Part shown: positions 1 through 64,000 of the stretch, in pieces
Numbering within the stretch: the first letter of the stretch is position 1
Layout: each line of letters starts with the position of its first letter
Assembly: GCF_026616205.1 (NCBI RefSeq)
Contig: NZ_JANHGR010000001.1
Coordinates: 186,001-250,000 of the forward strand
DNA from: Halolamina litorea
Lineage (GTDB): Archaea; Halobacteriota; Halobacteria; Halobacteriales; Haloferacaceae
Reading direction: 5' to 3'
Length of the DNA stretch: 64,000 nucleotides
Translations under genes and position numbers: made by a program
The notes under the pieces: model-generated
Seen by the model: only the letters and a program-made list of their open reading frames with translations
The model's database searches: none
Told to the model about the DNA's origin: nothing

Positions 1-895
1 CGGGCAGCGCGTAGCGCCAGCCCTGACTGTCGCTCCAGTCCGGCGCTGTGAGCCGTTCGTCGCCGACGATTTCGGCCGTGTGGGCCGCGAGCGCGTCGAC
101 GTTCGCGGCGGGGTCGTCGTCGTAGTGTTCGACGGACCACTCGTGGTTGGCCTGCACGACGAGCAGCGACTCGCCGTCCGGGACGTGGCCCGCCTTGCAC
201 TCCTCGCGGGAGATCCAGCCGACCTCGTGGTCCTTGTCGGTGTTCACGAGGCCGTAGTACGGCAGATCCAGCTCGAAGGGGTAGTGCAGCACGGCGGTCC
301 AGACCGTCCGGAACGGTACGTCGGCGACGGCGTCGATGAGGGGTTCCTTCACGGGCGACTCCCACTCCGCACTGCGGAGCAGTTCCGCGGTCTGGGGCGC
401 CGGCGGATTGAGAACGAGCGCGTCGAACGGCCCGTACGCCTCGCCGTCGGTGTCGACGACGGTCCACGTCTCGTCGTCGCCGCGCCGCAGCGTCTCGATT
501 CGGGTCCGCCGGTGGATTTCGGCGTCGGTCCGACCGAACAGTCGTTTGGCGATCTGTGTGAGCCCCTGCCGGTAGGACCACTTGTGGCCGTCGGGTTCGC
601 GGCCCTCGGTGACCTCGCCGCTCTCGTCGAAGGTGTTGATGCGCTCGGTCACGTCGACGAGGCCGTCGTCGTCGAGCGTTTCGGTCAGGAGTTCGCTGAC
701 GCGCTCACTATCGGATTTGACGTAGTTCGCGCCGTAGTCGTAGGTCAGGTCCCCGTGGCGGCGGGTGGCCGCGCGGCCACAGAGGCCGCCGGACTTCTCG
801 AAGACGGTCACGTCTGCGTCGGGGAGCGCCTCGTCGACGACGAACGTCGCCGCGGCGGCGGCGGCACCCGCGCCGACGACTCCGATGGTGGCCAT
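1..895 (-). CDS. FAD/NAD(P)-dependent oxidoreductase, 3' end cut by window
   Basis: The reverse strand reads as one open frame from ATG at 895 to the window edge, so about 298 residues are visible and the C-terminus is missing. The protein opens with a dinucleotide-binding fold: MATIGVVGAGAAAAAA gives the GxGxxA/G loop and an acidic VFEKSGGLCGR segment follows at about residue 33, as in amine oxidase or renalase-like flavoproteins. A YRQGLTQIAKRL stretch near residue 118 fits the same superfamily. It would oxidise an unknown small substrate with bound FAD in the cytoplasm. It is divergent from the DUF4129 operon. A long frame on the opposite strand is a shadow of this gene. Confidence 0.8.
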   Translation of the reverse strand, partial: MATIGVVGAGAAAAAATFVVDEALPDADVTVFEKSGGLCGRAATRRHGDLTYDYGANYVKSDSERVSELLTETLDDDGLVDVTERINTFDESGEVTEGREPDGHKWSYRQGLTQIAKRLFGRTDAEIHRRTRIETLRRGDDETWTVVDTDGEAYGPFDALVLNPPAPQTAELLRSAEWESPVKEPLIDAVADVPFRTVWTAVLHYPFELDLPYYGLVNTDKDHEVGWISREECKAGHVPDGESLLVVQANHEWSVEHYDDDPAANVDALAAHTAEIVGDERLTAPDWSDSQGWRYALP

Positions 896-1005
896 GGCGG
901 CGATGGGGCCGGCAGCCGCATCAAACGTCCCGGTCGCGGCACTCCCCCACAGCGATCGCTTTGGTCAACGAAACCACTATACCTCGGTTGTGACTACCAC
1001 ACCAC

Positions 1006-1965
1006 GTGCAGCGGGACACCGCGGTCGCGATCGTCCTCGCCCTCCTCGCCCTCCTCGCCATCGGCGCCGCCGCCGCCACGTTGGAGAACCCTGCGGCGTC
1101 CAGTTCCGGCTCGGGGTTCGGCGGCGGCAGCGGCGACGGGCTCGGTAGTGGGAGCGCCGCGAGCGGTTCGACCAACGGCAGTTCGGGTGGGGGCGCGATG
1201 CAGTGGACCGGCGAACTCAGCGGCGCCTGCCTGTCGATCCTGATGACGCCGTGGGCGAAAGCGCTGATCGCCGGGAGCGTGTTGCTCGTCGCCGCCTCCG
1301 TCTGGCGGCGCACCGGCTCGATCTGGTTCGGGGCAATCACCCTCGTCCTCTACGGGCCGATCGTCTACGTCGTGTGGTTCGCGCTCGCCGGCTGTCGGAC
1401 CCTCCAGCCCGCGATGGCGCCGTCGCGTCCGGCGACCAACCAGACCCAGACCAACGGCTCCGCGGGCGGCGCCGGGGGGCTCGGCTCCGTCGCCGATACC
1501 GCGACCAGCCAGAGTTCGCTGCTGCTGTTGGCTGTCATCGTCGTGTTGGTGCTCGCGGCCGTCGTCCTGCTCTACCTCGCGTCGGCCGACGACCTCGTCG
1601 ACTCGCAGTTGGACCGCGAGCGCGAGGAGAGCGACGACGACTACACCGACATCGCCGCCGTCGGGCGCCTCGCCGGCGAGGCCGCTGACCGGATCGAGGC
1701 CGGCGACGCGTTCGGCAACGAGGTGTACCGCGCGTGGGTCGAGATGACCGAACACCTCGCCGTCGAGCGCCCGCAGTCCTCGACGCCCGCGGAGTTCGCC
1801 GCGGCGGCCGTCGACGCCGGCATGGCCCCCGACGACGTGCGCGAACTCACCGACCTGTTCGAGGAGGTCCGCTACGGCGACCGTGAGGTGACTGAGGAGC
1901 GCGAACGCCGCGCGGCGGCCGCGCTCCGCCGCATCGAAGCGGGCTACGCGGAGGACGAGGAATGA
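1006..1965 (+). CDS. DUF4129 domain membrane protein
   Basis: The 319-residue protein starts at GTG and opens directly with a hydrophobic helix. Further membrane segments lie near residues 85-105, 110-130 and 170-190. A Gly/Ser-rich linker separates the first two, and the C-terminus is a soluble acidic and Arg-rich domain. That domain (YRAWVEMTEHL, then STPAEFAAAAVDAG and VRYGDREV) matches DUF4129, which usually accompanies transglutaminase-like, DUF58 and MoxR genes. It is the first gene of a tightly coupled operon: its last codons overlap the next gene by 4 nt. The role is unknown; in bacteria such clusters are linked to envelope or assembly functions. The family call is from motif reading. 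Confidence 0.8.
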   Translation: MQRDTAVAIVLALLALLAIGAAAATLENPAASSSGSGFGGGSGDGLGSGSAASGSTNGSSGGGAMQWTGELSGACLSILMTPWAKALIAGSVLLVAASVWRRTGSIWFGAITLVLYGPIVYVVWFALAGCRTLQPAMAPSRPATNQTQTNGSAGGAGGLGSVADTATSQSSLLLLAVIVVLVLAAVVLLYLASADDLVDSQLDREREESDDDYTDIAAVGRLAGEAADRIEAGDAFGNEVYRAWVEMTEHLAVERPQSSTPAEFAAAAVDAGMAPDDVRELTDLFEEVRYGDREVTEERERRAAAALRRIEAGYAEDEE

Positions 1966-2528
1966 GGCTCCGGATCTCGGCGGCGGTCGGTGCCGTCGCG
2001 GTGCTCGTGGGCCTGCTCGTCTCCATCCAGCAGGGGTTCGCCGGGCTGATCCCCGTCACGTGGGCGTTCGTGCTGCTGCTCGCCGCCGTCGCGGCGATAC
2101 AGACCGTCAACGCTGGGTTCACCCGCCGGGCGACACCGATCCTCGAAACCGAGACCGGCGACCCGGAGCGACGCTACGAGGCGCCGGCGCCCGGCGACGA
2201 CCTCGCCGAGACGCTCGCGCTGGCACGGCGGCGCTCCCGCGCTGGCGACCGGCCGCGCGACCGGGTTCGTGACCGGGTCGCCGACGCGGCCGTCGCGGCC
2301 GTCGTCGACGCCGAGGGCTGTTCGACCGAGGTGGCCCAGGACCGCGTTCGTCACGGCGAGTGGACTGACGACCCGGTCGCCGCGTGGTTCCTCGGCACGG
2401 ACGTGCCGCTCCCGCGGAGCGAACGGGCCCGCCTGCTCGCCACGTCGCCGTTCTCGCAGTTCGACGCGGCGTTCGAGCGAACCGTCCGTGCGATCGACCG
2501 TCTGGACGACCACGGGGGTGGGCAATGA
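1962..2528 (+). CDS. DUF7269-type membrane protein
   Basis: The 188-residue protein has two N-terminal membrane helices (about residues 5-22 and 30-48) followed by a charged cytoplasmic domain. The domain contains CSTEVAQDRVRHGEWTDDPVAAWFLG, which is typical of the small haloarchaeal protein found between DUF4129 and DUF58 genes. It overlaps both neighbours by ATGA-type junctions (start at 1962, stop overlapping the DUF58 start at 2525), so translation is probably coupled. No enzymatic motif is visible. It is inferred to be a structural or accessory subunit of the same membrane system as its neighbours. The DUF number is from memory. Confidence 0.7.
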   Translation: MRLRISAAVGAVAVLVGLLVSIQQGFAGLIPVTWAFVLLLAAVAAIQTVNAGFTRRATPILETETGDPERRYEAPAPGDDLAETLALARRRSRAGDRPRDRVRDRVADAAVAAVVDAEGCSTEVAQDRVRHGEWTDDPVAAWFLGTDVPLPRSERARLLATSPFSQFDAAFERTVRAIDRLDDHGGGQ

Positions 2529-3799
2529 GCTACGGCGACGCGCTCGACACCGGCCACTGGACCGGGATCGGCGCGCTGGCGTTCGCGGCGTTCGCGGCCG
2601 GCCTCCCCAGCCAACGCCCCGGACTCTTCCTCGTCTCGCTGGTCGGCGTCGGCTTCGCGGCGTACGCGAGAGCCGGCGACGCCCCCGAACCGACGCTGAC
2701 GGTGGAACGCGACCTCTCGGCGTCGACGCCCGCCCCCGACGACGAGGTGACGGTGACCGTCACCGTCGAGAACGGCGGCTCATCGACGCTGCCGGACCTC
2801 CGACTGATCGACGGCGTCCCCGCGGGGCTCTCGGTCACCGACGGCACCGCGCGGCTTGGCACGGCGCTCCGGCCGGGGAAACGTGCGACCTTCCAGTACA
2901 CGGTCACCGCGACCCGGGGCACCCACGAGTGGGAGCCGATGACGGCCATCGTCCGCAACGCGAGCGGCTCCCGGGAGCGCAGCGTCGAGGTGGCCGGCGA
3001 GACGGCGCTGCGCTGTCTCCCACGGCTCGCGGCGAGCAGCGACCTGCCGCTGCGCGGGCTGACGACGCCCTACTCCGGCAGGGTCGCCACCGACGTGGCC
3101 GGCTCGGGGTTGGAGTTCCACTCGACCCGCGAGTACCGGCAGGGCGACCCACTCTCGCGGGTGGACTGGAACCGCTACGCCCGGAGCGGCGAACTCTCGA
3201 CGGTCTCGTTCCGCGAGGAGCGGGCGGCGACGGTCGTGTTGCTCGTCGACAGCCGCGAGGAGGCCTACCGAACGCCCGACGAGGACACGCCCAACGCCGT
3301 CGAGCGCAGCGTCGAAGCCGCCGGCGAGGCGTTCTCGGCCCTGCTGGAGACCGGCGACCGGGTCGGAATCGCCAGCTACGGTCCCGAGGAGTGCTGGCTC
3401 CCGCCGTCGACTGGTCGGGACCACCGTGCGACCGCCCGGCGACTGCTCGCCGAGCACCCGGCGTTCTCGGTCGCCCCCTCGGCGGACCCGTTCTACCCGT
3501 CGATTACGCTGCGGCGACTCCGGCGGCGGCTGCCGGCCGACGCCCAGATCGTGCTGTTCAGTCCGCTCACGGACGACTACATCGCGACCGTCGCCGAACG
3601 GCTCGATGCCTACGGCCACCAACTGACGCTGATCAGCCCGGACCCGACGACCGACGACGGCGCCGCCCACCGGCTGGCCCGGCTGGAGCGGGACGCGCGG
3701 CTCCGCCGGCTCCGGAGCCACGGCATCCGCGTCATCGACTGGGGCGAACGCCCGCTGGCGGTGGAACTCGCCCGGGCGACCCGGAGGTGGCGTCGATGA
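2525..3799 (+). CDS. DUF58 domain protein with vWA-like fold
   Basis: The start chosen is ATG 2525, which overlaps the previous stop; a longer frame from 2384 is an extension into the upstream gene. The 424-residue product has two N-terminal hydrophobic segments and then a CARDB/DUF11-like beta domain (residues 60-150, ending in GTHEWEPM). The DUF58 signature follows near residue 200: EFHSTREYRQGDPLSRVDW, then RSGELSTVSFREER. A vWA-type strand (TVVLLVDSREE) comes next and may form a partial MIDAS. In known clusters DUF58 proteins are clients or partners of MoxR AAA+ ATPases; no moxR is adjacent here. The C-terminus ends in an Arg/Trp-rich tail duplicated in the next small frame. Confidence 0.85.
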   Translation: MSYGDALDTGHWTGIGALAFAAFAAGLPSQRPGLFLVSLVGVGFAAYARAGDAPEPTLTVERDLSASTPAPDDEVTVTVTVENGGSSTLPDLRLIDGVPAGLSVTDGTARLGTALRPGKRATFQYTVTATRGTHEWEPMTAIVRNASGSRERSVEVAGETALRCLPRLAASSDLPLRGLTTPYSGRVATDVAGSGLEFHSTREYRQGDPLSRVDWNRYARSGELSTVSFREERAATVVLLVDSREEAYRTPDEDTPNAVERSVEAAGEAFSALLETGDRVGIASYGPEECWLPPSTGRDHRATARRLLAEHPAFSVAPSADPFYPSITLRRLRRRLPADAQIVLFSPLTDDYIATVAERLDAYGHQLTLISPDPTTDDGAAHRLARLERDARLRRLRSHGIRVIDWGERPLAVELARATRRWRR

Positions 3800-3859
3800 G
3801 CGTCACCCACCGACGCCACGAGACCGCTCGCCGGCGCGACCGGAGGTGGCGTCGATGAG
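3781..3859 (+). repeat. Direct repeat of a Shine-Dalgarno plus start codon
   Basis: The 20-bp sequence CCGGAGGTGGCGTCGATGAG occurs at 3781-3800 and again at 3840-3859, a period of 59 nt that is not a multiple of three. Each copy carries GGAGGTG six bases before ATG. The second copy serves the membrane protein gene at 3855 and fixes its start there, not at the GTG at 3846. Confidence 0.9.
3796..3858 (+). CDS. Possible 20-codon Arg-rich mini-ORF made by a 59-nt duplication
   Basis: An open frame of 20 codons lies exactly between the DUF58 stop and the next start, with ATGA overlaps at both ends. It has its own Shine-Dalgarno (GGAGGTG at 3783-3789, 6 nt before ATG). Nine of the 20 residues are Arg. 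The 20 bp spanning the Shine-Dalgarno and start are repeated identically at 3781-3800 and 3840-3859, so the frame probably arose by tandem duplication of a translation start. It may be a coupling device, a real micropeptide or an accident; nothing shows which. Confidence 0.3.
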   Translation: MSVTHRRHETARRRDRRWRR

Positions 3860-4349
3860 TGAGATCACCCGTCAGCCCTCCCGATTCGGCATGGTGGTCG
3901 CGGCCGGCTTCGCCCTGCTCGCCGTCGCGGCCACGGCGGTCGTCGAACTCGGCGGCGCCGCGGCCGTCGCCGCCGGCACCGCCGTGTTGCTCGTCGGGCT
4001 GGTGGTCCCGTCGCGGCGGCTACTCACCAACGGCGTCGGCGTCATGCTGCTCGGCGTGCTGTACGCGGGCTACACGGGCGCCCCGGCGTTCCCCCTGCTC
4101 GTCGGCGCCCTCGGCGCCGTGCTCGCGTGGGATACCGCCAGCAACGCGGTCTCGGTCGGCGAACAGTTGGGTCGGGAGAGCCCGACGATGCGCGGCGAGG
4201 CGGTCCACGCGGCCGGTTCGTTCGTGGTCGGCAGCCTCGCCGTCGCCGTCGGCTACGGGGTGTTCCTCGCCGCCGCCGGCGGGCAGCCGATCGCGGCCGT
4301 CTTCCTGCTCGTGGTCGGCGCCGTCGCGCTGGTGACCGCGCTGCGGTGA
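3855..4349 (+). CDS. Hydrophobic membrane protein of the DUF58 operon (DUF7519-like)
   Basis: The 164-residue protein is almost entirely hydrophobic after residue 14, with about five membrane helices (roughly residues 15-32, 35-52, 56-88, 115-135 and 140-162). The start at ATG 3855 is chosen because a full Shine-Dalgarno (GGAGGTG) precedes it by 6 nt. A GTG at 3846 would place the Shine-Dalgarno inside the gene. It is the last gene of the DUF4129-DUF7269-DUF58 operon and is followed by a tRNA gene. I recognise it only by context as the small multi-helix protein that closes such haloarchaeal operons; the DUF number is tentative. Confidence 0.7.
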   Translation: MSEITRQPSRFGMVVAAGFALLAVAATAVVELGGAAAVAAGTAVLLVGLVVPSRRLLTNGVGVMLLGVLYAGYTGAPAFPLLVGALGAVLAWDTASNAVSVGEQLGRESPTMRGEAVHAAGSFVVGSLAVAVGYGVFLAAAGGQPIAAVFLLVVGAVALVTALR

Positions 4350-4390
4350 ACCGTAACCGATTAACCGAAGCCCCCCGGAGAGAGGAGTGA

Positions 4391-4475
4391 GCCGAGGTAG
4401 CCTAGCCTGGCCAAGGCGGTAGATTCGAAATCTACTGTCCTCACGGACTCGAGGGTTCAAATCCCTCCCTCGGCG
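4391..4475 (+). tRNA. tRNA-Ser (anticodon CGA)
   Basis: An 85-nt class II tRNA. The acceptor arms GCCGAGG and CCTCGGC pair fully, with discriminator G and no encoded CCA. The D-arm (AGCCTGGCCAAGGCGG), the anticodon stem GTAGA/TCTAC around loop TTCGAAA (anticodon CGA), a long variable arm (GTCCTCACGGAC) and the T-arm GAGGGTTCAAATCCCTC are all intact. The long variable arm and the anticodon identify serine. No intron is present. The 3' half is repeated twice downstream in decayed form. Confidence 0.97.
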
Positions 4476-4499
4476 TTTTCACCGTAGACAACGCGCCCA

Positions 4500-4521
4500 G
4501 CCCGGAGCGTCGGCTCCGGGC
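4500..4521 (+). terminator. GC-rich hairpin after tRNA-Ser
   Basis: GCCCGGAGC, loop GTCG, GCTCCGGGC forms a perfect 9-bp stem starting 25 nt after the tRNA end. It could be a processing or termination structure. A different but similarly placed 8-bp hairpin (4648-4669, GCGCCGCG/CGCGGCGC) follows the second tRNA-like copy by 24 nt. Confidence 0.5.
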
Positions 4522-4601
4522 ACGGCGCTGTACGGTGTGGTAGCTGACCGGTGGGATCTGGACCAGGGAGTGACGCGAGCGCCAGCGAGCGGAACGACCG
4601 T

Positions 4602-4770
4602 GGTTCAACATCCCTCCCTCGGCGTTTCTGAAGCACAACGTCGGCTAGCGCCGCGTCCCGTCGCGGCGCGTCGTCGACCGTGCTGAATCGGAGCCGATAG
4701 CGGGATTTGTACCAAGGAACGAGCAACAGCGAGCGGAACGCCTGTGGGTCAACCGCTCGCTCGGCATTTC
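4602..4770 (+). repeat. Two decayed copies of the tRNA-Ser 3' half
   Basis: The T-arm plus acceptor end of tRNA-Ser (4453-4475) recurs at 4602-4624 with a single-base insertion and again, more degraded, at 4746-4766. Both are followed by TTTC-like sequence as in the true gene. Upstream of each copy, traces of a D-loop (CTGGACCAGG at 4558, TTGTACCAAGG at 4707) and the shared AGCGAGCGGAACG segment can be aligned. Unit spacing is about 145-149 nt. They look like remnants of att sites or tRNA duplications; no integrase is present. Confidence 0.75.
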
Positions 4771-4839
4771 TACAGTACACCGGCGACCAGCGTCGTGCGT
4801 CGTCGACCCCACCGCGACCACGTCTCCCGTCCCCACGAT

Positions 4840-4853
4840 TTCGGCCTACCTAA
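4840..4853 (+). promoter_or_regulatory. Upstream iron-type operator
   Basis: TTCGGCCTACCTAA matches the palindrome TTAGG-N4-CCTAA at all but one position. It lies upstream of the presumed TATA element of the siderophore-binding gene, 36 nt from a second, perfect copy. The pattern resembles binding sites reported for haloarchaeal DtxR/SirR-family iron regulators (family knowledge, not tested here). Confidence 0.6.
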
Positions 4854-4875
4854 ACTTCGGCACCCTTTTGTTTCC

Positions 4876-4889
4876 TTAGGTTGGCCTAA
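4876..4889 (+). promoter_or_regulatory. Proximal iron-type operator
   Basis: TTAGGTTGGCCTAA is a perfect TTAGG-N4-CCTAA palindrome ending 5 nt before the ATG at 4895. In a leaderless gene this covers the transcription start, a position suited to repression. Together with the upstream copy it suggests iron-dependent control of the siderophore-binding protein. Confidence 0.75.
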
Positions 4890-4894
4890 ACCGT

Positions 4895-6001
4895 ATGGAT
4901 CGAGAGACCACCTCGACGCGGCGGAACTACTTGGCGAGCGGGGCGGCGCTGGTGGCCAGCGGGCTGCTTGCCGGCTGTGCCGGCGGCGACGGCACCGAGG
5001 CCGAGAGCGGCGGCGGTAGCTACACCGCCTCCATCGAACCGGTGGGCGATGTCGAGTTCGACGGCGTCCCCGAGACGTGGGTCGCCAACAACGGTAGTTG
5101 GGCTGACATGGGGGTTGCGCTCGGCCAGTCGCCGCCGGAGGCGCTCTGGCTCACCAGCCGCTACCACACGCAGTACTACGACGAGATCGACGGCGTCTCC
5201 GTCGACACCAGCGGGATGACGGACCTATACAGCGACGGCGTGGACAAGGAGCTGTTCTACGAACTCGGCGCCGACGTGCACGTCATCGACCCGAACTTCC
5301 TGCTCAACCGCTTCAGCGGCTGGGCGCAGGACGACGTCGACGAGATCGAGGCGCAGGTCGGCCCGTTCTTCGGCAACAGCATCTTCTCGCGGGGCTACGG
5401 CTGGCACGAGGACTACCAGTACTACAGCCTCTACGAGGCCTTCGAGAAGCTCGCGGAAGTGTTCCAGGAGACCGAGCGCTACGAGGCCTTCACCGAACTC
5501 CACACCGAGTTCCAGTCGAACGTCGAGGGCGTCGTCCCCGCCGAAACCCCCTCCGCGGCCGTCGTCTGGGCCGCCGGCAACGAGCCCGAGTCGTTCTCGC
5601 CGTACCTCATCGGCGAGGGGACGAGCTTCAAGCACCTCCGCGAACTCGGCGTCGAGGACGCCTTCGCCGACACGGAGGTCCGTGACTTCCACAGCGACCG
5701 CAGCAGCGTCGACTACGAGACGCTGCTCGAGGTCGACCCCGACGTGCTGCTCTGCCGGGGCCACGAGGCCCAGAGCGCCGAGGAGTTCCAGAACACCGTC
5801 GTCTCGTTCATGGAGAACCACGACGTGGCCAGCGACCTGACCGCCGTGAAGAACGGCGACGTGTACCGCGGCGGCCCGCTCTACCAGGGACCGATCACGA
5901 ACATGGTCGTCACTCAGCGCATGGCCGCGGACCTCTACGACGTCGAGGAGGACCTCTACGACGGCGGCCGCGTCGCCGACATCGTCGACGGCGACATCTA
6001 G
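4895..6001 (+). CDS. ABC transporter substrate-binding lipoprotein, iron-siderophore type
   Basis: The 368-residue protein begins with a Tat lipoprotein signal (STRRNYLASGAALVASG, then lipobox LAGC near residue 28). A periplasmic-binding fold of the FepB/FecB class follows, with TWVANNGSWADMGVALG early and GDVYRGGPLYQGPITNMVV near the C-terminus. It is expected to be anchored outside the membrane and to capture Fe(III)-siderophores or a similar metal complex for an ABC importer. No permease or ATPase gene is adjacent. Expression is probably iron-controlled through the two TTAGG/CCTAA operators just upstream. Its stop codon overlaps that of the convergent gene at 5998 on a CTAG. Confidence 0.88.
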   Translation: MDRETTSTRRNYLASGAALVASGLLAGCAGGDGTEAESGGGSYTASIEPVGDVEFDGVPETWVANNGSWADMGVALGQSPPEALWLTSRYHTQYYDEIDGVSVDTSGMTDLYSDGVDKELFYELGADVHVIDPNFLLNRFSGWAQDDVDEIEAQVGPFFGNSIFSRGYGWHEDYQYYSLYEAFEKLAEVFQETERYEAFTELHTEFQSNVEGVVPAETPSAAVVWAAGNEPESFSPYLIGEGTSFKHLRELGVEDAFADTEVRDFHSDRSSVDYETLLEVDPDVLLCRGHEAQSAEEFQNTVVSFMENHDVASDLTAVKNGDVYRGGPLYQGPITNMVVTQRMAADLYDVEEDLYDGGRVADIVDGDI

Positions 6002-6555
6002 AACTCCGTCACCTTCGACTGGATCCGGCCGTCGTCGACCGTCTCGTCGTCGGCGACGTGGCGGGCCAGTCGCTCCCGGCTCACGTCGTCGTGGCCGTGG
6101 AGGTACGCCAACTCCGTCAGCGATAGCCCCTCGCCTTCTTCCAGTTTGTGCAGCAGGCTCTCGGGGCTCAGCCGTTCGTAGGTCACGTCCAGGTCGACCG
6201 TGGCCGCCCGGCCCTCGCCGGCTTCGGCGACGTTGACCGCCTCGTGGAGCACCGACTCGAAGTCGAGGTCGGTGTCACCGATCCCGCGGTAGAGCAGCGC
6301 TTGAGCCGACACCAGCGCGTCGAACGCCTCGTGGCCGTCGAGGGCCCCCACGCGCTTCCCGAACACCAACTCCCGGTCGTGGTCCTCCAGCCCCTCGACC
6401 AGTAGCTCGAAGTCCCGAACCGACTCGAACAGCCGATCACGGATGCGTGCCCGGGCGTTCCGTTCGGACTGCACGCTTGAGAACTCCGTCTCCCCGCGCA
6501 GGTACGCGCGGTCGGCCTCGGTCAGGATGCCGCGCTCCCGGTCGCCGCCGTTCAT
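5998..6555 (-). CDS. Conserved haloarchaeal hypothetical protein
   Basis: A 185-residue, acidic, mostly helical soluble protein. It opens with MNGGDRERGILTEADRAYLRGE, a pattern I associate with a family of uncharacterised haloarchaeal proteins. I choose ATG 6555 over an upstream TTG at 6597 because a TATA-like CCTTTAACG sits on this strand between the two, about 30 nt before the ATG, which suits a leaderless message. The middle contains a predicted coiled helical segment. No catalytic motif is evident and no function is proposed. It is divergent from pcn with 113 nt between the starts. Confidence 0.7.
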   Translation of the reverse strand: MNGGDRERGILTEADRAYLRGETEFSSVQSERNARARIRDRLFESVRDFELLVEGLEDHDRELVFGKRVGALDGHEAFDALVSAQALLYRGIGDTDLDFESVLHEAVNVAEAGEGRAATVDLDVTYERLSPESLLHKLEEGEGLSLTELAYLHGHDDVSRERLARHVADDETVDDGRIQSKVTEF

Positions 6556-6668
6556 ACTCCGAAACAAGGTATGATGGTCGTTAAAGGTGGCGTTCAATAC
6601 TCCACATTAGGTTATCTACCGAAATGCTGTGAAAAACGCTTATCCGATATCCGGTCAACCACCTGACT

Positions 6669-7457
6669 ATGCAAGCCGTCTCCCCTACCGTTTCGCTTCC
6701 GCAGGACCCTGCTGTCGACGCGACCATCGACGCCGACCGCCTCGACGCGTCGCTGGCCGTCGTCGGGGCGCTCGTCGACGAGTGCCGCGTCGAACTGGCT
6801 CCCGAGGGGCTGCGCGTTCGCGCCGTCGACCCCGCGAGCGTCGCCGCCGTCTCGCTCGACCTCCCGGCCGATGCGTTCGAGGCGTACTCGGCCGCCGGCG
6901 AGACCGTGGGCGTCGACGCCGCCCGGTTCGCCGAGGTGGTTGGTCTCGCGGACCCCGGCGACTCGGTGCGACTCGTCCTCGACGCAGAGCGCCGTCGGCT
7001 CCACGTGTTGGTCGGCGAACTCGCCTACACGTTGGGGCTGATCGACCCCGAGGCGATCCGCGCGCCGCTGGACCCGGCGGAGATGGAGTACGACTGTCCC
7101 GCCTCGCTGACGATCGAGGGCCGGGACGTGTCACGCCTCGTCGACGCCGCCGACATGGTGTCGAACCACGTCCGACTGGGGACCGAGCCCGAACCGGCGG
7201 CGTTCTACGTCGAAGCCTCCGGCGACACCGACGACGTGGCGCTTTCGTTCGCCGGCGACGACCTCGCGGCGCTCTCGCCGGCCGACGCCGAGTCGCTGTT
7301 CAGCCTCGACTACCTCCGGGAGTTGGCTCGGCCAATCCCCGCCGACGCGTCGGTGGCGGTGGAGTTGGGAACCGAACAGCCGGTGACGCTCTCCTTCGAG
7401 GTCGGCGGCGCCGGCGAGGCGACGTTCCTCCTCTCGCCCCGTCGCACGGTCGCGTGA
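6669..7457 (+). CDS. pcn: DNA polymerase sliding clamp (PCNA)
   Basis: A 262-residue two-domain clamp subunit that would trimerise around DNA and hold polymerase, FEN1 and ligase. Conserved PCNA segments are visible: VDECRVELAPEGLRVRAVDP (about residues 36-56), the LSLDLPADAFEAY strand region, LGLIDPEAIR as the interdomain connector, AADMVSNHVRLG, and SLFSLDYLRELARPIP near the C-terminus. The N-terminus is about ten residues longer than the usual haloarchaeal form, and many otherwise conserved positions differ, so it may be a divergent or second copy. A TATA-like GCTTATCC lies about 30 nt before the ATG, indicating a leaderless message. No primase gene is adjacent. Confidence 0.9.
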   Translation: MQAVSPTVSLPQDPAVDATIDADRLDASLAVVGALVDECRVELAPEGLRVRAVDPASVAAVSLDLPADAFEAYSAAGETVGVDAARFAEVVGLADPGDSVRLVLDAERRRLHVLVGELAYTLGLIDPEAIRAPLDPAEMEYDCPASLTIEGRDVSRLVDAADMVSNHVRLGTEPEPAAFYVEASGDTDDVALSFAGDDLAALSPADAESLFSLDYLRELARPIPADASVAVELGTEQPVTLSFEVGGAGEATFLLSPRRTVA

Positions 7458-7522
7458 GCGCCGGGATGGCGGGGTGGTGCCGCCACGGGTGGTTTGATAG
7501 TCCCACCCCGAGAAGCAGGCGT

Positions 7523-7759
7523 ATGAGCACCGAAGAGCCGACTGAGCGATGTTACTCCGAGATCGTCTCCCGGCTCGACGCCGAGGAGCGCGATACGGTC
7601 GCCGAGGCCGCGGCGCTGCTCGCCAGTACCGCCGACCGGATGGCCGTGATCGAGAGCGACGGGGACGCCGAGGGGATGGCAGTCGAACTCCGTCGGATCG
7701 CGGACGAGCAGGCCCGGATCGAGGAGATCGCGGTCTCGCCCGCCTCGGGCGCGAACTGA
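7523..7759 (+). CDS. Small acidic conserved protein downstream of pcn
   Basis: A 78-residue, strongly acidic, helical protein beginning MSTEEPTERCYSEIVSRLD and containing ADRMAVIESDGDAEGMAVEL. I do not recognise a family. Its start is ATG 7523, with a TTGATAGTC-like promoter element at about 7494-7500; a much longer frame starting inside pcn is a shadow. A gene of this size in this position beside pcn is common in haloarchaea, as far as I recall, and may be related to replication. It lies 19 nt before trkH. Confidence 0.6.
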   Translation: MSTEEPTERCYSEIVSRLDAEERDTVAEAAALLASTADRMAVIESDGDAEGMAVELRRIADEQARIEEIAVSPASGAN

Positions 7760-7778
7760 GCGGACGGATCGTCGCTCG

Positions 7779-9323
7779 ATGCTCCCGAACGTCCGCACCT
7801 ACGTCGAGTACCGCGTAAGCGTCGCCTACGTCGGCACCGTCCTGAAGTACATCGGCCTCGCCCCGTTGGTTCCGCTGCTCGCCGCGCTCTACTACGGCGA
7901 GAGCCCGGTTCCCTTCGTCGTCACGAGCGCCGTCATGCTCGCCGGAGGGCTGCTGTTCGAGTTCCTCGGCACCGACGGCGAGTTGAATCGGCGCGAGGCG
8001 TTCCTGCTCGTCAGCCTCGCGTGGCTGGTCGTCCCCGTCGCCGGGGCCGTGCCGTACCTCGTCGCCGGCACCGGCACCGTCGCCAGCCCCGTCAACGCCC
8101 TGTTCGAGAGCATGAGCGGCTTCACCACCACCGGTGCGACCGTCCTCGGTCGGATCTCCGTCGAGCGCCACGGCCACGCGATGTTGCTCTGGCGTCAGCT
8201 CACCCAGTGGCTCGGCGGCATGGGGATCCTCGTCCTGATGGTGGCGATCCTCCCGAAGATGTCCGTCGGGGGCGCACAGGTCGTCAACCAGGAGGCGCCG
8301 GGTATCTCGCTGGAGAAACTCACGCCGCGCATCCAGGAGACCGCTCGCGCCCTCTGGGGCATCTACGTGGGCTTCACCGCCCTCGCGGCGCTGGTCTACT
8401 ACCTGTTGTTCCACCTCGGCGCGGCGCCGAACATGGACCTCTACAACGCCGTTGCCCACGCGCTCACTACGCTCCCGACCGGCGGCTTCTCGCCGGAACC
8501 CCGCAGCGCCGAGGCGTTCACGCCGGCGATCCAGTGGGCGATGATGCCGTTCATGCTCGTCGCGGGGACGAACTTCGCGCTGTTCTGGCACGTCCTCCGC
8601 GGGGAGCCGCGCCACCTCACCGACAACGCCGAGTTCCGCACCTACCTGCTCGCTATCGCCGGGTTCGGCGCCGTCGTCTCGGCAGTGCTGTTCGCCGGTG
8701 TCGGGATCGCCGAGACGCCGTCGAACGTCGGCGCCATCGCCGGCAACGTCGAGGACTCGCTCCGACAGGGGCTGTTCCAAGTGATCGCGGTCGTCACCAC
8801 CACCGGCTACGCCAGCATGGACCTCAACACGTGGGACGCCTCCGCCCAGACGATCCTGCTGTTCGCGTACTTCCTCGGCGGCTCGGCCGGGTCCGCGGCC
8901 GGTTCGGTGAAGATCGTCCGCTGGCTGCTCGCGGCCAAGGCGACCGGCCGCTCGCTGTTCGTCGCCGCCCATCCCGACGCCGTCCGGCCGATCCGACTCA
9001 ACGACGAGGTCATCGACGAGGACACGATCCGCGAGGTGTTCGTCTTCGTGACGCTCTTTGCGGTCCTGTTCGCGCTCTCGACGATCCTGCTCTACCTCGA
9101 CAGCGTCCGGACCGGCCTCTCGCTGTCGGGGCTGGAAGCCACGAGCGCCGCCATCGCCACGCTGGGCAACGTCGGCCCGGGCTACGGCGTCGTCGGCCCG
9201 ATGAACAGCTTCCTGCCGTTCTCGACCGCCTCGAAGCTGTACATGACGTTCCTCATGTGGATCGGCCGGCTGGAGATCCTCTCGGTGTTCGTGCTGTTCA
9301 CCCCGGCGTTCTGGACGCGCTGA
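7779..9323 (+). CDS. trkH: TrkH-type potassium uptake channel subunit
   Basis: A 514-residue polytopic membrane protein with the four pore-loop repeats of the Trk/Ktr/HKT family: SGFTTTGAT (about residue 113), LPTGGFS (about 231), TTTGYASMD (about 344) and LGNVGPGYG (about 465). Each carries the filter glycine. The family conducts K+ with a cytoplasmic TrkA gating ring. No separate trkA is adjacent, but the antiporter at 24455 carries a fused TrkA module. Length is normal. In a salt-in halophile it would supply the molar cytoplasmic K+. Confidence 0.93.
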   Translation: MLPNVRTYVEYRVSVAYVGTVLKYIGLAPLVPLLAALYYGESPVPFVVTSAVMLAGGLLFEFLGTDGELNRREAFLLVSLAWLVVPVAGAVPYLVAGTGTVASPVNALFESMSGFTTTGATVLGRISVERHGHAMLLWRQLTQWLGGMGILVLMVAILPKMSVGGAQVVNQEAPGISLEKLTPRIQETARALWGIYVGFTALAALVYYLLFHLGAAPNMDLYNAVAHALTTLPTGGFSPEPRSAEAFTPAIQWAMMPFMLVAGTNFALFWHVLRGEPRHLTDNAEFRTYLLAIAGFGAVVSAVLFAGVGIAETPSNVGAIAGNVEDSLRQGLFQVIAVVTTTGYASMDLNTWDASAQTILLFAYFLGGSAGSAAGSVKIVRWLLAAKATGRSLFVAAHPDAVRPIRLNDEVIDEDTIREVFVFVTLFAVLFALSTILLYLDSVRTGLSLSGLEATSAAIATLGNVGPGYGVVGPMNSFLPFSTASKLYMTFLMWIGRLEILSVFVLFTPAFWTR

Positions 9324-9327
9324 GGGC

Positions 9328-10170
9328 TCAGTACCCGATTTCCGTCAACGTCTCCCGGGTCGGGTCGAGGTACTCCTCGCCGAAGTGCCGCAGGTGCACC
9401 AACAGCGGCAGCAGTCGGTAGATCGGTCGCCGCCCCGCCACGCCCGCCGGCAGCCCCGTCCGCTCGCGGTAGCGCTCGAAGAACGCGTCGCCGCCGACGC
9501 CGGTCCACTTCACGTAGGCCAACTCGACCTCCGGGTCGGCGTAGTAGCAGGCCGGGTCGAGGAACGCCCGCACCCGCTCGCCGTCGGTCACGAGGTTCTC
9601 CGTCCACACGTCGCCGTGGATCAGCGACGGGTCGGGGTCGTGATCGAGCAGCGCCGGCAGGTCGTCGATCAGCGACCCGATGCGCTCGGCGTCGGCGGCG
9701 GGGAGCAGGTCCTCAGCCCGTGCGCGCTCGGCCATGTGCCCGAGTCGGTGCTCGCCGAAGAACGTCGGCCAGTCCGCCTCCCGGGGGTTCGGCAGCGGAA
9801 GCTTCCCCGAGAGCGTGTCGGACGGGAAGCCGAACGTCGGCGCTCCCTCGGCGTGCAGCGCGGCCAGTCGGTCGGCCAGATCCCGTTCGACGCTCGGCGT
9901 GACCGTCGAGTCGCCGTCGACGAACGCGATCAGCAGCAGGTCCTCGCTGGCGGAGTACACCTCGGGCACCGTCAGCCCGTGCTCGGCGAGGTGTCGGAGC
10001 ATCTCCGCCTCGGTCCGGAGGTCCGTGCCGGCGGTCTTGGCGACGACCCGCCGGCCGTCCGCGAGGTCGACGCGGTGGACGCTCCCGACCTCGCCGCCGT
10101 CGAGTTCGACGGCGTCGACGACCGCCGCGTCGGCCCACGACTCGACGGACCCGCGCGTGGCGCTGTTCAT
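9328..10170 (-). CDS. Fructosamine kinase family protein
   Basis: A 280-residue kinase-fold protein of the fructosamine/ketosamine-3-kinase and aminoglycoside phosphotransferase superfamily. A catalytic loop LIHGDVWTENLV (Asp and Asn as in HGDxxxxN) appears near residue 190, followed by a metal-binding FLDPACYYADPEVELA. The adenine-side lysine lies in RRVVAKTAGTD near residue 45. The expected reaction is ATP-dependent phosphorylation of sugar adducts on amines, which leads to deglycation. Start ATG 10170 is preferred because the longer frame overlaps unrelated sequence. It converges on trkH with only 4 nt between the stops. Confidence 0.88.
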   Translation of the reverse strand: MNSATRGSVESWADAAVVDAVELDGGEVGSVHRVDLADGRRVVAKTAGTDLRTEAEMLRHLAEHGLTVPEVYSASEDLLLIAFVDGDSTVTPSVERDLADRLAALHAEGAPTFGFPSDTLSGKLPLPNPREADWPTFFGEHRLGHMAERARAEDLLPAADAERIGSLIDDLPALLDHDPDPSLIHGDVWTENLVTDGERVRAFLDPACYYADPEVELAYVKWTGVGGDAFFERYRERTGLPAGVAGRRPIYRLLPLLVHLRHFGEEYLDPTRETLTEIGY

Positions 10171-10207
10171 GGGTGAGCCAACACCGATGGGGGGAAAACG
10201 GCACCGC

Positions 10208-10837
10208 TCAGCGCTCGAAGACGAACTCGCCCGTCTCGCTCGGCGCCCCTCCCCCATCGTCGCCGAGACCATGCTCGCCGGCCCCGCCGGGCCCGTACTC
10301 GTCGTCGTGGACGACTGCCCGCCAGAGCGCGAACGCGACCGCGACCGTCCCGGAGCCGAGGAAGACGTTCAACACGTAGACCTGCGGGGCGACGCCGGCG
10401 AACGGCAGCAGCAGCCCCACCGCCAGCGCGGGGGCGATCTCGGTGTCGAACAGGTAGAGGAACCCGCCCGCCAGCAGCACCGTCAGGCCGGCCGTGATCG
10501 GGTCGACCTGAAACGACCCCTGCGGGACGCTCCCGACCGCCCGCGCGAGGTTCTGTGCCGCCGCGCCGCTGAGCGCGCCGACGGTCAGGGTGACCGGCAC
10601 CTGCCAAGGGAAGTTCACCGGCTGCCTCGGGTGGGCAAAGAGGTTGTACGTCGCCGCCGCCAGCGGCGGGAAGAAGACGAAAGAGAGCCAGTCGTACTCG
10701 ACGGCGACCCACGAGACGGCGGCGATCACCGGCGCGATCAGGAGCACCGCGACGAGCGACTCCCGGCGCTCGGTGCGGAACACCTTCCGGCGGAGGACCC
10801 GGCTTTCGAGTGCCAATCGCTCGCGGAGCCGACCCAT
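10208..10837 (-). CDS. HPP family membrane protein
   Basis: A 209-residue protein with about five hydrophobic segments between residues 28 and 175, among them VAVLLIAPVIAAVSWVAVEY and LTVLLAGGFLYLF. It contains the HPRQPVNFPWQ element near residue 70 that resembles the His-Pro-Pro region of the HPP family. The charged C-terminus is probably cytoplasmic. I use ATG 10837; a TTG four codons upstream is less likely. Some bacterial HPP members have been linked to nitrite or anion transport, but the substrate here is unknown. It is followed on the same strand by the fructosamine kinase gene, 37 nt away. Confidence 0.7.
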   Translation of the reverse strand: MGRLRERLALESRVLRRKVFRTERRESLVAVLLIAPVIAAVSWVAVEYDWLSFVFFPPLAAATYNLFAHPRQPVNFPWQVPVTLTVGALSGAAAQNLARAVGSVPQGSFQVDPITAGLTVLLAGGFLYLFDTEIAPALAVGLLLPFAGVAPQVYVLNVFLGSGTVAVAFALWRAVVHDDEYGPGGAGEHGLGDDGGGAPSETGEFVFER

Positions 10838-10916
10838 TCGCTCGACCAACGTACGACTGACGGATAAAGGCCACAGGCGGCGGCCGTCGCCCGCGGCTGG
10901 TTCGGCGCCCGGTCGC

Positions 10917-11684
10917 TCAGAGTCCGGTCGGATGGTCGACGTACGTCGTCTCGACGCCCCAGTCCTCGACGAGCGCCTGGAGCGACCGAACGCCGAACGT
11001 CTCGGTCGCGTAGTGGCCGGCCAGCAGGACGTTGATGCCGGCCTCGCGAGCCTCGTGGTAGACCTGCTGTTTCCCCTCGCCGGTGAGCAGCGCGTCGGCG
11101 CCGGCGTCGACGGCCTCGTCGATCCAGTCGACGCCGCTGCCGGTCAGGACCGCCACACGTTCGACCTCTTCGGGCCCGAACGCGAGCGTCTGGACCCCCT
11201 CGCCGCCCGTGTCGAGTTCGTCGGCCAGCAGCTCGGCCAGCGTGCCGACACGGATCGGCTCGTCGCGCTCGCCGAGCAGGCCGGCCGTCTCCGGGCCGAC
11301 TTCGCCGAAGGACTCCCGGGCGGCGAGGTCCAGCAGGTCGGCGAGCCCCGCGGCGTTCCCGAGCGTCGGGTGGCCGTCGAGGGGGAGGTGGGAGACGTAG
11401 AGCGCCACGTCGTTCCGGATCAGGGGGGCGATCCGGCCCAACTCCCGGCCGGTCACGCGCTCGATCCCGCCCCAGACGAGGCCGTGGTGGGCGACGAGTA
11501 CGTCGGCGCCGGCCTCGACGGCGGCCTCGATGGTCGCCTCGGCGGCGTCGACGGCGAACGCGACGCGCTCGAGTTCGCCCTCGCGGCTGCCGACCTGCAG
11601 GCCGTTCGGGCTGGCGTCCACGTCGGCGTACGCGTCGGTACGCAGTTCCTCGTCGAGTCGGTCGAAAAGGGTCGCACGGTCCAT
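10917..11684 (-). CDS. Nif3-like dinuclear metal-centre protein (DUF34)
   Basis: A 255-residue protein of the Nif3/YbgI/DUF34 family. The N-terminal half carries NGLQVGSREGELERVAFAVD and the metal ligands in VLVAHHGLVWGG (His-His near residue 66). The C-terminal half ends with the second ligand set in LLAGHYATETFGVRSL (His and Glu near residues 228-232). Family members form toroidal hexamers with a two-metal site. Their physiological role is unsettled; GTP cyclohydrolase-like and metal-insertion roles have been suggested. Start ATG 11684. It is divergent from nosL, with 158 nt between. Confidence 0.92.
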   Translation of the reverse strand: MDRATLFDRLDEELRTDAYADVDASPNGLQVGSREGELERVAFAVDAAEATIEAAVEAGADVLVAHHGLVWGGIERVTGRELGRIAPLIRNDVALYVSHLPLDGHPTLGNAAGLADLLDLAARESFGEVGPETAGLLGERDEPIRVGTLAELLADELDTGGEGVQTLAFGPEEVERVAVLTGSGVDWIDEAVDAGADALLTGEGKQQVYHEAREAGINVLLAGHYATETFGVRSLQALVEDWGVETTYVDHPTGL

Positions 11685-11842
11685 GCGGGCCCGATGGGCT
11701 GCCGAGGCTTTGTACCCCCCGACTCCGAACGGCGTTCGACTGTCGCACCAATACGCCTTTTCGGCGGTACGCCCTACTTTCGACCGTACTCGGGGCGGCG
11801 CCCCGTCGTCGACGCGACCGGCCGTTACCGGGACACCCACCC

Positions 11843-12466
11843 ATGCCAGCAAACTCGCGCGACTGTGGCCGTGTGGATCGTTCGGACCCAGAACCGGCAG
11901 ACGCTGCCGGCCGGCGGTTGTCACGTCGGCACGTCGTCGCGACCGCTGCCGGACTCACCGCTGGGCTCGCCGGCTGCCTCGGCGGCGACGGGGGCGACCC
12001 GCCCGCAGCAGTCTCGCTGAGCGAGGACGCCACCTGTGACGTCTGCGGGATGGTGATCTCTCAACACCCCGGGCCGACCGCGGAGGTCTTCTACGCCGAC
12101 CAGCGTCCGGCGGGACACGACAACCCCGCCCGGTTCGACAGCACGTGGGAGTCGTTCCAGTTCGACTTCGAACACGAAGACTGGGACCGTCAGGCGTTCT
12201 ACGTCACCGACTACAGCGCGGTCGACTACGAGATCCGAACCGACGGCGACCAGCAGGTCATCTCGACGCACTACGACGCGTCGTCGTTCGTCGATGCGAC
12301 GGGAGTGACGTTCGTCGCCGGGTCGTCCGTGGTCGGGGCGATGGGGGAGGACCTGATCGCCTTCTCGACGCCGGCCGACGCCGAGGCGTTCCAGGGCGAG
12401 TACGGCGGCGACATCGTCGAGTTCGGGGACGTCTCGCCAGAACTCCTCTCGACGCTCGGGAACTGA
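11843..12466 (+). CDS. nosL: NosL copper-binding lipoprotein
   Basis: A 207-residue Tat lipoprotein. The signal contains SRRHVVATAAG and the lipobox LAGC (Cys near residue 45). The mature part begins with the NosL copper motif CDVCGM (about residues 64-69), followed by FYADQRPAG, VTDYSAVDY and a C-terminal AFSTPADAEAFQGEYGG helix. NosL binds Cu(I) and serves copper delivery to nitrous oxide reductase. It opens a four-gene cluster (nosL, nosD, nosF, nosY), and nosD begins one base after its stop. nosZ is not in the cluster. A nearby T-rich stretch around 11757 could hold the promoter. Confidence 0.9.
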   Translation: MPANSRDCGRVDRSDPEPADAAGRRLSRRHVVATAAGLTAGLAGCLGGDGGDPPAAVSLSEDATCDVCGMVISQHPGPTAEVFYADQRPAGHDNPARFDSTWESFQFDFEHEDWDRQAFYVTDYSAVDYEIRTDGDQQVISTHYDASSFVDATGVTFVAGSSVVGAMGEDLIAFSTPADAEAFQGEYGGDIVEFGDVSPELLSTLGN

Positions 12467-12467
12467 G

Positions 12468-14408
12468 ATGCCGGCGCGGACCCTCCCGCTGACGGCGTTC
12501 GTGGTCGTCTCCGTCGTCGTGATGCTCGGGCTCAGCGCCACGCTCGTCGTCCCCGTCGGCGCCGCCGGCGACGTCGACCCCGTCCCGTTCGACGACACGT
12601 TCACTCTCGGCCTCACCGACGAGACGATCCGGAAGGTCGACCAGCGCGGGCTCTCGGTCCCCCGTGTCGAGATGTACTACTCGGCGTACGAATACGTGGT
12701 CGGCTTCTACAGCATCGGCTCGTACGTCGCCGAACAGGGCCGAACCGGCCACGAGCGACGGTTCGGGAAGCCGGTCGCGGCGTTCGTCTCGGACTACGCC
12801 GGCGTGAACGCCTCGCTCACGACTGAAGGCTATCTGACCGCCGACGGTACGGTGGAGTTCGTCCCGGCCGAGGAGACAGTCGTCGTCGTTGGAAGCCGCG
12901 CCAGGCTTCCGAGCGGGCCCGTCGCGGTCCCGTTCAGTAACCGCGACGCCGCAGCCTCGTTCGTCGACGACTACGGCGGCGAGATCGTCCCGTGGGCGGC
13001 AGTCGAGGAGGCGGTCCCCGCCCGCGAACCGGCGTCGGCCTCGACACTCCAGAGTGCGGTCGAGAACCGATCGTCGTGGGCTAACCGAACCGTCGCGGCG
13101 GTAACTGACCGCGACGAGCGGCCCACCTCGGTCGTCGTCGGGGAGGACGAAGCGACCCTCGACGAGGCCGTCGCAGCAGCCCCGCCGAACACGACCGTCG
13201 AACTCCCACCCGGCACCTACCACACCGACGGCCTGACGGTGAACAAGTCGCTGACGATCGCCGGCGCCGGCAACGCGACGACGATCAGCGGCAACGGCAA
13301 CGGCACGGTCCTGACGCTTGCGGGGTCAGGCACCACCGTGACCGACCTCCGGATCGACGGGGTCGGCGACGTCGGGAGTCGCCGGAGCATGCTCAACGCC
13401 TCACAGCTCGCGGGGCTCGGCTGGTCGAAGAACGTCGAACTCGCGTACGGCCGGGGTGACGCCGCGATCCGACTGATCGGTGCCGACCGTTCGCTCATCG
13501 AGAACGTCTCGATCGAGACGCCAGCCTCCGGCATCGTCGTCCTCGACAGCGGGGGAACCGTGGTTCGATCGTCGACAGTCGCCGTCGCCCCCGGGGACCA
13601 GGGGGGCTTCATGGGTCTGGTCGCGATGTACGACGCGATCGTCGTCGAGGACAGTCGTTTCAGCGGCGGCCGCGACGGCGTCTACACCCACCGTGCCGAC
13701 GGGATCGTCGTCCGGGACAACGTCTTCGGCGACAGCCGGTTCGGCATCCACGCGATGTACACCTCCGACTCGCTGCTCTCCAACAACACCGCTCGCGACA
13801 CGAACGCGGGCATCTTCATGATGACGCGACCGTCGGGCAACCTCGTCGTCGGCAACGACGTGCGCGACTCCCGCGTCGGCATCTCGACGTCGGGGACACG
13901 CTCGTACTTCGCCGGGAACGTCCTCGCCGACAACGGCAACGGCTTCAACGTCTACAGCTCCCAGTCGCTGTACACGCACAACACGATCGTCGGAAACAAC
14001 GTCGGCCTCCGGGCCGGCGACGCCCTCGCTACCAACCTCGTGACCACGAACGATATCGTCGAGAACGAGCAGGGGGCGACGGCTCGCGTCGGCCCGCTGC
14101 GGGTCTGGACCGTCGGCGACCGGGGGAACTACTGGGGGCCGGTCCCCGGGACCGACACCGACGGTGACGGCCACTACGACCGAGCGTTCCGCCCGACCGG
14201 CCCGGTCGACGCGCACGTCCAGTCGACGCCGGGGGCGTGGACCCTCGCACGCTCACCCGCCGTCGACCTTGTCAGAACCGTACAGGAGACGGTCCCGGGA
14301 CTTCGCGCCACCGGCGTCGTCGATCTGACTCCCAGAACTACCCCGGCCCGGCCGGACGTCCTCGCCGACCTCCGTGATTCGGGTAACACGACGGAGGTGG
14401 CCGAATGA
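12468..14408 (+). CDS. nosD: NosD maturation protein with extra N-terminal NosL-like domain
   Basis: A 646-residue exported protein with a Sec-like signal anchor (residues 8-32). Residues about 40-185 resemble the neighbouring NosL: GKPVAAFVSDYAGV, then VEFVPAEETVVVVGS and VPFSNRDAAASFVDDYGGE align with its VTDYSAV, GVTFVAGSSVVG and STPADAEAFQGEYGG. The CxxCGM copper motif is absent. From about residue 210 a right-handed parallel beta-helix follows, with repeated VRDNVFGDSRFGIHAMY and LLSNNTARDTNAGIF rungs as in NosD, which helps build the Cu(Z) centre of N2O reductase. A GTDTDGDGHYDR loop near residue 565 looks calcium-binding. It overlaps nosF by 4 nt. It is longer than bacterial NosD, usually about 400-450 residues. 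Confidence 0.9.
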   Translation: MPARTLPLTAFVVVSVVVMLGLSATLVVPVGAAGDVDPVPFDDTFTLGLTDETIRKVDQRGLSVPRVEMYYSAYEYVVGFYSIGSYVAEQGRTGHERRFGKPVAAFVSDYAGVNASLTTEGYLTADGTVEFVPAEETVVVVGSRARLPSGPVAVPFSNRDAAASFVDDYGGEIVPWAAVEEAVPAREPASASTLQSAVENRSSWANRTVAAVTDRDERPTSVVVGEDEATLDEAVAAAPPNTTVELPPGTYHTDGLTVNKSLTIAGAGNATTISGNGNGTVLTLAGSGTTVTDLRIDGVGDVGSRRSMLNASQLAGLGWSKNVELAYGRGDAAIRLIGADRSLIENVSIETPASGIVVLDSGGTVVRSSTVAVAPGDQGGFMGLVAMYDAIVVEDSRFSGGRDGVYTHRADGIVVRDNVFGDSRFGIHAMYTSDSLLSNNTARDTNAGIFMMTRPSGNLVVGNDVRDSRVGISTSGTRSYFAGNVLADNGNGFNVYSSQSLYTHNTIVGNNVGLRAGDALATNLVTTNDIVENEQGATARVGPLRVWTVGDRGNYWGPVPGTDTDGDGHYDRAFRPTGPVDAHVQSTPGAWTLARSPAVDLVRTVQETVPGLRATGVVDLTPRTTPARPDVLADLRDSGNTTEVAE

Positions 14409-15142
14409 GCGACCCCGTCCTCGGACTCGAGGGAGCGTCGCTCTCCTTCGGCGACGTGACGGTGCTCGACGACGCGAGCGTCGCCCTCGACGGTGGAACG
14501 TTCGTCGCCCTCGTGGGGCCGAACGGTTCCGGGAAGACGACCACGTTGGAACTGTTCGCCGGCCTCCGAGCCCTCGACGCCGGCACGGTGACGCGGCCGA
14601 CGGGGACTGGCCGAACCGTGGCGTACCTCCCGCAGTCGCCGCGGTTCCGCCCCGGGTTCACCGCCCGTGAGGTGGTCGAGTTCTACGGCTCACTGATCGG
14701 GAACGACGTCGACGCCGACGCGCTACTCGCCCGAGTCGGGCTGTCGGGTGCCGCCGATCGGCGCGTCGACGACCTCTCCGGCGGGATGACGCGGCTGTTG
14801 GGGCTCGCACAGGCGTTGATCGGCGATCCGCCAGTCGTCGTTCTCGACGAGCCGACCAGCGGGCTCGACCCGGACGTTGCCGACCACATCTTCGAGGCCG
14901 CGGCGGCGATGGCCGCCGACGGCCGGCTCGTGCTCACCACCAGCCACGACCTCGACGCCGTCTCGCGGTACACCGACCGGGTACTCCTGATCGCGAACGG
15001 TGCGTTCGTCCTCGACGGCTCGCCGGCGGCACTGCTCGAACAGACCGCGGAGAAGAGCCTCCGTGACGTGTTCTCGGCGACAGTCGCGGGCACCGGCCGC
15101 GAGGCAGTCACCGTCGACCTGGACGACGGGGGTGAGGCGTGA
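14405..15142 (+). CDS. nosF: NosF, ABC transporter ATPase
   Basis: A 245-residue ABC ATPase with Walker A GPNGSGKTT (near residue 38), a Q-loop region VAYLPQSPRF, signature LSGGMTRLLGLAQAL (near 124), Walker B VVVLDEPTSGLDPD and switch His in TTSHDLDAV. NosF pairs with NosY and NosD to drive copper-centre maturation of nitrous oxide reductase; the transported substrate is uncertain. Translation is coupled to nosD through an ATGA overlap, and its stop shares one base with the nosY start. All motifs are intact. Confidence 0.93.
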   Translation: MSDPVLGLEGASLSFGDVTVLDDASVALDGGTFVALVGPNGSGKTTTLELFAGLRALDAGTVTRPTGTGRTVAYLPQSPRFRPGFTAREVVEFYGSLIGNDVDADALLARVGLSGAADRRVDDLSGGMTRLLGLAQALIGDPPVVVLDEPTSGLDPDVADHIFEAAAAMAADGRLVLTTSHDLDAVSRYTDRVLLIANGAFVLDGSPAALLEQTAEKSLRDVFSATVAGTGREAVTVDLDDGGEA

Positions 15143-15966
15143 TGCGTGTTCGTCCCGTCTCTGTCGTCGCGGGTCGGGAGGTCCGGACGCTACTCCGGAA
15201 CCGGGCGCTGCTGGCGGTCGCGGCGGCGTTCACCGTCGTCGTGGTCGGGCTCGGCGGCGCATCGATGGGCTCGCCCGGCGGCTACGTCTCGTTGACCTAC
15301 GACCTGCTGTTGCCGGTCGAACTGCTCGTTCCTGTGGTCGCCTTCGCCGTTGGCTTCCAGTCGATTCGCGGTGACGAGGAGCGGGGGACGCTGTCCATCC
15401 TCCGGACCTACTCGGTCTCCCGAGCCGAGTACGTCCTCGGCGTGTTCCTCGGTCGGGCGCTCCCCGCGTTCGTCACCGTCGTCGCTGCGCTGGGGGCCGC
15501 GGGGGTCGTCGCGAGCCTCGGGGCGCCGGAGACGTCGTCGTTCCTCGCGACACACTCCGCCGGCGACACGCCGCTGGTCTACGGCCGGTTCGTGCTGTTC
15601 GCCGGCTGGTACACCCTCGCGGCGGTCGCGTTCGTACTCGCGACCTCTGCGCTCGCCCGGACCAACCGGGAGGCGCTGGCGACGGCCGTGGGCGCTGTCG
15701 TGGTCGTGGCGTTCGTCACCGACCTCGTGCTCGTGGCGCTGCTCACGGCAGGGATCGTAGGCGACGGGATCGGCGCGCTGGCCGGCGTTGCGCCCGCGAG
15801 CGCGTTCCGTGGGTTGGTGCTCGAACTGGCGATCCGGCCGGCGCTGGCGATGACCTCCGGAGTCGCCACAGCGAACCCCGTGGTCAGCGCGTTCGGGCTC
15901 GTGTTCTGGACCGCCGCGGCGCTCACCGTCGCAGCAGTGGCAGTCTGGCGCCCGGTCGAGCGGTAG
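15142..15966 (+). CDS. nosY: NosY, ABC-2 type permease
   Basis: A 274-residue membrane protein with six predicted helices, beginning MRVRPVSVVAGREVRTLLRN as in ABC-2 permeases of the NosY group. The first large loop contains IRGDEERGTLSILRTYSVSR, a conserved coupling element. ATG 15142 is preferred over GTG 15139 because it directly follows the nosF stop with a one-base overlap. It is the last gene of the nosLDFY operon and converges on the AAA+ gene, with 23 nt between the stops. It would form the membrane pore partner of NosF. Confidence 0.9.
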   Translation: MRVRPVSVVAGREVRTLLRNRALLAVAAAFTVVVVGLGGASMGSPGGYVSLTYDLLLPVELLVPVVAFAVGFQSIRGDEERGTLSILRTYSVSRAEYVLGVFLGRALPAFVTVVAALGAAGVVASLGAPETSSFLATHSAGDTPLVYGRFVLFAGWYTLAAVAFVLATSALARTNREALATAVGAVVVVAFVTDLVLVALLTAGIVGDGIGALAGVAPASAFRGLVLELAIRPALAMTSGVATANPVVSAFGLVFWTAAALTVAAVAVWRPVER

Positions 15967-15989
15967 AAAAGACGGAGTCGGTACCGCGG

Positions 15990-17333
15990 TCAGTGGTCGT
16001 GGTCGTGGTCGTGATCGTGGTCGTGATCGTGGTCGTGCCCACCGTCGCCCGCGATGGCGGCACCCTCGCCGTCGATCATGTCCATGTTCTTGAGGTTGTC
16101 ACGCTCCTCGAAGCCCTGCACGGCGTCCATCACGTCCTCCTGGGTCAGTTCGCGGCGACCCTCGGTGAGCGCCTGCAGGACGGCCTCCCGCAGCACCATC
16201 CGGAGGTCGGAGCCGGTCAGCCCCTCGGTCTCCTCGGCGACGGCGTCGGGGTCGAACTCGGCCATCTGCATGTCTCGGGTGACGATGCGGAGGATGTCCG
16301 AACGCATCTGCTGGTCGGGCTTGGGGAAGTTCACGACCTCGTCGAATCGGCGCCACGCGGCGGCGTCGAGCTGGTCGGGGTGGTTCGTCGCCGCAACCGT
16401 CAGCACCTCGTCGCGCACCAGCGAGATGTCGTCGATGCTCTTGAGCAGCGTGTTGACCGCCCGCTTGAGCGCGGCGTGCTCGTCGGACTTGCGGGTCTTG
16501 GCGACGGAGTCGAACTCGTCGATGAAGAGGATACACGGCGAGAGGCGCTTTGCGACCTCGAAGGTCTTCTCGACGTTCTTGGCCGTCTCGCCGAGGTACT
16601 GGCTCGTGACCATCGACAGCTTGACCTCGACGAACGGGAGGCCCAGTTCGTGGGCCAGCCCGCGGGAGATAGTGGTCTTCCCGGTGCCGGGTGGGCCGAC
16701 GAAGAGGATCTTCCCGATCTCGCTCAGGCCGATGCTGGCGAGGTAGTCGCGGTTCTCGATCGCGGTGACGATCTTCTGGACCTCGTTGCTCTGGTCGTTG
16801 GTCAACACGAGGTCGTCGAGGGTGGTCTCGATCTCCTCGGGGGCGAGGATGTGGACCAGATCGAGCATCTCGGCGTCCTCCTCCTCGTCGAAGTACTCGT
16901 CGAGCAGGGAGTCGATCCAGACCCGGTCGGCCTGGATCGGCTGGTTGTCCGCGCGGGCCTCCTCGCGGGTGACGCTCACGCCGTCCTCGTCGCGGGCGGC
17001 GTAGGCGAGCGTGGGGTTCGAGGCCATCCGGTCGTCCTCGACGCGGTCGAGGAGCCACTCGAGGGCCATGTCGGGCTGGGTCAGCGAGATCTCGCCGGAG
17101 AACTCCGTGCGCTGGGTAAAGAGCAGATCCGAGACGGCGTCCCACGGGTGGTCGACGCCGGTAGCAGTTCGCGCACGGTCCTGCGTGACCGCGAGCGGGC
17201 GTTCGATCGACCCGTCGGACCAGAACACCTGCCGGAAGCGGGGCGGGAGGTCGCCCTCGTCCAGCTCTTCGTCCTCGGTGTAGGTGTGGGCAGTCACCAG
17301 GAACTCTACGACGTCGACGGCGGGCTCGCTCAT
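15990..17333 (-). CDS. AAA+ ATPase with C-terminal His-Asp repeat tail
   Basis: A 447-residue protein. The N-terminal 160 residues are acidic and family-specific; a classic AAA module follows. Walker A is GPPGTGKTT (near residue 214), Walker B ILFIDEFDSVA (near 270), sensor-1 VAATNHP (near 318), then AAWRRFDEVVNFPKP with an Arg finger and the sensor-2 segment GLTGSDLRMVLREAV. After an acidic linker the last 15 residues alternate His and Asp, a possible metal-binding tail. It is a haloarchaeal cytoplasmic ATPase of proteasome/FtsH-like ancestry; substrates are unknown. The start is ATG 17333. The tail-coding repeat (CAC/GAC runs) at 15993-16035 is prone to length change. Confidence 0.85.
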   Translation of the reverse strand: MSEPAVDVVEFLVTAHTYTEDEELDEGDLPPRFRQVFWSDGSIERPLAVTQDRARTATGVDHPWDAVSDLLFTQRTEFSGEISLTQPDMALEWLLDRVEDDRMASNPTLAYAARDEDGVSVTREEARADNQPIQADRVWIDSLLDEYFDEEEDAEMLDLVHILAPEEIETTLDDLVLTNDQSNEVQKIVTAIENRDYLASIGLSEIGKILFVGPPGTGKTTISRGLAHELGLPFVEVKLSMVTSQYLGETAKNVEKTFEVAKRLSPCILFIDEFDSVAKTRKSDEHAALKRAVNTLLKSIDDISLVRDEVLTVAATNHPDQLDAAAWRRFDEVVNFPKPDQQMRSDILRIVTRDMQMAEFDPDAVAEETEGLTGSDLRMVLREAVLQALTEGRRELTQEDVMDAVQGFEERDNLKNMDMIDGEGAAIAGDGGHDHDHDHDHDHDHDH

Positions 17334-17405
17334 CTCGGATAACTTGCCGGTCCAGTCGGTTAAGCGCGTCGGAACCCGGGATCGCTGGACGATTCGGGAG
17401 GTCGA

Positions 17406-17705
17406 TCACCGACCCCGGAACGGCCGGTAGTGACGCACGATCGGCGCGAAGTACGCCACGATCCCCGTGTACACCTCGACGACGAACGCCGATGCGGTGA
17501 CGACTCCGACGCCCAGCCACAGCCAGCGCGGCTCGTTCGGGAGCAGTTCCAACACGCCGATCGCGGCGATCCCCGCCGCCAGCGTCGGCCCCGCTACGCG
17601 GTGCACCCCTTCCCGATCGAGGCCGTGGCGGTAGTACGCGATCAGGGCACCGACGCCGATGACGACGTTCAACACGGCGCTTGCGGGATTACTCAGGAGC
17701 GCCAT
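17406..17705 (-). CDS. Small three-helix membrane protein
   Basis: A 99-residue protein with three clear hydrophobic segments (about residues 8-24, 38-54 and 62-84) and a basic C-terminus ending RHYRPFRGR. I do not recognise a family. A TATA-like ATTAATC sequence at about 17760 lies 55 nt upstream on this strand, so a short leader is likely. It sits between the AAA+ ATPase and the Agl23-like gene on the same strand. Confidence 0.6.
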   Translation of the reverse strand: MALLSNPASAVLNVVIGVGALIAYYRHGLDREGVHRVAGPTLAAGIAAIGVLELLPNEPRWLWLGVGVVTASAFVVEVYTGIVAYFAPIVRHYRPFRGR

Positions 17706-17774
17706 CGACGCCCCACGAACGACACTCGGCCATAGCTCACCGTTCGCCTCGATCCAACATTAATCTATCCGTTG

Positions 17775-19547
17775 TCAGGAACGGTTTCGCGGGGCCGTCG
17801 ATCGCCCGTCGAGCCGCGATTCGTCGACGAACGCTACCACCGTCTGCTCGTGGTAGAGCCCGAGGTCGTAGGCCGTCCGCTCGTAGCCCCGGTCGGTCAG
17901 GATCGGGCCGGCCTCGTCGGCCGCCGACCCGTTCGCGAACACCACCGGCGGGAGCGACCCGCGTTCCCGGAGCACGTCCGGGTCGCGGCTGTACGACGAC
18001 GGCGCGCCGGCGCGCTCGACGTACCAGGGCATCGGCAGCCGGCCGAGCCACCACCCGAGCCAGTTCGCGTCACCGGTGGGCTGGTGGTCGTCGAGCGACT
18101 CGTTTGGCAGGTAGTACTGGTCGCCGTAGTAGAGCACGCCGCCGTCGTCGGCCGCGTCGTCGACGACCGCCCGCATCGGCGCGAGGTCGTCGGCCGGCTG
18201 TGCCGACTGTGCGAGCACGTTCACGTACAGCGGCGGCGTCACCGACGAGGCCGCGAGCACCAGCGGGACGTGGACCGTCGAGAGTACCACCAGCCCGGCG
18301 AGCGCGTAGCGGGCGTAGCGCCGCCGGGCGTCGGCGTCCGGGGCCGCCGCCCGCCACGGCCGCTCACGGGCCAGCGCGACCCAGCCGACCGCGGAGACGG
18401 GGAACAGCGGCAGCGCGATGTGCACCGGAATCCACGGCGCGGGGATGTCCGTCGCCAGCGGGTAGCCCAGCGTAGCGGCAGCGCCCCACGCGGTCAGTGG
18501 GACCACGAGCGGGCGAGCACCGGCCCGAAGCTCCCGGGCGAACGCGTAGCCGGCGCCGACGACGACCGGCAGGGCGCCGACGAGCAGGTACGCCCAGAGA
18601 CGCCCGGCGAAGCCGAGGTAGGCGTGGCTCCGCTCGCCGGCCCAGAGGCTCGCGGCGAACGTCTCCCACGTCCCGACGGTGGCGCGCTCGACCAGCGCGA
18701 GCCAGCCCACCTTCCCCGCCAGTGCGGCACCCAGCGAGGGGTCACCTGCGGGCCCGCGCGGGGCGAGGAAGAACGCGACGGGGACGAGGGCGACCAGCAG
18801 GGCCGGAGCCACGGCAGGGAGGTGACGGGCTGCCACTGTCCGGGCGCGCCCGAGAGACTCCCGGAGGGCCGTCGACGGTGACGCCCCGGTTCCAGAGCCG
18901 CCCCCGTCGCGCCACGGGAGCAGCACCGCAACCGCCGGCCAGCCAACGGCGACCGCCGCCGCACCCGCCGCACAGGCGGCGTACAGCAGCACGTTCTCCT
19001 TCGTCGGGATCGCGAGGCCGGCGAACAGCCCCGCGGCGACGACGTGGCGTCGGTGCCCGGTCGCGACCGCCCGGACCGCGAACCCCAGCGCGAACAGCGC
19101 GAACACGGCGAGGGGCACGTCCGAGCGCATGAACCGCGAGTAGTAGACCAGCCCCGGCGTGACCGCGAGCAGGAGCGCCAGCACGACGGTCTCGTCGTCG
19201 TCGAGGAGGGCGCCGTCGGTACTGGCTGCGGAGCGACGGAACAGCAGCGCCGACAGCGGCGCGAGGCCGCCGATCAGGGCGACCGGGAGCCGGGCCGTGA
19301 ACGCCGTCGGTCCGAGGCGCTCGAACAGCGGCGCGGTCAGGATCGGTACCAGCGGGCCGTGGATTACGGGCCGGTAGGCGAAGCCGGCGCCGCGGGCGTA
19401 CCGCAGCGTCCAGTAGCCGACGCGGGCTTCGTCCCAGTGCATCGATCGGTCGCCCAGCGCGACCACTCGGAGGAGGAGGGAGAGCGCAGTGAGCGCCAGC
19501 ACGGCCGCGACGGGCCGGCGACGCGCCCAACGGGCGGGGTGGAGCAC
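17775..19547 (-). CDS. Agl23-like (TIGR03663-type) polytopic membrane protein
   Basis: A 590-residue membrane protein with about ten helices and a large C-terminal extracellular part. Near residue 35 it carries SMHWDEARVGYWTLRYARG and then HGPLVPILTAPLF. The acidic DEA in the first loop and the HGP motif are typical of GT-C type glycosyltransferases, especially the haloarchaeal proteins annotated as TIGR03663 or flippase-associated Agl23. I use GTG 19547 because the next upstream codon that could start the frame is GTA, not a start. A role in dolichol-linked glycan handling is inferred from family only. It is divergent from the thiolase gene. Confidence 0.75.
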   Translation of the reverse strand: MLHPARWARRRPVAAVLALTALSLLLRVVALGDRSMHWDEARVGYWTLRYARGAGFAYRPVIHGPLVPILTAPLFERLGPTAFTARLPVALIGGLAPLSALLFRRSAASTDGALLDDDETVVLALLLAVTPGLVYYSRFMRSDVPLAVFALFALGFAVRAVATGHRRHVVAAGLFAGLAIPTKENVLLYAACAAGAAAVAVGWPAVAVLLPWRDGGGSGTGASPSTALRESLGRARTVAARHLPAVAPALLVALVPVAFFLAPRGPAGDPSLGAALAGKVGWLALVERATVGTWETFAASLWAGERSHAYLGFAGRLWAYLLVGALPVVVGAGYAFARELRAGARPLVVPLTAWGAAATLGYPLATDIPAPWIPVHIALPLFPVSAVGWVALARERPWRAAAPDADARRRYARYALAGLVVLSTVHVPLVLAASSVTPPLYVNVLAQSAQPADDLAPMRAVVDDAADDGGVLYYGDQYYLPNESLDDHQPTGDANWLGWWLGRLPMPWYVERAGAPSSYSRDPDVLRERGSLPPVVFANGSAADEAGPILTDRGYERTAYDLGLYHEQTVVAFVDESRLDGRSTAPRNRS

Positions 19548-19661
19548 GGACTGAGGTGTTCGCCCGCCAGTAAGTGCTTTCCCTGTTACGGGTCCGACAA
19601 CGCTCGACCACGGCCGCCGCGTTCGGTCGGATTTATCCCGGCGCCGGCCAACTCGGGGGGT

Positions 19662-20798
19662 ATGTCGACACCAGTCGTCGTACACGCACGCCGGACCCCG
19701 CAGGGCAAGGAAGACGGCGTCTTCGCCGAGACCCGGAGCGAGGACCTCTCGGTCCCGCTGATCGAGGACGCGCTCGAGACCACCGGCGTCGACCCCGAGG
19801 ACGTCGACGACCTCATGTGGGGCGTCGCCCAGCAGCGCGGCGAACAGGACAACAACGTCGCCCGCGTCATCGCGCTGCTGTCCTCGCTGGGCGAGGGGAC
19901 GCCGGCGACGACGATCAACCGCTGGTGTGCCTCCTCGATGCAGGCGGTCATCTCCGCGGCCGACGCCGTCGCGGCGGGCAACCGCGACTGCATCGTCGCC
20001 GGCGGCGTCGAGAACATGAGCCGCGTCCCGATGGACGGCGACTCCTACCAGCAGCTCCACCCCGCGCTGACGGAGCAGTACAACCTCTTCCAGCTCCAGA
20101 TGGGGATGACCGCCGAGAAGGTCGCCGAGGAGTACGACGTGAGCCGCGAGGCACAGGACGAATACGCCGCCAAGAGCCAGCAGCGCGCGGTCGAGGCCAC
20201 CGAGTCGGGCCGCTTCGACGACGAGATCCTCCCCATCGAGACCGAGGACGGCGTCGTCTCCGAGGACGAGGGGATCCGACCGGGCACCACCGCCGAGAAG
20301 CTCTCGGGGCTCCCGCCGGCGTTCACCGGCGACGGCACCGTTACCGCCGGCAACTCCAGTCAGATCTCCGATGGGGCGTCGCTGGTGATGGTCACCTCCG
20401 AGGCGTTCGCCGACGAGCACGACCTCGATATCGTCGCCGAGATCGGTACCAACGAAGTCGTCGGCGTCGACCCGACGGTCATGGGGATCGGCCCGGTGCC
20501 GGCGACGAAGGGGCTGCTCGAACGCGCCGGCACCGACATCGAGGACTACGACCTCGTCGAACTGAACGAGGCGTTCGCCTCCCAGTGTGTCTACGCCCGC
20601 GACGAACTCGGCATCCCGGAGGACCAGTTCAACGTCAACGGCGGCGCCATCGCCATCGGTCACCCGCTCGGTGCGAGTGGCGCCCGGCTGCCCGTGACGC
20701 TGCTCCACGAGATGCAGAAGCGCGGCGACTCCCGCGGGCTGGCGACGCTCTGTGTCGGCTTCGGCCAGGGCGCGGCGATCGAGTTCCTGATGGAGTAA
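19662..20798 (+). CDS. Thiolase (acetyl-CoA C-acyltransferase)
   Basis: A 378-residue thiolase with all catalytic elements: nucleophilic Cys in NRWCASSMQ (near residue 89), LNEAFA (near 304), His in GHPLGASGAR (near 335) and the second Cys in LCVGFGQG (near 365). It should cleave or condense acyl-CoA with CoA or acetyl-CoA. Start ATG 19662 follows a TATA-like GATTTATCC by about 25 nt, so the message is leaderless; longer frames are shadows. Nearby genes for an MBL hydrolase and an acyl-CoA synthetase fit a fatty-acid or beta-oxidation context, though each has its own promoter. Confidence 0.93.
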   Translation: MSTPVVVHARRTPQGKEDGVFAETRSEDLSVPLIEDALETTGVDPEDVDDLMWGVAQQRGEQDNNVARVIALLSSLGEGTPATTINRWCASSMQAVISAADAVAAGNRDCIVAGGVENMSRVPMDGDSYQQLHPALTEQYNLFQLQMGMTAEKVAEEYDVSREAQDEYAAKSQQRAVEATESGRFDDEILPIETEDGVVSEDEGIRPGTTAEKLSGLPPAFTGDGTVTAGNSSQISDGASLVMVTSEAFADEHDLDIVAEIGTNEVVGVDPTVMGIGPVPATKGLLERAGTDIEDYDLVELNEAFASQCVYARDELGIPEDQFNVNGGAIAIGHPLGASGARLPVTLLHEMQKRGDSRGLATLCVGFGQGAAIEFLME

Positions 20799-20878
20799 GG
20801 CCGGAACGGCACCGTTCTCGCGCTTTCGGTGGCCCCGCTCCCACCGGATTTACTACGGACCGCCGATCACCCCGAGCT

Positions 20879-21346
20879 ATGCGCCGGGACCTGCGTCGAC
20901 TGCTCGCCCAGCCGGCAGTGTTCGCGTTCCTCTACGGCGGGGCGTCGGTCGTCGTCGCCGTGATCGGTCTCGTCGACACCGCCGCGCGCGGCGCTGTCGT
21001 CGTCACCGCACTGCTCGTCGGCTCCTACGTCGCCGTCACCCGCGTGCTCCCTCTCCCCCACCCCGACCGACCGGTCCACATGACCCGCTACGACACGGTC
21101 GACGACGTGGTCGTCAACAACGACGCGAAGCTCGTGCTCTCGGCCGTGGTTCCGGTCGCGACGCTACTCCCGTTCCTGTTCCTCCCGGTATCGGTGTACG
21201 ACGCCGTCGGTCTCGGCTTGGTCGGCCTCCTGCTCGTCGGAGCGTACCTGGCCGAGGCGTGGGCCGTCTTTCGACTCACGGCACAGTACCTTCCGCCGCA
21301 CGCACCGCATCTCTTCGGTGACGACTACGAGCCGCCACTCGACTGA
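20879..21346 (+). CDS. Membrane protein of unknown function
   Basis: A 155-residue protein with four hydrophobic segments in two pairs: FAFLYGGASVVVAVIGLVD and VVVTALLVGSYVAV near the N-terminus, then LVLSAVVPVATLLPFLFLP and GLVGLLLVGAYLAEAW. A polar loop, RYDTVDDVVVNNDAKL, joins the pairs. No family is recognised. Start ATG 20879 lies about 30 nt after GATTTACTA, a good leaderless promoter, so the long frame running through the thiolase gene is disregarded. It is flanked by thiolase and MBL genes in the same direction. Confidence 0.65.
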   Translation: MRRDLRRLLAQPAVFAFLYGGASVVVAVIGLVDTAARGAVVVTALLVGSYVAVTRVLPLPHPDRPVHMTRYDTVDDVVVNNDAKLVLSAVVPVATLLPFLFLPVSVYDAVGLGLVGLLLVGAYLAEAWAVFRLTAQYLPPHAPHLFGDDYEPPLD

Positions 21347-21406
21347 TCGGGACACGTCTGCGCCCTATCCCTACCGTTTTTCTCCCGTCCGGCCCCCTAC
21401 CGAGCC

Positions 21407-22312
21407 ATGAGCATCGGCGACGTGTCCGCGGTCGAAGGCACTGACGACACCCACTACGTCGACACCGGGATGTACGGCACCGCCGAGTACGGCTCCGTCT
21501 ACGTCATCGACGGCGACCGTACTGCCGTCGTCGACTCCGGCACGGGCGGCGACTACGACGCGATCGCTGGCGCGCTCGACGAACTCGGGATCGAGTCGCT
21601 GGACGCGGTGGTCCTCACGCACGTCCACCTCGACCACGCCGGCGGCGCCGGCCACCTGCTGCAGGACTACCCCGACGCCACCGCGTACATCCACGAGCGC
21701 GGCGCCCGGCACCTGACCGACCCCGAGCGACTCGTCGCCGGCACCAAAGACGCCGTCGGCGAGCAGTGGTCCTACTACGCCGAGCCGGTTCCGGCGCCCG
21801 AGGACCGTGTCGTCGGCCTCGCCGACGGCGACCGGATCGACCTCGGTGACCGAACCCTCACCGCTCACGAGGCGCCGGGCCACGCGCCCCACCAGCACGT
21901 CTTCCACGACCCCGACTCGGGGATCGTCTACACCGGCGACGCCGCCGGCCTCTACGTCCCCTCGGAGGACGCGATTCGGGAGACCAGCCCACCGCCGCAG
22001 TTCGACCTCGATCAGGCCCGCCGGGACGTGTCGACCATCGCTGACCTCGGCCCGGAAACCCTCGCGTTCGCCCACTTCGGCCCGCGGGAGTACGACGCCG
22101 ACCTGCTGAACGGCTACAAGCGCACCCTAATGGAGTGGGTCGAGGCCGTCCGGCGCAAGCGCGCGGAACTTGAGGACGACGAGGCGGTGATCGAACACTT
22201 CGTCGCCCACGCTGACGAGTCGCCGGGCGCCGAGGCGTGGGGCGAGGAGAAGGCCGAGGCGGAGATGCGCCTGAACACGCGGGGCGTGCTGGCGTACTTG
22301 GACCGCTCGTAG
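21407..22312 (+). CDS. MBL-fold metallo-hydrolase
   Basis: A 301-residue metallo-beta-lactamase fold enzyme. The zinc motif HVHLDHAGG (HxHxDH) is near residue 76, with further ligands expected in LTAHEAPGHAPHQ (His near 157-163), GIVYTGDAAG (Asp near 180) and LAFAHFGP (His near 224). The C-terminal 75 residues are helical and charged. The family includes glyoxalase II-like thioesterases and lactonases. The substrate cannot be read from sequence, though the neighbouring acyl-CoA genes would allow a thioester. The T-rich TTTTTCTCC near 21377 may be its promoter. Confidence 0.85.
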   Translation: MSIGDVSAVEGTDDTHYVDTGMYGTAEYGSVYVIDGDRTAVVDSGTGGDYDAIAGALDELGIESLDAVVLTHVHLDHAGGAGHLLQDYPDATAYIHERGARHLTDPERLVAGTKDAVGEQWSYYAEPVPAPEDRVVGLADGDRIDLGDRTLTAHEAPGHAPHQHVFHDPDSGIVYTGDAAGLYVPSEDAIRETSPPPQFDLDQARRDVSTIADLGPETLAFAHFGPREYDADLLNGYKRTLMEWVEAVRRKRAELEDDEAVIEHFVAHADESPGAEAWGEEKAEAEMRLNTRGVLAYLDRS

Positions 22313-22332
22313 GAATCAACCCGGAACAACAC

Positions 22333-22348
22333 TCCGGACGTGTCCGGA
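22333..22348 (+). promoter_or_regulatory. Palindrome directly upstream of the acyl-CoA synthetase TATA box
   Basis: TCCGGACGTGTCCGGA is a perfect 7-bp inverted repeat with a 2-nt centre. It abuts ACTTTATGG, the likely TATA element (22349-22357) of the gene at 22382. The position suits an operator or activator site; it could also be the 3' hairpin of the MBL gene, whose stop is 20 nt upstream. Confidence 0.55.
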
Positions 22349-22381
22349 ACTTTATGGTCGTTCCCGACACACCCCGGGATT

Positions 22382-24358
22382 ATGGATATTCGCGAGGCCG
22401 AGCAGGGGTTCGACCACCCTGTAATCGGGGACGACACGCTGCCGGCGATGTTCGAGGCCAGCGCCGAGCGCAACGCCGGGAACGTCGCCCAGCGCTACAA
22501 GGGGGGGATCTACGATCGGTCGCTGGTCGCGTCGGGCGTCGTCGACGCCGCGCCGACGGGTGACTACGCCGACCTGCGCTACGAGGAGACCCGGGAGGTC
22601 GTGCGCAACCTCGCTGCGGGGTTCCGGGACCTCGGCATCGAAGCGGGCGACCGCGTCGGCCTCTTCGCCAACACCCGGATGGAGTGGGCCCAGACCGACT
22701 TCGCCGTGCTCGCCGCCGGCGGCGTCGTCACCACCGTCTACAGCGGTTCCTCCCAGACCCAGACGGAGTACCTCCTCGACGACGCGGGCGCCGACGGCGT
22801 CGTCGTCGAGAACGGGGACCTGCTCCACAAGGTGCTCGCCGTCGAGGACGACCTGGATCTCTCCTTCATCGTCGTGATGGACGAACCCGCCGACGGCAGC
22901 GGCGCCGCGGGGGCGGTCCGGGACCGCGACGACGTGTTCACGCTCGGTGACCTCCACGAGCGCGGCGCCGAGGCGTTCGACGAGGAGACCTACCAGGGCT
23001 GGCTTGACGAGCGCCACCCCGAGGACTTGGCGAGCCTTGTCTACACCTCCGGGACGACCGGCCAGCCCAAGGGCGTACAGCTGACCCACTGGAACTTCCG
23101 CTCGAACGTGAACCAGTGTTTCCGGCGGTTCGGCCCCCGCCCCGACCGCGACCCGGACATGCCGACGACCGACACCGACACCGTCGCACTCTCGTTCCTG
23201 CCGCTCGCGCACGTCTTCGAACGGCTCTCGGGGCACTTCCTGATGCTCGCCGTCGGCGCTACCGTCGCCTACGCCGAGAGCCCCGACACGCTACGTGAGG
23301 ACTTCCAACTCGTCAAGCCGACGACGTTCACCAGCGTCCCCCGCGTGTACGAGAAGCTCTACGCCGCCGTGCGCGAACAGGCCGGCGAGTCGCCGGTCAG
23401 CAAACGGATCTTCGAGTGGGCCGTCGACGTGGCCCGCGACTACGAGCGCGCCGAGAACCCCGGGATGCTCCTCTCGGCCCAACACGGGATCGCCGACCGA
23501 CTCGTCTACTCCAGCGTCCGGGAGGCGCTGGGCGACAACATCGACTTCTTCGTCTCCGGCGGCGGCAGCCTCTCGGAGGACCTCTGCCGGCTGTTCCACG
23601 GCATGGGCATCCCGATCCTCGAGGGCTACGGCCTGACCGAGACCGCACCCGTCCTGAGCGTCAACCCAATCGAGGACCCCAAGCCCGGAACGATCGGACC
23701 CCCGGTCGTCGACGTGGAGACCCGGATCGACGAGTCCGTCGGCGTCGTCGACGACGGCACGACCTCCGGGCAGACCGGGGAACTGCTCGTCCGCGGCCCG
23801 AACGTCACCGACGGCTACTGGGAGAAACCCGAGGCGACCGAGGAAGCCTTCCTCGAGGACGAGGACGGCGGCGAGCCGTGGTTCCGGACCGGCGACGTGG
23901 TCGAGATTCGAGAGGACGGCTACATCACCTTCCGCGAGCGCGCCAAACAGCTGATGAAGCTCTCGACGGGCAAGATGGTGCCGCCGGGGCCCATCGAGGA
24001 CGCCTTCGCCGAGAACGAACTGATCGAGCAGGTGATGGTCATCGGCGACGCCCGGAAGTTCGTCAGCGCCTTGGTCGTCCCCGAGTTCGAGGCCGTCCGG
24101 GCGTGGGGCGAGAGCGAGGGGCTCGACCTCCCCGAGAGCGACGCCGAACTCTGTGGCGACGACCGCGTCCGCGACCGCATCCAGTCGGAAGTCGAGTCGA
24201 TCAACGAGCGCTTCGAGAGCCACGAGCGGATCAAGCAGTTCCGGCTGGTCGAGGAGGAGTTCACCCCCGAGAACGACCTGCTGACGCCGACGATGAAGAA
24301 GAAACGCCGCAAGATCCTCGACCGCTGGGCCGACGAGGTCGACGACCTCTACGAGTGA
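22382..24358 (+). CDS. Long-chain acyl-CoA synthetase (AMP-binding)
   Basis: A 658-residue adenylate-forming enzyme. Motif A10/P-loop LVYTSGTTGQPKGVQ lies near residue 220, SFLPLAHVFERL near 275, the A5 motif EGYGLTETAPVLSVNP near 415, WFRTGDVVEI near 500 and a terminal catalytic-lysine region LLTPTMKKKRR near 640. It should activate long or medium fatty acids to acyl-CoA via acyl-AMP. The length is typical of the FACL group. Start ATG 22382 follows a TATA-like element by about 28 nt and is probably leaderless. The neighbouring thiolase supports a role in fatty-acid breakdown or lipid-derived CoA metabolism. Confidence 0.92.
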   Translation: MDIREAEQGFDHPVIGDDTLPAMFEASAERNAGNVAQRYKGGIYDRSLVASGVVDAAPTGDYADLRYEETREVVRNLAAGFRDLGIEAGDRVGLFANTRMEWAQTDFAVLAAGGVVTTVYSGSSQTQTEYLLDDAGADGVVVENGDLLHKVLAVEDDLDLSFIVVMDEPADGSGAAGAVRDRDDVFTLGDLHERGAEAFDEETYQGWLDERHPEDLASLVYTSGTTGQPKGVQLTHWNFRSNVNQCFRRFGPRPDRDPDMPTTDTDTVALSFLPLAHVFERLSGHFLMLAVGATVAYAESPDTLREDFQLVKPTTFTSVPRVYEKLYAAVREQAGESPVSKRIFEWAVDVARDYERAENPGMLLSAQHGIADRLVYSSVREALGDNIDFFVSGGGSLSEDLCRLFHGMGIPILEGYGLTETAPVLSVNPIEDPKPGTIGPPVVDVETRIDESVGVVDDGTTSGQTGELLVRGPNVTDGYWEKPEATEEAFLEDEDGGEPWFRTGDVVEIREDGYITFRERAKQLMKLSTGKMVPPGPIEDAFAENELIEQVMVIGDARKFVSALVVPEFEAVRAWGESEGLDLPESDAELCGDDRVRDRIQSEVESINERFESHERIKQFRLVEEEFTPENDLLTPTMKKKRRKILDRWADEVDDLYE

Positions 24359-24454
24359 CCATCCGGGCGTGGGATAGTAGCCACGTTTAAGCGACCCCGT
24401 CGGGAACTTTTCGGTGTGCGGTCGAATCGACAGTTCATGACCGGGGGAGCGTAG

Positions 24455-26329
24455 ATGGCCGGGAACGAGTCCGCCGTCCTGATCGCCGTCGTCGCCGGGA
24501 TTATCGGCGTCGGCGTCGTCGCGCAGGTGCTGTCGGACCGGTTCCAGGTGCCCAGCGTCGTCTTCCTGATCGCTGCGGGCATCCTGCTGGGGCCGGAGGG
24601 AACGAACCTGCTCAACCCCGAGGGGTTCGGGACGGCGCTGCCCGCCATCGTCGGGCTCTCGGTCGCCATCATCGTCTTCGAGGGGGCGTTCCACCTCCGC
24701 ATCGAACAGCTCCGCGAGGCGCCACAGACGGTGTTCCGGTTGGTCACGCTCGGCGCGCTGATCGCGCTGGTCGGGACCGCCGCCGCCGTCAACTTCTTCC
24801 TCGGCGCGGGCTGGCCGGTCTCGTTCCTTATCGGCTCCCTGCTGGTCGCGACGGGGCCGACCGTGATCGCGCCGATCCTCGAAGTGGTCCCGGTCAGGGA
24901 CCGCGTCGGGGTCGCCCTCGACACGGAGGGGATCGTCAACGACGTGACCGCAGCCATCACCGCGGTGGTCATCTTCAACATCATCACCACCGACGCCTCC
25001 GGCGCCGGCGCGCTGGTCCGCCAGTTCGCCCAGCGACTCGGGTACGGGCTGTTGGTCGGCATCGCCGTCGCCGCGGTGATGTACTACGCGCTCCAGTACG
25101 TCGACCTCTCGCCGGGGAACGCCCCGCGAAACGCCCGGCTGCTCGTACTCGCGGGCGCGCTCGTCGCCTACGCGGCGGCGAACTACCTCGCCAGCGAGTC
25201 CGGCGTCGCCGCCGTCGCCGTCGCCGGCGTGCTGCTCGGCAACGCCGACGTGCCCTACGAGGAGGACATCGCGGCGTTCAAGGGCGACGTGACGCTCGTG
25301 GTGCTCTCGTTCGTCTTCATCATGCTGGCGGCGCTACTGGAGTTCTCGGTGCTGATCAACCTCGGCATCGGGGGGCTGGCCGTCGTCGCCGTCGTCGCAC
25401 TGGTGCTCCGGCCGCTGCTGGTGTTCGTCTCCAGCGTCGGCGACCGGTACACGCGCGAGGAGCGACTGTTCATGAGCTTCGTCGGCCCGCGCGGGATCAT
25501 TCCCGCCTCGGTGGCGACGCTGTTCGCCATCGAACTCCGGAGTCCCGAAGTCGGGATGCCCGGGGCCGCCGACCTGCTCGTCGGCACCGTCTTCCTGACC
25601 ATCCTGCTGACCGTCGTGTTCGAGGCGGGGCTGGCCCGCCGCATCGCGGAGAAACTCAACGTCATACCTATGCGAGTCATCATCGTCGGAGGCGGGGACG
25701 TGGGCCGAGAGCTCGCGACCCGTCTCGAAGACCGAGGCGAGGACGTAGTCATCGTGGAGAAGAACCAAGACCGGATCCAGGGGGCCCGCGACGCGGGCTT
25801 CACGGTCCACGCGGGCGACGGCACCGAGACCGACGTGCTGCGCTCGGCCGGCGCCGACAACGCCAAGTTCGTCATCGCCGCTACAGGCGACGACGACGCG
25901 AACCTACTGATCTCTCAACTCTCCCAGTCGAAGTTCGACCCGAAGGAGGTCATCACCCGGACCAACAACCCCGAGAACGTCGACGCCTTCGAGGAGTTGG
26001 GCGTGACGACCATCTCCTCGGCGATGGCCACGGCACAGGCCATGGACAACCACATCGAGCGCCCGGCGCTCGCCAACTGGATGCGCGGCATCGGCGAGTC
26101 CGGCGACGTGCAGGAGATCGAGGTCACCGCCGACGTACTGGTCGGCCGGACGGTCCGGGACATCGGTCCGGACCTCCCCGGGGGCTGCCTGATCGGGCTG
26201 GTCTGCCGTGACGGGGACTCCTTCGTCCCCGAGGCGGACTTCACGCTCGAACGCGGCGACCGGATCACCTTCATCGGCCCCAAGGAGGCGGTCCGCGAGG
26301 CGATGGCGTGGGCCCACCCCGAGGAGTAG
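24455..26329 (+). CDS. Cation:proton antiporter fused to TrkA-N/TrkA-C
   Basis: A 624-residue fusion. Residues 1-400 form a 12-13 helix CPA-type antiporter with LAAGILLGPEG-like and LVATGPTVIAPILEVV segments and the conserved acidic site in LDTEGIVNDVTAA (near residue 165). Residues about 408-530 are a TrkA-N Rossmann domain starting RVIIVGGGDVGREL, and residues 545-620 a TrkA-C domain. It probably exchanges Na+ or K+ for H+ under control of nucleotide binding. A strong GGGGGAG lies 5 nt before ATG 24455, so this gene has a leader and a Shine-Dalgarno. It fits the ion-homeostasis needs of a halophile and complements TrkH at 7779. Confidence 0.92.
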   Translation: MAGNESAVLIAVVAGIIGVGVVAQVLSDRFQVPSVVFLIAAGILLGPEGTNLLNPEGFGTALPAIVGLSVAIIVFEGAFHLRIEQLREAPQTVFRLVTLGALIALVGTAAAVNFFLGAGWPVSFLIGSLLVATGPTVIAPILEVVPVRDRVGVALDTEGIVNDVTAAITAVVIFNIITTDASGAGALVRQFAQRLGYGLLVGIAVAAVMYYALQYVDLSPGNAPRNARLLVLAGALVAYAAANYLASESGVAAVAVAGVLLGNADVPYEEDIAAFKGDVTLVVLSFVFIMLAALLEFSVLINLGIGGLAVVAVVALVLRPLLVFVSSVGDRYTREERLFMSFVGPRGIIPASVATLFAIELRSPEVGMPGAADLLVGTVFLTILLTVVFEAGLARRIAEKLNVIPMRVIIVGGGDVGRELATRLEDRGEDVVIVEKNQDRIQGARDAGFTVHAGDGTETDVLRSAGADNAKFVIAATGDDDANLLISQLSQSKFDPKEVITRTNNPENVDAFEELGVTTISSAMATAQAMDNHIERPALANWMRGIGESGDVQEIEVTADVLVGRTVRDIGPDLPGGCLIGLVCRDGDSFVPEADFTLERGDRITFIGPKEAVREAMAWAHPEE

Positions 26330-26411
26330 CGGCCTGCTGACCCCGGGCGAGACCCGACGACTCCCGGCCGCGACGACAACCGTTTTCTCCGACCGACCCC
26401 GATCATCGGTG

Positions 26412-26801
26412 ATGGCGCTCTCACGCCGCGCGTTCCTGCCGCTCCCCCTGCTCGCGCTCTCCGGCTGTACGGTGCTGACGAACACCGACGTGGAGTTGGC
26501 GATCGAGAACCGCAGCAGCGGCGCCCAGGAGGTGACCGCGACGGTGACGCCGGTCGCCGAGTACGACCCCGACGACCCGCCGGAACCGGACTACGAGGGG
26601 ACGATCCCACCCGGCTCCCGTCCCATCGTCGGCGACGTGGCCCCCTCGCCGCCCGAGGGTGAGCCACCGATCCCGGTCCGGGTCGAGGTCGTCGCCGGCC
26701 CCTACGACCTCCTCGAAGAGGTCGACGTGACCGGCCCCGGAACGATCGACGTGCGGATCACCCGCAACGGCCTCGACGTCTTCTTCGCGGCCCACGACTG
26801 A
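26412..26801 (+). CDS. Small Tat-type lipoprotein of unknown function
   Basis: A 129-residue protein starting MALSRRAFLPLPLLALSGC: an SRRxFL Tat motif and an LSGC lipobox (Cys19). The rest is a single beta-rich domain with an acidic, Pro-rich loop (PDDPPEPDYEG) and a final IDVRITRNGLDVFF strand. It is probably tethered outside the membrane. No family is recognised. Start ATG 26412 is 20 nt after TTTTCTCCG, a possible promoter. A related short lipoprotein of similar design lies at 28843-29322. Confidence 0.75.
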   Translation: MALSRRAFLPLPLLALSGCTVLTNTDVELAIENRSSGAQEVTATVTPVAEYDPDDPPEPDYEGTIPPGSRPIVGDVAPSPPEGEPPIPVRVEVVAGPYDLLEEVDVTGPGTIDVRITRNGLDVFFAAHD

Positions 26802-26820
26802 GGCGGAGCGGCGACTGACG

Positions 26821-26937
26821 GAACCGGTTTCCACGAGGGAGGTGATCGCTACCGCCATCGGTTCCCACGATGCCGGTGACCGCTACCGCCATCGGTTCCC
26901 ACGATGCCGGTGACCACTACCGCCATCGGTTCCCACG
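26821..26937 (+). repeat. 34-bp minisatellite before serS
   Basis: Unit GACCGCTACCGCCATCGG continuing TTCCCACGATGCCGGT is repeated with a period of 34 nt: 26844-26877, 26878-26911 and a partial copy 26912-26937, each differing by one or two bases. A more diverged partial copy precedes at 26821-26843. It lies wholly between the lipoprotein gene and serS. Confidence 0.9.
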
Positions 26938-26977
26938 GACCCGACACGGTTTTCCCGAATCACCGAGAAATCGGGCC

Positions 26978-28351
26978 ATGATCAGCAGACGGACCCTCCG
27001 AGAGGAGCCCGAGCGCGTCCGGGACGCACTCGACGCGAAGGGCGTCGACGACGTCGACGTCGACGAGATTCTCGCGGTCTACGACGAGTGGCGCGAACTC
27101 AAAGGCGAGGGCGACGAACTCCGCCACGAGCGCAACGAGGTCAGCCGGAGCATCGGCGAACTCAAACGCGAGGGCAAGGAGGAGGAAGCCGAGGAAGCCA
27201 TCGAGCGATCGAGCGACCTCAAGGCGCGACTGAACGAGATCGAGGACCGCGCCGACGACCTCGAAGCCGAACTCGAGGAGGCGATGCTCCACATCCCGAT
27301 GCTCCCCGACGAGGACGTGCCCCGCGGTGCCGACGAGAGCGAGAACGTCGAGCGCCGCCGCGAGGGGTTCGACGATCTGCGTGACCTCCCCGACGAGGTG
27401 ACGCCCCACTACGACCTCGGCGAGGAACTCGACATCCTCGACTTCGAGCGCGGCGCGAAAGTCAGCGGCGGCGGCTACTACTTCGCCAAAGGCGAGGGCG
27501 CCCGCCTCGAACACGCGCTGATCCAGTTCTTCCTCGAAACTCACCGTGAACAGGGGTACACCGACGTGTTCCCGCCGATCCCGGTTAACAGCCGCTCGAT
27601 GGAGGGCACCGGCCAGTTCCCGAAGTTCACCCAGGACGCCTATCGGCTGGAGGGGAGCCACGACGAACCGTACGACGACGACGACCTCTGGCTGCTCCCG
27701 ACCGCCGAGGTCCCGGTCACGAACCTCCACCGCGACGAGATCCTGCTCGACGACGACCTGCCGCTGAAGTACCAGGCCTACTCGCCCAACTTCCGCCAGG
27801 AGGCTGGCGAACACGGCACCGAGACCCGTGGGATCGTCCGGGTCCACCAGTTCAACAAGGTGGAGATGGTCAACTTCGTCCGCCCGGAGGAGAGCGACGA
27901 GCGCTTCGAGGGGCTCGTGAGCGAGGCCGAGTCGGTCCTGCAGGCGCTCGGGCTCCCCTACCGGATTCTGGAGATGTGTACGGGCGACCTCGGGTTCACG
28001 CAGGCCAAGAAGTACGACATCGAGGTCTGGGCGCCCGGCGACGACATGGCCGAGGGCCCCGAGCAGGGTGGCCGCTGGCTCGAAGTCTCGTCGGTGTCGA
28101 ACTTCCGGGACTTCCAGGCCCGGCGGGCGGGGATCCAGTACCGCCCCGAACAGCACGAGTCGGCGGAGTACCTCCACACGCTCAACGGCTCGGGCGTCGC
28201 CGTCCCGCGCGTGCTCGTGGCGATTCTGGAGTACTACCAGAACGAGGACGGCACCGTCGACGTGCCCGAGGCGCTCCAGCCCTACATGGGCGGGCAGGAG
28301 GTCGTCGAGGGTCACGACCCGGTGAGTGAGAGCGCCGTCGGCGACGAGTAG
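26978..28351 (+). CDS. serS: Seryl-tRNA synthetase
   Basis: A 457-residue class II synthetase of the common (bacterial/eukaryotic-like) type. The N-terminal coiled-coil tRNA-binding arm spans about residues 30-100 (rich in E, R and K). Motif 2 is FRQEAGEHGTETRGIVRVHQF (near residue 270) and motif 3 is LNGSGVAVPRVLVAILE (near 405). It charges tRNA-Ser, including the tRNA-Ser(CGA) at 4391. Start ATG 26978 opens with MISRRTLREEPERVRDAL, the usual SerRS start, so the upstream extension into the minisatellite is rejected. A perfect hairpin follows the stop. Confidence 0.97.
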   Translation: MISRRTLREEPERVRDALDAKGVDDVDVDEILAVYDEWRELKGEGDELRHERNEVSRSIGELKREGKEEEAEEAIERSSDLKARLNEIEDRADDLEAELEEAMLHIPMLPDEDVPRGADESENVERRREGFDDLRDLPDEVTPHYDLGEELDILDFERGAKVSGGGYYFAKGEGARLEHALIQFFLETHREQGYTDVFPPIPVNSRSMEGTGQFPKFTQDAYRLEGSHDEPYDDDDLWLLPTAEVPVTNLHRDEILLDDDLPLKYQAYSPNFRQEAGEHGTETRGIVRVHQFNKVEMVNFVRPEESDERFEGLVSEAESVLQALGLPYRILEMCTGDLGFTQAKKYDIEVWAPGDDMAEGPEQGGRWLEVSSVSNFRDFQARRAGIQYRPEQHESAEYLHTLNGSGVAVPRVLVAILEYYQNEDGTVDVPEALQPYMGGQEVVEGHDPVSESAVGDE

Positions 28352-28352
28352 C

Positions 28353-28373
28353 GAGACGACCGCCGGTCGTCTC
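28353..28373 (+). terminator. Hairpin after serS
   Basis: GAGACGACC, loop GCC, GGTCGTCTC forms a perfect 9-bp stem beginning one base after the serS stop. No T-run follows immediately; TTTT occurs 65 nt later. It may stabilise the 3' end or aid termination. Confidence 0.55.
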
Positions 28374-28557
28374 GGAACGACGAGCGGCGAACCCCGTGAG
28401 CCGCGAGTAGCAGGATAGGGAAACCCCGCGAGGAACTTTTCGGCTGAACAAGGGAACGAGCGGCGACGCTACGGAGCGGAACTGAACGGTAAAAGGCCGA
28501 CCCACGGGGATGGATCGGCGACGAGTCGAGGGAACGGGTGACCCGCGGGGGCGGGCT

Positions 28558-28740
28558 TCAGAGCTCTTCGGGCGGCAGGAACTGTGGCGTCTCGTCGTCC
28601 GGGGAGTCCGTCCAGAACACCTGATCGCCCTTCTCCAGGTCGTAGCGTTCGGCGATCTCCTTCGGGATGGAGACGGTGTAGCCGCCGTTGGACTCCTGTA
28701 CGGTCCGACTGTCGGCGTACGGTCCTCTGCACTGTGGCAT
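28558..28740 (-). CDS. AbrB/SpoVT-type DNA-binding protein
   Basis: A 60-residue protein with the swapped-hairpin AbrB fold: SNGGYTVSIPKEIAERYDLEKGDQVFW matches the consensus (G-x-x-T-V-S-I-P-K-x-I). ATG 28740 is preferred over a TTG ten codons upstream. A Cys at residue 4 and a Pro/Glu-rich C-terminus frame the domain. Such proteins are dimeric transcription regulators or antitoxins; no toxin gene is adjacent. It lies between serS and a lipoprotein gene. Confidence 0.8.
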   Translation of the reverse strand: MPQCRGPYADSRTVQESNGGYTVSIPKEIAERYDLEKGDQVFWTDSPDDETPQFLPPEEL

Positions 28741-28842
28741 ACACACCGGTACGGGAGAGATCACCTTCAAGCGTTGGCAGACATCGCTCGCGAGCCTGAA
28801 ACGTGTCTGACGCGCGTCGGTCGGGCGTCGCCGTCGCGGTCC

Positions 28843-29322
28843 TCACTGCGCCGCGCTGTCGGTCCCACAGCTACCGACGCTCCCCTCGAACTCCGCACAG
28901 TCCGCCCGAACCCGGACGGAGAACGATTCCTCGGCCGGGCCGTCGGGCCGGTAGTCGACCGCCGCGGTCAGGCAGTCCGGCGAACTATCGACCCGGTCGA
29001 GCAGGTCGAACCGTTGCCACTCCCCGCCATCGACGCGGGCGGCGACGACGTACTCGCCGTCTTGAGGGTCCCACGTACAGTCGGCGACGGCGCCGGGAAG
29101 CACGTCGTCGCTTTTCGACTCGACGGTGTGGGTCGACTCGTGGACCGTCTCGCCGTCACGGTCGACGCGGAGGCCGAAGCGGTGGCTCTCCCGTTCGTCC
29201 CAGTTGCTGACCGTCAGGCGTCCGAGCGTCGTCGACGCGCCGAGACGGGGGAGGCCCTGACAGCCCGCGAGGCCTGCCACGCCGGCGACGCCCAGCGTGC
29301 CGAGGAGGGATCGGCGTTTCAC
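28843..29322 (-). CDS. Tat-type lipoprotein with paired cysteines
   Basis: A 159-residue protein. GTG 29322 starts a short Tat-like signal (MKRRSLLGTLGVAGVAG, lipobox LAGC at about residue 22); the longer frame upstream lacks signal features. The mature part is beta-rich. It has Cys in ADCTWDPQDGEY, DCLTAAVDYRPDG, ADCAEFEG and GSCGTDSAAQ, which could form disulfides outside the cell. No family is recognised. It follows infB on the same strand. Confidence 0.7.
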   Translation of the reverse strand: MKRRSLLGTLGVAGVAGLAGCQGLPRLGASTTLGRLTVSNWDERESHRFGLRVDRDGETVHESTHTVESKSDDVLPGAVADCTWDPQDGEYVVAARVDGGEWQRFDLLDRVDSSPDCLTAAVDYRPDGPAEESFSVRVRADCAEFEGSVGSCGTDSAAQ

Positions 29323-29429
29323 GGGCGAGATCCGTGGCTCCGCGGGAAATGCTTTGTGTCGGACGGGGTGGGCGTTACACCGTCGCGGTATCACGCTTCG
29401 TGCCCGCGGGAGCGAACGTGGGGGCTGGG

Positions 29430-31244
29430 CTACTTCCCCCAGAAGGGGTCGCGCTTGCGCATCTTCTCCAGGTACGCGTTCAGCGCCTCGCGCTCGTCGG
29501 CCGGGATCTCCTCTTTGAGTTCCTGTTCGAGGATCTTCGCGTGTTTCTCGGGCAGGTAGATCCAGAGTTCGTCGCCCTCCTCGATGTCCCGACCCACCGT
29601 CGGGCCGTCGATGGCGATGCTGACGCGGCTGCCCGCGCGGGCCTCGTCCACGTCCTCGCCCTGTTCCTGCATCCCGGAGAGCTCCCCGATCCGGGTCGGC
29701 TCGCCGTTCTCGAACTTCGCCACCCGGCGGTTGTTCTCGATGGTGCCGGCGAGGATCTCGACGCCGACGACCGCGGGGTTGTTCTGCCGGAACGTGTGGT
29801 CCTGCAGGATGCGGAAGCGGGCCGGTCGGTGGATCTTGTCGAGGACGGTCTCCTGCTGTTCGCGCTGGCGTTCCTCGACGAACTCCTCGTAGTCCTCGAC
29901 GAGCTGATAGATCACGTCGTGGTTGAACAGCCGAACGTCCTGCCGGTCGAGTTCGCGCTCGGCGTCGGGGAGCACGTCGACGTTGAACCCGAGAATCACG
30001 CGGTTCTCGGCCTCGTTTGCGGTGCTGGCGACCGCCACGTCACGCGGCGCGATATCGCCGACCTCCGCCCGGAGGATCGGGATTTCGGCCTCCTGGAGCG
30101 CATTGGCCATCGCCTCCAGACTGCCGAGCGTGTCGGCTTTGACGACGACGCCCTGCTCTGCGGTTTCGACTTCGATCTCGGAGAGTTCGGCCTCGACCTC
30201 CTCGATCACGTCCTCGAGCGGGCGACCACGGACCACGCGGACCGGCGCGCCGGCCATCGCGTCGTCGAGGTCCGGTGCCGCGAGTTTCACGCCGGAGGCG
30301 GCCTGTACGGAGTCGAGCCGTTCGAACTCCTGTTCGGTCCGGATCTCCGAGAGCGCCCGTGGGCGAAGCAGCGCGCGGACCTCCGTGACGATGGGGCCCT
30401 CGACGCCGCCGACGACGATGCGGTCGCCCTCCGTGACGGTACCGTCGTACAGCACCACGTCGAGCGTCGCGCCGAACCCCTTCTCGTCTTTCACCTCGAG
30501 GACCGTCCCCTTCCCGGGGCCGCCCAGATCGATCTCCATCTCGTTTTTCATGTAGCGCTGGGAGAGCCCCATCAGCACCGCCAGCAGGTCGGGCACTCCC
30601 TCGCCGGTCATCGCCGAGACGGGGACGACGCCGATGTTACCTTGGAAGTTCTGGACGCGCCAGTAGAGGTCCGCCGAGAAGCCGGCGTCGGAGAGTTGGC
30701 CGATGATCTCGTAGAGGTTCTCGTCCAGTCGCTGCCGGGCGCGGTCGGACTGGGCGTCGTAGGTCTGTTTCACCGGGCTGTCGGGTTTGGGGTTCCAGCC
30801 GGGGGTGGTGTCGACCTTGTTCGCGGCGACGACGAACGGCGTGCCGGTGCGCCGGAGGATGTCCAGCGCCTCCTCGGTCTGGGGCTGGAAGCCGTCGTTC
30901 ACGTCGACGACGAGGACGGCGATGTCCGCGAGTGCGCCCCCGCGGGCCCGGAGCGTCGAGAAGGAGTGGTGGCCGGGCGTGTCGATGAACAGCAGCCCCG
31001 GCAGGTCGAAGTCGTCGGCCATCACGAGGTCGCCGGCCATCGACGAGACGGTGTCGAGGGGGACGGCGGTGGCGCCGATGTGCTGGGTGATGGCGCCGGC
31101 CTCACCCTCGCTGACGGCAGAACCGCGGATCTTGTCTAGCAGACTCGTCTTCCCGTGGTCGACGTGGCCGAGCACGGCGACGATGGGGGTCCGGAGCGAT
31201 CCGGGATCAACGTCGGCGTCGGTATCGTGGTTGGCGTCAGGCAT
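29430..31244 (-). CDS. infB: Translation initiation factor IF-2 (aIF5B)
   Basis: A 604-residue GTPase that promotes subunit joining. G1 is GHVDHGKTSL (near residue 26), G3 DTPGHHSF (near 88), G4 ANKVD (near 143). Domains II-IV follow: KGTVLEVKDEKGFG, the Rossmann-like domain III with VVKADTLGSLEAM, and a C-terminal beta-barrel ending in KMRKRDPFW. Length fits archaeal aIF5B and the G domain is uninterrupted, with no intein. Start ATG 31244. It is divergent from the PRC-barrel/Nob1 pair, a translation-linked neighbourhood. Confidence 0.97.
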   Translation of the reverse strand: MPDANHDTDADVDPGSLRTPIVAVLGHVDHGKTSLLDKIRGSAVSEGEAGAITQHIGATAVPLDTVSSMAGDLVMADDFDLPGLLFIDTPGHHSFSTLRARGGALADIAVLVVDVNDGFQPQTEEALDILRRTGTPFVVAANKVDTTPGWNPKPDSPVKQTYDAQSDRARQRLDENLYEIIGQLSDAGFSADLYWRVQNFQGNIGVVPVSAMTGEGVPDLLAVLMGLSQRYMKNEMEIDLGGPGKGTVLEVKDEKGFGATLDVVLYDGTVTEGDRIVVGGVEGPIVTEVRALLRPRALSEIRTEQEFERLDSVQAASGVKLAAPDLDDAMAGAPVRVVRGRPLEDVIEEVEAELSEIEVETAEQGVVVKADTLGSLEAMANALQEAEIPILRAEVGDIAPRDVAVASTANEAENRVILGFNVDVLPDAERELDRQDVRLFNHDVIYQLVEDYEEFVEERQREQQETVLDKIHRPARFRILQDHTFRQNNPAVVGVEILAGTIENNRRVAKFENGEPTRIGELSGMQEQGEDVDEARAGSRVSIAIDGPTVGRDIEEGDELWIYLPEKHAKILEQELKEEIPADEREALNAYLEKMRKRDPFWGK

Positions 31245-31399
31245 CGAAAATCACCGAGAGAACGTCTCTTGACTGGAAGGAATCGCGGGCGCCAGTTACC
31301 TGTTTCGACTCTCTACGGTCGCGAGCGTCGCCGCCGTCGCCGCCGACCGTGTGGACCGGCCCCGTGGCGTTTATCACGCCACGGCCTGTTTTGGGGCCT

Positions 31400-31645
31400 A
31401 TGGCCGACATACTCGCCGAGAACCTCTCGGGGAAAGCAGTCATGGGCTCGGACGGCACCGAGCTCGGCATGCTGTACAACATCACCATGGACCTCAAGAC
31501 GGGCGAACTCCACGACCTGCTCGTCTCGCCCAACGAGGACACGCCCCGCGGCAAAGTGAACTTCGAGCGCGACGAAGGCGGTCGGTTCCGGGTGCCGGTC
31601 TCCCGGGTGCAGGCCGTGAAGGACTACATCGTCATCCAGCGATAG
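31400..31645 (+). CDS. PRC-barrel domain protein
   Basis: An 81-residue single-domain protein. GKAVMGSDGTELGMLYNITMD begins the PRC-barrel fold, and TGELHDLLVSPN and FRVPVSRVQAVKDYIVIQ complete it. The family includes RimM-like ribosome maturation factors and photosynthetic H-subunits. The pairing here with nob1 (the next ATG directly follows its stop) and the divergent infB suggests a role in ribosome maturation. Start ATG 31400, with a TATA-like TTTATCACG at about 31371. Confidence 0.85.
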   Translation: MADILAENLSGKAVMGSDGTELGMLYNITMDLKTGELHDLLVSPNEDTPRGKVNFERDEGGRFRVPVSRVQAVKDYIVIQR

Positions 31646-32104
31646 ATGGAGGTCCTCGACACGTCCGCGTTCATCCACGAGTACCACACCGACGACGAGA
31701 CGGTCTCGATTCCCCTCGTGAAAGAGGAGCTACAGGGGGAGACCGAGTACCGCTTCGACGCGATGGAGGGCGCGGGGATGGACATGCACCTGCCGGCCGA
31801 CGAGACGGTCGACCGCGTGGGCCGGGCCGCAACCGAGACGGGCGACGCCGGCGAGATATCCGAGACCGACACGCGGCTGCTCGCCACCGCGTTCGAACTC
31901 GACGCCACGCTGGTCACCGACGACTACGCGATGCAGAACGTCGCCGAGAAACTCGACGTCGACGTCCAGGTCATCGCCCGCGAGGGGATCCAGGAGAAAC
32001 GCGAGTGGACGTTCCAGTGTGCGGGCTGTGGCCGCGAGTTCGACGAGGACCGCGAACGCTGTCCGATCTGTGGCAGTGACCTCGCACGGAAGAACCCCGC
32101 CTGA
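31646..32104 (+). CDS. nob1: Nob1-type rRNA maturation endonuclease
   Basis: A 152-residue protein with a PIN nuclease domain and a zinc ribbon. PIN acidic residues are in MEVLDTSAFI (Asp5), ETDTRLLATA and VTDDYAM. The C-terminal ribbon is QCAGCGREF with CPICGSDL, four cysteines. Nob1 cuts pre-16S rRNA at its 3' end late in 30S assembly. It is read straight after the PRC-barrel gene with no spacer, so the two are co-transcribed. All catalytic residues are present. Confidence 0.93.
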   Translation: MEVLDTSAFIHEYHTDDETVSIPLVKEELQGETEYRFDAMEGAGMDMHLPADETVDRVGRAATETGDAGEISETDTRLLATAFELDATLVTDDYAMQNVAEKLDVDVQVIAREGIQEKREWTFQCAGCGREFDEDRERCPICGSDLARKNPA

Positions 32105-32121
32105 TTCTCGCCGCTCGATTC

Positions 32122-32850
32122 TCAGCCGAACGTTACGTACTGGATCGCGTAGATGACGGCGTTGTACACGCCGTGGGCGACCATCGGCACGACGAGGTTC
32201 CCGGTGCGCTCGTAGAGATAGCCCAGCAGCGAGCCGAGCAGGAACGAGAACACCACGTAGGCGATCGCCCCGCTCCCGCTTCCGATGTAGTGTAGCGACC
32301 CGAACAGCGCGCTCGCCCCCAGGATGGCCGGCCACGGGCCCCACGCGCGTTTCAGCAGTCCCTGAATCCCGCCACGCACCAGCAGCTCCTCGGCGGGCCC
32401 GACGACGAACACCGAGACGGGGATCATCAACAGGAAGTACGCCGCCTCGCGGCCGGCGGGGTCGGTCGCCGGGTTCTGGGACGGGGAGACGTCGATCAGC
32501 GAGAACGCGGTCAACAGCACGATCTGGAGCACGTAGAGCACGGCGGCGGCGCCGAGGGCGACCGCCGCCCCCCGACGGTCCGGCAGTTTCCACGAGAGCA
32601 ACTCCCGATCACCCGCGGCGGCGATGAACAGCACCACCGGCGCGGCGAAGCCGACGAACTGCGCGAGCGTGTTCAGGATGTCGTAGGCGGTCGTCCCCGC
32701 GGCGACGCCCAGTCCCGGAGCGACGCTCGCCCACAGCGACACCCCGACGCTGCCGCCGAGGACGCCGGAGACGAACAGCACGAACGCCTGCATCGTCCGG
32801 AGCAATGCCGGACCGGAGATGGGACGCTCGGGCCGGGAGGTCTGACTCAT
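32122..32850 (-). CDS. CPBP-family intramembrane protease
   Basis: A 242-residue membrane protein with seven to eight helices. The CPBP (CaaX protease/bacteriocin-processing, ABI) motifs are present: EELLVRGGIQG (EExxxR, near residue 152), a His in FGSLHYIGSG (near 188) and AHGVYNAVI (near 225). It is expected to cleave membrane proteins or prenylated peptides within the bilayer. Start ATG 32850; longer frames run into the hairpin region. It sits directly downstream of pgi on the same strand, with two repeated hairpins in between. Confidence 0.88.
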   Translation of the reverse strand: MSQTSRPERPISGPALLRTMQAFVLFVSGVLGGSVGVSLWASVAPGLGVAAGTTAYDILNTLAQFVGFAAPVVLFIAAAGDRELLSWKLPDRRGAAVALGAAAVLYVLQIVLLTAFSLIDVSPSQNPATDPAGREAAYFLLMIPVSVFVVGPAEELLVRGGIQGLLKRAWGPWPAILGASALFGSLHYIGSGSGAIAYVVFSFLLGSLLGYLYERTGNLVVPMVAHGVYNAVIYAIQYVTFG

Positions 32851-32893
32851 CGTTGGAACGTGCAGTCGGGCAGGCAAAGCGGTGACGGTCGGT

Positions 32894-32967
32894 GACGCCG
32901 GCGATGGTATGGTTCGGCCGGCGTGGAGGCTCGGTGACGCCGGCACCGTCGTGGTTCAGCCGGCGTC
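32894..32967 (-). terminator. Tandem duplicated hairpins after pgi
   Basis: GACGCCGGC-N14-GCCGGCGTG (32894-32925) and GACGCCGGC-N14-GCCGGCGTC (32936-32967) are two copies of a hairpin, 42 nt apart. The second is perfect over 9 bp. They fill the gap between the pgi stop and the start of the downstream protease gene. Likely 3' end or attenuation structures. Confidence 0.55.
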
Positions 32968-32972
32968 GACGC

Positions 32973-34259
32973 CTACTCAACGACGAGCCGTTCCTTCCCG
33001 CGAACCGCCTCTGCCTCCTCGAACTCGCCGCCGCCGAGCAGGCCGCGAGCGGCCTTCTTCCCCCACTCCACGGCGGGCTGGGTGAACGTCGAGAGATCCG
33101 CGAGTTCGCCGTAGCAGACGCAGGCGGCCTCCATCCCGAACAGGAGTTCGCCGAGCCCGCGCTCGTCGACGCGGTCGATCTCGATCCGGACGTTCGGACA
33201 GTCGGCGGCCGTCAGGCTGGCTTCGGTCGCCCGGAACTCCGCGTCGAGCAGCGTCCCGAGCGAGGAGCCGCCGAGGTAGGAGAGGCCGTCCAGATCGGTT
33301 TCGGGAATCCCGCGGTCGGCGCGTTCTGTGGGTCGGACGAGCGTCACCAGCTTGTCCCGCGGGCCGGCGCGGTACAGCTGCAGTTGGGAGTGCTGGTCGG
33401 TCGCGCCGAGCGCCCGGGCGGGGGTCTGGCCCTGCCCGTCCTTGCCGAGGCTCTCGGCCCAGAGTTGGGCGAACCATTCGGCGAACGTCTCCAGCGATTC
33501 GGCGTACGGCATGAACGCGTTCGTGACGGCGCCGCGTTCGGCCAGCGCGTAGCTGGTCGCGCCGTAGGCGTAGGCGGGCGAGTCGTAGAGCGAGCCCGCG
33601 AGTCGGTCGCGCTCGTCGGCGGCGCCGGCGAGTACGGCCTCGATGTCGTGGCCCTGGATCGCTGCCACCGCCAGCCCGACCGTCGAGAGCACGGAGAACC
33701 GCCCCGGAACGCCCTCGGGCACGTCCAGCGCCGGCAGGTCGTGCTTCTCCGCGAGGTTCCGGAGGTTCCCCTTCGGCCCCGTGGTGACGAAGGTGCGCTC
33801 GGTCCAGTCGACGCCGTCGCGCTCCATCGCCTCGCGGACGACGAGGAAGTTCGAGAGCGTCTCGGCGGTCGTGCCGGAGTTCGAGACCACGTTGACCGTA
33901 GTACGGGAGAGGTCGAGCGAGTCGAGCAGTCGCGTCGTGTGCTCGGGGTCGACGTTGTCGAGGAAGTAGGCGCCCACGTCGCTCTCCAGCCCCTTGGCGA
34001 GCGTCGCGGCGCCGAGGGCGCTGCCGCCGATGCCGACCGTGAGCACCGCCCCGCTGTCGGCGAAGGGGGCGACGGCGTTCCGGATAGCGTCGGGGTCGGC
34101 GGTCTCGGGAAGGTTCAACGCGGCGTAGCCGAACGCGTCGTCGTCCATCCCGTCGGCGATCCGTTCGTGGGCGGCGGCCACGTCGGCGTCCAGTTCGTCG
34201 AGGGCGTCGCGGGTCAGGGACGGCTCCCCGCCCAGCGCGTTGCCGATGTCGGTACGCAT
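32973..34259 (-). CDS. pgi: Glucose-6-phosphate isomerase
   Basis: A 428-residue PGI-superfamily enzyme that interconverts glucose-6-phosphate and fructose-6-phosphate. TVGIGGSALGAATLAKG (SIS phosphate-binding loop, near residue 74), VVSNSGTTAETL (near 122), PGRFSVLSTVGL (near 185) and DQHSQLQLYRAGPRDK (near 288) are present. The Lys of the C-terminal FTQPAVEWGKKAARG (near 405) fits the catalytic lysine. The length matches haloarchaeal and bacterial short PGIs. Start ATG 34259. It is divergent from the stress protein gene, with a 307-nt spacer. Confidence 0.95.
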   Translation of the reverse strand: MRTDIGNALGGEPSLTRDALDELDADVAAAHERIADGMDDDAFGYAALNLPETADPDAIRNAVAPFADSGAVLTVGIGGSALGAATLAKGLESDVGAYFLDNVDPEHTTRLLDSLDLSRTTVNVVSNSGTTAETLSNFLVVREAMERDGVDWTERTFVTTGPKGNLRNLAEKHDLPALDVPEGVPGRFSVLSTVGLAVAAIQGHDIEAVLAGAADERDRLAGSLYDSPAYAYGATSYALAERGAVTNAFMPYAESLETFAEWFAQLWAESLGKDGQGQTPARALGATDQHSQLQLYRAGPRDKLVTLVRPTERADRGIPETDLDGLSYLGGSSLGTLLDAEFRATEASLTAADCPNVRIEIDRVDERGLGELLFGMEAACVCYGELADLSTFTQPAVEWGKKAARGLLGGGEFEEAEAVRGKERLVVE

Positions 34260-34566
34260 GGCTGGATGGGTGAGCGGGGCGGGGAAGTAGCTTCTGAGAA
34301 CGCGTCGGTACGCTTCGGCGGTGTGGCCGCTTCTGGGACGGTAGCTCGGTCGGCGGCGACAGGGACGGCGACGGCATCGAGACGCATGGCCACTTGTGAC
34401 CGCTCGGTTCCGGGCACGAGGCCCGGAACAGCCCCGGATCCCTCTTCCTCCCCCGCGAGCGCCACATCGGCGCCCGCGAGGCGCCCACCGCTCTGCAACC
34501 GCGGGCGCGTTACGTACCACGTATCAGGCCCGTCGGAGTTATGCCGCCGGGCCCGAACGAACGCGT
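34260..34566. other. Divergent intergenic region with two inverted repeats
   Basis: No gene is supported in these 307 nt. It holds a strong hairpin at 34407-34429 (GTTCCGGGC, loop ACGAG, GCCCGGAAC). A smaller palindrome lies at 34511-34523 (TACGT-ACC-ACGTA), upstream of the presumed TATA element GAGTTATGC (34536-34544) of the stress protein gene. The rest is GC-rich and featureless. Confidence 0.6.
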
Positions 34567-35034
34567 ATGTTCGACACCATCGTCATCGCGACCGACGGCT
34601 CCGAGAGCGTCCAGCGGGCGGTCGGCGTCGCGCTCGACCTCGCCGAGCGCTTCGACGCCGACGTGCACGCCCTGTTCGTCGTCGACGAGCGCGAGGTCGA
34701 GAGTTCCCCGGAGAGCGTCCGCGAGGAGCTCCGCGCCGCACTCGAAGACGACGGCGAGGACGCCGTCGCGAGCGTCGCGACCCGCGCCGAGAGCGCCGTC
34801 ACCACCGCCGTCCGGTCGGGCCGGCCCGCAGCGACCATCTCCGACTACGCCCGCGAGGTCGGCGCCGACGTGGTCGCCACCGGCACCCGCGGCCGCCACG
34901 GCGAGAACCGCTACCTGATCGGCGGCGTCGCCGAGCGTGTCGTGCGGCGCTGTCCCGTCCCGGTGCTGACCGTGCGACAGCTCGAAGGCGAGGGGACGAC
35001 CGACGCCGAGTCCGAGCCGGAAACGCCCGCCTAG
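34567..35034 (+). CDS. Universal stress protein (UspA family)
   Basis: A 155-residue single-domain protein. MFDTIVIATDGSESVQRAV is the typical start. The ATP-binding loop GTRGRHGENRYLIGGVAERVVRRCPVPVLTV fits the G-2x-G-9x-G-S/T class, except that the usual Ser after GG is replaced by VAE. The C-terminal 17 residues are an acidic tail. Such proteins bind nucleotide and form dimers under stress. Start ATG 34567 follows a TATA-like element by about 25 nt and is leaderless. The upstream TACGT-N3-ACGTA palindrome could regulate it. Confidence 0.88.
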   Translation: MFDTIVIATDGSESVQRAVGVALDLAERFDADVHALFVVDEREVESSPESVREELRAALEDDGEDAVASVATRAESAVTTAVRSGRPAATISDYAREVGADVVATGTRGRHGENRYLIGGVAERVVRRCPVPVLTVRQLEGEGTTDAESEPETPA

Positions 35035-35080
35035 CCCGGCGTTCCACCGGCCTTATACCCCGGCTGGGCGACTGTCCGGT

Positions 35081-36268
35081 ATGGACGACGAACTCATCGA
35101 GACGAGCGAACTCTCCCTGCACCGGCGCTCGCTGCTGCCCGGGAAGGGCTTTTTCTACCCCGACTCGCTCTCCGAGGACCGAACCGAGGAGCGCATCGCC
35201 GAGGCCGTCGACGGCGCCGAGGCCGTGGTCATCACCGACTCCGACGCCGACGGCCTGGGCTGTGTCGCCCTGATCCGCGAGGCCCGCGGCGCCGCCCTCG
35301 ACGTGGTTCCCTTCGAGGAGGAACTGGCCGCGGAGGTTGCCGGCGACGCCGCCGACGAGGACGACGATGACGACGAGAAGGGCGAGGACGAGGAGCCCCA
35401 CGAGCGCTCGACGGTCGCGCTGGTCGCCTCCGGGCCGGGACAGATCGAGGAGTCCCTGGAACTGGTCGCCAAGCACGTCGAGGAAGGCACCGACGCCTAC
35501 GTCTGCGACATCTGCCCGGACAGCTTCGAGTACATCGCCGAGGACCTCGACGCGCTGGTCGAGCGCTGTGGCGAGGTGCGGTGGTTCGACCACCACCAGT
35601 GGGACGCTGACCTCGAACAGAGCGTCCGCGACGCCGGCGTCGACCTCGTCATCGGCGACAGCGAGGAGGAGTGCACGACGGACGTGACCCTGCGCTCGCT
35701 CGACTACGAGTTCGACGAGCGCTACGCCGAACTCGCGGAAGTCACCCGGGATCACGACCTCTGGCTCAAGCAGGACGAACGCAGCGACGACCTCGCGGAC
35801 TACGCCTACTGGAGCGGCCCGGAGGAGTACGCCACCATCGTCGGCGAGTACGGCGCCGCCCTCCCCGAGACGGTGCTCGACTACGTCGAACACCGACGTG
35901 TCGAGAAGGAGCGCCGCATCGACGCCGCCGTCTCGCGGGCGAACCGCCGGGAGATCGGCGACTGGACCGTCGGCTTCACCTACGGCCGCTGTTCCCAGAA
36001 CGAGGTCGCCGAGACGCTCCGCGAGCAGGGCTGTGACGCCGCCGTGATCGTCAAACCCTCCGGGAGCGCGTCGATCCGTGGCTCGGAAGGCTTCGAGCGC
36101 TGCCACGAGGTCGCCGGCCAGGTCAACGGCGGCGGCCACCCGAAGGCCGCGGGCTGCAAGCCCGACATCTACGACGACATGCTCGACATGGCCCAGCACT
36201 GGACCAGCGAGGGTCGCGCGACCCGGACCGTGATCCGACGGGCGTTCGAGGAACTGGTCGAGGAGTAG
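35081..36268 (+). CDS. DHH-family phosphoesterase (RecJ-like)
   Basis: A 395-residue protein with DHH and DHHA1 domains. Metal ligands are seen in VVITDSDADGLG (near residue 50), DICPD, VRWFDHHQWD (the DHH motif, near 172) and DHDLWLK. The C-terminal DHHA1 motif is NGGGHPKAAGC (near 357). An acidic insert of about 25 Asp/Glu/Lys residues (near 90-110) separates the first two motifs. The family includes exonucleases, pAp phosphatases and oligoribonucleases; haloarchaeal members are usually annotated RecJ-like. The start at ATG 35081 is preceded by CTTATACCC, a TATA element, leaving a leaderless message. Confidence 0.9.
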   Translation: MDDELIETSELSLHRRSLLPGKGFFYPDSLSEDRTEERIAEAVDGAEAVVITDSDADGLGCVALIREARGAALDVVPFEEELAAEVAGDAADEDDDDDEKGEDEEPHERSTVALVASGPGQIEESLELVAKHVEEGTDAYVCDICPDSFEYIAEDLDALVERCGEVRWFDHHQWDADLEQSVRDAGVDLVIGDSEEECTTDVTLRSLDYEFDERYAELAEVTRDHDLWLKQDERSDDLADYAYWSGPEEYATIVGEYGAALPETVLDYVEHRRVEKERRIDAAVSRANRREIGDWTVGFTYGRCSQNEVAETLREQGCDAAVIVKPSGSASIRGSEGFERCHEVAGQVNGGGHPKAAGCKPDIYDDMLDMAQHWTSEGRATRTVIRRAFEELVEE

Positions 36269-36428
36269 CGACGGCGGGCGGCCGATCCCGGGACGGTTCC
36301 TGTCTCCGGTCGTCGGATCGGGAGGAACGTCCAGCATTCGCCCCGAGCGAACCACTCGACGCCGAAACCGGGCTGTTTTCGCCGGGAACTCTTTACCTCT
36401 GGTCCAATATGGGCGTAGTTGTGCATCC

Positions 36429-37976
36429 ATGGGGAAACACCTGAACTACGGCGGGCTCGTCGTCGCGGGACTCGGGTTCTTCCTCACACGATTCACCGTG
36501 ACGCTTGCGCTCTACGACGATACCGTCCAGTTCTACCTGGCGGGTGTCGTGCCGCTCGCGCTCGGCCTCGGGCTGGCGGCCTTCGGCGTGGCGCTGGCGG
36601 TGGCCGACGTCGACGGGGCGATGGTCCGGACGACCACGATCTGGGCTGTGATCGGGTTCGCCACGATGGCGGTGTTGGTCGGACTGACGCTGGCGGGCTC
36701 GACCGCCGACGGGCGGCTGTCCGTGGAGGTCGCTCGGACACGGACGTATCTGTCGAACTTCCTCATCGGCGGAAGCATCGGCGGCACGCTGACCGGGCTG
36801 TACGCCGCACGCAACCGACGCCAGCGGGGCGTGCTCCGCGAACAGACCAACCGCCTGGTGACCATCAACCGACTCCTCCGGCACGAGGTCCTCAACGCCG
36901 TGAGCGTGATCCGGGGGTACGCCAGCGTCGACCCCGAGGAGCACCCGAACGGGATGTCGGTGATCGACAAACGTGCGGCGGATATCCAACAGACGATCGA
37001 GGAGGTGCGCTACTTCACCAACAGCAGCGGGGGGAACGGCCCCGGGCCGACGCCACGTGACCTCGGCGCGGACCTCCACGAGAGCATCGCGACGATCGGC
37101 GAGCGTTACCCCGACGTGGACGTCTCGGTCGAGTCGGTCCCCGATGACGTGACCGTGTTCGCGAACGAACGGCTGGGGCTCGTCTTCACCAACCTACTCG
37201 AGAACGCCGTGGTCCACGGCGAGGACCGGACGCCGGCGGTCACCGTCGAGACGACGCCGGCAACCGTCGCCGTGAGTATTACCGACGACGGGTCGGGGCT
37301 CCCCGAGAGCCAGCGAGCACTGCTCGAGACCGGCGATATCGACGAGTTCGACAACCCGAAGGTCGGGTTCGGTCTGAACGTGGTTCGACTGCTCGTCACG
37401 AGCTACGGGGGGAATATCGACACCGCCGTCGACGACAGTACGACGGTGACGGTGACGCTAAGCCGCGCCCAGCCCCAGGGGGTCGAGGTCCGACCGAGCA
37501 GGTCGGACCTGGCAGGGGTTCGTCCCGCCGCCCCACACCTCGTGGTGGCCTGTGCCGCAGCGTTGGTCGCCGGTGTCGCCTACAGCGTTGTCTCGGGGTT
37601 CTTGGGGGGCTCGGTCGCGGGTATCGGCGTCTTCTACGGGACGGCGGACCCCGTCGTCGGCTGGCTCACCCACGAGTTCCACAGCGTCGTCTTCGGGTTC
37701 ACGTACGTGGGCGTGCTCTCGCTCGTGCTGGAGCGGTACCGGAACACCACTGCGACCTACGCCGTCGTCGGGGTGGTCTGGGGGCTGCTCGTCTGGGCCG
37801 TCGCCGCCAGCGTCGTCGCCCCGGTCTGGCTTCAGTTGCTCGGGATCCCCACATCGGTTCCCAACTTCTCACTCCCGCTGCTGGCGAGCCACCTCGTCTG
37901 GGGGGTGACGTTGGGTCTGGGTACGGCCCTCGGCTACACGTACGTCATGCCTCGGCTCGGCGAGAGCGTTGAGTAG
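36429..37976 (+). CDS. Histidine kinase between two membrane domains
   Basis: A 515-residue protein with an unusual layout. Four N-terminal helices (residues 8-120) precede an H-box INRLLRHEVLNAV (His near residue 155). An HATPase domain follows with N-box LLENAVVHGE (near 258), DDGSGLP and GFGLNVVRLL (near 312). From about residue 370 to the end there are four more helices, starting LVVACAAALVAGVAYSVVS. Thus the kinase is enclosed by membrane regions on both sides. Signal and partner regulator are unknown and no response regulator is adjacent. TATA-like CTTTACC near 36390 precedes ATG 36429. Confidence 0.85.
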   Translation: MGKHLNYGGLVVAGLGFFLTRFTVTLALYDDTVQFYLAGVVPLALGLGLAAFGVALAVADVDGAMVRTTTIWAVIGFATMAVLVGLTLAGSTADGRLSVEVARTRTYLSNFLIGGSIGGTLTGLYAARNRRQRGVLREQTNRLVTINRLLRHEVLNAVSVIRGYASVDPEEHPNGMSVIDKRAADIQQTIEEVRYFTNSSGGNGPGPTPRDLGADLHESIATIGERYPDVDVSVESVPDDVTVFANERLGLVFTNLLENAVVHGEDRTPAVTVETTPATVAVSITDDGSGLPESQRALLETGDIDEFDNPKVGFGLNVVRLLVTSYGGNIDTAVDDSTTVTVTLSRAQPQGVEVRPSRSDLAGVRPAAPHLVVACAAALVAGVAYSVVSGFLGGSVAGIGVFYGTADPVVGWLTHEFHSVVFGFTYVGVLSLVLERYRNTTATYAVVGVVWGLLVWAVAASVVAPVWLQLLGIPTSVPNFSLPLLASHLVWGVTLGLGTALGYTYVMPRLGESVE

Positions 37977-37982
37977 CCTGGC

Positions 37983-38417
37983 TTACGCGTCGCGACTCCC
38001 CACGATCCACTTCTCGGAGTACGACTCCCCGCAGGAACACTTCGCGTAGGCGTGCATCACGTCGCCCTCCCCGTACATCCCGCCGACCTCCTGGTTCTCG
38101 GCCTCGGCGAACGCGAAGACGTACTTGACCGTGTGCTCCCCGCCGTCGCCGTCCTTGGGACAGGTCCCGCCCGCAAGGTCGGCGTTGACGCTGCCGCCCT
38201 CGCCCATCGCTTCCTTGGCGAACTCCATCGCGCCCTGCCCGGTGCCGGCGCTGAACAGCTTTCGCCCCTGCTCGCCCGGCCGGACGAGCATGACGCCGCC
38301 GTCGACCTCCTCGCCGGCGTCTGCGAGTTTGCCCGCCTCGTCCAACTGATCGTCGGCGAGAAACAGCGCCACGTCCTCCAGCCGTTCGCCCGCGAGGAAC
38401 TCAGAGAGCTTGCTCAT
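37983..38417 (-). CDS. DUF5807-type protein
   Basis: A 144-residue acidic protein starting MSKLSEFLAGERLEDVALFL. It continues with GVMLVRPGEQGRKLFSAGTG and a C-terminal part containing CPKDGD and KCSCGESYSEKW, three cysteines in all. The pattern matches the haloarchaeal DUF5807 family as I remember it. Function is unknown; the CSCG element could hold a metal. It is the most downstream of four genes on this strand that include S6e, and converges on the histidine kinase with 6 nt between stops. Confidence 0.75.
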   Translation of the reverse strand: MSKLSEFLAGERLEDVALFLADDQLDEAGKLADAGEEVDGGVMLVRPGEQGRKLFSAGTGQGAMEFAKEAMGEGGSVNADLAGGTCPKDGDGGEHTVKYVFAFAEAENQEVGGMYGEGDVMHAYAKCSCGESYSEKWIVGSRDA

Positions 38418-38465
38418 ACCCCGACGAGGCGCCTGAGCGGGAAAAAGCGACCGCGTTGCAGTCGG

Positions 38466-38933
38466 TCAGTCGAGGTCGAAGGGGTCGTCGCCGTCGTCGT
38501 CGCTCCCCCCATCCAGACTTTCCGCGATCCCCTGTAGCGAACCACCCGGCCCGCTGGTGTCGCGGTAGAACGCCCGTTCGCCGGGGAGTCGGACGCCGTA
38601 GCGCTCGCCGGCCTCGATCTCGTCGATCTCGACGGGGTCGCCGGGCTCCCGACCCACGTTGCGGAGCCACTCCACGAGGCGGTTCTCGGCGCGACCCGGG
38701 TCACGGGCCTCGCTTTTGAGGTCGTAGGCGCCGCGGATCAGCAGGCCAGTGCTGTCGCCCTGCACCTCGGCGTGGCGTGCCTCGCCGTCGACGACGAGCG
38801 TGACGAACGAGCCCTGTTCGAGGTCGAGAGCGCTCGGGAGACGCAGACAGGGGCGCCGGGTGCCGCCGCTGCGGGCCACCTCGGCCCGTTCGGTGTGAAC
38901 GCTGGCGTGGTCGCTGGGGATGCGGTCGGCCAT
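38466..38933 (-). CDS. Haloarchaeal hypothetical protein (DUF7112-like)
   Basis: A 155-residue soluble acidic protein. It begins MADRIPSDHASVHTERAEVAR and contains PCLRLPSALDLEQGSFVTLV and GLLIRGAYDLKSEARDPG, then RLVEWLRNVGREPG. The C-terminus is a poly-acidic tail. The arrangement looks like a small beta-barrel followed by helices. I know it only as a conserved haloarchaeal protein often next to ribosomal protein S6e; the DUF number is tentative. It is 18 nt downstream of the S6e gene and probably co-transcribed. Confidence 0.65.
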   Translation of the reverse strand: MADRIPSDHASVHTERAEVARSGGTRRPCLRLPSALDLEQGSFVTLVVDGEARHAEVQGDSTGLLIRGAYDLKSEARDPGRAENRLVEWLRNVGREPGDPVEIDEIEAGERYGVRLPGERAFYRDTSGPGGSLQGIAESLDGGSDDDGDDPFDLD

Positions 38934-38951
38934 CGAAAAGCGTGTGTGAAC

Positions 38952-39347
38952 TTACTCCTCGCCGTCGTCGTCGCCCTCGCCGAACGCCGCGGCGACGTCC
39001 TCGTCGCCGCGGGCGGTGGCGTTGACCTGCGCGGACTCCTCGCTGAACTCGGCGCCACGGACCGTGATTCGGCGTCGCTCGCCGTCCTTCTCGGGCTTGA
39101 AGCCGACGCCGTCCTCGAGCAGGAGCTGCTTGAGGTTCGGGCCAGCCACGTCGGCGCGCATCGGTCGGCCGGCGGCGTCCGAGCCACCGGTGAGTTCGAG
39201 GGTGGACTCCGAGAGCCCGACCACGTCGCCGTCGACCTCGTCGCCGAGCGAGCGCCCGAGGAATCGGTTTGCGTCCTGTCCGTCGACCGTCGTCTGGTAC
39301 GTCTTACCCGTGTCGGGGTCCGACACGACGAGATTGAGTTCGGCCAT
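38952..39347 (-). CDS. rps6e: 30S ribosomal protein S6e
   Basis: A 131-residue archaeal S6e. The conserved N-terminal barrel reads [20 protein letters not shown], then [17 protein letters not shown]. The signature [18 protein letters not shown] (near residue 52) and the following [19 protein letters not shown] are typical. The extreme C-terminus is acidic (GEGDDDGEE). It is a small-subunit body protein. Start ATG 39347. The DUF7112-like gene follows. Confidence 0.96.
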
Positions 39348-39410
39348 ACCCGAAAATCTCGGCCGCGGCTGAAAAACACGTCGAAACCGCCCGTTCCGGA
39401 GGGGTGGGGC

Positions 39411-39905
39411 CTACTCCTCGCCGGGAAGCAGCGCCTCGGGGTGTTGCTGGACGAACAGCACGCGCTCGCTGTCGTCGAGGGGGCGGACGTAGAGTCGGCT
39501 CTCGCCCGACTCCTCGATCCGCCGGACCGTCTCCTCGGCGTCATCGACCTTGTAGTAGATCGGGATGAGAACGGCCCGTTCGGCGGCCTCGGCCTTCATC
39601 ACGACAACCGCGAACACGACGCCGTTGGTCTGGGCGTTGTACGCCTCGTACTCGTCGAACTCGGCGCCGTCGACGGCGTCCTGCACGTCGGCGAACTCGT
39701 TGCCGGGGGCCATCACGTCGAAGCCCGTTCGGTCGTCCTCGTAGCCGTCCTCGGTCTCCAGTCGGGGCAGCGGCGTCACCGCGCCGGGGTGGAGTTCGAC
39801 GGTCTCCCAGCCGGCCTCCCGGAGTTCGGCCGCGGTGGCCTCCATGTCCTCGACGGTGTTCTCCCAGAGGTCGGTCATACCCTGCAGCGGGTGTCCGGGG
39901 CTCAT
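39411..39905 (-). CDS. Haloarchaeal hypothetical protein (DUF7529-like)
   Basis: A 164-residue acidic alpha/beta protein. It starts MSPGHPLQGMTDLWENTVED and contains LREAGWETVELHPGAVTPLP, then FDVMAPGNEFADVQD and VLIPIYYKVDDAEETVRRI. No signal or membrane segment is visible. I do not know its function; the DUF number is a recollection. ATG 39905 is chosen over ATG 39878 (the internal Met of LQGMTDLW) because both fit but the former keeps the conserved leading residues. It lies 63 nt upstream of rps6e on the same strand. Confidence 0.65.
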   Translation of the reverse strand: MSPGHPLQGMTDLWENTVEDMEATAAELREAGWETVELHPGAVTPLPRLETEDGYEDDRTGFDVMAPGNEFADVQDAVDGAEFDEYEAYNAQTNGVVFAVVVMKAEAAERAVLIPIYYKVDDAEETVRRIEESGESRLYVRPLDDSERVLFVQQHPEALLPGEE

Positions 39906-39990
39906 GCCCGGGTGTCGGCCCGTGGGAACTGAAAAGGGTTCGCTTCCGGCGGACGCCAACGCTAAGCCCACGCCGGCCCCACGCCGAGCC

Positions 39991-40254
39991 ATGAGCGACG
40001 ACGCCAGCCTGACGGACTTCTCGGGCGGCGACGACGGCGACGACACGTCGGCGGCCGACAACGAAGGCTCCGCTGAGGCGGCCGACCCCCTCGACGAACC
40101 CACCTTCACCTACACGTCGACGCCCCACGGGGCGGCGTGTGCGGCCTGCGGTGCGACCGTGGAGAAACGGTGGCGCGCCGGCGAGGGTGGCGCCGCGGAC
40201 GCCCCCGACCTCGACCCCGACGCGCTCGTCTGCCCGGACTGCAAAGAGTGGTAG
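39991..40254 (+). CDS. Small zinc-ribbon protein (DUF7573-like)
   Basis: An 87-residue protein. The first 45 residues are disordered and acidic. The C-terminal half holds a zinc ribbon: ACAACGATVEKRW (CxxC) and VCPDCKEW (CxxC), spaced about 30 residues. MSDDASLTDF at the start is a common opening among such haloarchaeal proteins. It probably binds zinc and a protein or nucleic-acid partner; nothing more can be said. It is convergent with mutL, whose stop is 16 nt away. Confidence 0.65.
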   Translation: MSDDASLTDFSGGDDGDDTSAADNEGSAEAADPLDEPTFTYTSTPHGAACAACGATVEKRWRAGEGGAADAPDLDPDALVCPDCKEW

Positions 40255-40269
40255 CGACCGACGCGACCG

Positions 40270-41982
40270 TTACTCCCGTTCGAACCCCGCCGCCAGCGTC
40301 CCCGCGCTCACGCTGAGCACCGTCGGCCGGCCGTGCGGGCAGGCGAACGGCTGCTCGCACTGGCCGAGTCGGTGGACGAGCGACTGGGCCTGTTCGTCTT
40401 CCAGCGTGTCGCCCGCCTTCAGCGACGGGTGACAGGCCAGGTCGGCGAGCGCCGCCTCGCGGGCGTCAGCGGGGTCGTCGCCGCGGGCGAGCGCCGCGAG
40501 GACCTCCCGGAACGCCGCCGAGTCGGCGGGCCGACCCAGCGGCGCCGGTACCGTCGAGAGTTTCACCGTCGTCCCGCCGAACGGGTCGGCTTCGAACCCC
40601 AGCGCCGCGACTTCGTCGGCGCGCTCCTCGACGACCGCGGCCTCGGCGGGCGACAGCGAGACGGTTTCGGGCGGCGAGATTCCGACCCGTTCGATCGGCG
40701 TCCCCGAGACGGCGGCCCGCAGGCGCTCGTAGTTCACCCGCTCGTGGGCCGCGTGCTGGTCGATCACCAGCAGTTCCTCGCCCGCCACACAGAGCAGGTA
40801 GGTCTCGCGGAACTGCCCGAGCACCTCGGCGTCGGCGAGTGCGGAGTCGGCGTCGACCGGTTCGAGTGACTCTTCCAGCCCCATCGCCACCTCGCCCGAG
40901 CGCCGGAGGTCAGCCGTCGTCAGGGCGTCGTTGACGCCGGTTTCCACGGCCGCTTCGACGGCCTCGCGGGCCGCGAGCGCCACCTCGGCTTTCGCCGGGT
41001 GGACGTTCGCGTCGACTGTTTCGGGGGGAAGCGAAACCGAAACGACCGCGATGGGGTGGCGCCCGTTCGGGAGGAGCGTGCCGTAACCGCGCTCGACCGC
41101 GCGGCGGAGCCCCTCGTTGACGACTGGTCGGCCGTTGACCGCGGTCCGCAAGTGCGAGCGGTCGGCACGCGTGGTCGCGGGGGACGCGAGGACTCCTTCG
41201 ACGTGGAGCGCGGCGCCGTTCGGTCCCTCACCCCCAGCCGAGAGCGTCGTCTCGTGGGTGAACGTCGTCGCCCCGGCGGCGACGTGGCGGTCGTAGACCG
41301 CGGCCAGCGTGTCCTCGTAGACGCCGCTCCCGGGGGTTTCGAACACGTCCCGCCCGTCGTGGGCGAGCGAGAACGACACGTCGGGACGGGTCAGTGCGTA
41401 CCGCGCCACGAGGTCCGAGACCTTCGCGAACTCCGCGCCCGCGCCGCCGAGCGCTTCGAGTCGGGCCGGGCGGTCGGCGAAGAGGTCACGGACGATCACC
41501 GTCGTCCCGCGTGCCCGGCCGGCGTCGGTGATCTGGACGTCGCCGGGCGAAGCCCGGCTACCAGAGGGACTTCGTCCCTCGCTGCCCCCATCGCCGTCGA
41601 CGACGAGTCGAGTCCCCGGTTCGCTCCCGTCGCTGGTGACCAGTTCGAGTCGGCCGGCGTCGGCGATGCTCGGCAGCGCCTCGCCACGGAAGCCGAGGCT
41701 CGTCGTCGCCGGCAGCTCCGCCGCGTCCCGGAGTTTGCTGGTCGCGTGGCGCTCGACCGCCCGCGCGGCGTCCCCCCGAGCCATCCCGTGGCCGTCGTCG
41801 GCGACGCGGAGTCGCTCGGTGCCGTCGCCGTCGACTTCGACGCGGACCGAGGCCGCGCCGGCGTCGAGCGCGTTGTCCAGCAGTTCGCCGACGACCCGTT
41901 CGGGCCGGGTGATCACCTCGCCGGCGGCGATGCGGTCGACCGTGGCGTCGTCCAGCCGTTCCACCGCGGGGGTGTCGCTCAT
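40270..41982 (-). CDS. mutL: DNA mismatch repair protein MutL
   Basis: A 570-residue GHKL ATPase. N-terminal motifs are IAAGEVITRPERVVGELLDN (residues 18-37), DDGHGM and TTSLGFRGEALPSI (near 95). The C-terminal domain keeps the endonuclease metal motif DQHAAHERVNYE (near 408) and CPHGRP (near 547), so it should nick DNA. Between about residues 134 and 147 a Gly/Ser-rich loop is encoded by two perfect palindromes (see 41542). It overlaps mutS by ATGA and is the second gene of that operon. Confidence 0.96.
   Translation of the reverse strand: MSDTPAVERLDDATVDRIAAGEVITRPERVVGELLDNALDAGAASVRVEVDGDGTERLRVADDGHGMARGDAARAVERHATSKLRDAAELPATTSLGFRGEALPSIADAGRLELVTSDGSEPGTRLVVDGDGGSEGRSPSGSRASPGDVQITDAGRARGTTVIVRDLFADRPARLEALGGAGAEFAKVSDLVARYALTRPDVSFSLAHDGRDVFETPGSGVYEDTLAAVYDRHVAAGATTFTHETTLSAGGEGPNGAALHVEGVLASPATTRADRSHLRTAVNGRPVVNEGLRRAVERGYGTLLPNGRHPIAVVSVSLPPETVDANVHPAKAEVALAAREAVEAAVETGVNDALTTADLRRSGEVAMGLEESLEPVDADSALADAEVLGQFRETYLLCVAGEELLVIDQHAAHERVNYERLRAAVSGTPIERVGISPPETVSLSPAEAAVVEERADEVAALGFEADPFGGTTVKLSTVPAPLGRPADSAAFREVLAALARGDDPADAREAALADLACHPSLKAGDTLEDEQAQSLVHRLGQCEQPFACPHGRPTVLSVSAGTLAAGFERE
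41542..41580 (-). repeat. Two perfect palindromes inside mutL
   Basis: GCCGGGC-GAA-GCCCGGC (41542-41558) and GAGGGAC-TTC-GTCCCTC (41564-41580) are tandem 7-bp hairpins with 3-nt loops, 5 nt apart. They encode a loop insertion within the MutL ATPase domain without breaking the frame. The design resembles a mobile palindromic element. Confidence 0.85.
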
Positions 41983-44657
41983 CGGTCCGTGACGCGGTCC
42001 TGTAGCTCCTGCAGCCGGTTCAGCGCCTCCAGCGGCGTCGTCCTCGCGAGGTCGAGTTCGCGGAGTTCGGCCGCGAGGGCGTCCGCGCCGTCGGCGGCCG
42101 CACCCTCTGGTTCGGTTCCCGGCAGCGTCTGCTGGCCCGGGGGCGTCGAGGAGTCGGATGCCGCTTCGGACTCCCCATCTGCAGTTCCTGCACCGTCGGT
42201 CGCCGCCGGCGCCGTCGATGCCGCTGGCGCGCGCTCGTGGCCATCAGTCGCCTCGACCAGTTCGCGCGAACGTTCGACCACGGAGTCGGGCACGCCGGCC
42301 ATCCGTGCAACCTCGACGCCGTACGACGACGACGAGGGGCCGTCGTCGACGCGGTGGAGGAACGTCACGTCGTCGCCGTCCCGGATCGCCGTGAAGTGGA
42401 GGTTGAACACGCCCTCGCGCTCGTCGGCCAGCGCGGTCAGGTCGTGGTAGTGCGTCGCAAAGAGCGTCCGGGCACCCACCTCGTCGTGGAGGAACTCCGT
42501 GGCCGCGCGGGCGATGGCGAGGCCGTCGGCGGTGGAGGTCCCGCGACCGACTTCGTCCAGCAGGACCAGCGAGTCCTCGGTGGCGTCGTGGAGGATGTCG
42601 GTGAGTTCGCTCATCTCGCGCATGAACGTCGACTGGCCCCCGGCGATGTCGTCGCTGGCGCCGACGCGGGTGAACACCCGGTCCAGCACGGGGAGGCTCG
42701 CCGAGCGGGCGGGGACGAAGCCGCCGGCCTGTGCGAGCACGGCGATCAGGCCGACCTGGCGCATGTACGTCGACTTCCCGCTCATGTTCGGGCCGGTGAT
42801 GAGCGCGACGCCGCCCGCGGGCAGGTCGGCGTCGTTGGGGACGAACTCCGCCTGCGCGCGAGCGACGACGGGGTGGCGCCCGGCCTCGATTTCGAGGGCC
42901 TCGTCGCCGTCGTGGAACGTTGGCCGACAGAAGTCTGGGCCGACGGCGACCGTCGAAAGCGAGAGCAGCGCGTCCAGATCGGCGAGGTCGTCGGCCACGC
43001 CCTGCAGTCGGTCGGCGGCCTCGGCGACCTCGGCGCGCACCTCGCGGAACACGTCGTACTCCAGCGCGTCGGCGCGCTCGGCCGCGCCGAGGATTTCGTC
43101 CTCGCGCCGGCGGAGTTCGGGGGTGACGAACCGCTCCGAGTTCTTCAGGGTCTGGCGCCGGCGGTACTCGTCGGGCACCGAATCGAGGTGGCTGTCGGTC
43201 ACCTCGATGTAGTAGCCGTGGACCTGATTGTGCCCGACTTCGAGGTTGTCGATCCCGGTTCGCTCCCGCTCCTGCTGTTCGAGGTCGGCGACCCACGCTC
43301 GACCCTCGCGCTCGGTCGACCGGACCTCGTCGAGTTCCTCGTCGAAGCCGTCGGCGATCACGCCGCCCTCGGTGATCTCCTGTGGCGGGTCCGCCGCGAT
43401 GGCGCGCTCGATCAGCTCCCGCGTCTCCCGGAGTTCGTCGAGGTCGTCCCGCAGCCGACCGAGACGATCCGATTCGGCGTCCGCGAGGGCAGCTTTCAGG
43501 TTCGGAACGATCGAGAGCGTCCGGGCGACTGAGCGGAGGTCCCGGGCGTTCGCCCGCTCGCGGGACACGCGAGAGACGAGTCGTTCGAGGTCGTAGGCTG
43601 CGCGCAGTTCGTCGCGGAGTTCCTCGCGAAGCAGCGTCCGCGTCGAGAGTTCCCCGACGGCGTCGAGACGGCCCTCGATGGCCGCCCGATCGACCAGCGG
43701 CCGGCGGAGCCACGACGCCAGCCGGCGGCGCCCGAGCGCACAGACCGTCTCGTTCACCGTCTCGAACAGCGTGTCCCCCTCGCGGTCGCCGCCGGCGCGG
43801 TTCTCGAACAGTTCGAGGCTGCGGAGCGCGGCGGCGTCCAACCGCAGGCAGTCGGCGGGGTCGTAGCGCCGCACCCGCGAGACGTACTCGAGCGAGCCGT
43901 CGTCGCCCTGCGTGTACTCGGCGTACGCCAGCAGGCCGCCGACCGCGCGGGCCTCCACGGCCGCGAACCGGTCCGGGTCGGCGTACTCCGCGAGGGTCGC
44001 CCGTGCGGCGTCGACGGCGAAGGCGTCGTCGTCCCAGTCGGTGACGGGGCAGTCGGGATCCACCTCGGGGGTGCCCGGCCCCGAGATCAGTTCGGCGGGC
44101 CCGACACGGGCGACCTCTTCGCGTGCGCCCGCACGGTCGGCGGCGGGCGCGACCCGACACTCGCCGGTGGACACGTCGACGCTGGCGACGGCGTAGGCCG
44201 GGGCGTCACCGGTGTCAGCATCGGCGCCGACGACCGCCGCCACGTACGTCGAGTCGGGCGAGAGCAGTTCGTCGTCGACGACGGTGCCGGGGGTGATGAT
44301 CTGAGTGACGGCGCGCTCGACGATGCCCGACGCCTCGCTCGGGTCCTCAACCTGATCGGCGACGGCGACGCGGTGGCCGGCGTCGAGCAGTCGCTCGATG
44401 TACTCCGCGGCGTTGTCGACGGGGATTCCCGCCGCGGCGTAGGTGCCGGTGGAGTCCTCGCGCTCGATCAGTGTGAGCTCACAGAGCCGCGCGACCTCCT
44501 CGGCGATGCCGCAGAACGTCTTGTAGAAATCCCCCACTCGGAACAGCACGAGCGCGTCGTCGTGCTCCGCACAGCGGTCGACGTACTGCTGGAGCATCGG
44601 CGTGAGCTCGTCGCGGCGCTCGGCCAACTCCGCCGGGGGACCAGTGACCGCAGACAT
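41979..44657 (-). CDS. mutS: DNA mismatch repair protein MutS
   Basis: An 892-residue MutS1-type protein. The mismatch-reading domain I has LFRVGDFYKTFCGIAEE near residue 44. The family's Phe-X-Glu is Phe-Tyr-Lys here (codon AAG on this strand), a charge reversal at a key residue. Later parts are normal: the clamp and lever regions, Walker A TGPNMSGKST (near 620), Walker B LVLLDEVGRGTS and the His of FATHYHDL. A low-complexity Ala/Ser/Thr linker near residue 800 precedes the dimerisation helices. Start ATG 44657. It is co-transcribed with mutL. Confidence 0.95.
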   Translation of the reverse strand: MSAVTGPPAELAERRDELTPMLQQYVDRCAEHDDALVLFRVGDFYKTFCGIAEEVARLCELTLIEREDSTGTYAAAGIPVDNAAEYIERLLDAGHRVAVADQVEDPSEASGIVERAVTQIITPGTVVDDELLSPDSTYVAAVVGADADTGDAPAYAVASVDVSTGECRVAPAADRAGAREEVARVGPAELISGPGTPEVDPDCPVTDWDDDAFAVDAARATLAEYADPDRFAAVEARAVGGLLAYAEYTQGDDGSLEYVSRVRRYDPADCLRLDAAALRSLELFENRAGGDREGDTLFETVNETVCALGRRRLASWLRRPLVDRAAIEGRLDAVGELSTRTLLREELRDELRAAYDLERLVSRVSRERANARDLRSVARTLSIVPNLKAALADAESDRLGRLRDDLDELRETRELIERAIAADPPQEITEGGVIADGFDEELDEVRSTEREGRAWVADLEQQERERTGIDNLEVGHNQVHGYYIEVTDSHLDSVPDEYRRRQTLKNSERFVTPELRRREDEILGAAERADALEYDVFREVRAEVAEAADRLQGVADDLADLDALLSLSTVAVGPDFCRPTFHDGDEALEIEAGRHPVVARAQAEFVPNDADLPAGGVALITGPNMSGKSTYMRQVGLIAVLAQAGGFVPARSASLPVLDRVFTRVGASDDIAGGQSTFMREMSELTDILHDATEDSLVLLDEVGRGTSTADGLAIARAATEFLHDEVGARTLFATHYHDLTALADEREGVFNLHFTAIRDGDDVTFLHRVDDGPSSSSYGVEVARMAGVPDSVVERSRELVEATDGHERAPAASTAPAATDGAGTADGESEAASDSSTPPGQQTLPGTEPEGAAADGADALAAELRELDLARTTPLEALNRLQELQDRVTDR

Positions 44658-44736
44658 GCCCGAACGAGGGCGGGCGACGCGGAAGAGCGTTACGCGAGCC
44701 GGCGGCCACGCCCGGTCGGTCGGGGTTATCCGATCC

Positions 44737-44752
44737 ACCTAACGCATTAGGT
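44737..44752 (+). promoter_or_regulatory. Operator-like palindrome upstream of first receiver-like gene
   Basis: ACCTAA-CGCA-TTAGGT is a perfect 6-bp inverted repeat 41 nt before ATG 44794. The same palindrome with a different spacer stands at the same distance before the paralogue at 45355. This supports a shared regulator. Confidence 0.7.
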
Positions 44753-44793
44753 AGGCCGCTTTCCCCCGCGTAGCTGTTGGACAGAGTACGTCG

Positions 44794-45186
44794 ATGGGTT
44801 CGAACTGTACGTCGGTGAGTGCGGGGGCGCTCGCCGACACCGACCGGGTCGTTATCGTGGGGGACAATCAGCGGAACGCGGAGATGATGGGGGAGACGCT
44901 CGCCGGAGTGACTGTGGCGACTGCGACGCCCGTCGGCGCCCGTGACCGCCTCGGCTCGGGGCCGAGCCTCGTCGACGCCGTCGTCGTCGACACCGAGACG
45001 GTCACCCGAGGGGTGACCGAACTGGTACGGGACGTGCGTGAGCAGGGGATACCGGTCGTGCTGCTCTCGGGAGACGCCTCCCCGTCGGTTCGGCGTAACG
45101 CCGCCGGCGTCGACGGGATGGCCTTCGAGCAGAAACCGATCCGGAGCGACCAGTTCCGCGAGCTCGTGGCCGACGCGCTCGCGTAA
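44794..45186 (+). CDS. Receiver-like protein, first of a tandem pair
   Basis: A 130-residue single-domain protein of CheY-like fold. VVIVGDNQRNAEMMGETLAG replaces the acidic pair of normal receivers by GD. VDAVVVDTETV keeps an Asp at the phosphoacceptor position, PVVLLSGDAS the Thr/Ser strand, and FEQKPIRSDQFREL the conserved Lys-Pro. It has no output domain. It is close in sequence and equal in length to the protein at 45355-45747, so the pair arose by tandem duplication. The short message (TATA-like CGCTTTCC near 44757) is probably under the palindrome at 44737. Confidence 0.75.
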   Translation: MGSNCTSVSAGALADTDRVVIVGDNQRNAEMMGETLAGVTVATATPVGARDRLGSGPSLVDAVVVDTETVTRGVTELVRDVREQGIPVVLLSGDASPSVRRNAAGVDGMAFEQKPIRSDQFRELVADALA

Positions 45187-45298
45187 CCCCCGACGTGGCG
45201 CCTGTGGATCGCTGCGCGGAACTGTGGACTGCCGTGTGGACACTGTGGAACGCCGAAACACCGTGGGCCCGGTCGCCGCGGCTGTGGGGCCGCCGGCG

Positions 45299-45314
45299 AC
45301 CTAACTGATTAGGT
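45299..45314 (+). promoter_or_regulatory. Operator-like palindrome upstream of second receiver-like gene
   Basis: ACCTAA-CTGA-TTAGGT is a perfect inverted repeat 40 nt before ATG 45355. It is identical in both arms to the site at 44737. The following CGTAGCT is also shared by the two promoters (44769 and 45330). Confidence 0.7.
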
Positions 45315-45354
45315 GAGACACTTACGCCCGTAGCTCGTGTCCGGTCGAGTACCG

Positions 45355-45747
45355 ATGGGATCCAAGTCCGCGTCGGGGGGAGTGGGGACTCTCGCCGATA
45401 CGAACCGTGTGGTTGTCGTAGGGGAGAACAGCCGGAACGTCGACCTGATGACCGACGCCCTCGCGGGCTACGAGGTCACCGCCGCGACGGCGCCCGAGGA
45501 GCTGAACCCGGTGCTTTCGGGAACGCTCCCGGTTGGCGCCGTCGTCGTCGACACCGAGACCGTGAGCGAGGACGTGATCGCGCTGATCGACGGCGTGCTC
45601 GAACGTGAACTGCCGGTCGTGCTGCTGGCGGGAGAGGCCTCGACGGTCGTGCGCGAGGACGCCGCCGCTACCGACGGCCTGACGTTCCGCGAAAAGCCGC
45701 TTCGCAGCCCGGACCTCCGTTCGGCAGTCGGCGACGCGCTCAACTGA
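45355..45747 (+). CDS. Receiver-like protein, second of a tandem pair
   Basis: A 130-residue paralogue of the protein at 44794. It keeps the same scheme: RVVVVGENSRNVDLMTDALAG at the site of the acidic pair, VGAVVVDTETVSEDV at the phosphoacceptor strand, PVVLLAGEAS (Ala instead of Ser) and TFREKPLRSPDL with the Lys-Pro. The N-terminal GSKSASGGVGTLADTN matches the first copy's spacing. ATG 45355 is preferred to the GTG 45337 because the promoter homology is measured from it. It could be an adaptor in signalling; no partner kinase is adjacent. It converges on engB with 11 nt between stops. Confidence 0.75.
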   Translation: MGSKSASGGVGTLADTNRVVVVGENSRNVDLMTDALAGYEVTAATAPEELNPVLSGTLPVGAVVVDTETVSEDVIALIDGVLERELPVVLLAGEASTVVREDAAATDGLTFREKPLRSPDLRSAVGDALN

Positions 45748-45758
45748 TCGCGCGCCGA

Positions 45759-46382
45759 TTAGCTGACGAACTGCAGCAGTTCTTCGCGTTTCGCTTCCCG
45801 GAAGCGATCGCCCAGCGCCTCCTCCAGCGTCCCGATCGAGCCGTTCTTGGCCGTGATCGGACAGATCGTCTCCTGCCACTGCTGCCACGGCGGGTAGAGG
45901 CCGAGTCGATCACACAGGTCGTTCAGCCGCTCGTCGCGGTCGTCGACCTTGTCCATCTTGTTGACTGCGACGACGGGGTCGATCCCGACGTCCTGCAGGA
46001 AGTGGAACATCTCCACGTCGTGGGGGATGTCGCCGTTGGCCTGGTGGCGGTCGATGATGTCGATGACCGACTTCCCGTCGACGACGAGCACGCCGGCGAT
46101 GATCTGCTCGGCGTTCTCCTCGACGTAGCGGACCACGTCGGTCTTGATCTGCTCGCGTTTCCCCTCTTCGACGCCGGACATGAAGCCGAACCCGGGGAGG
46201 TCGGTGAACATGAAGTCCGGCCCGGCCCAGTCGTAGTGGTTGGGCTGCCGGGTGACGCCGGGTTTCCCGCCGGTGTCGAAGCGATGGCCGGTCAGCTCGC
46301 GCATCAGCGTCGACTTCCCGACGTTCGACCGACCGACGAGTACGACCTCGTCGCCCCGGTTCGGCCGGTTCTCGAAAGGCAT
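45759..46382 (-). CDS. engB: EngB-type GTP-binding protein
   Basis: A 207-residue TrmE-Era-EngA-EngB GTPase. G1 [10 protein letters not shown] (near residue 17), G3 DLPGFGFM (near 62), G4 VNKMDK (near 140) and G5 ITAKNG (near 178) are intact. EngB/YihA proteins are involved in large-subunit assembly in bacteria. Start ATG 46382 ([17 protein letters not shown]) is preferred over the longer upstream frame, which crosses AT-rich intergenic DNA. Confidence 0.93.
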
Positions 46383-46703
46383 GGACGCTCGTAGTCGGGT
46401 GTCGGGGTTAACCCTCACGGGTCGGGCAGCCCCGGAATAAACCAAAAATTGCGATATAGAATGCGTTTTCCTGCCCACAGACGGGCGACCAACACCGGCT
46501 GACGCGCTCAGAACCAGTTGACGCCGCGGTAGCGGGGGCGACCTCGTCGCCGTCCTCCTTCCGTGCCGTCGTCGTGTCTCGCCGTCTCTGTGGGTTATTC
46601 ATTCAGTAATAGACCGATAGCAGAAGCAACTCTCACATAAAACCAGCAATATACCTTCAGTTCCAAAATAACTATCAGCCGCTCCTCCGTTTACTACGGA
46701 CGT
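46383..46703. other. AT-rich divergent intergenic region with a possible folded RNA
   Basis: These 321 nt separate engB from the Tat/PQQ pair. AT-rich blocks (near 46440-46470 and 46595-46675) flank a GC-rich core at 46474-46594. The core ends, CCCACAGACGG and CCGTCTCTGTGGG, pair except for a 2-nt bulge; inside are GGCGAC-CTC-GTCGCC (46537-46551) and CTGA-N5-TCAG. CAAAATAACTATC (46664-46676) looks like the TATA region of the gene at 46704. A 64-codon frame on the minus strand has no gene-like features. Confidence 0.45.
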
Positions 46704-47636
46704 ATGAGCAAGTACGAGAAACACACCACAGTCAGCGACGAGGAGCGTCGGGAGTTCCTCAAGGCTCTCGGCGTCGCCGGCGCGGTCGGCGCCGCCGGAG
46801 TGACGGTGGGGGAACTGAACGAGACGGTCGACGCCTCGAACGTCGAGGCGCTCAGTTCGGTCGGCGCCGCCGTGAGCGAGGAGATCGCCGGTCAGGTCGA
46901 CGCCGGCCTCCTCGCCGACCAACAGGCCGAACTGGCGGCGACGCTGTCGGCGGCGCCGGCGACCGTCGAGAGCGGGGCGGCCTTCGAGTCGCCCGGCACG
47001 GCGTTCGACGACATCGCGGAGGCCGGATGGGCCACTTACGGCCACCTCGAGGAGGCCGGGTTCTTCGAGAGCCTCGACGAGCACATGCCGGCGTTCAACC
47101 CCGAGCGCCTGACGACGAGTACGCGGGCGTTCCTCGGGTCGGAAGCGGCCGTCGAACCGCTCTCGGACCTCGACCTGGGCGGCACCGCGGGTGTCGACCT
47201 CGTCGCCCCGGTGATCAATCAGGCCGAGAAGCTGAGCCACTTCCACTGGATCGCTTCCGGCGACATCCCGGCCGAACACCAGCTCGCCGACGTGCTGCCG
47301 CCGATCACGCAGCGCGCGGCCGGCGGGGTGCTCCTCTGGCTCCAGAACCTCGACGACCACCTGTATCAGGACCAGGTGCTGTTCGACGAGCAGATCCTCG
47401 CTGACGGCATCTGGGAGGTCCGGGGCATGACGGCCGGCTTCTACCTCATGACCGAGGGAGCGAAAGCCGCCGGCACCGACTCGGATCGCTTCACCGACGC
47501 CGAACTCGGCGCGCTGTTCACCACGAGTATCGCACTCCAAGAGGTCGCCCAACGGATGCTCCCGGTCCACATGCACTGGATCGACGAGGAGAGCCGCGAC
47601 CCGGGCAACGTGAAGATCGACTCCATCTCCATCTAA
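46704..47636 (+). CDS. Tat-exported protein paired with the PQQ-propeller gene
   Basis: A 310-residue protein of unknown family. The N-terminus has DEERREFLKALG, a twin-Arg motif, followed by the hydrophobic stretch VAGAVGAAGVTVG and no lipobox. The mature part is helical. It contains two HxHW motifs, LSHFHWIAS (near residue 178) and PVHMHWIDE (near 293), which could ligate a metal or haem. Its stop is followed after 4 nt by the PQQ-type gene, so the two are co-transcribed and probably form one complex. The promoter region is unusually AT-rich for this genome. Confidence 0.75.
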   Translation: MSKYEKHTTVSDEERREFLKALGVAGAVGAAGVTVGELNETVDASNVEALSSVGAAVSEEIAGQVDAGLLADQQAELAATLSAAPATVESGAAFESPGTAFDDIAEAGWATYGHLEEAGFFESLDEHMPAFNPERLTTSTRAFLGSEAAVEPLSDLDLGGTAGVDLVAPVINQAEKLSHFHWIASGDIPAEHQLADVLPPITQRAAGGVLLWLQNLDDHLYQDQVLFDEQILADGIWEVRGMTAGFYLMTEGAKAAGTDSDRFTDAELGALFTTSIALQEVAQRMLPVHMHWIDEESRDPGNVKIDSISI

Positions 47637-47640
47637 CACA

Positions 47641-49698
47641 ATGGCCACAGAGAACACCGACGACGAGCGACTGTCCGAGGCGATCGACCGCGACCTACTC
47701 GACGACGAGGTCGACGACCCCGAAGAGCGGATGAACTACATCGACACCGGGGAGAACGCCTACGGCGAGAACGTCCTGCAGGCCAACAGCGAGGCCCCCG
47801 GTTCGGACGTGACCGACGAGATGCTCCGGAACGACAAGGACCGGACGGACTCGTGGCTCCACTTCAACAAGGGGCACGAACAGACCGGCTACTCGCCCAG
47901 CGAGGCGCTGACGCCGGAGAACGTCGACCAGCTCGAGGAAGCTTACACCCTCGACACCGGCAGCGGCGGGCTCCAGACGACGACGACCATCGTCCCCGGC
48001 GAGGGCGACACGCCGCCGGTCATGTACTTCATCGGCGCGGACACGAAGGTCTGGGCGGTCAACGCCCGCACGGGCGAGGAGTACTGGACGTTCCAGTGGG
48101 CCTACCCCGAGGACGCCGACTACGAGATCCAGCCGCGCTTCCGCGGCGTCTCGGTCTATCAGGACAAGGTCATCTTCGGCACGGCCAACCTCCACATGGT
48201 CGCGCTGGACCGCTACACCGGCGAGAAGCAGTGGGAGACGGACTCGATGGAGGCGCTGCCGTCGCTGCAGAACCTCCCGTTCCCGTTCATCGGCTACTCC
48301 CACTCGGGTTCCTCGCACGTCTACGACGGCACCGTCTACGTCGGGCAGGTCGGCGGGGACAACTCCCTGATGGGCCACACCCACGCGATGGCGCTCGACG
48401 CCGAGACCGGCGAGGTCGAGTGGACGACGAAGTTCGCCCCCGAGGACGAGTGGCTCGGTGACCTCTGGAAGCACGCCAACAGTTCCCCGTGGAACGCCGC
48501 GGCGATCGACCCCGAGTCGGACACGATCGTCTGGAACGCCGGGAACCCGCGGCCGATGCTGAACCCGATGGTCCGGCCGGGGCCGAACCAGATGAGCGCC
48601 GGCGTCGTCGCCCTCGACGCCAACACGGGCGAGGTCAAGTGGAACGACCAGAACTCCCCGCAGGACCACTGGGACTACGACGGCCAGTTCGTGGCGTCGA
48701 TCGTCGACGTGGAGATCGAGGGCGAGGAGCGTCGTGCGGTCGTCTACGAGCACAAGAACGGCTGGGTGTACGTCTACGACATCGAGGACGGCCAGCTGCT
48801 CTCCCGCTCGGAACCCTACGCAAAACAGAAGAACATCCACAGCTTCATCGGCAAGGGCGAGGAGAACGCCACGGAAGTCTGGCCCGCGGCGGCGGGCGCC
48901 TCGAACTACCCGGCCGACGGCCTCAGCCCGAAGACGGGCTACCGATACTCCGGCTCGCAGGACGCCGGGAACATCCTCTGGATGAACGACTTCAGCTACC
49001 CCGAGGAGGGCGTCGGCACGCCCGGGATGGGGACCGGCCCCGACGGCGAGGACGACATCTCCGGGGGCGGACAGGAAGCCAGCATCGAGGGCGAGAACTA
49101 CACGGCTTACGTCACCGCGACGGACCTCAGCACGGGCGACCAGGCGTGGCGGACCGAACTCCCCGACACGCAGGACCTGTTCAACAACTCCTTCGTGGTC
49201 TACCCCGGCGGCACGACGCCGACCGCGGGCGGTCTCGTGTTCAGCGGCTCCTCGGGCGGGCACCTCTACGCGCTCGACGACGAGACCGGCGAGATCCTCT
49301 GGGAGGCAGACACCGGACAGCGCATTACTGCGACGCCGGTCGTCTGGGAAGACGAGTCGGAGGGTGCCGTCTTCGTCGGCGTCCCCTCGGGCTCCCAGAT
49401 CGTGACCTACCGCGCGGACGTAGACCTCGACGCCGCCGAGCAGACCGAAACGCCGGCCGAGACCGAGACGGCGACGGAGACGGCCGAACCGACCGACACG
49501 GAGGCCCCGACCGATGCAGCGACCGACGCTGCCACCGACACCGCGACCGACGCGGCCGACACCACGTCCACGAGCGGCCCCGGCTTCGGCGCCGCGGCGG
49601 GGGCAGCGGGCGCGGCGGGCGCCGGCTACGCGGCCAAGAAGCGCGCCGACGGCGACGAGGACGCGGACGACGGCGACGACGGGTCGACCGAGGAGTAG
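47641..49698 (+). CDS. PQQ-type beta-propeller dehydrogenase-like protein
   Basis: A 685-residue protein. Residues about 90-600 are an eight-bladed quinoprotein propeller with repeated W-docking blades: VWAVNARTGEEYWTFQWAY, MVALDRYTGEKQW, VVALDANTGEVKWNDQNSPQ then HWDYDGQF, and LYALDDETGEILWEAD. The GNPRPMLNPMVRPGPNQ element is as in PQQ alcohol dehydrogenases. No signal peptide is present: the first 45 residues are acidic and polar. The C-terminus has a Thr/Glu-rich stalk, then SGPGFGAAAGAAG and a Lys/Arg plus acidic tail, like a degraded PGF-CTERM. Export may depend on the Tat partner upstream. Confidence 0.82.
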   Translation: MATENTDDERLSEAIDRDLLDDEVDDPEERMNYIDTGENAYGENVLQANSEAPGSDVTDEMLRNDKDRTDSWLHFNKGHEQTGYSPSEALTPENVDQLEEAYTLDTGSGGLQTTTTIVPGEGDTPPVMYFIGADTKVWAVNARTGEEYWTFQWAYPEDADYEIQPRFRGVSVYQDKVIFGTANLHMVALDRYTGEKQWETDSMEALPSLQNLPFPFIGYSHSGSSHVYDGTVYVGQVGGDNSLMGHTHAMALDAETGEVEWTTKFAPEDEWLGDLWKHANSSPWNAAAIDPESDTIVWNAGNPRPMLNPMVRPGPNQMSAGVVALDANTGEVKWNDQNSPQDHWDYDGQFVASIVDVEIEGEERRAVVYEHKNGWVYVYDIEDGQLLSRSEPYAKQKNIHSFIGKGEENATEVWPAAAGASNYPADGLSPKTGYRYSGSQDAGNILWMNDFSYPEEGVGTPGMGTGPDGEDDISGGGQEASIEGENYTAYVTATDLSTGDQAWRTELPDTQDLFNNSFVVYPGGTTPTAGGLVFSGSSGGHLYALDDETGEILWEADTGQRITATPVVWEDESEGAVFVGVPSGSQIVTYRADVDLDAAEQTETPAETETATETAEPTDTEAPTDAATDAATDTATDAADTTSTSGPGFGAAAGAAGAAGAGYAAKKRADGDEDADDGDDGSTEE

Positions 49699-49795
49699 TC
49701 CGCCCACGCCCCGTTCTCCGGACGGGTACGGGCCACCCGACGACGCGGGCCGCTCGATCCCGGACAACAAATTTCGTCTTCTCGAACGTATCAAC

Positions 49796-49810
49796 TAACC
49801 CGTAGGGTTA
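49796..49810 (+). promoter_or_regulatory. Palindrome before the 7TM/ATP-grasp gene
   Basis: TAACCC-GTA-GGGTTA is a perfect 6-bp inverted repeat, 25 nt before ATG 49836. GGTTAAGC, its right arm, could include the TATA element, so a repressor bound here would block transcription. It may instead mark the 3' end of the PQQ gene, 98 nt away. Confidence 0.5.
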
Positions 49811-49835
49811 AGCAGACGTGATTGTGTAGTAGGGC

Positions 49836-51530
49836 ATGGTTAACTGGAGGGATCAGACGTCCGTTCTCGCGCTCCTGATCGGCTTGTTGCTGGCGACGCT
49901 CTTTCTGCGAACGAACGTCCCGTCGTTCCTCTCGGTCACGTCGTCGATCACGTTCATCTTCCAGTTGATGCTCGCCGGGACGGTCATCGCGATCCTCCGA
50001 AACGAGGCCGGGATGTCCACCTTCGGGGTGTTCGGGCCGGCGATCCTGGCGTTCGCGTGGATCGAGGTCGGCCCAGTCTGGGCATTTTTCATGATCTCGT
50101 ACCTTTTCGTCGTGACCGTCACCGCTCGGGTCGCGATGACCGGTCTCGATCTGGGGACGCCACACCGCGTCGCCGCGCTCCTCGTCATCACCGGTATCGC
50201 GGCGTTCACCGTACAGGCGGTCGGACAGGTACAGGGTATCCCGGCCCTGAACACGGTGTTGCTGTTCCCGATAATCCTGACCACGTGGTACGCCGAACGG
50301 TTCGTCGAGAGCGTCTCCGAAACCGGCTGGGCGCCCGGAGCCCGGCGGCTCACGTTCACGCTCGTCGGCATCGTCGCGGCCGCGCTCGTCGCCAGCTACG
50401 AACCGCTCGTCTCGGTGATCAGCCAGAACCCGGAGAGTTGGGTCGGCCTCGCCGCGGTCAACATCTACCTCGGGGCCGGCACGAACGTCCGGCTCGGTGA
50501 GTACTTCCGATTCAGGCAGCTCCGCCGCTCCCTCGGCGCCGAGGGCGCCGCCGGCGTGCTCACGATGCGAACCCGGAACCGGGACTTCATCAGCCGGTAC
50601 AACCCCGCTCCCCTCATGTCGGGGTTCTCGAAGGTGCAGATGAAGCGGCTCCTCCACGGCCTCGACATCCCGACGCCGGAGACGTTCATGGTCGTCGACG
50701 ACGAGGCGACACTGGCGGCGTTCGGCTCGTTCCTCGAGGAGCACGACCGGTTCGTCGTCAAGCCCACCGACGGGAGCGGCGGGCGGGGGATCCTCGTCGT
50801 TCGCGGCCGCGACAGCGGCGACGGGCGCTTCGCCACGAACCGGGGGAAGCTCACGGAGGAGGCGGTCGTCTCCCACGTCCGGAAGCTCTGTTTCGGCGGG
50901 AACGCCGACTACGGGGCCCGAAGCAGCGCGGTCGTCGAAGCGATCGTCGAACCCGACGGGCTGTTGGCCGACCGCGTCGAGAGCGGCGTCCCGGACCTGC
51001 GGGTCATCGTTCTCCAGGGGACCCCGATCATGGCCATGGTTCGGCTCCCGACGGTCGAGTCGAATGGGACGGCAAACATCCACACCGGCGCCGTCGCCGT
51101 CGCCGTCGACATCGCCTCGGGGACGGCCTCGGGGGGCTACCAACAGACCCGGAACGCGTTCGTGGACGTTCACCCCGACACGGGGGCGTCCCTCGAGTTC
51201 CGCATCCCGGAGTGGGAGTCAGTGCTCGAAACGGCGACACGGGCGTCCATCGCCTCCGGCTTCGGCTACACCGGCGTCGATATCGTCTTCGACGCCGACC
51301 GGGGCCCGATGGTTCTGGAGGTGAACCGTCGTCCGGGGCTCGGCATCCAGAACGCGAACATGGACGGCCTGCTCCACCGGCTCCGGTTCGCCGAGTCGCG
51401 GGCCGACGACACGCAGTTCAGAACGGCGGCCGAGCGCGTCCGGGAGGCGATGGCGTGGTCGCGGGCCGACTGGGCGGCCGATCCGGAAACGCCACCGGCG
51501 CAGCCGCGGAAACAGGAGGTGCGCCAATGA
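49836..51530 (+). CDS. Multi-helix membrane domain fused to an ATP-grasp ligase
   Basis: A 564-residue protein. Residues 1-225 form about seven membrane helices, like the 7TM domain otherwise found with inactive transglutaminases. Residues about 240-530 are an ATP-grasp enzyme of the RimK-like alpha-L-glutamate ligase group: RFVVKPTDGSGGRGILVV (ATP-binding Lys and loop, near residue 310), VPDLRVIVLQG and VLEVNRRPGLGIQNAN (Glu-x-Asn metal ligands, near 495). It should join an amino acid or peptide to an acceptor at the membrane. It is coupled by ATGA overlap to a small two-helix gene. Confidence 0.82.
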   Translation: MVNWRDQTSVLALLIGLLLATLFLRTNVPSFLSVTSSITFIFQLMLAGTVIAILRNEAGMSTFGVFGPAILAFAWIEVGPVWAFFMISYLFVVTVTARVAMTGLDLGTPHRVAALLVITGIAAFTVQAVGQVQGIPALNTVLLFPIILTTWYAERFVESVSETGWAPGARRLTFTLVGIVAAALVASYEPLVSVISQNPESWVGLAAVNIYLGAGTNVRLGEYFRFRQLRRSLGAEGAAGVLTMRTRNRDFISRYNPAPLMSGFSKVQMKRLLHGLDIPTPETFMVVDDEATLAAFGSFLEEHDRFVVKPTDGSGGRGILVVRGRDSGDGRFATNRGKLTEEAVVSHVRKLCFGGNADYGARSSAVVEAIVEPDGLLADRVESGVPDLRVIVLQGTPIMAMVRLPTVESNGTANIHTGAVAVAVDIASGTASGGYQQTRNAFVDVHPDTGASLEFRIPEWESVLETATRASIASGFGYTGVDIVFDADRGPMVLEVNRRPGLGIQNANMDGLLHRLRFAESRADDTQFRTAAERVREAMAWSRADWAADPETPPAQPRKQEVRQ

Positions 51531-51769
51531 GCCGGGAGCAGTCGTGGAACAGGCTCATGGCGGCGCTGATGACGGTGAGCCTCGTCCTCTTCCCGCTCGT
51601 ACTGATCGCCGTTCCCCCGTTCGCGCGCGGGGAGTTCCCCGGCCCGCTGACGCGGATCGACGCCGTCGTCGGCTTCTTCGTGTTCGTCCCGCTCGGCTTC
51701 GCGCTCGTGACCGCGTATCGGGTCGCCCAGTACCACGGCCTGATCGGCGCCGAACAGGACTCGTTCTGA
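51527..51769 (+). CDS. Two-helix membrane partner of the ATP-grasp protein
   Basis: An 80-residue protein with two hydrophobic helices (about residues 10-30 and 45-65) separated by PPFARGEFPGPLTRIDA. Start ATG 51527 overlaps the stop of the ATP-grasp gene, so translation is coupled and the partner likely assembles with it. No family is recognised. The longer frame is an extension into the upstream gene. Confidence 0.7.
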   Translation: MSREQSWNRLMAALMTVSLVLFPLVLIAVPPFARGEFPGPLTRIDAVVGFFVFVPLGFALVTAYRVAQYHGLIGAEQDSF

Positions 51770-52114
51770 CGGCCCCCGACCGTCTTTCACGCCTAAAAGC
51801 CGACCCCCTGCGGGCCGACCAGCCGCCCGGCGACGGCCAGTCCGGCGAATCACACTCACCAGACGAGCGCACAGGTGGCGGTGGCCGACCACCGGGCCGG
51901 CGGATCGTACGCGAACGCGCTGGTGCCGATGACGCCGACGGTGTCGAGCACCGCGTGGGGGGTCAGCAGCGTCACCGAGACGGCGACCCCGCCTGCGTCC
52001 CGGCGTCCAGCGCCATACCGGCCGTCGCGGGTCGGTGTGGGAAAGCGGCCCGGATCGGTTCGGGGGCGGCTTCCCGGTCGTCGCCTATTTGTTCGGTCGC
52101 CGAGAGGGTGAGCC
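51770..52114. other. Intergenic region without supported gene
   Basis: The 345 nt hold no convincing gene. A reverse-strand frame near 51856-51985 would encode about 42 residues (VSVTLLTPHAVLDTVGVIG start, DPPARWSATATCALVW end) that resemble the end of a membrane protein. It could be a small gene or a fragment but has no clear start or promoter. CGCCTATTTGTTC near 52082 is a likely TATA region for the next gene. Confidence 0.4.
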
Positions 52115-53545
52115 GTGCGACTCGTACAGGTGATGATCCCCACCGGGAAGCGGGAGGCCGTGCTCTCGGTGCTCGACGACAACGGGATCGACTACGCGCT
52201 CTCCGACGAAACCAGCGGCCGGCGATACACGGCGCTGGTCTCCTTCCCGCTGCCCACGAACGCCGTCGAGCCGGTGCTCGACCAACTGCGGGAGGAGACC
52301 GGGATCGACCGCGACGCCTACACCGTCGTGCTCGACGCCGAGACCGTCGTCTCCGAGCGCTACGAGCAGTTGGAGAACGAGTGGACCTCCGGCGAGGAGG
52401 GCGACCGGATCGCCCGGGACGAACTGACCGCGCGGGCCGCCGACCTGGCGCCGGACTGGGTGCCGTTCCTCCTGATGACCGCGATCAGCGCCGTCGTCGC
52501 CACCGCGGGGCTGTTGCTCGACTCGCCGGCGGTCGTCGTCGGCTCCATGGTGATCGCCCCCCTCATCGGGCCGGCGATGGCCACCAGCGTCGGCAGCGTC
52601 GTCGACGACCGGGGGCTGTTCGTCCGCGGCATCAAGCTCCAAGCGATGGGCGCGCTGCTCGCGGTCACGAGTGCCGCGGCGTTCGCGGGGGTCCTGCGCT
52701 ACGGCAGCATCATCCCGTTGAGTCCGAGCGAGGTGCTCGCCATCGGCGAGGTCAGAGAGCGACTCTCGCCGGGCGTCCCCTCCTTGGTGGTCGCGCTCGC
52801 GGCCGGGATCGCCGGCGCGCTCTCGCTCTCCTCGGGGGTCTCCTCGGCGCTGGTGGGCGTGATGATCGCCGCGGCGTTGGTGCCACCGACCGCCGTCGTC
52901 GGCATCGGCCTCGCGTGGGGGCGTCCCGGCGCCGTCGTCGGCTCGGCGGTACTGGTCGCGGTGAACTTCCTCTCGATCAACCTCGTGGCGCTGGTGGTGT
53001 TCTGGTACCAGGGCTACCAGCCCGAGGAGTGGTTCAAGGCCGACGAGGCCCGCCGGGAGACGGCGAAACGCGTCGGTGCGCTGGCGCTCACGGTGTTGGT
53101 GCTCTCCTCGGTGCTCGTGGGGGCGACCTACGCTGCCACCCAGCGTGCGACGTTCGCCGACGAGGCCCGCGGCGAGGCCACGGAACTGCTCTCGATGTCG
53201 CCGTCGCTCTCGCTGGTCTCCTTCGACGTGGAACACGGCGCGGCGTTCCCGTTCAGGAGCCCCGAACGGGTGGTGGTTACCGTCGGCCACCCGCCGGGCA
53301 CGGACCCGCCCGCGCTGGCCGGCCCGCTCGCCGATCGGATCAACGCCATCGAAAACGGACCATTCGGGCTCGGTGACGGTGAGGGCGTGGTCGTCGAGGT
53401 CCACTACACCGCCATCGAGTCGACGGGCGGCGACGCCGCCGTTCAGTCCTTCCGGGAGGCCGGGATGTCGGGCGCCCAGTCGACGGCCTCGACGACGGTG
53501 TCGAGCACTTCGTCGACGTTCTCGCCTTCGAGCACGCTCATGTAG
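52115..53545 (+). CDS. TIGR00341/DUF389 membrane protein
   Basis: A 476-residue protein. The N-terminal 110 residues are a soluble ACT-like domain starting MRLVQVMIPTGKREAVL (GTG start). Six to seven helices follow, with DSPAVVVGSMVIAPLIGPAMATSVG (near 140) and MIAAALVPPTAVVGIGLAWG (near 252), both diagnostic of the DUF389 family. A final helix and a beta-rich exposed domain come last. The last 24 residues are Ser/Thr-rich. The final 103 nt overlap the convergent NOG1 gene, so this tail may be dispensable or recently gained. Function is unknown. Confidence 0.85.
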   Translation: MRLVQVMIPTGKREAVLSVLDDNGIDYALSDETSGRRYTALVSFPLPTNAVEPVLDQLREETGIDRDAYTVVLDAETVVSERYEQLENEWTSGEEGDRIARDELTARAADLAPDWVPFLLMTAISAVVATAGLLLDSPAVVVGSMVIAPLIGPAMATSVGSVVDDRGLFVRGIKLQAMGALLAVTSAAAFAGVLRYGSIIPLSPSEVLAIGEVRERLSPGVPSLVVALAAGIAGALSLSSGVSSALVGVMIAAALVPPTAVVGIGLAWGRPGAVVGSAVLVAVNFLSINLVALVVFWYQGYQPEEWFKADEARRETAKRVGALALTVLVLSSVLVGATYAATQRATFADEARGEATELLSMSPSLSLVSFDVEHGAAFPFRSPERVVVTVGHPPGTDPPALAGPLADRINAIENGPFGLGDGEGVVVEVHYTAIESTGGDAAVQSFREAGMSGAQSTASTTVSSTSSTFSPSSTLM

Positions 53546-54408
53546 GCGTCGGCCTCAACGTCCCTCGAGCGGTCGGACTTGTTGCAGACGGTGACCATCG
53601 GCGCGTCGAACGCCGCGCGGAGTTCGTCGCGCAGTTCGAGTTGGGAGGGAAGCGGGTAGCCACACTCCCCGGAGGCGTCGACGACGAACAGCACGGCGTC
53701 GGCGAGGTGGTGGAGCGCCGAGACGGCCTGCCGCTCGATGTCGTTGCGCTCGTCCTCGGGGCGGTCGAGCAGCCCCGGCGTGTCGACGATCTGGTAGCGG
53801 ATGCGGTCGTGCTCGAAGTGGCCGACGTGGACCGCCGTCGTCGTGAACGGGTAGGACTCGATGGCGTTGCTCGCGTTGGTGACCTCGTTGACGAAGGAGG
53901 ACTTCCCCACGTTGGGGTAGCCGGCGACGACGATCGCGGGTTCGTCGGGCCGGATGTCCGGCAGCGTCTTCAGTTCGTCGCGGGCCTTACCGATGGCCAG
54001 CAGGTCCTCGGCGATCTGCTCGGTGATGTCGGCCATCCGGGCGAACGCCTGCTTCCGGTGTTTGCGCGCGGTGTCGGTGTCGGAGTTGCGGATCTTGGTC
54101 GCGTACTCCTCGCGGATCGACTCGATCTGGCGGCCCGCCCACGTCACCTGACTCAGTGCCTGTCGGAGTCGGTCCACGTCGACGATGGCGTCGGCGAGTT
54201 CGTAGTAGAACGGGTCGACGTAGTCGAAGTCGGGCCACGCGGTCACGACGTTCTGGAGGTTGTCCGAGAGGATGTTCGCGGCGGTCCGCAGCATGGCCTC
54301 TTGGGCCTCGTAGGGCGACTTGGCGCGCCCGGTCCGGGCGGCCCGGGAGAACGCCTTGTCGAGGAGTTCCTCCGACCGTGGGGTGGTCGGCAGATCTTCG
54401 AAGGTCAT
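53443..54408 (-). CDS. NOG1-family GTPase
   Basis: A 321-residue archaeal NOG1-type (Obg-related) GTPase. The N-terminal helical domain (residues 1-155) includes NVVTAWPDFDYVDPFYYELAD and RQALSQVTWAGRQIESI. The G domain has G1 GYPNVGKSSF (near 166), G3 VDTPGLLDRPEDERN (near 210) and G4 CNKSDR (near 285). NOG1 acts in 60S biogenesis in eukaryotes; the archaeal form is thought to act on the large subunit. Start ATG 54408. Its last 34 codons lie antisense to the end of the TIGR00341 gene. Confidence 0.92.
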   Translation of the reverse strand: MTFEDLPTTPRSEELLDKAFSRAARTGRAKSPYEAQEAMLRTAANILSDNLQNVVTAWPDFDYVDPFYYELADAIVDVDRLRQALSQVTWAGRQIESIREEYATKIRNSDTDTARKHRKQAFARMADITEQIAEDLLAIGKARDELKTLPDIRPDEPAIVVAGYPNVGKSSFVNEVTNASNAIESYPFTTTAVHVGHFEHDRIRYQIVDTPGLLDRPEDERNDIERQAVSALHHLADAVLFVVDASGECGYPLPSQLELRDELRAAFDAPMVTVCNKSDRSRDVEADAYMSVLEGENVDEVLDTVVEAVDWAPDIPASRKD

Positions 54409-54759
54409 CGATTACGGGAGCGTAGCGCCCCAGCGCGTAAAAACGCGTCCGTCGGCGCCGGAGCGACGAGGCCACCACCCAACACATCGTCTTCTATGGG
54501 AAATAGTCAGTCTGTAACGGTTTTACACTACAGAATCGGGCTGAAAACCAAGAAATTTGGTTGTTCGTCGAATCATTCAACAGAAACTACGTGATGCGCA
54601 AGCGAACCATTAGGTACCACCAGTAACAGAGAGTGGACTGTACATGGCGACAACGAACGTAGCAGTCTTGCCTGTTGAGTGCGTTAATCGTGGGGGATTT
54701 TTCGATATCGGTTTCGGGATCAGTCGAAATACCTCGATCGGGAACGGAGGTGACCACTG
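54409..54759. other. AT-rich region upstream of amt with a possible short ORF
   Basis: This 351-nt stretch is relatively AT-rich (for example 54517-54560). A 38-codon frame (54644-54760, ATG to TGA) runs into the amt start with a one-base overlap, but its codon use lacks the GC3 bias of real genes here. GGAGGTGA (54746-54753), 6 nt before ATG 54760, pairs fully with the 16S rRNA 3' end and fixes the amt start on a leadered mRNA. Confidence 0.55.
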
Positions 54760-54760
54760 A
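54644..54760 (+). CDS. Possible leader peptide upstream of amt
   Basis: A 38-codon frame starting at ATG 54644. Its TGA overlaps the amt ATG by one base, so it could couple translation. The frame ends in NTSIGNGGDH; the codons GTA, GCA, CCT, GTT, AAT and TTT are rare in this genome, which argues against a conserved peptide. The frame may simply be an open window through the leader. Confidence 0.25.
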   Translation: MATTNVAVLPVECVNRGGFFDIGFGISRNTSIGNGGDH

Positions 54761-56178
54761 TGCCCGTCGAGCCGGCGGTCGCCGACGGGATCAACACCGT
54801 CTGGGCGCTCGTGGTCGCGTTCCTGATCTTCTTCATGCAGCCGGGGTTCGCGCTGCTGGAGGCCGGGCAGGTCCGCGCGAAGAACGCCGGGAACGTCCTG
54901 ATGAAGAACGTCACCGACTGGACGCTGGGCGTGCTGTCGTACTTCGTCATCGGCTTCGGGCTCTCGGTCGTCGTCGCCGGCCTGACGAGCGCGTCGGCGG
55001 TCGACGTGGGCGCGGCGTTCGCCTACATCTCCGACTCGGGCACGTGGATCACGTGGCTGGTCGGCGCGGTGTTCGCGATGACCGCCGCCACTATCGTCTC
55101 CGGCGCCGTCGCCGAGCGGATGGACTTCACCGCCTACGTCTTCGTCGCGGCGGCGATGACCGCGGTGATCTACCCCGTCGCCACGGGGCTGACGTGGGAC
55201 GGCGGCCTGCTGGCTGCGGGTGACAACCCCGGCTTCGTCGGCGACCTCATCGGCGTCGGCTACCTCGACTTCGCGGGCGCGACCGTCGTCCACATGCTCG
55301 GCGGCATCGCCGGCCTCGTCGGCGCCTACATGGTCGGCCCGCGCAAGGGCCGCTTCGACTCGAACGGCAACAGCCAGCCCATCCCGGGCCACTCGATGCT
55401 GCTGGCGGTGCTCGGGACGCTGATCCTCGCGTTCGGCTGGTACGGCTTCAACGTCGGCACCTCCGCCATCTTCAACGCCGACAACGAACTGCTGGGCGCA
55501 CAGCTCGGTCGCGTCGCGCTCAACACCACGCTGGGGATGAGCGCCGGCGCGCTGGCGGCGATGGTGACCTCCGCCCGCCGCCAGGGCAAGCCCGACCCGC
55601 TCTGGACCGCCAACGGCCTGCTCGCCGGACTCGTCGCCGTCACCGGCGCGGTGCCCCACGTCACGTGGTGGGGCGCGCTGATCCTCGGCGGCCTCGGCGG
55701 CGCCATCGTGCTGCCGACCTACCGCTTCGTCGTCGACGAACTCGGTATCGACGACGTCTGTGGCGTCTTCCCCGTCCACGGCGCCGCGGGGGCGCTCGGG
55801 ACGATCCTGATCCCGGTGTTCGGCGTGCAGGGCAGCTCGTGGAGCTTCCTCGGCGTCGATCAGCTGGCAATGCAGGTGGTCGGCGTCGCGGTCCTCGCGC
55901 TCTGGGCCGCCGGCGCCACCGCCGTCGCGTTCACCATCGCCGACGCGCTGTTCGGCCTGCGCGTGACCGAGGCCGAGGAGGAGATGGGTCTCGACGAGGG
56001 CGAACACGGCGTCTCTGTCTACCCCGAGTTCACCGGCGACGGCGCTCCCGAGCCGACGATGACCGCCGACGGCGGCCGTGTCGAGACCGACGGCGGCGTC
56101 CCGGGACCCGCTGACGCGCCCGCCGACGGGACCGACCCGAACGACGTTGCGGCCAACGGGGGTGAGGCGAATGAGTGA
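54760..56178 (+). CDS. amt: Ammonium transporter
   Basis: A 472-residue Amt/Mep/Rh protein with eleven helices. Typical elements are [27 protein letters not shown] (near residue 25), [20 protein letters not shown] with the first pore His (near 172), [12 protein letters not shown] (near 227) and [15 protein letters not shown] with the second pore His (near 335). The C-terminal tail is long and acidic. Start ATG 54760 is set by GGAGGTGA six bases upstream. The glnK gene overlaps the last 8 nt, as usual for amt-glnK pairs. Confidence 0.96.
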
Positions 56179-56536
56179 GAGCGCCGCGAGCGACGGTGTC
56201 GAGATGGTCGTCGCCGTCATCCGTCGGGAGAAAGTGAGCGACGTGAAGGCCGCACTCGCGGAGGTCGGTGCGCCCTCGCTGACGGTCACCGACGTACGCG
56301 GTCGGGGGTCCCAGCCGGCGAAGACCGAACAGTGGCGCGGCGAGGAGTACACCGTCGACCTCCACGAGAAAGCCAAGATCGAGTGTGTCGTCGCGGACGT
56401 ACCGACCGACGACGTGGTCGCCGCCATCCGGGACGCCGCTCACACCGGCGAGAAGGGCGACGGCAAGGTGTTCGTGCTCCCGGTCAGTCACGCCGTCCAG
56501 ATCCGGACCGGCAAGGAGGGGATCGACGCGGTGTAG
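56171..56536 (+). CDS. glnK: P-II nitrogen regulator GlnK
   Basis: A 121-residue PII protein. The core begins [20 protein letters not shown]. The T-loop [20 protein letters not shown] keeps the Tyr equivalent to Tyr51 of GlnB; the B-loop [14 protein letters not shown] and C-loop complete the ATP and 2-oxoglutarate site. GlnK binds and blocks the ammonium channel when nitrogen is sufficient. It overlaps amt by 8 nt and ends 2 nt before the convergent protease gene. Confidence 0.96.
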
Positions 56537-56537
56537 G

Positions 56538-57698
56538 CTACACTCCTCGGTCGGCCCGGAGCGTCTCGAGTGCCCCGGTGGACTGGGAGATGTTGAACGC
56601 CATCACCATGTCCGACTGGGAGAGCAGCCCAACCAGGTTCCCTTCGGTGTCGACCACGGGGAGCCGCCCGGCGCCGTTAGCCTGCATCGTGTCGAGGGCG
56701 TCGAGCACCTCGCTGTCGGGGTCGAGCGTCGCCACGTCGCCGTCCATCACGTCCTCGACGCGGTAGGCGTCGCGTTCGACCTCCGGCACCGACCGGGTAT
56801 CCGAGAGGGTGACCATCCCGACGAGGTCACCGTTGCGAAGCACGGGGTAGCCGGTGTGGCGCTCGCGCAGCATCTTCTGGAGCAGTTCGGCGACCGTCGT
56901 CTCCTCGTGGACCGTGTGGAGCTCCGCCGCCGGCGTCATGAGTTGGCGAACGGTCGTCCCCTCGAAGGCCGCCTTGAGGACCGTGCGCTGGGCCTCGCCG
57001 GAGGCGCCCATGTAGATGAAGAAGGCCACCGCGATCAGCAGGAGGTTGAACTGCAGCAGGCCGAGGAAGCCCAGCAGGATGGCGAACCCCTTGCCGACGG
57101 TGGCAGCGATCTGGGTCGCGCGGACGTGGCTCCGGTTGCGCGCCAGCAGCGCCCGCAGCACGCGGCCGCCGTCCATCGGGAACCCGGGCAGCATGTTGAA
57201 CACCGCGAGGAAGACGTTCGTCAGTGCGAGATAGCCGAGCACGAACCGCGCGGCCGGGAGCTCAGCCGGGACCGCGGTGAACGCGACGTAGGAGACGACG
57301 CCGAGGGCGACGCTGACGACGGGGCCGGCGACGGCGACGAGGAACTCCTGTTTCCAGTCCTCGGGCATCTCGGTGAACTGGGCGATCCCGCCGAGCAGCC
57401 AGAGCTTGATCGAGTCGATCTCGAAGCCGTAGCGCATCGCCACCAGCGAGTGGCCGAGCTCGTGGAGCAACACGCCCGCGAACAGACCGATCGCACACGC
57501 CGTGCCGAGCACGAACGGCGTGATGCCCTCGGTGAGCGCCGCCTCACCGGGTACGCCCGTCGGGAGGATGCCGAGCAGTTCGACCCAGTAGCCCACCTGT
57601 GAGCTGATGAGCCACGCGAACAGCGGGAGCACCAGCAGGAACGTCACGTCGATCTTGATCGGGATCCCGAAGATCCGCCCGATCTGGAAATCAGCCAT
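56538..57698 (-). CDS. Site-2 protease family protein with CBS pair
   Basis: A 386-residue M50 metalloprotease. Five to six helices carry the zinc site LLHELGHSLVA (HExxH, near residue 79) and the third ligand in FNMLPGFPMDGGRVLRALLA (near 168). Residues about 245-375 are two CBS domains: LMTPAAELHTVHEETTVAEL, then VMDGDVATLDPDSEVLDAL. Family members cut membrane-bound regulators; CBS domains would sense adenine nucleotides. Start ATG 57698. Confidence 0.92.
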   Translation of the reverse strand: MADFQIGRIFGIPIKIDVTFLLVLPLFAWLISSQVGYWVELLGILPTGVPGEAALTEGITPFVLGTACAIGLFAGVLLHELGHSLVAMRYGFEIDSIKLWLLGGIAQFTEMPEDWKQEFLVAVAGPVVSVALGVVSYVAFTAVPAELPAARFVLGYLALTNVFLAVFNMLPGFPMDGGRVLRALLARNRSHVRATQIAATVGKGFAILLGFLGLLQFNLLLIAVAFFIYMGASGEAQRTVLKAAFEGTTVRQLMTPAAELHTVHEETTVAELLQKMLRERHTGYPVLRNGDLVGMVTLSDTRSVPEVERDAYRVEDVMDGDVATLDPDSEVLDALDTMQANGAGRLPVVDTEGNLVGLLSQSDMVMAFNISQSTGALETLRADRGV

Positions 57699-57740
57699 GT
57701 GGGAACGTAGCGCGGCGGACAGGTAAATCGCCCGGCGGGG

Positions 57741-58511
57741 CTACACAGCCTCGACGCGCTCGAAGAGGTACGTCCCGACGGCGACGGTGATCACCGAGGA
57801 GACCACGAGAGCGCCGATGTCGAGCGCCAGCGGGTACGTGGAACTGCCGACCAGCACCGCACGCAGGCCGTCGATCCCGTAGGACAGCGGGTTCGCCAGC
57901 GCGATGACGCTCACGGGCCCGGGCAGGCTCTCGATGGGGTAGATCGCCCCCGAGAGGAAGAATATCGGGAAGATCACGAACTGCACGACCAGCCCGAACC
58001 CCTCGCTGTCGCGGAACTGCGAGGCCAGCGCGACGCCGAAGCCGACGAAGGTGGTCGCGATCAGGAGCAGGATCAGCGCCGCGACCGGGAGTCCCAGCAG
58101 GCTGTCGATCTCGAACCCCAGCGGGATCGAGAGCAGCAGGATCAGCGTCGCCTGTACGATCGCCGTCGTCGACCCGCCGGCGATACGGCCCAGCACGATC
58201 GACGTGCGACTCACGGGGGCGACGAGGATCTCCTTCAGGAACCCAACGTCCTGATCGGCGAGGATCGACATGCCGGCGAAGGAGGCGCCGAAGAGCATCG
58301 TGAACCCCACCATCCCCGGCACGAGGTACTGGAGGTAGTCGACGCCTTCCGGCAGGCCGGGGATCGCGGCCCCGCTGAAGCCAAAGCCCAGGAACACCAG
58401 GAACAGCAGCGGCGTCGCGACGGAGCCGACGATCCGCGAGGGCGTGCGCGCGAAGCGCTTCACGTCCCTGAGCCAGAGTGCGTAGATGGCCAGTGGGCCG
58501 ATGCGCTTCAT
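57741..58511 (-). CDS. ABC-2 type exporter permease
   Basis: A 256-residue permease with six helices. PSRIVGSVATPLLFLVFLGFG, the FLKEILVAPVSRTSIVLG loop (near residue 92) and FPIFFLSGAIYPIESLPG (near 178) match the DrrB/NodJ group of ABC-2 exporters. It overlaps the ATPase gene by 4 nt (ATGA) and ends next to the protease gene. It would export a drug or lipid with its ATPase partner; the substrate is unknown. Confidence 0.9.
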   Translation of the reverse strand: MKRIGPLAIYALWLRDVKRFARTPSRIVGSVATPLLFLVFLGFGFSGAAIPGLPEGVDYLQYLVPGMVGFTMLFGASFAGMSILADQDVGFLKEILVAPVSRTSIVLGRIAGGSTTAIVQATLILLLSIPLGFEIDSLLGLPVAALILLLIATTFVGFGVALASQFRDSEGFGLVVQFVIFPIFFLSGAIYPIESLPGPVSVIALANPLSYGIDGLRAVLVGSSTYPLALDIGALVVSSVITVAVGTYLFERVEAV

Positions 58512-59521
58512 CGGTCGGCCTCCCCCCCGACGACGGCGTCGGTCCGACCGGCCGACCCCGCCCTGCCGCCCGCGGCGTCGGCCTCGCGTTCGGCGATGGT
58601 CGCACCCGTCAGCGAGAGGAACGCGGTTTCGAGGTTCGGTTCGCGCACGTCCACGGCGGCCACCGAGGCGCCTGCGTCGTCGGCCAGTCGGACGAGGTCA
58701 GCGATGCGTTGCCGGCCGTGGTCGACCGTCACGTGGAGCCCCGAGTCGTCGTCGGCGACCTCCGCGACCCACGGCTCGCCGTCGAGCCGGGTCCGCAGCG
58801 TCGCCGTCGGGCCGTCGAGTTCCAGGGTCACCACGTCGCCGCCGATGGCCCCCGTAAGCGCGCTCGGGGAGTCGATGGCGGCGATCCGGCCGTCGTCGAC
58901 GACCGCGACGCGGTCACAGAGCTGTTCGGCCTCCTCGATGTAGTGTGTCGTGAGCACGACCGAGACGCCGGCCTCCTCGTTCAGCCGGCGGATGTACTCC
59001 CAGGAGTCCCGGCGTGTGCGGGCGTCGAGGCCCGTCGTCGGCTCGTCGAGGAACAACACCGCGGGCTCGTGGAGCAGCCCGCGGCCGATTTCGAGGCGGC
59101 GCTTCATCCCGCCGGAGTAGGTGCTCACCTGATCGTCGCGTTGCTCCTGCAACCCGACGAGGTCGAGGATCTCGTCCATCCGTTCGGCGCGCTTCTCCCC
59201 GCGGATCCCGTAGAGCCGCGCGTGGAACGCGAGGTTCTCCGCGCCGGTGAGTTCCTCGTCGAGCGCTTGCTCCTGAAACACGATCCCGATACTGTTGCGG
59301 ACCGCGGCGGTCTCGTTGGCCACGTCGTGGCCGTCGACGAGCGCCGTGCCCGAAGTGGGCCGCAGCAGCGTCACGAGCATGTTGATCAGCGTCGACTTCC
59401 CGGCGCCGTTGGGGCCGAGCAAGCCGAACAGTTCCCCCGACCCGACGGTGAACGAGAGGTCGTCCACCGCAACGGTCTCCCCGAAGCGCTTGGTGAGCCC
59501 GTCGACCTGTATCGCCGGCAT
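58508..59521 (-). CDS. ABC exporter ATPase, DrrA-like
   Basis: A 337-residue ATPase. Walker A is GPNGAGKST (near residue 40), Q-loop VFQEQALDEEL (near 85), signature YSGGMKRRLEIGRGL (near 136), Walker B VLFLDEPTTGLDART and switch His in TTHYIEEAEQL. The C-terminal 110 residues form the DrrA-type accessory domain. ATG 59521 is preferred; a TTG ten codons upstream would overlap the palindrome at 59531, which suits an operator at the transcription start. It heads a two-gene operon. Confidence 0.92.
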   Translation of the reverse strand: MPAIQVDGLTKRFGETVAVDDLSFTVGSGELFGLLGPNGAGKSTLINMLVTLLRPTSGTALVDGHDVANETAAVRNSIGIVFQEQALDEELTGAENLAFHARLYGIRGEKRAERMDEILDLVGLQEQRDDQVSTYSGGMKRRLEIGRGLLHEPAVLFLDEPTTGLDARTRRDSWEYIRRLNEEAGVSVVLTTHYIEEAEQLCDRVAVVDDGRIAAIDSPSALTGAIGGDVVTLELDGPTATLRTRLDGEPWVAEVADDDSGLHVTVDHGRQRIADLVRLADDAGASVAAVDVREPNLETAFLSLTGATIAEREADAAGGRAGSAGRTDAVVGGEADR

Positions 59522-59530
59522 ATGGATGTT

Positions 59531-59546
59531 GACTAAACGTTCAGTC
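59531..59546 (-). promoter_or_regulatory. Operator-like palindrome at the ABC exporter start
   Basis: GACTAAACGTTCAGTC is palindromic at 14 of 16 positions and ends 10 nt before ATG 59521 on the minus strand. In a leaderless operon it would cover the transcription start. The size and position resemble TetR-family operators of exporter genes; no regulator gene is adjacent. Confidence 0.55.
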
Positions 59547-59605
59547 GACAAGTAGCTGCCGGCGCGGGGGAACGCTATTGGTCGATCGGGAGGTAGTCGG
59601 CGCCG

Positions 59606-60373
59606 ATGTCCTCCTCCCGCCGCGCGTTCCTGCCGACGCTGGTCGCGAACGCGCTGCCGCTGGTCGGGATCGCCCTGCTCGACTGGCGTGTCGCCGAGGT
59701 GCTCGCGGTCTACTGGCTGGAACTGGCGACGGCGTTCCTCGCCTACGGCGCCGCCGCGCTGTTCGCGGCGCGGCCGGTCGTACTGGAGGGTCGCGAGGCG
59801 TTCTTCCTCCCGGCCGTGGGTCGGAACACCGAGCGCGCCCCGAAGTGGGAGTGCGAACCGAGCCCTGTCGACGTGCCGGGGCCGCTGCCGCCGATCTACC
59901 CGCGGAACGGTCGATTGGTGGCGGCGACGCTGTTCTGGGGGTTCGGCCTGCTCGCAGTTCCGCTGATCGCCGCGCCGGAGGCCGTCGACGCCGCGCTCTC
60001 ACTCCCCCTGCTGGGGACGACGGCGACGATGCTCGGTGCACACGTACTGGACCTCCGCCGGGAGTTCTTCGATGAGGGGCAGTACGAGGAGCGATCGGCC
60101 CACACGGTGCTTGAGGTCCCGGGCCGACTGCTCGCGTTCGCCTCAATCTACGTTGCGCTCGCGGCAGCCGTCGGCGGCGGCGGGCTGCTGTTCATCCTCG
60201 CGCTGCTGTACGAGGCCGGCGTGACCGTCCCCGACTCCGACGCCGGCGTCCTGTTCGGGGCGTCGATGATCGCCGGGAAGCTCCTCGCGGAGTGGGGCCG
60301 CTTCGACGCCGCACGAGCCGACGAACCGGGCTGGCTGGGCACGTGGTTCCAGCCTGAGAAGCCGGAAGCGTGA
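59606..60373 (+). CDS. DUF6498-type membrane protein
   Basis: A 255-residue membrane protein with about five to six helices. MSSSRRAFLPTLVANALPLVGIALLDWRVAEVLAVYWLELATAF is the start typical of DUF6498 proteins, with RR before the first helix and the YWxE motif in the second. A polar region with Cys (near residue 76) precedes later helices. The twin Arg is followed by a membrane helix without a cleavage site. Function is unknown. It converges on tsr3 with 21 nt between. Confidence 0.72.
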   Translation: MSSSRRAFLPTLVANALPLVGIALLDWRVAEVLAVYWLELATAFLAYGAAALFAARPVVLEGREAFFLPAVGRNTERAPKWECEPSPVDVPGPLPPIYPRNGRLVAATLFWGFGLLAVPLIAAPEAVDAALSLPLLGTTATMLGAHVLDLRREFFDEGQYEERSAHTVLEVPGRLLAFASIYVALAAAVGGGGLLFILALLYEAGVTVPDSDAGVLFGASMIAGKLLAEWGRFDAARADEPGWLGTWFQPEKPEA

Positions 60374-60394
60374 TTCTCTATCGCGGAACGCGAT

Positions 60395-60892
60395 TTATCG
60401 ATCCAGATACTCCTGCTGGATCGCCACGACTTCTTCGGAATCCGCACACTCGCTGTAGCGTCTGAGCGGCTCCTCGTTGAGTTCGAGGAACGTCTCGCCC
60501 CAGGTGAACTTCGAGAGGATCTGCTCGGCCTGGGCCGTTTCGCCGAGGATGACGAGCGCGGCGGCGAACGCCTCGACGGTGTTGAGCTGCATCGGCCGGC
60601 CGAAGTTCACCGGGTTGGCGGCGACGAGATAGGGGAGCGCGCGGTGGTCGCCGTCGATGGTGAACTGCTTCTCGCCAGCTGACTCCCACGAGCAGTCGAG
60701 TGCGACGAGCGCGTGTTCGGCGGCGTCGCGGTCGGCGGGCGAGAGCGCACGCTCGGCGTGGGGGTTCAGCACCACTCCGTAGGGAGTCGCGCGGTCCGAT
60801 CGGTGTAGCTCGGCGAGGTCGAACCGCGAGAGCTTCCGGGCGGTGCACTTCTCGGGGTCGTCGTCGCCCTCGTAGCGAACGTGCAGGTCCAC
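60395..60892 (-). CDS. tsr3: Tsr3-type rRNA aminocarboxypropyltransferase
   Basis: A 165-residue DUF367 protein. [14 protein letters not shown] (near residue 16), [10 protein letters not shown] (near 62), [28 protein letters not shown] (near 87) and [19 protein letters not shown] (near 128) are the family blocks. Tsr3 moves the aminocarboxypropyl group of S-adenosylmethionine to a small-subunit rRNA uridine. GTG start at 60892. It adds to the ribosome-maturation genes of this window. Confidence 0.92.
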
Positions 60893-60969
60893 ACCCCGGC
60901 TCGGCGCCCGAGCGGCATATGCCCCCCGGAGACCCGCGGCTTCTTGGGTCGGCTGGCCCCAGTTGCGGT

Positions 60970-61314
60970 ATGAGTCAGACCGCGCCGGTCGAGCGGTACT
61001 ACGAGGCGATCGATGCGAGGGACGACGAGGCGTTGCGCGCCGTCCTCGCCCCGGAGTTCCGCCACGACCGCCCGGACCGGACGATCGAGGGCCGCGAGCG
61101 GTTCGTCGCGTTCATGGCCGACGAGCGGCCCCGGACCGACACCACCCACCGTCTCGAGGGGGTCTTCCTCCCGACGGCGGCCGACGCCGGGGCTGCCGAG
61201 GTCGCGGTTCACGGCCGCCTGCTCGGCGACGACGGCGAGGAACTGTTCGGGTTCGTCGACCTGTTCACCGTCGTCGACGGGAAGATACTGGAACTGGAGA
61301 CGTTCACGGCCTGA
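60970..61314 (+). CDS. SnoaL/NTF2-like protein
   Basis: A 114-residue cone-shaped NTF2 fold. [29 protein letters not shown] opens the fold, followed by [18 protein letters not shown] and a final [17 protein letters not shown] strand pair. Members are ketosteroid-isomerase-like enzymes or ligand-binding proteins; no catalytic residue can be assigned. TATA is not clear; ATG 60970 follows CCCCAGTTGCGGT. Confidence 0.78.
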
Positions 61315-61425
61315 ACGCTTCGAGAGCTGCGGCTGCGGAGGGTACGTTCATCGGCGCCTCCGGGCGAAAACGGCGTACCGCGAGTTCGGCAGAAGCGAGC
61401 GGTGCGACGCGAACTGCATCGACGA

Positions 61426-61800
61426 CTATCTCGCGACCGGTACCGGATCGTCACCCATCGCGTACATTACTTGTGCGGCGGCGCTGGCTGCCAGCCCCTT
61501 CGCGACCTCGTCACGGTCGGCGTCGTCGAGGCCGGCCTCGATGTCCTCGGCGTCGGGCTGGAACCCCGCGCTCACGGGGTGCCCGGCGGGGGGACGAACG
61601 GCGACGGTCGCTTCCGGCCCGTTCGATCCGTAGGTCAGTTCGGAGCCGACGACGTAGCCGTCGGGCAGATAGGACTCGGTCCGAGAGACGATGCCCGCGA
61701 CGGCGCGTCGCAGACCTCGCTTCTCGTCGGCGGAGAGTTCGACCTCCTTTGAGGGTCCCCCCATGATCCCGTGACCGCCGGCGTAGTTGGTCCCGTTCAT
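61426..61800 (-). CDS. DUF5811-type protein
   Basis: A 124-residue soluble protein: MNGTNYAGGHGIMGG, then LSADEKRGLRRAVAGIVSRT, LPDGYVVGSELTYGSNGPEA and VAVRPPAGHPVSAGFQPDAED. The final helix is EVAKGLAASAAAQVMYAMG. It fits the haloarchaeal DUF5811 family as I recall it. Function is unknown. Start ATG 61800. Confidence 0.75.
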   Translation of the reverse strand: MNGTNYAGGHGIMGGPSKEVELSADEKRGLRRAVAGIVSRTESYLPDGYVVGSELTYGSNGPEATVAVRPPAGHPVSAGFQPDAEDIEAGLDDADRDEVAKGLAASAAAQVMYAMGDDPVPVAR

Positions 61801-61871
61801 GTCGTCGGTGTTTGGCGGTATCGCTTGATAAACCCACCGGCGGAGGAACCCTCCTGCCGCCGCTGACTGGC

Positions 61872-64000
61872 TCAGGCGCCGTCCTGTTCGTCGTCGGGCA
61901 GCGCCGAGTGGTCCACCTCGTAGATGGTCACGGCGCCGCCCTCGAAGGCCACCGAGAACGCCTCGCGGTCGAACGACCGCATGGCGTCGCCGTAGAGGTC
62001 CTTCTCGTTGGGGCCGACGTAGACGTAGGTCACGTCATAGCGCTCCAGGAGGTCGGCGGCCTGCGCCCACTCGCCGGCGTAGATCGTATCGACGTTTCTG
62101 ACCCGGCGTTCGTACGCCTCCTGGCTCCGGTACTCGGCTTCGTGGTCCCAACCGATGACCGTCGGCAGTCCCGAGAACGTCGCGGCGGGGTTCGACCAGT
62201 GGTAGGACGCACCCGGTGTCTCGACGATGGTCGGCTTTCCGGGTCGCTCCTTCAGCCAGCGCAGCGCGTCGTACTCGTTGGCGTGGTAGTTCTCGACGGC
62301 TTTCAGCCCGTCGAGCGACGGCTCGTAGTGGTCGTCGGCGACGGGGCCGCCGACCTCTGCGGCGAACATCATCACGGGGAACGTCGCGCTGACCAGCAAC
62401 ACGACGACGACGAACCCGACCGTGAGCGCCGAACCGAGCGCCGCTCGGTTGTCCAGCGAGTCACGGGCGGCGGTCTCACCGGCAGCCAGCCGTGCCTCGC
62501 CGGCGGACGCGAGTCGGCCGACGTGCCGGCGCAGGAGGAGTGCTGTCGCCGCCCCCGCGCCGGCGGCGCCCAGCGTCCACGCCTGTACGGCCACCTTCAG
62601 CGAGGTGTTCCACCGGGGGTTGGCGATCAGCGGCAGCTTCGCGTGGGCGAGTTCGAGCGAGAGCAGCAGGCCGGCGCCGGCGACCAGCAACACCGTCGCA
62701 AAGCCCGCCCGCCCCGAGCGCACCAGCAGCCAGCCGGCGACGATCAGCGTCAGTAGTAGCGCCATCACGGCGAAGTTCTCGATCACCAGCGCCGCGCCGA
62801 CGGCGCCGAGGACGAGCACGCCGGCGGCGCCGAGCCACGCGGTCGGGAGGTCCTCGGCCGCGGGCCAGCCCTCGTTGGCGAGGTAGACCCCGAACATGGT
62901 CAACAGCCCGCCGTACATCACGAGGAACGCCGGTAGCGGGCTCCGCGGCGGGAGGAACCCGATCCCCTCGTTGCTGGGCACGTGGCCGAACACGAGGAAC
63001 GGCGACGCGACGGCGACGCCGATGAGGAGCACCACACCGCCGACGACGACGGCGAGCGCGACCCGCCAGAGTTCGTGGGCGAGCCACTCGCCGCGGCTCT
63101 CGGCGGCCGTCGCGGGTTCGAGGCGTTCTGCAACCCCCTCGGGAAGCAGCGTCGCCGGGTGAGCGTCGGCGGCGCCGACGGCCAGCATCGCCATCCCGGC
63201 AGCGGTCGGGAGCGACCACGTGTTCATGAAGCCAAAGAGGCCGGCGACTGCGCCGAGACCGCCGAAGACGAGAGCGAGCCGTCGGAACCGCTCCCGTTCG
63301 GGCGTGACGTAGTACGCCAGCGCCAGCGCGCCGGCGAACATGACGTAGGGGTTCGCGAACGTGTGGCCGTGGAGGTCGGCCTTGACGAAGGAGTAGAGGG
63401 GCACCTCCTGGATCGTGCCCGGGACGACGTAGCGGGTGTACCACCACCCCCAGTCGAGGGGCTGTGAGAGGTCCGAAACCGTCGTCTGGAGTTCGCCGCC
63501 GTCGAAGCGCTGGGCGACGAAGCCGAAGGCGGCCTGCTCGACCGGGCCGGCGAGCGCGTCGGGGATGTAGGGCGTGAACAGTCGGATCGCGGTCGTCGAC
63601 GCCCCGGCGAGGGCGACGAAGAAGGCCGTGAAGACGCCGCCGAGGCGGTAGGACCCGCCCCGGCGGGAGACGACGGCCCCGCCGACGCCGTAGGCGACGA
63701 CGAACAGCATCCCGTAGAACGTCGCGATGCCGAGGTTGAAGCCGTAGCGGATGGCGACGCCGGTCAGCATCGAGAGGCTGGCGACCTGCATCTGGGTGCC
63801 GTAGTAGTACTTCAGCGGCTCCCCGGCGAACCACATGTCCTCCGGGGGCAGCGTTTCGGCGCGTTCGAGCGTGTTGACCAGCGCGAAGTGGAGGAACTGC
63901 TCGCCGGCCTGTGGCGTGATCGCGGGGTTGCCAGCGCGGAACGCGACCATGATCAGGAAGCCGACGGCGAAGACGCCGTAGGCGCCGGCGACGGCGCGCC
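61872..64000 (-). CDS. DUF2298 membrane protein, 5' part beyond window
   Basis: The open frame runs from the stop at 61872 to the window edge, so at least 709 C-terminal residues are visible and the start lies outside. AITPQAGEQFLHFALVNTL and WFAGEPLKYYYGTQM match the DUF2298 (chlor_Arch_YYY) family of GT-C-like membrane proteins. About ten helices follow, then a soluble domain with ENYHANEYDALRWLKERPGKPTIVETPG and TYVYVGPNEKDLYGD. Haloarchaeal members often neighbour glycosyltransferases such as the Agl23-like type. It may add sugars to lipids or proteins; the substrate is unknown. Confidence 0.85.
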   Translation of the reverse strand, partial: RAVAGAYGVFAVGFLIMVAFRAGNPAITPQAGEQFLHFALVNTLERAETLPPEDMWFAGEPLKYYYGTQMQVASLSMLTGVAIRYGFNLGIATFYGMLFVVAYGVGGAVVSRRGGSYRLGGVFTAFFVALAGASTTAIRLFTPYIPDALAGPVEQAAFGFVAQRFDGGELQTTVSDLSQPLDWGWWYTRYVVPGTIQEVPLYSFVKADLHGHTFANPYVMFAGALALAYYVTPERERFRRLALVFGGLGAVAGLFGFMNTWSLPTAAGMAMLAVGAADAHPATLLPEGVAERLEPATAAESRGEWLAHELWRVALAVVVGGVVLLIGVAVASPFLVFGHVPSNEGIGFLPPRSPLPAFLVMYGGLLTMFGVYLANEGWPAAEDLPTAWLGAAGVLVLGAVGAALVIENFAVMALLLTLIVAGWLLVRSGRAGFATVLLVAGAGLLLSLELAHAKLPLIANPRWNTSLKVAVQAWTLGAAGAGAATALLLRRHVGRLASAGEARLAAGETAARDSLDNRAALGSALTVGFVVVVLLVSATFPVMMFAAEVGGPVADDHYEPSLDGLKAVENYHANEYDALRWLKERPGKPTIVETPGASYHWSNPAATFSGLPTVIGWDHEAEYRSQEAYERRVRNVDTIYAGEWAQAADLLERYDVTYVYVGPNEKDLYGDAMRSFDREAFSVAFEGGAVTIYEVDHSALPDDEQDGA

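Follow-up and report, generated by a model that had tools for sequence, protein, structure and literature searches.

How can a propeller protein related to the PQQ-dependent alcohol dehydrogenases reach the outside of the cell if it carries no export signal, and does it work there at all? XoxF, PedH/ExaF, and MxaF have their own signal peptides and use cytochromes c as acceptors. The question is raised by two adjacent genes in the window, i.e., the 64,000-nucleotide stretch of Halolamina litorea DNA analyzed here. The first gene (positions 46704 to 47636, plus strand, ATG to TAA) encodes P1, a Tat-signal helical escort or partner protein of 310 amino acids. The second (positions 47641 to 49698, plus strand, ATG to TAG) encodes P2, a protein of 685 amino acids that has no signal at its N terminus and is assigned to the PQQ-alcohol-dehydrogenase-type propellers based on its match to PF01011 and its relatives in the PDB. 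The stop codon of P1 and the ATG of P2 are separated by 4 nt (CACA, positions 47637 to 47640, plus strand). Both open reading frames and their spacing, the twin-arginine motif of P1, the lack of a signal on the propeller, and two HxHW motifs in P1 had been listed in the initial annotation and were confirmed.

We compared 61 loci, comprising the window and 60 fetched regions, and found P1 followed by P2 on the same strand in every one of them, the intergenic distance ranging from −10 to +79 nt. In searches of the class, for which five to seven candidates per genome were scored, P1 was present in 69 of 391 genomes. A reverse survey with the P2 propeller core as the query, compared with the P1 matches by coordinates, revealed 41 P2 genes in 27 of 194 genomes, all adjoining one of 41 P1 genes, and these 27 genomes were exactly those with P1 in the 194-genome set. 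The sixth P2 in a genome of the same genus (G240) also has an adjoining P1, one that had been missed by the P1 search. The same arrangement was seen in 35 further loci, 34 of which stem from a separate collection of named genomes with partly overlapping genomes. P1 was not found outside the order in 295 genomes of the phylum, nor outside the haloarchaea in the genome collection. The survey also looked for either gene occurring frequently without the other and did not observe this, so that the pairing put forward in the initial annotation held in both directions (61/61 forward and 41/41 reverse); it is obligate in the sample and not due to chance. The distances of P1 and P2 are also closely correlated (mirror r = 0.94, with all of 1,000 shuffles at or below 0.29). 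The window genome itself harbors four P1-P2 pairs, whose paralogs are 28 to 57% identical with the pairs kept together, and for three of these pairs both genes have matching orthologs in Halolamina salifodinae.

In a number of loci (L058, L062, L064, L066, L068 to L070, L084, and others), P1 and P2 lie in the same frame with a single stop and one to a few further codons between them, which looks like tight coupling. Stop-codon read-through was considered for the 26 loci with an in-frame P1-stop-P2 arrangement and rejected, as TAA, TGA, and TAG are all used, double stops are present in some, and the frame varies elsewhere. For a relative, P1 and P2 were modeled by AF2 as one read-through chain; the pTM of 0.66 is about the value for two unoriented domains, so that the model reveals no interface.

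The Tat signal region of P1 spans residues 12 to 33 (DEERREFLKALGVAGAVGAAGV; positions 46737 to 46802, plus strand), with the twin arginine at residues 15 and 16 followed by EFLKALGVAGAVGAAGVTVG. P1 scored above the cut-off of the NCBIfam Tat signal model TIGR01409 (21.6 bits; cut-off, 16.7) and slightly below that of Pfam TAT_signal (19.3; cut-off, 22.7), and a clear AxA cleavage site was not seen at its N terminus. Apart from the Tat signal, nothing in Pfam or NCBIfam matched P1, and its sequence matched no solved structure. The AF2 model is all helical (pLDDT, 88; pTM, 0.89), and a Foldseek search of the PDB with this model found no structural relative (best E value, 1.5). In the homolog alignment, the invariant residues are G54, H114, W182, G208, W212, D217, A277, Q283, and R298.

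P2 matched Pfam PF01011 (PQQ) with an E value of 2.5e-50 and 172 bits (cut-off, 26.7) and also PQQ_2. Its relatives among solved PQQ-alcohol dehydrogenases include the PedH-type ethanol dehydrogenase 6zcv (4e-43) and the XoxF structure 6dam (1e-34). Since it remains below the cut-off of TIGR03075 (258.6 bits versus 480), P2 is a relative of the PQQ-dependent alcohol dehydrogenases rather than a core member. When the 61 P2s were aligned with XoxF (6dam) and PedH (6zcw), equivalents of R110, W237, D299, D301, and K326 were found in all of them and of N256 in 60; the Arg and the Trp belong to the PQQ site, and the Asn is a metal-site residue. In window P2, the two aspartates lie in the motif DHWDYDG (positions 48664 to 48684, plus strand), where Asp345 corresponds to the catalytic D299 of XoxF and Asp347 to D301, the additional Asp found in lanthanide enzymes. 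P2 thus belongs to the same propeller family as XoxF, PedH/ExaF, and MxaF and has their active-site residues, among them the D-x-D that marks lanthanide coordination in PQQ-alcohol dehydrogenases (PMC11996626) and is present in 61/61 P2s. It differs from these enzymes in lacking a signal, in its obligate partner P1, and, in the window clade, in missing the Glu and the Cys-Cys pair: in window P2, Asp replaces the metal-ligand Glu, Tyr replaces one pocket Trp, and the vicinal cysteines are absent, while two Halolamina paralogs have Tyr at the Glu position.

Regarding export, no P2 member carries a signal peptide. The first 60 residues of window P2 are strongly acidic and polar and contain no hydrophobic stretch, and a mis-called start concealing a signal was found upstream of P2 neither in the window nor in the 61 loci. 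P1, on the other hand, falls into two classes with a mean N-terminal hydrophobicity of 1.53 (Tat class) versus 0.11 (no-signal class), and in 35 of the 61 sampled pairs neither protein has a signal. Mis-called P1 starts hiding a Tat signal in the no-signal class were also rejected, given the few upstream codons in hand-checked stop-to-stop frames and the polar N termini. On the P2 tree, Tat-bearing P1s occupy all deep branches. One loss of the signal maps to the root of a clade of 34 members and another to the lineage of the fourth Halolamina pair (L041), whose counterpart L135 likewise has no Tat signal; judged from this tree, there were at least two losses. All 26 P1s of the Tat class are free of Cys, and the number of P2 cysteines beyond the CC pair and the copper ligand is 1.3 in the Tat class versus 3.4 in the no-signal class, although these statistics are non-independent, since the contrast amounts to about two changes on the tree.

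The metal Glu is present in 35/35 P2s of the no-signal class and the Cys-Cys pair in 34/35. The pairs of the L058 to L094 class (e.g., L068 and L073), with a signal on neither gene, have the most complete PQQ-alcohol-dehydrogenase active site (Glu, Cys-Cys, and D-x-D). Going by their sequences, the no-signal pairs are probably cytoplasmic quinoproteins, and this predicted branch is the most surprising feature of the system. The view of the initial annotation that the propeller works outside the cell is therefore probable for the window type but overstated as a rule, as the majority of the pairs in the sample are signal-less and probably cytoplasmic. Because P1 persists where the Tat signal is gone, it must, as we infer, do more than export and also fold, stabilize, or modulate P2. 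That some members lost the escort signal and kept both genes would make the folding role of the escort separable from its export role.

Two features of P2 point to the cell surface. Window P2 ends in an archaeosortase-type tripartite tail (residues 646 to 668; positions 49576 to 49644, plus strand) consisting of GPGFG, an Ala/Gly hydrophobic stretch, and KKR, preceded by a Thr-rich linker; its matches to PGF-CTERM models are weak. Tails of the GPGFG...KKR type were found on seven P2s, each with a Tat-bearing P1. The window genome also has the same kind of tail on three proteins with Tat signals, including two cupredoxins. Known archaeosortase A substrates leave the cell through Sec or Tat by means of a signal that they carry themselves. 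P2, which has no N-terminal signal of its own, would differ from them as an ArtA substrate exported by its partner. It resembles them in the PGF, the hydrophobic stretch, and the positively charged residues near its end, the elements of the tripartite definition (PMC7157517). The second feature is a type-1 copper domain (H, CxxHPxxM) within the N-terminal part, before the propeller, of four signal-less P2s (L047, 9729 to 11828; L051, 6110 to 8203; L054, 9821 to 11920; L056, 9752 to 11842), all with a Tat-bearing P1. All four copper ligands are visible in L047, L051, and L056, to which L054 is a sister. Furthermore, Tat-signal blue-copper proteins adjoin several P1-P2 pairs, and it is plausible that such proteins are the electron acceptor of P2. 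Adjoining one pair, L050 (10955 to 12964, minus strand) encodes a fusion of a cupredoxin with a glucose/sorbosone dehydrogenase domain.

We consider it probable from these gene data that a haloarchaeal oxidoreductase of the quinoprotein type is made up of two subunits, P1 and P2, and is exported by the hitchhiker mechanism. P2 would fold in the cytoplasm and then bind P1, and the complex would leave the cell via Tat on the twin-arginine signal of P1. Outside, the archaeosortase-type tail would keep P2 at the surface, which may be the Halolamina solution, and P2 would oxidize a small organic compound, presumably an alcohol, at a metal-assisted site of the PQQ-alcohol-dehydrogenase type, with electrons passing to a blue-copper (cupredoxin) carrier. 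Since no P2 member has a signal, export on that of P1 is the simplest reading, and because the helper carries the export signal in the window pair, P2 probably reaches the surface together with it. Hitchhiker export, as suggested in the initial annotation, finds good comparative support for the window type, for which a Tat signal on P1 only, the P2 tail, the copper-domain fusions in relatives, and the lack of Cys in P1 all argue; the new two-subunit dehydrogenase predicted there is likewise plausible.

A comparable division of labor is known from the FAD glucose/gluconate dehydrogenase of Burkholderia cepacia (BcGDH), where the Tat hitchhiker gamma subunit is needed for folding and secretion (PMC6719666). 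Like this subunit (Gluconate_2-dh3), P1 is a small helical Tat-signal protein encoded with a signal-less dehydrogenase, which in BcGDH is extracytoplasmic. In contrast to P2, the catalytic subunit of BcGDH is a GMC flavoprotein with a 3Fe-4S cluster, and its acceptor is a multiheme cytochrome, where P2 would use a cupredoxin. A relationship of P1 to the FAD-GDH gamma subunit was rejected, as P1 has neither a Pfam or NCBIfam match to it nor a fold match in the PDB. In Tat heterodimers such as NiFe hydrogenases and formate dehydrogenases, one signal peptide also serves two subunits, and the membrane C-tail can be on the signal-less one (PMC10924467). P1-P2 resembles them in this respect at the level of the genes but consists of unrelated enzymes, with an archaeosortase-type tail as the anchor.

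Several other readings were weighed against the proposed co-export. The initial annotation had seen a possible heme or metal site in the two HxHW motifs of P1, HFHW (residues 179 to 182; positions 47238 to 47249, plus strand) and HMHW (residues 289 to 292; positions 47568 to 47579, plus strand), which would make P1 an electron-transfer subunit. Two such motifs arose in none of 20,000 shuffles of P1. However, the double HxHW is confined to window P1 and its 84% ortholog, with a single one in L046; H179, H289, and H291 are each present in only 3 of 46 homologs, the only invariant His is H114, and HMHW is unconserved, as is HFHW except for W182. The motifs are thus a lineage oddity and no family signature, and a heme or metal site based on them was rejected. 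As window P1 contains no Cys and no CxxCH motif, c-type heme does not apply, and with no family match either, an electron-transfer role of P1 through HxHW is highly improbable. We also think it unlikely that the window pair is cytoplasmic, with the RRxFLK stretch being a helix of the folded subunit that does not function in Tat export, in parallel to the sister clade that lacks this stretch. The many signal-less pairs, most of which keep the best active site, the missing cleavage site, and the RR region modeled by AF2 as an ordered helix would fit this, but the TIGR01409 score above the cut-off, the sharp difference in hydrophobicity between the classes, the Cys-free Tat-class P1s, and the occurrence of archaeosortase tails and copper-domain fusions only alongside Tat-class P1s speak against it. 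A role of P1 as a cytoplasmic assembly chaperone or Tat proofreading protein instead of a co-exported subunit appears quite unlikely. Retention of the signal-less P1 in the no-signal clade does suggest a role beyond export, e.g., in folding or stabilizing P2, but in the window class P2 would be left with no export route, the signal being on P1.

A further reading is compatible with hitchhiker export and concerns what P2 does after it: P2 might be an "empty" quinoprotein that leaves the cell together with P1 without binding PQQ and has a binding or scaffold role or another cofactor. Thirty genomes with the pair yielded no PqqC; a PqqC positive control was silent as well, so that the absence of PqqC is only probable, and searches for PqqE in the same genomes gave generic radical-SAM matches only; PQQ biosynthesis genes are thus probably absent from pair-bearing genomes. 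The match of P2 to TIGR04528 (acido-empty-quinoprotein group A; 1.4e-61), although below the cut-off (208.7 versus 650), and the partly degenerate active site of the window clade, with Glu replaced by Asp or, in the two paralogs, Tyr and no CC, point in the same direction. On the other side, the invariant Arg, Trp, two Asp, and Lys, the nearly invariant Asn, and the Glu of every no-signal member indicate catalytic constraint on P2. PQQ can be scavenged and may be taken up here, or P2 may use a different cofactor. We therefore regard an empty P2 as possible but doubtful. Somewhat more speculative, and one we would rather not expect to hold in full, is a broader reading that sees the family as a clade of archaeal quinoproteins of the lanthanide (D-x-D) type, served by a dedicated helical partner with a new fold; at least two losses of the partner's Tat signal would then have given rise to true cytoplasmic PQQ-type dehydrogenases in hosts that do not make PQQ.

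With co-export of P1 and P2 as the preferred reading, the pair would represent a conserved archaeal case of Tat co-export that is accessible to experiment, in which a large predicted surface enzyme has an anchor tail and no export signal of its own. It also places D-x-D (lanthanide-type) relatives of the PQQ-alcohol dehydrogenases, with predicted blue-copper acceptors, in the haloarchaea. A literature search, largely outside subscription journals, found no paper on such enzymes in this group, and the conserved quinoprotein-escort system, a variant of Tat co-export, is apparently undescribed.

An aldehyde:ferredoxin oxidoreductase gene is located within about 10 genes of the pair in 14 of 58 loci, including L052 (12402 to 14324), L059, L060, L063, L067, L074, L081, and L082; most of the 14 belong to the no-signal class, and no such gene is near the window pair. 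Such a neighbor would suit an oxidation of alcohol via aldehyde to acid, which we take as a hint only. In the window, P2 is directly followed by a gene (positions 49836 to 51530, plus strand) whose product joins a 7TM_transglut membrane domain to an ATP-grasp domain of the sugar-transfer type; this gene is not found at that place in H. salifodinae (L098). Upstream of P1, two tandem genes (positions 44794 to 45186 and 45337 to 45747, plus strand) encode small, mutually similar proteins of about 130 amino acids, one with a weak MEDS match.
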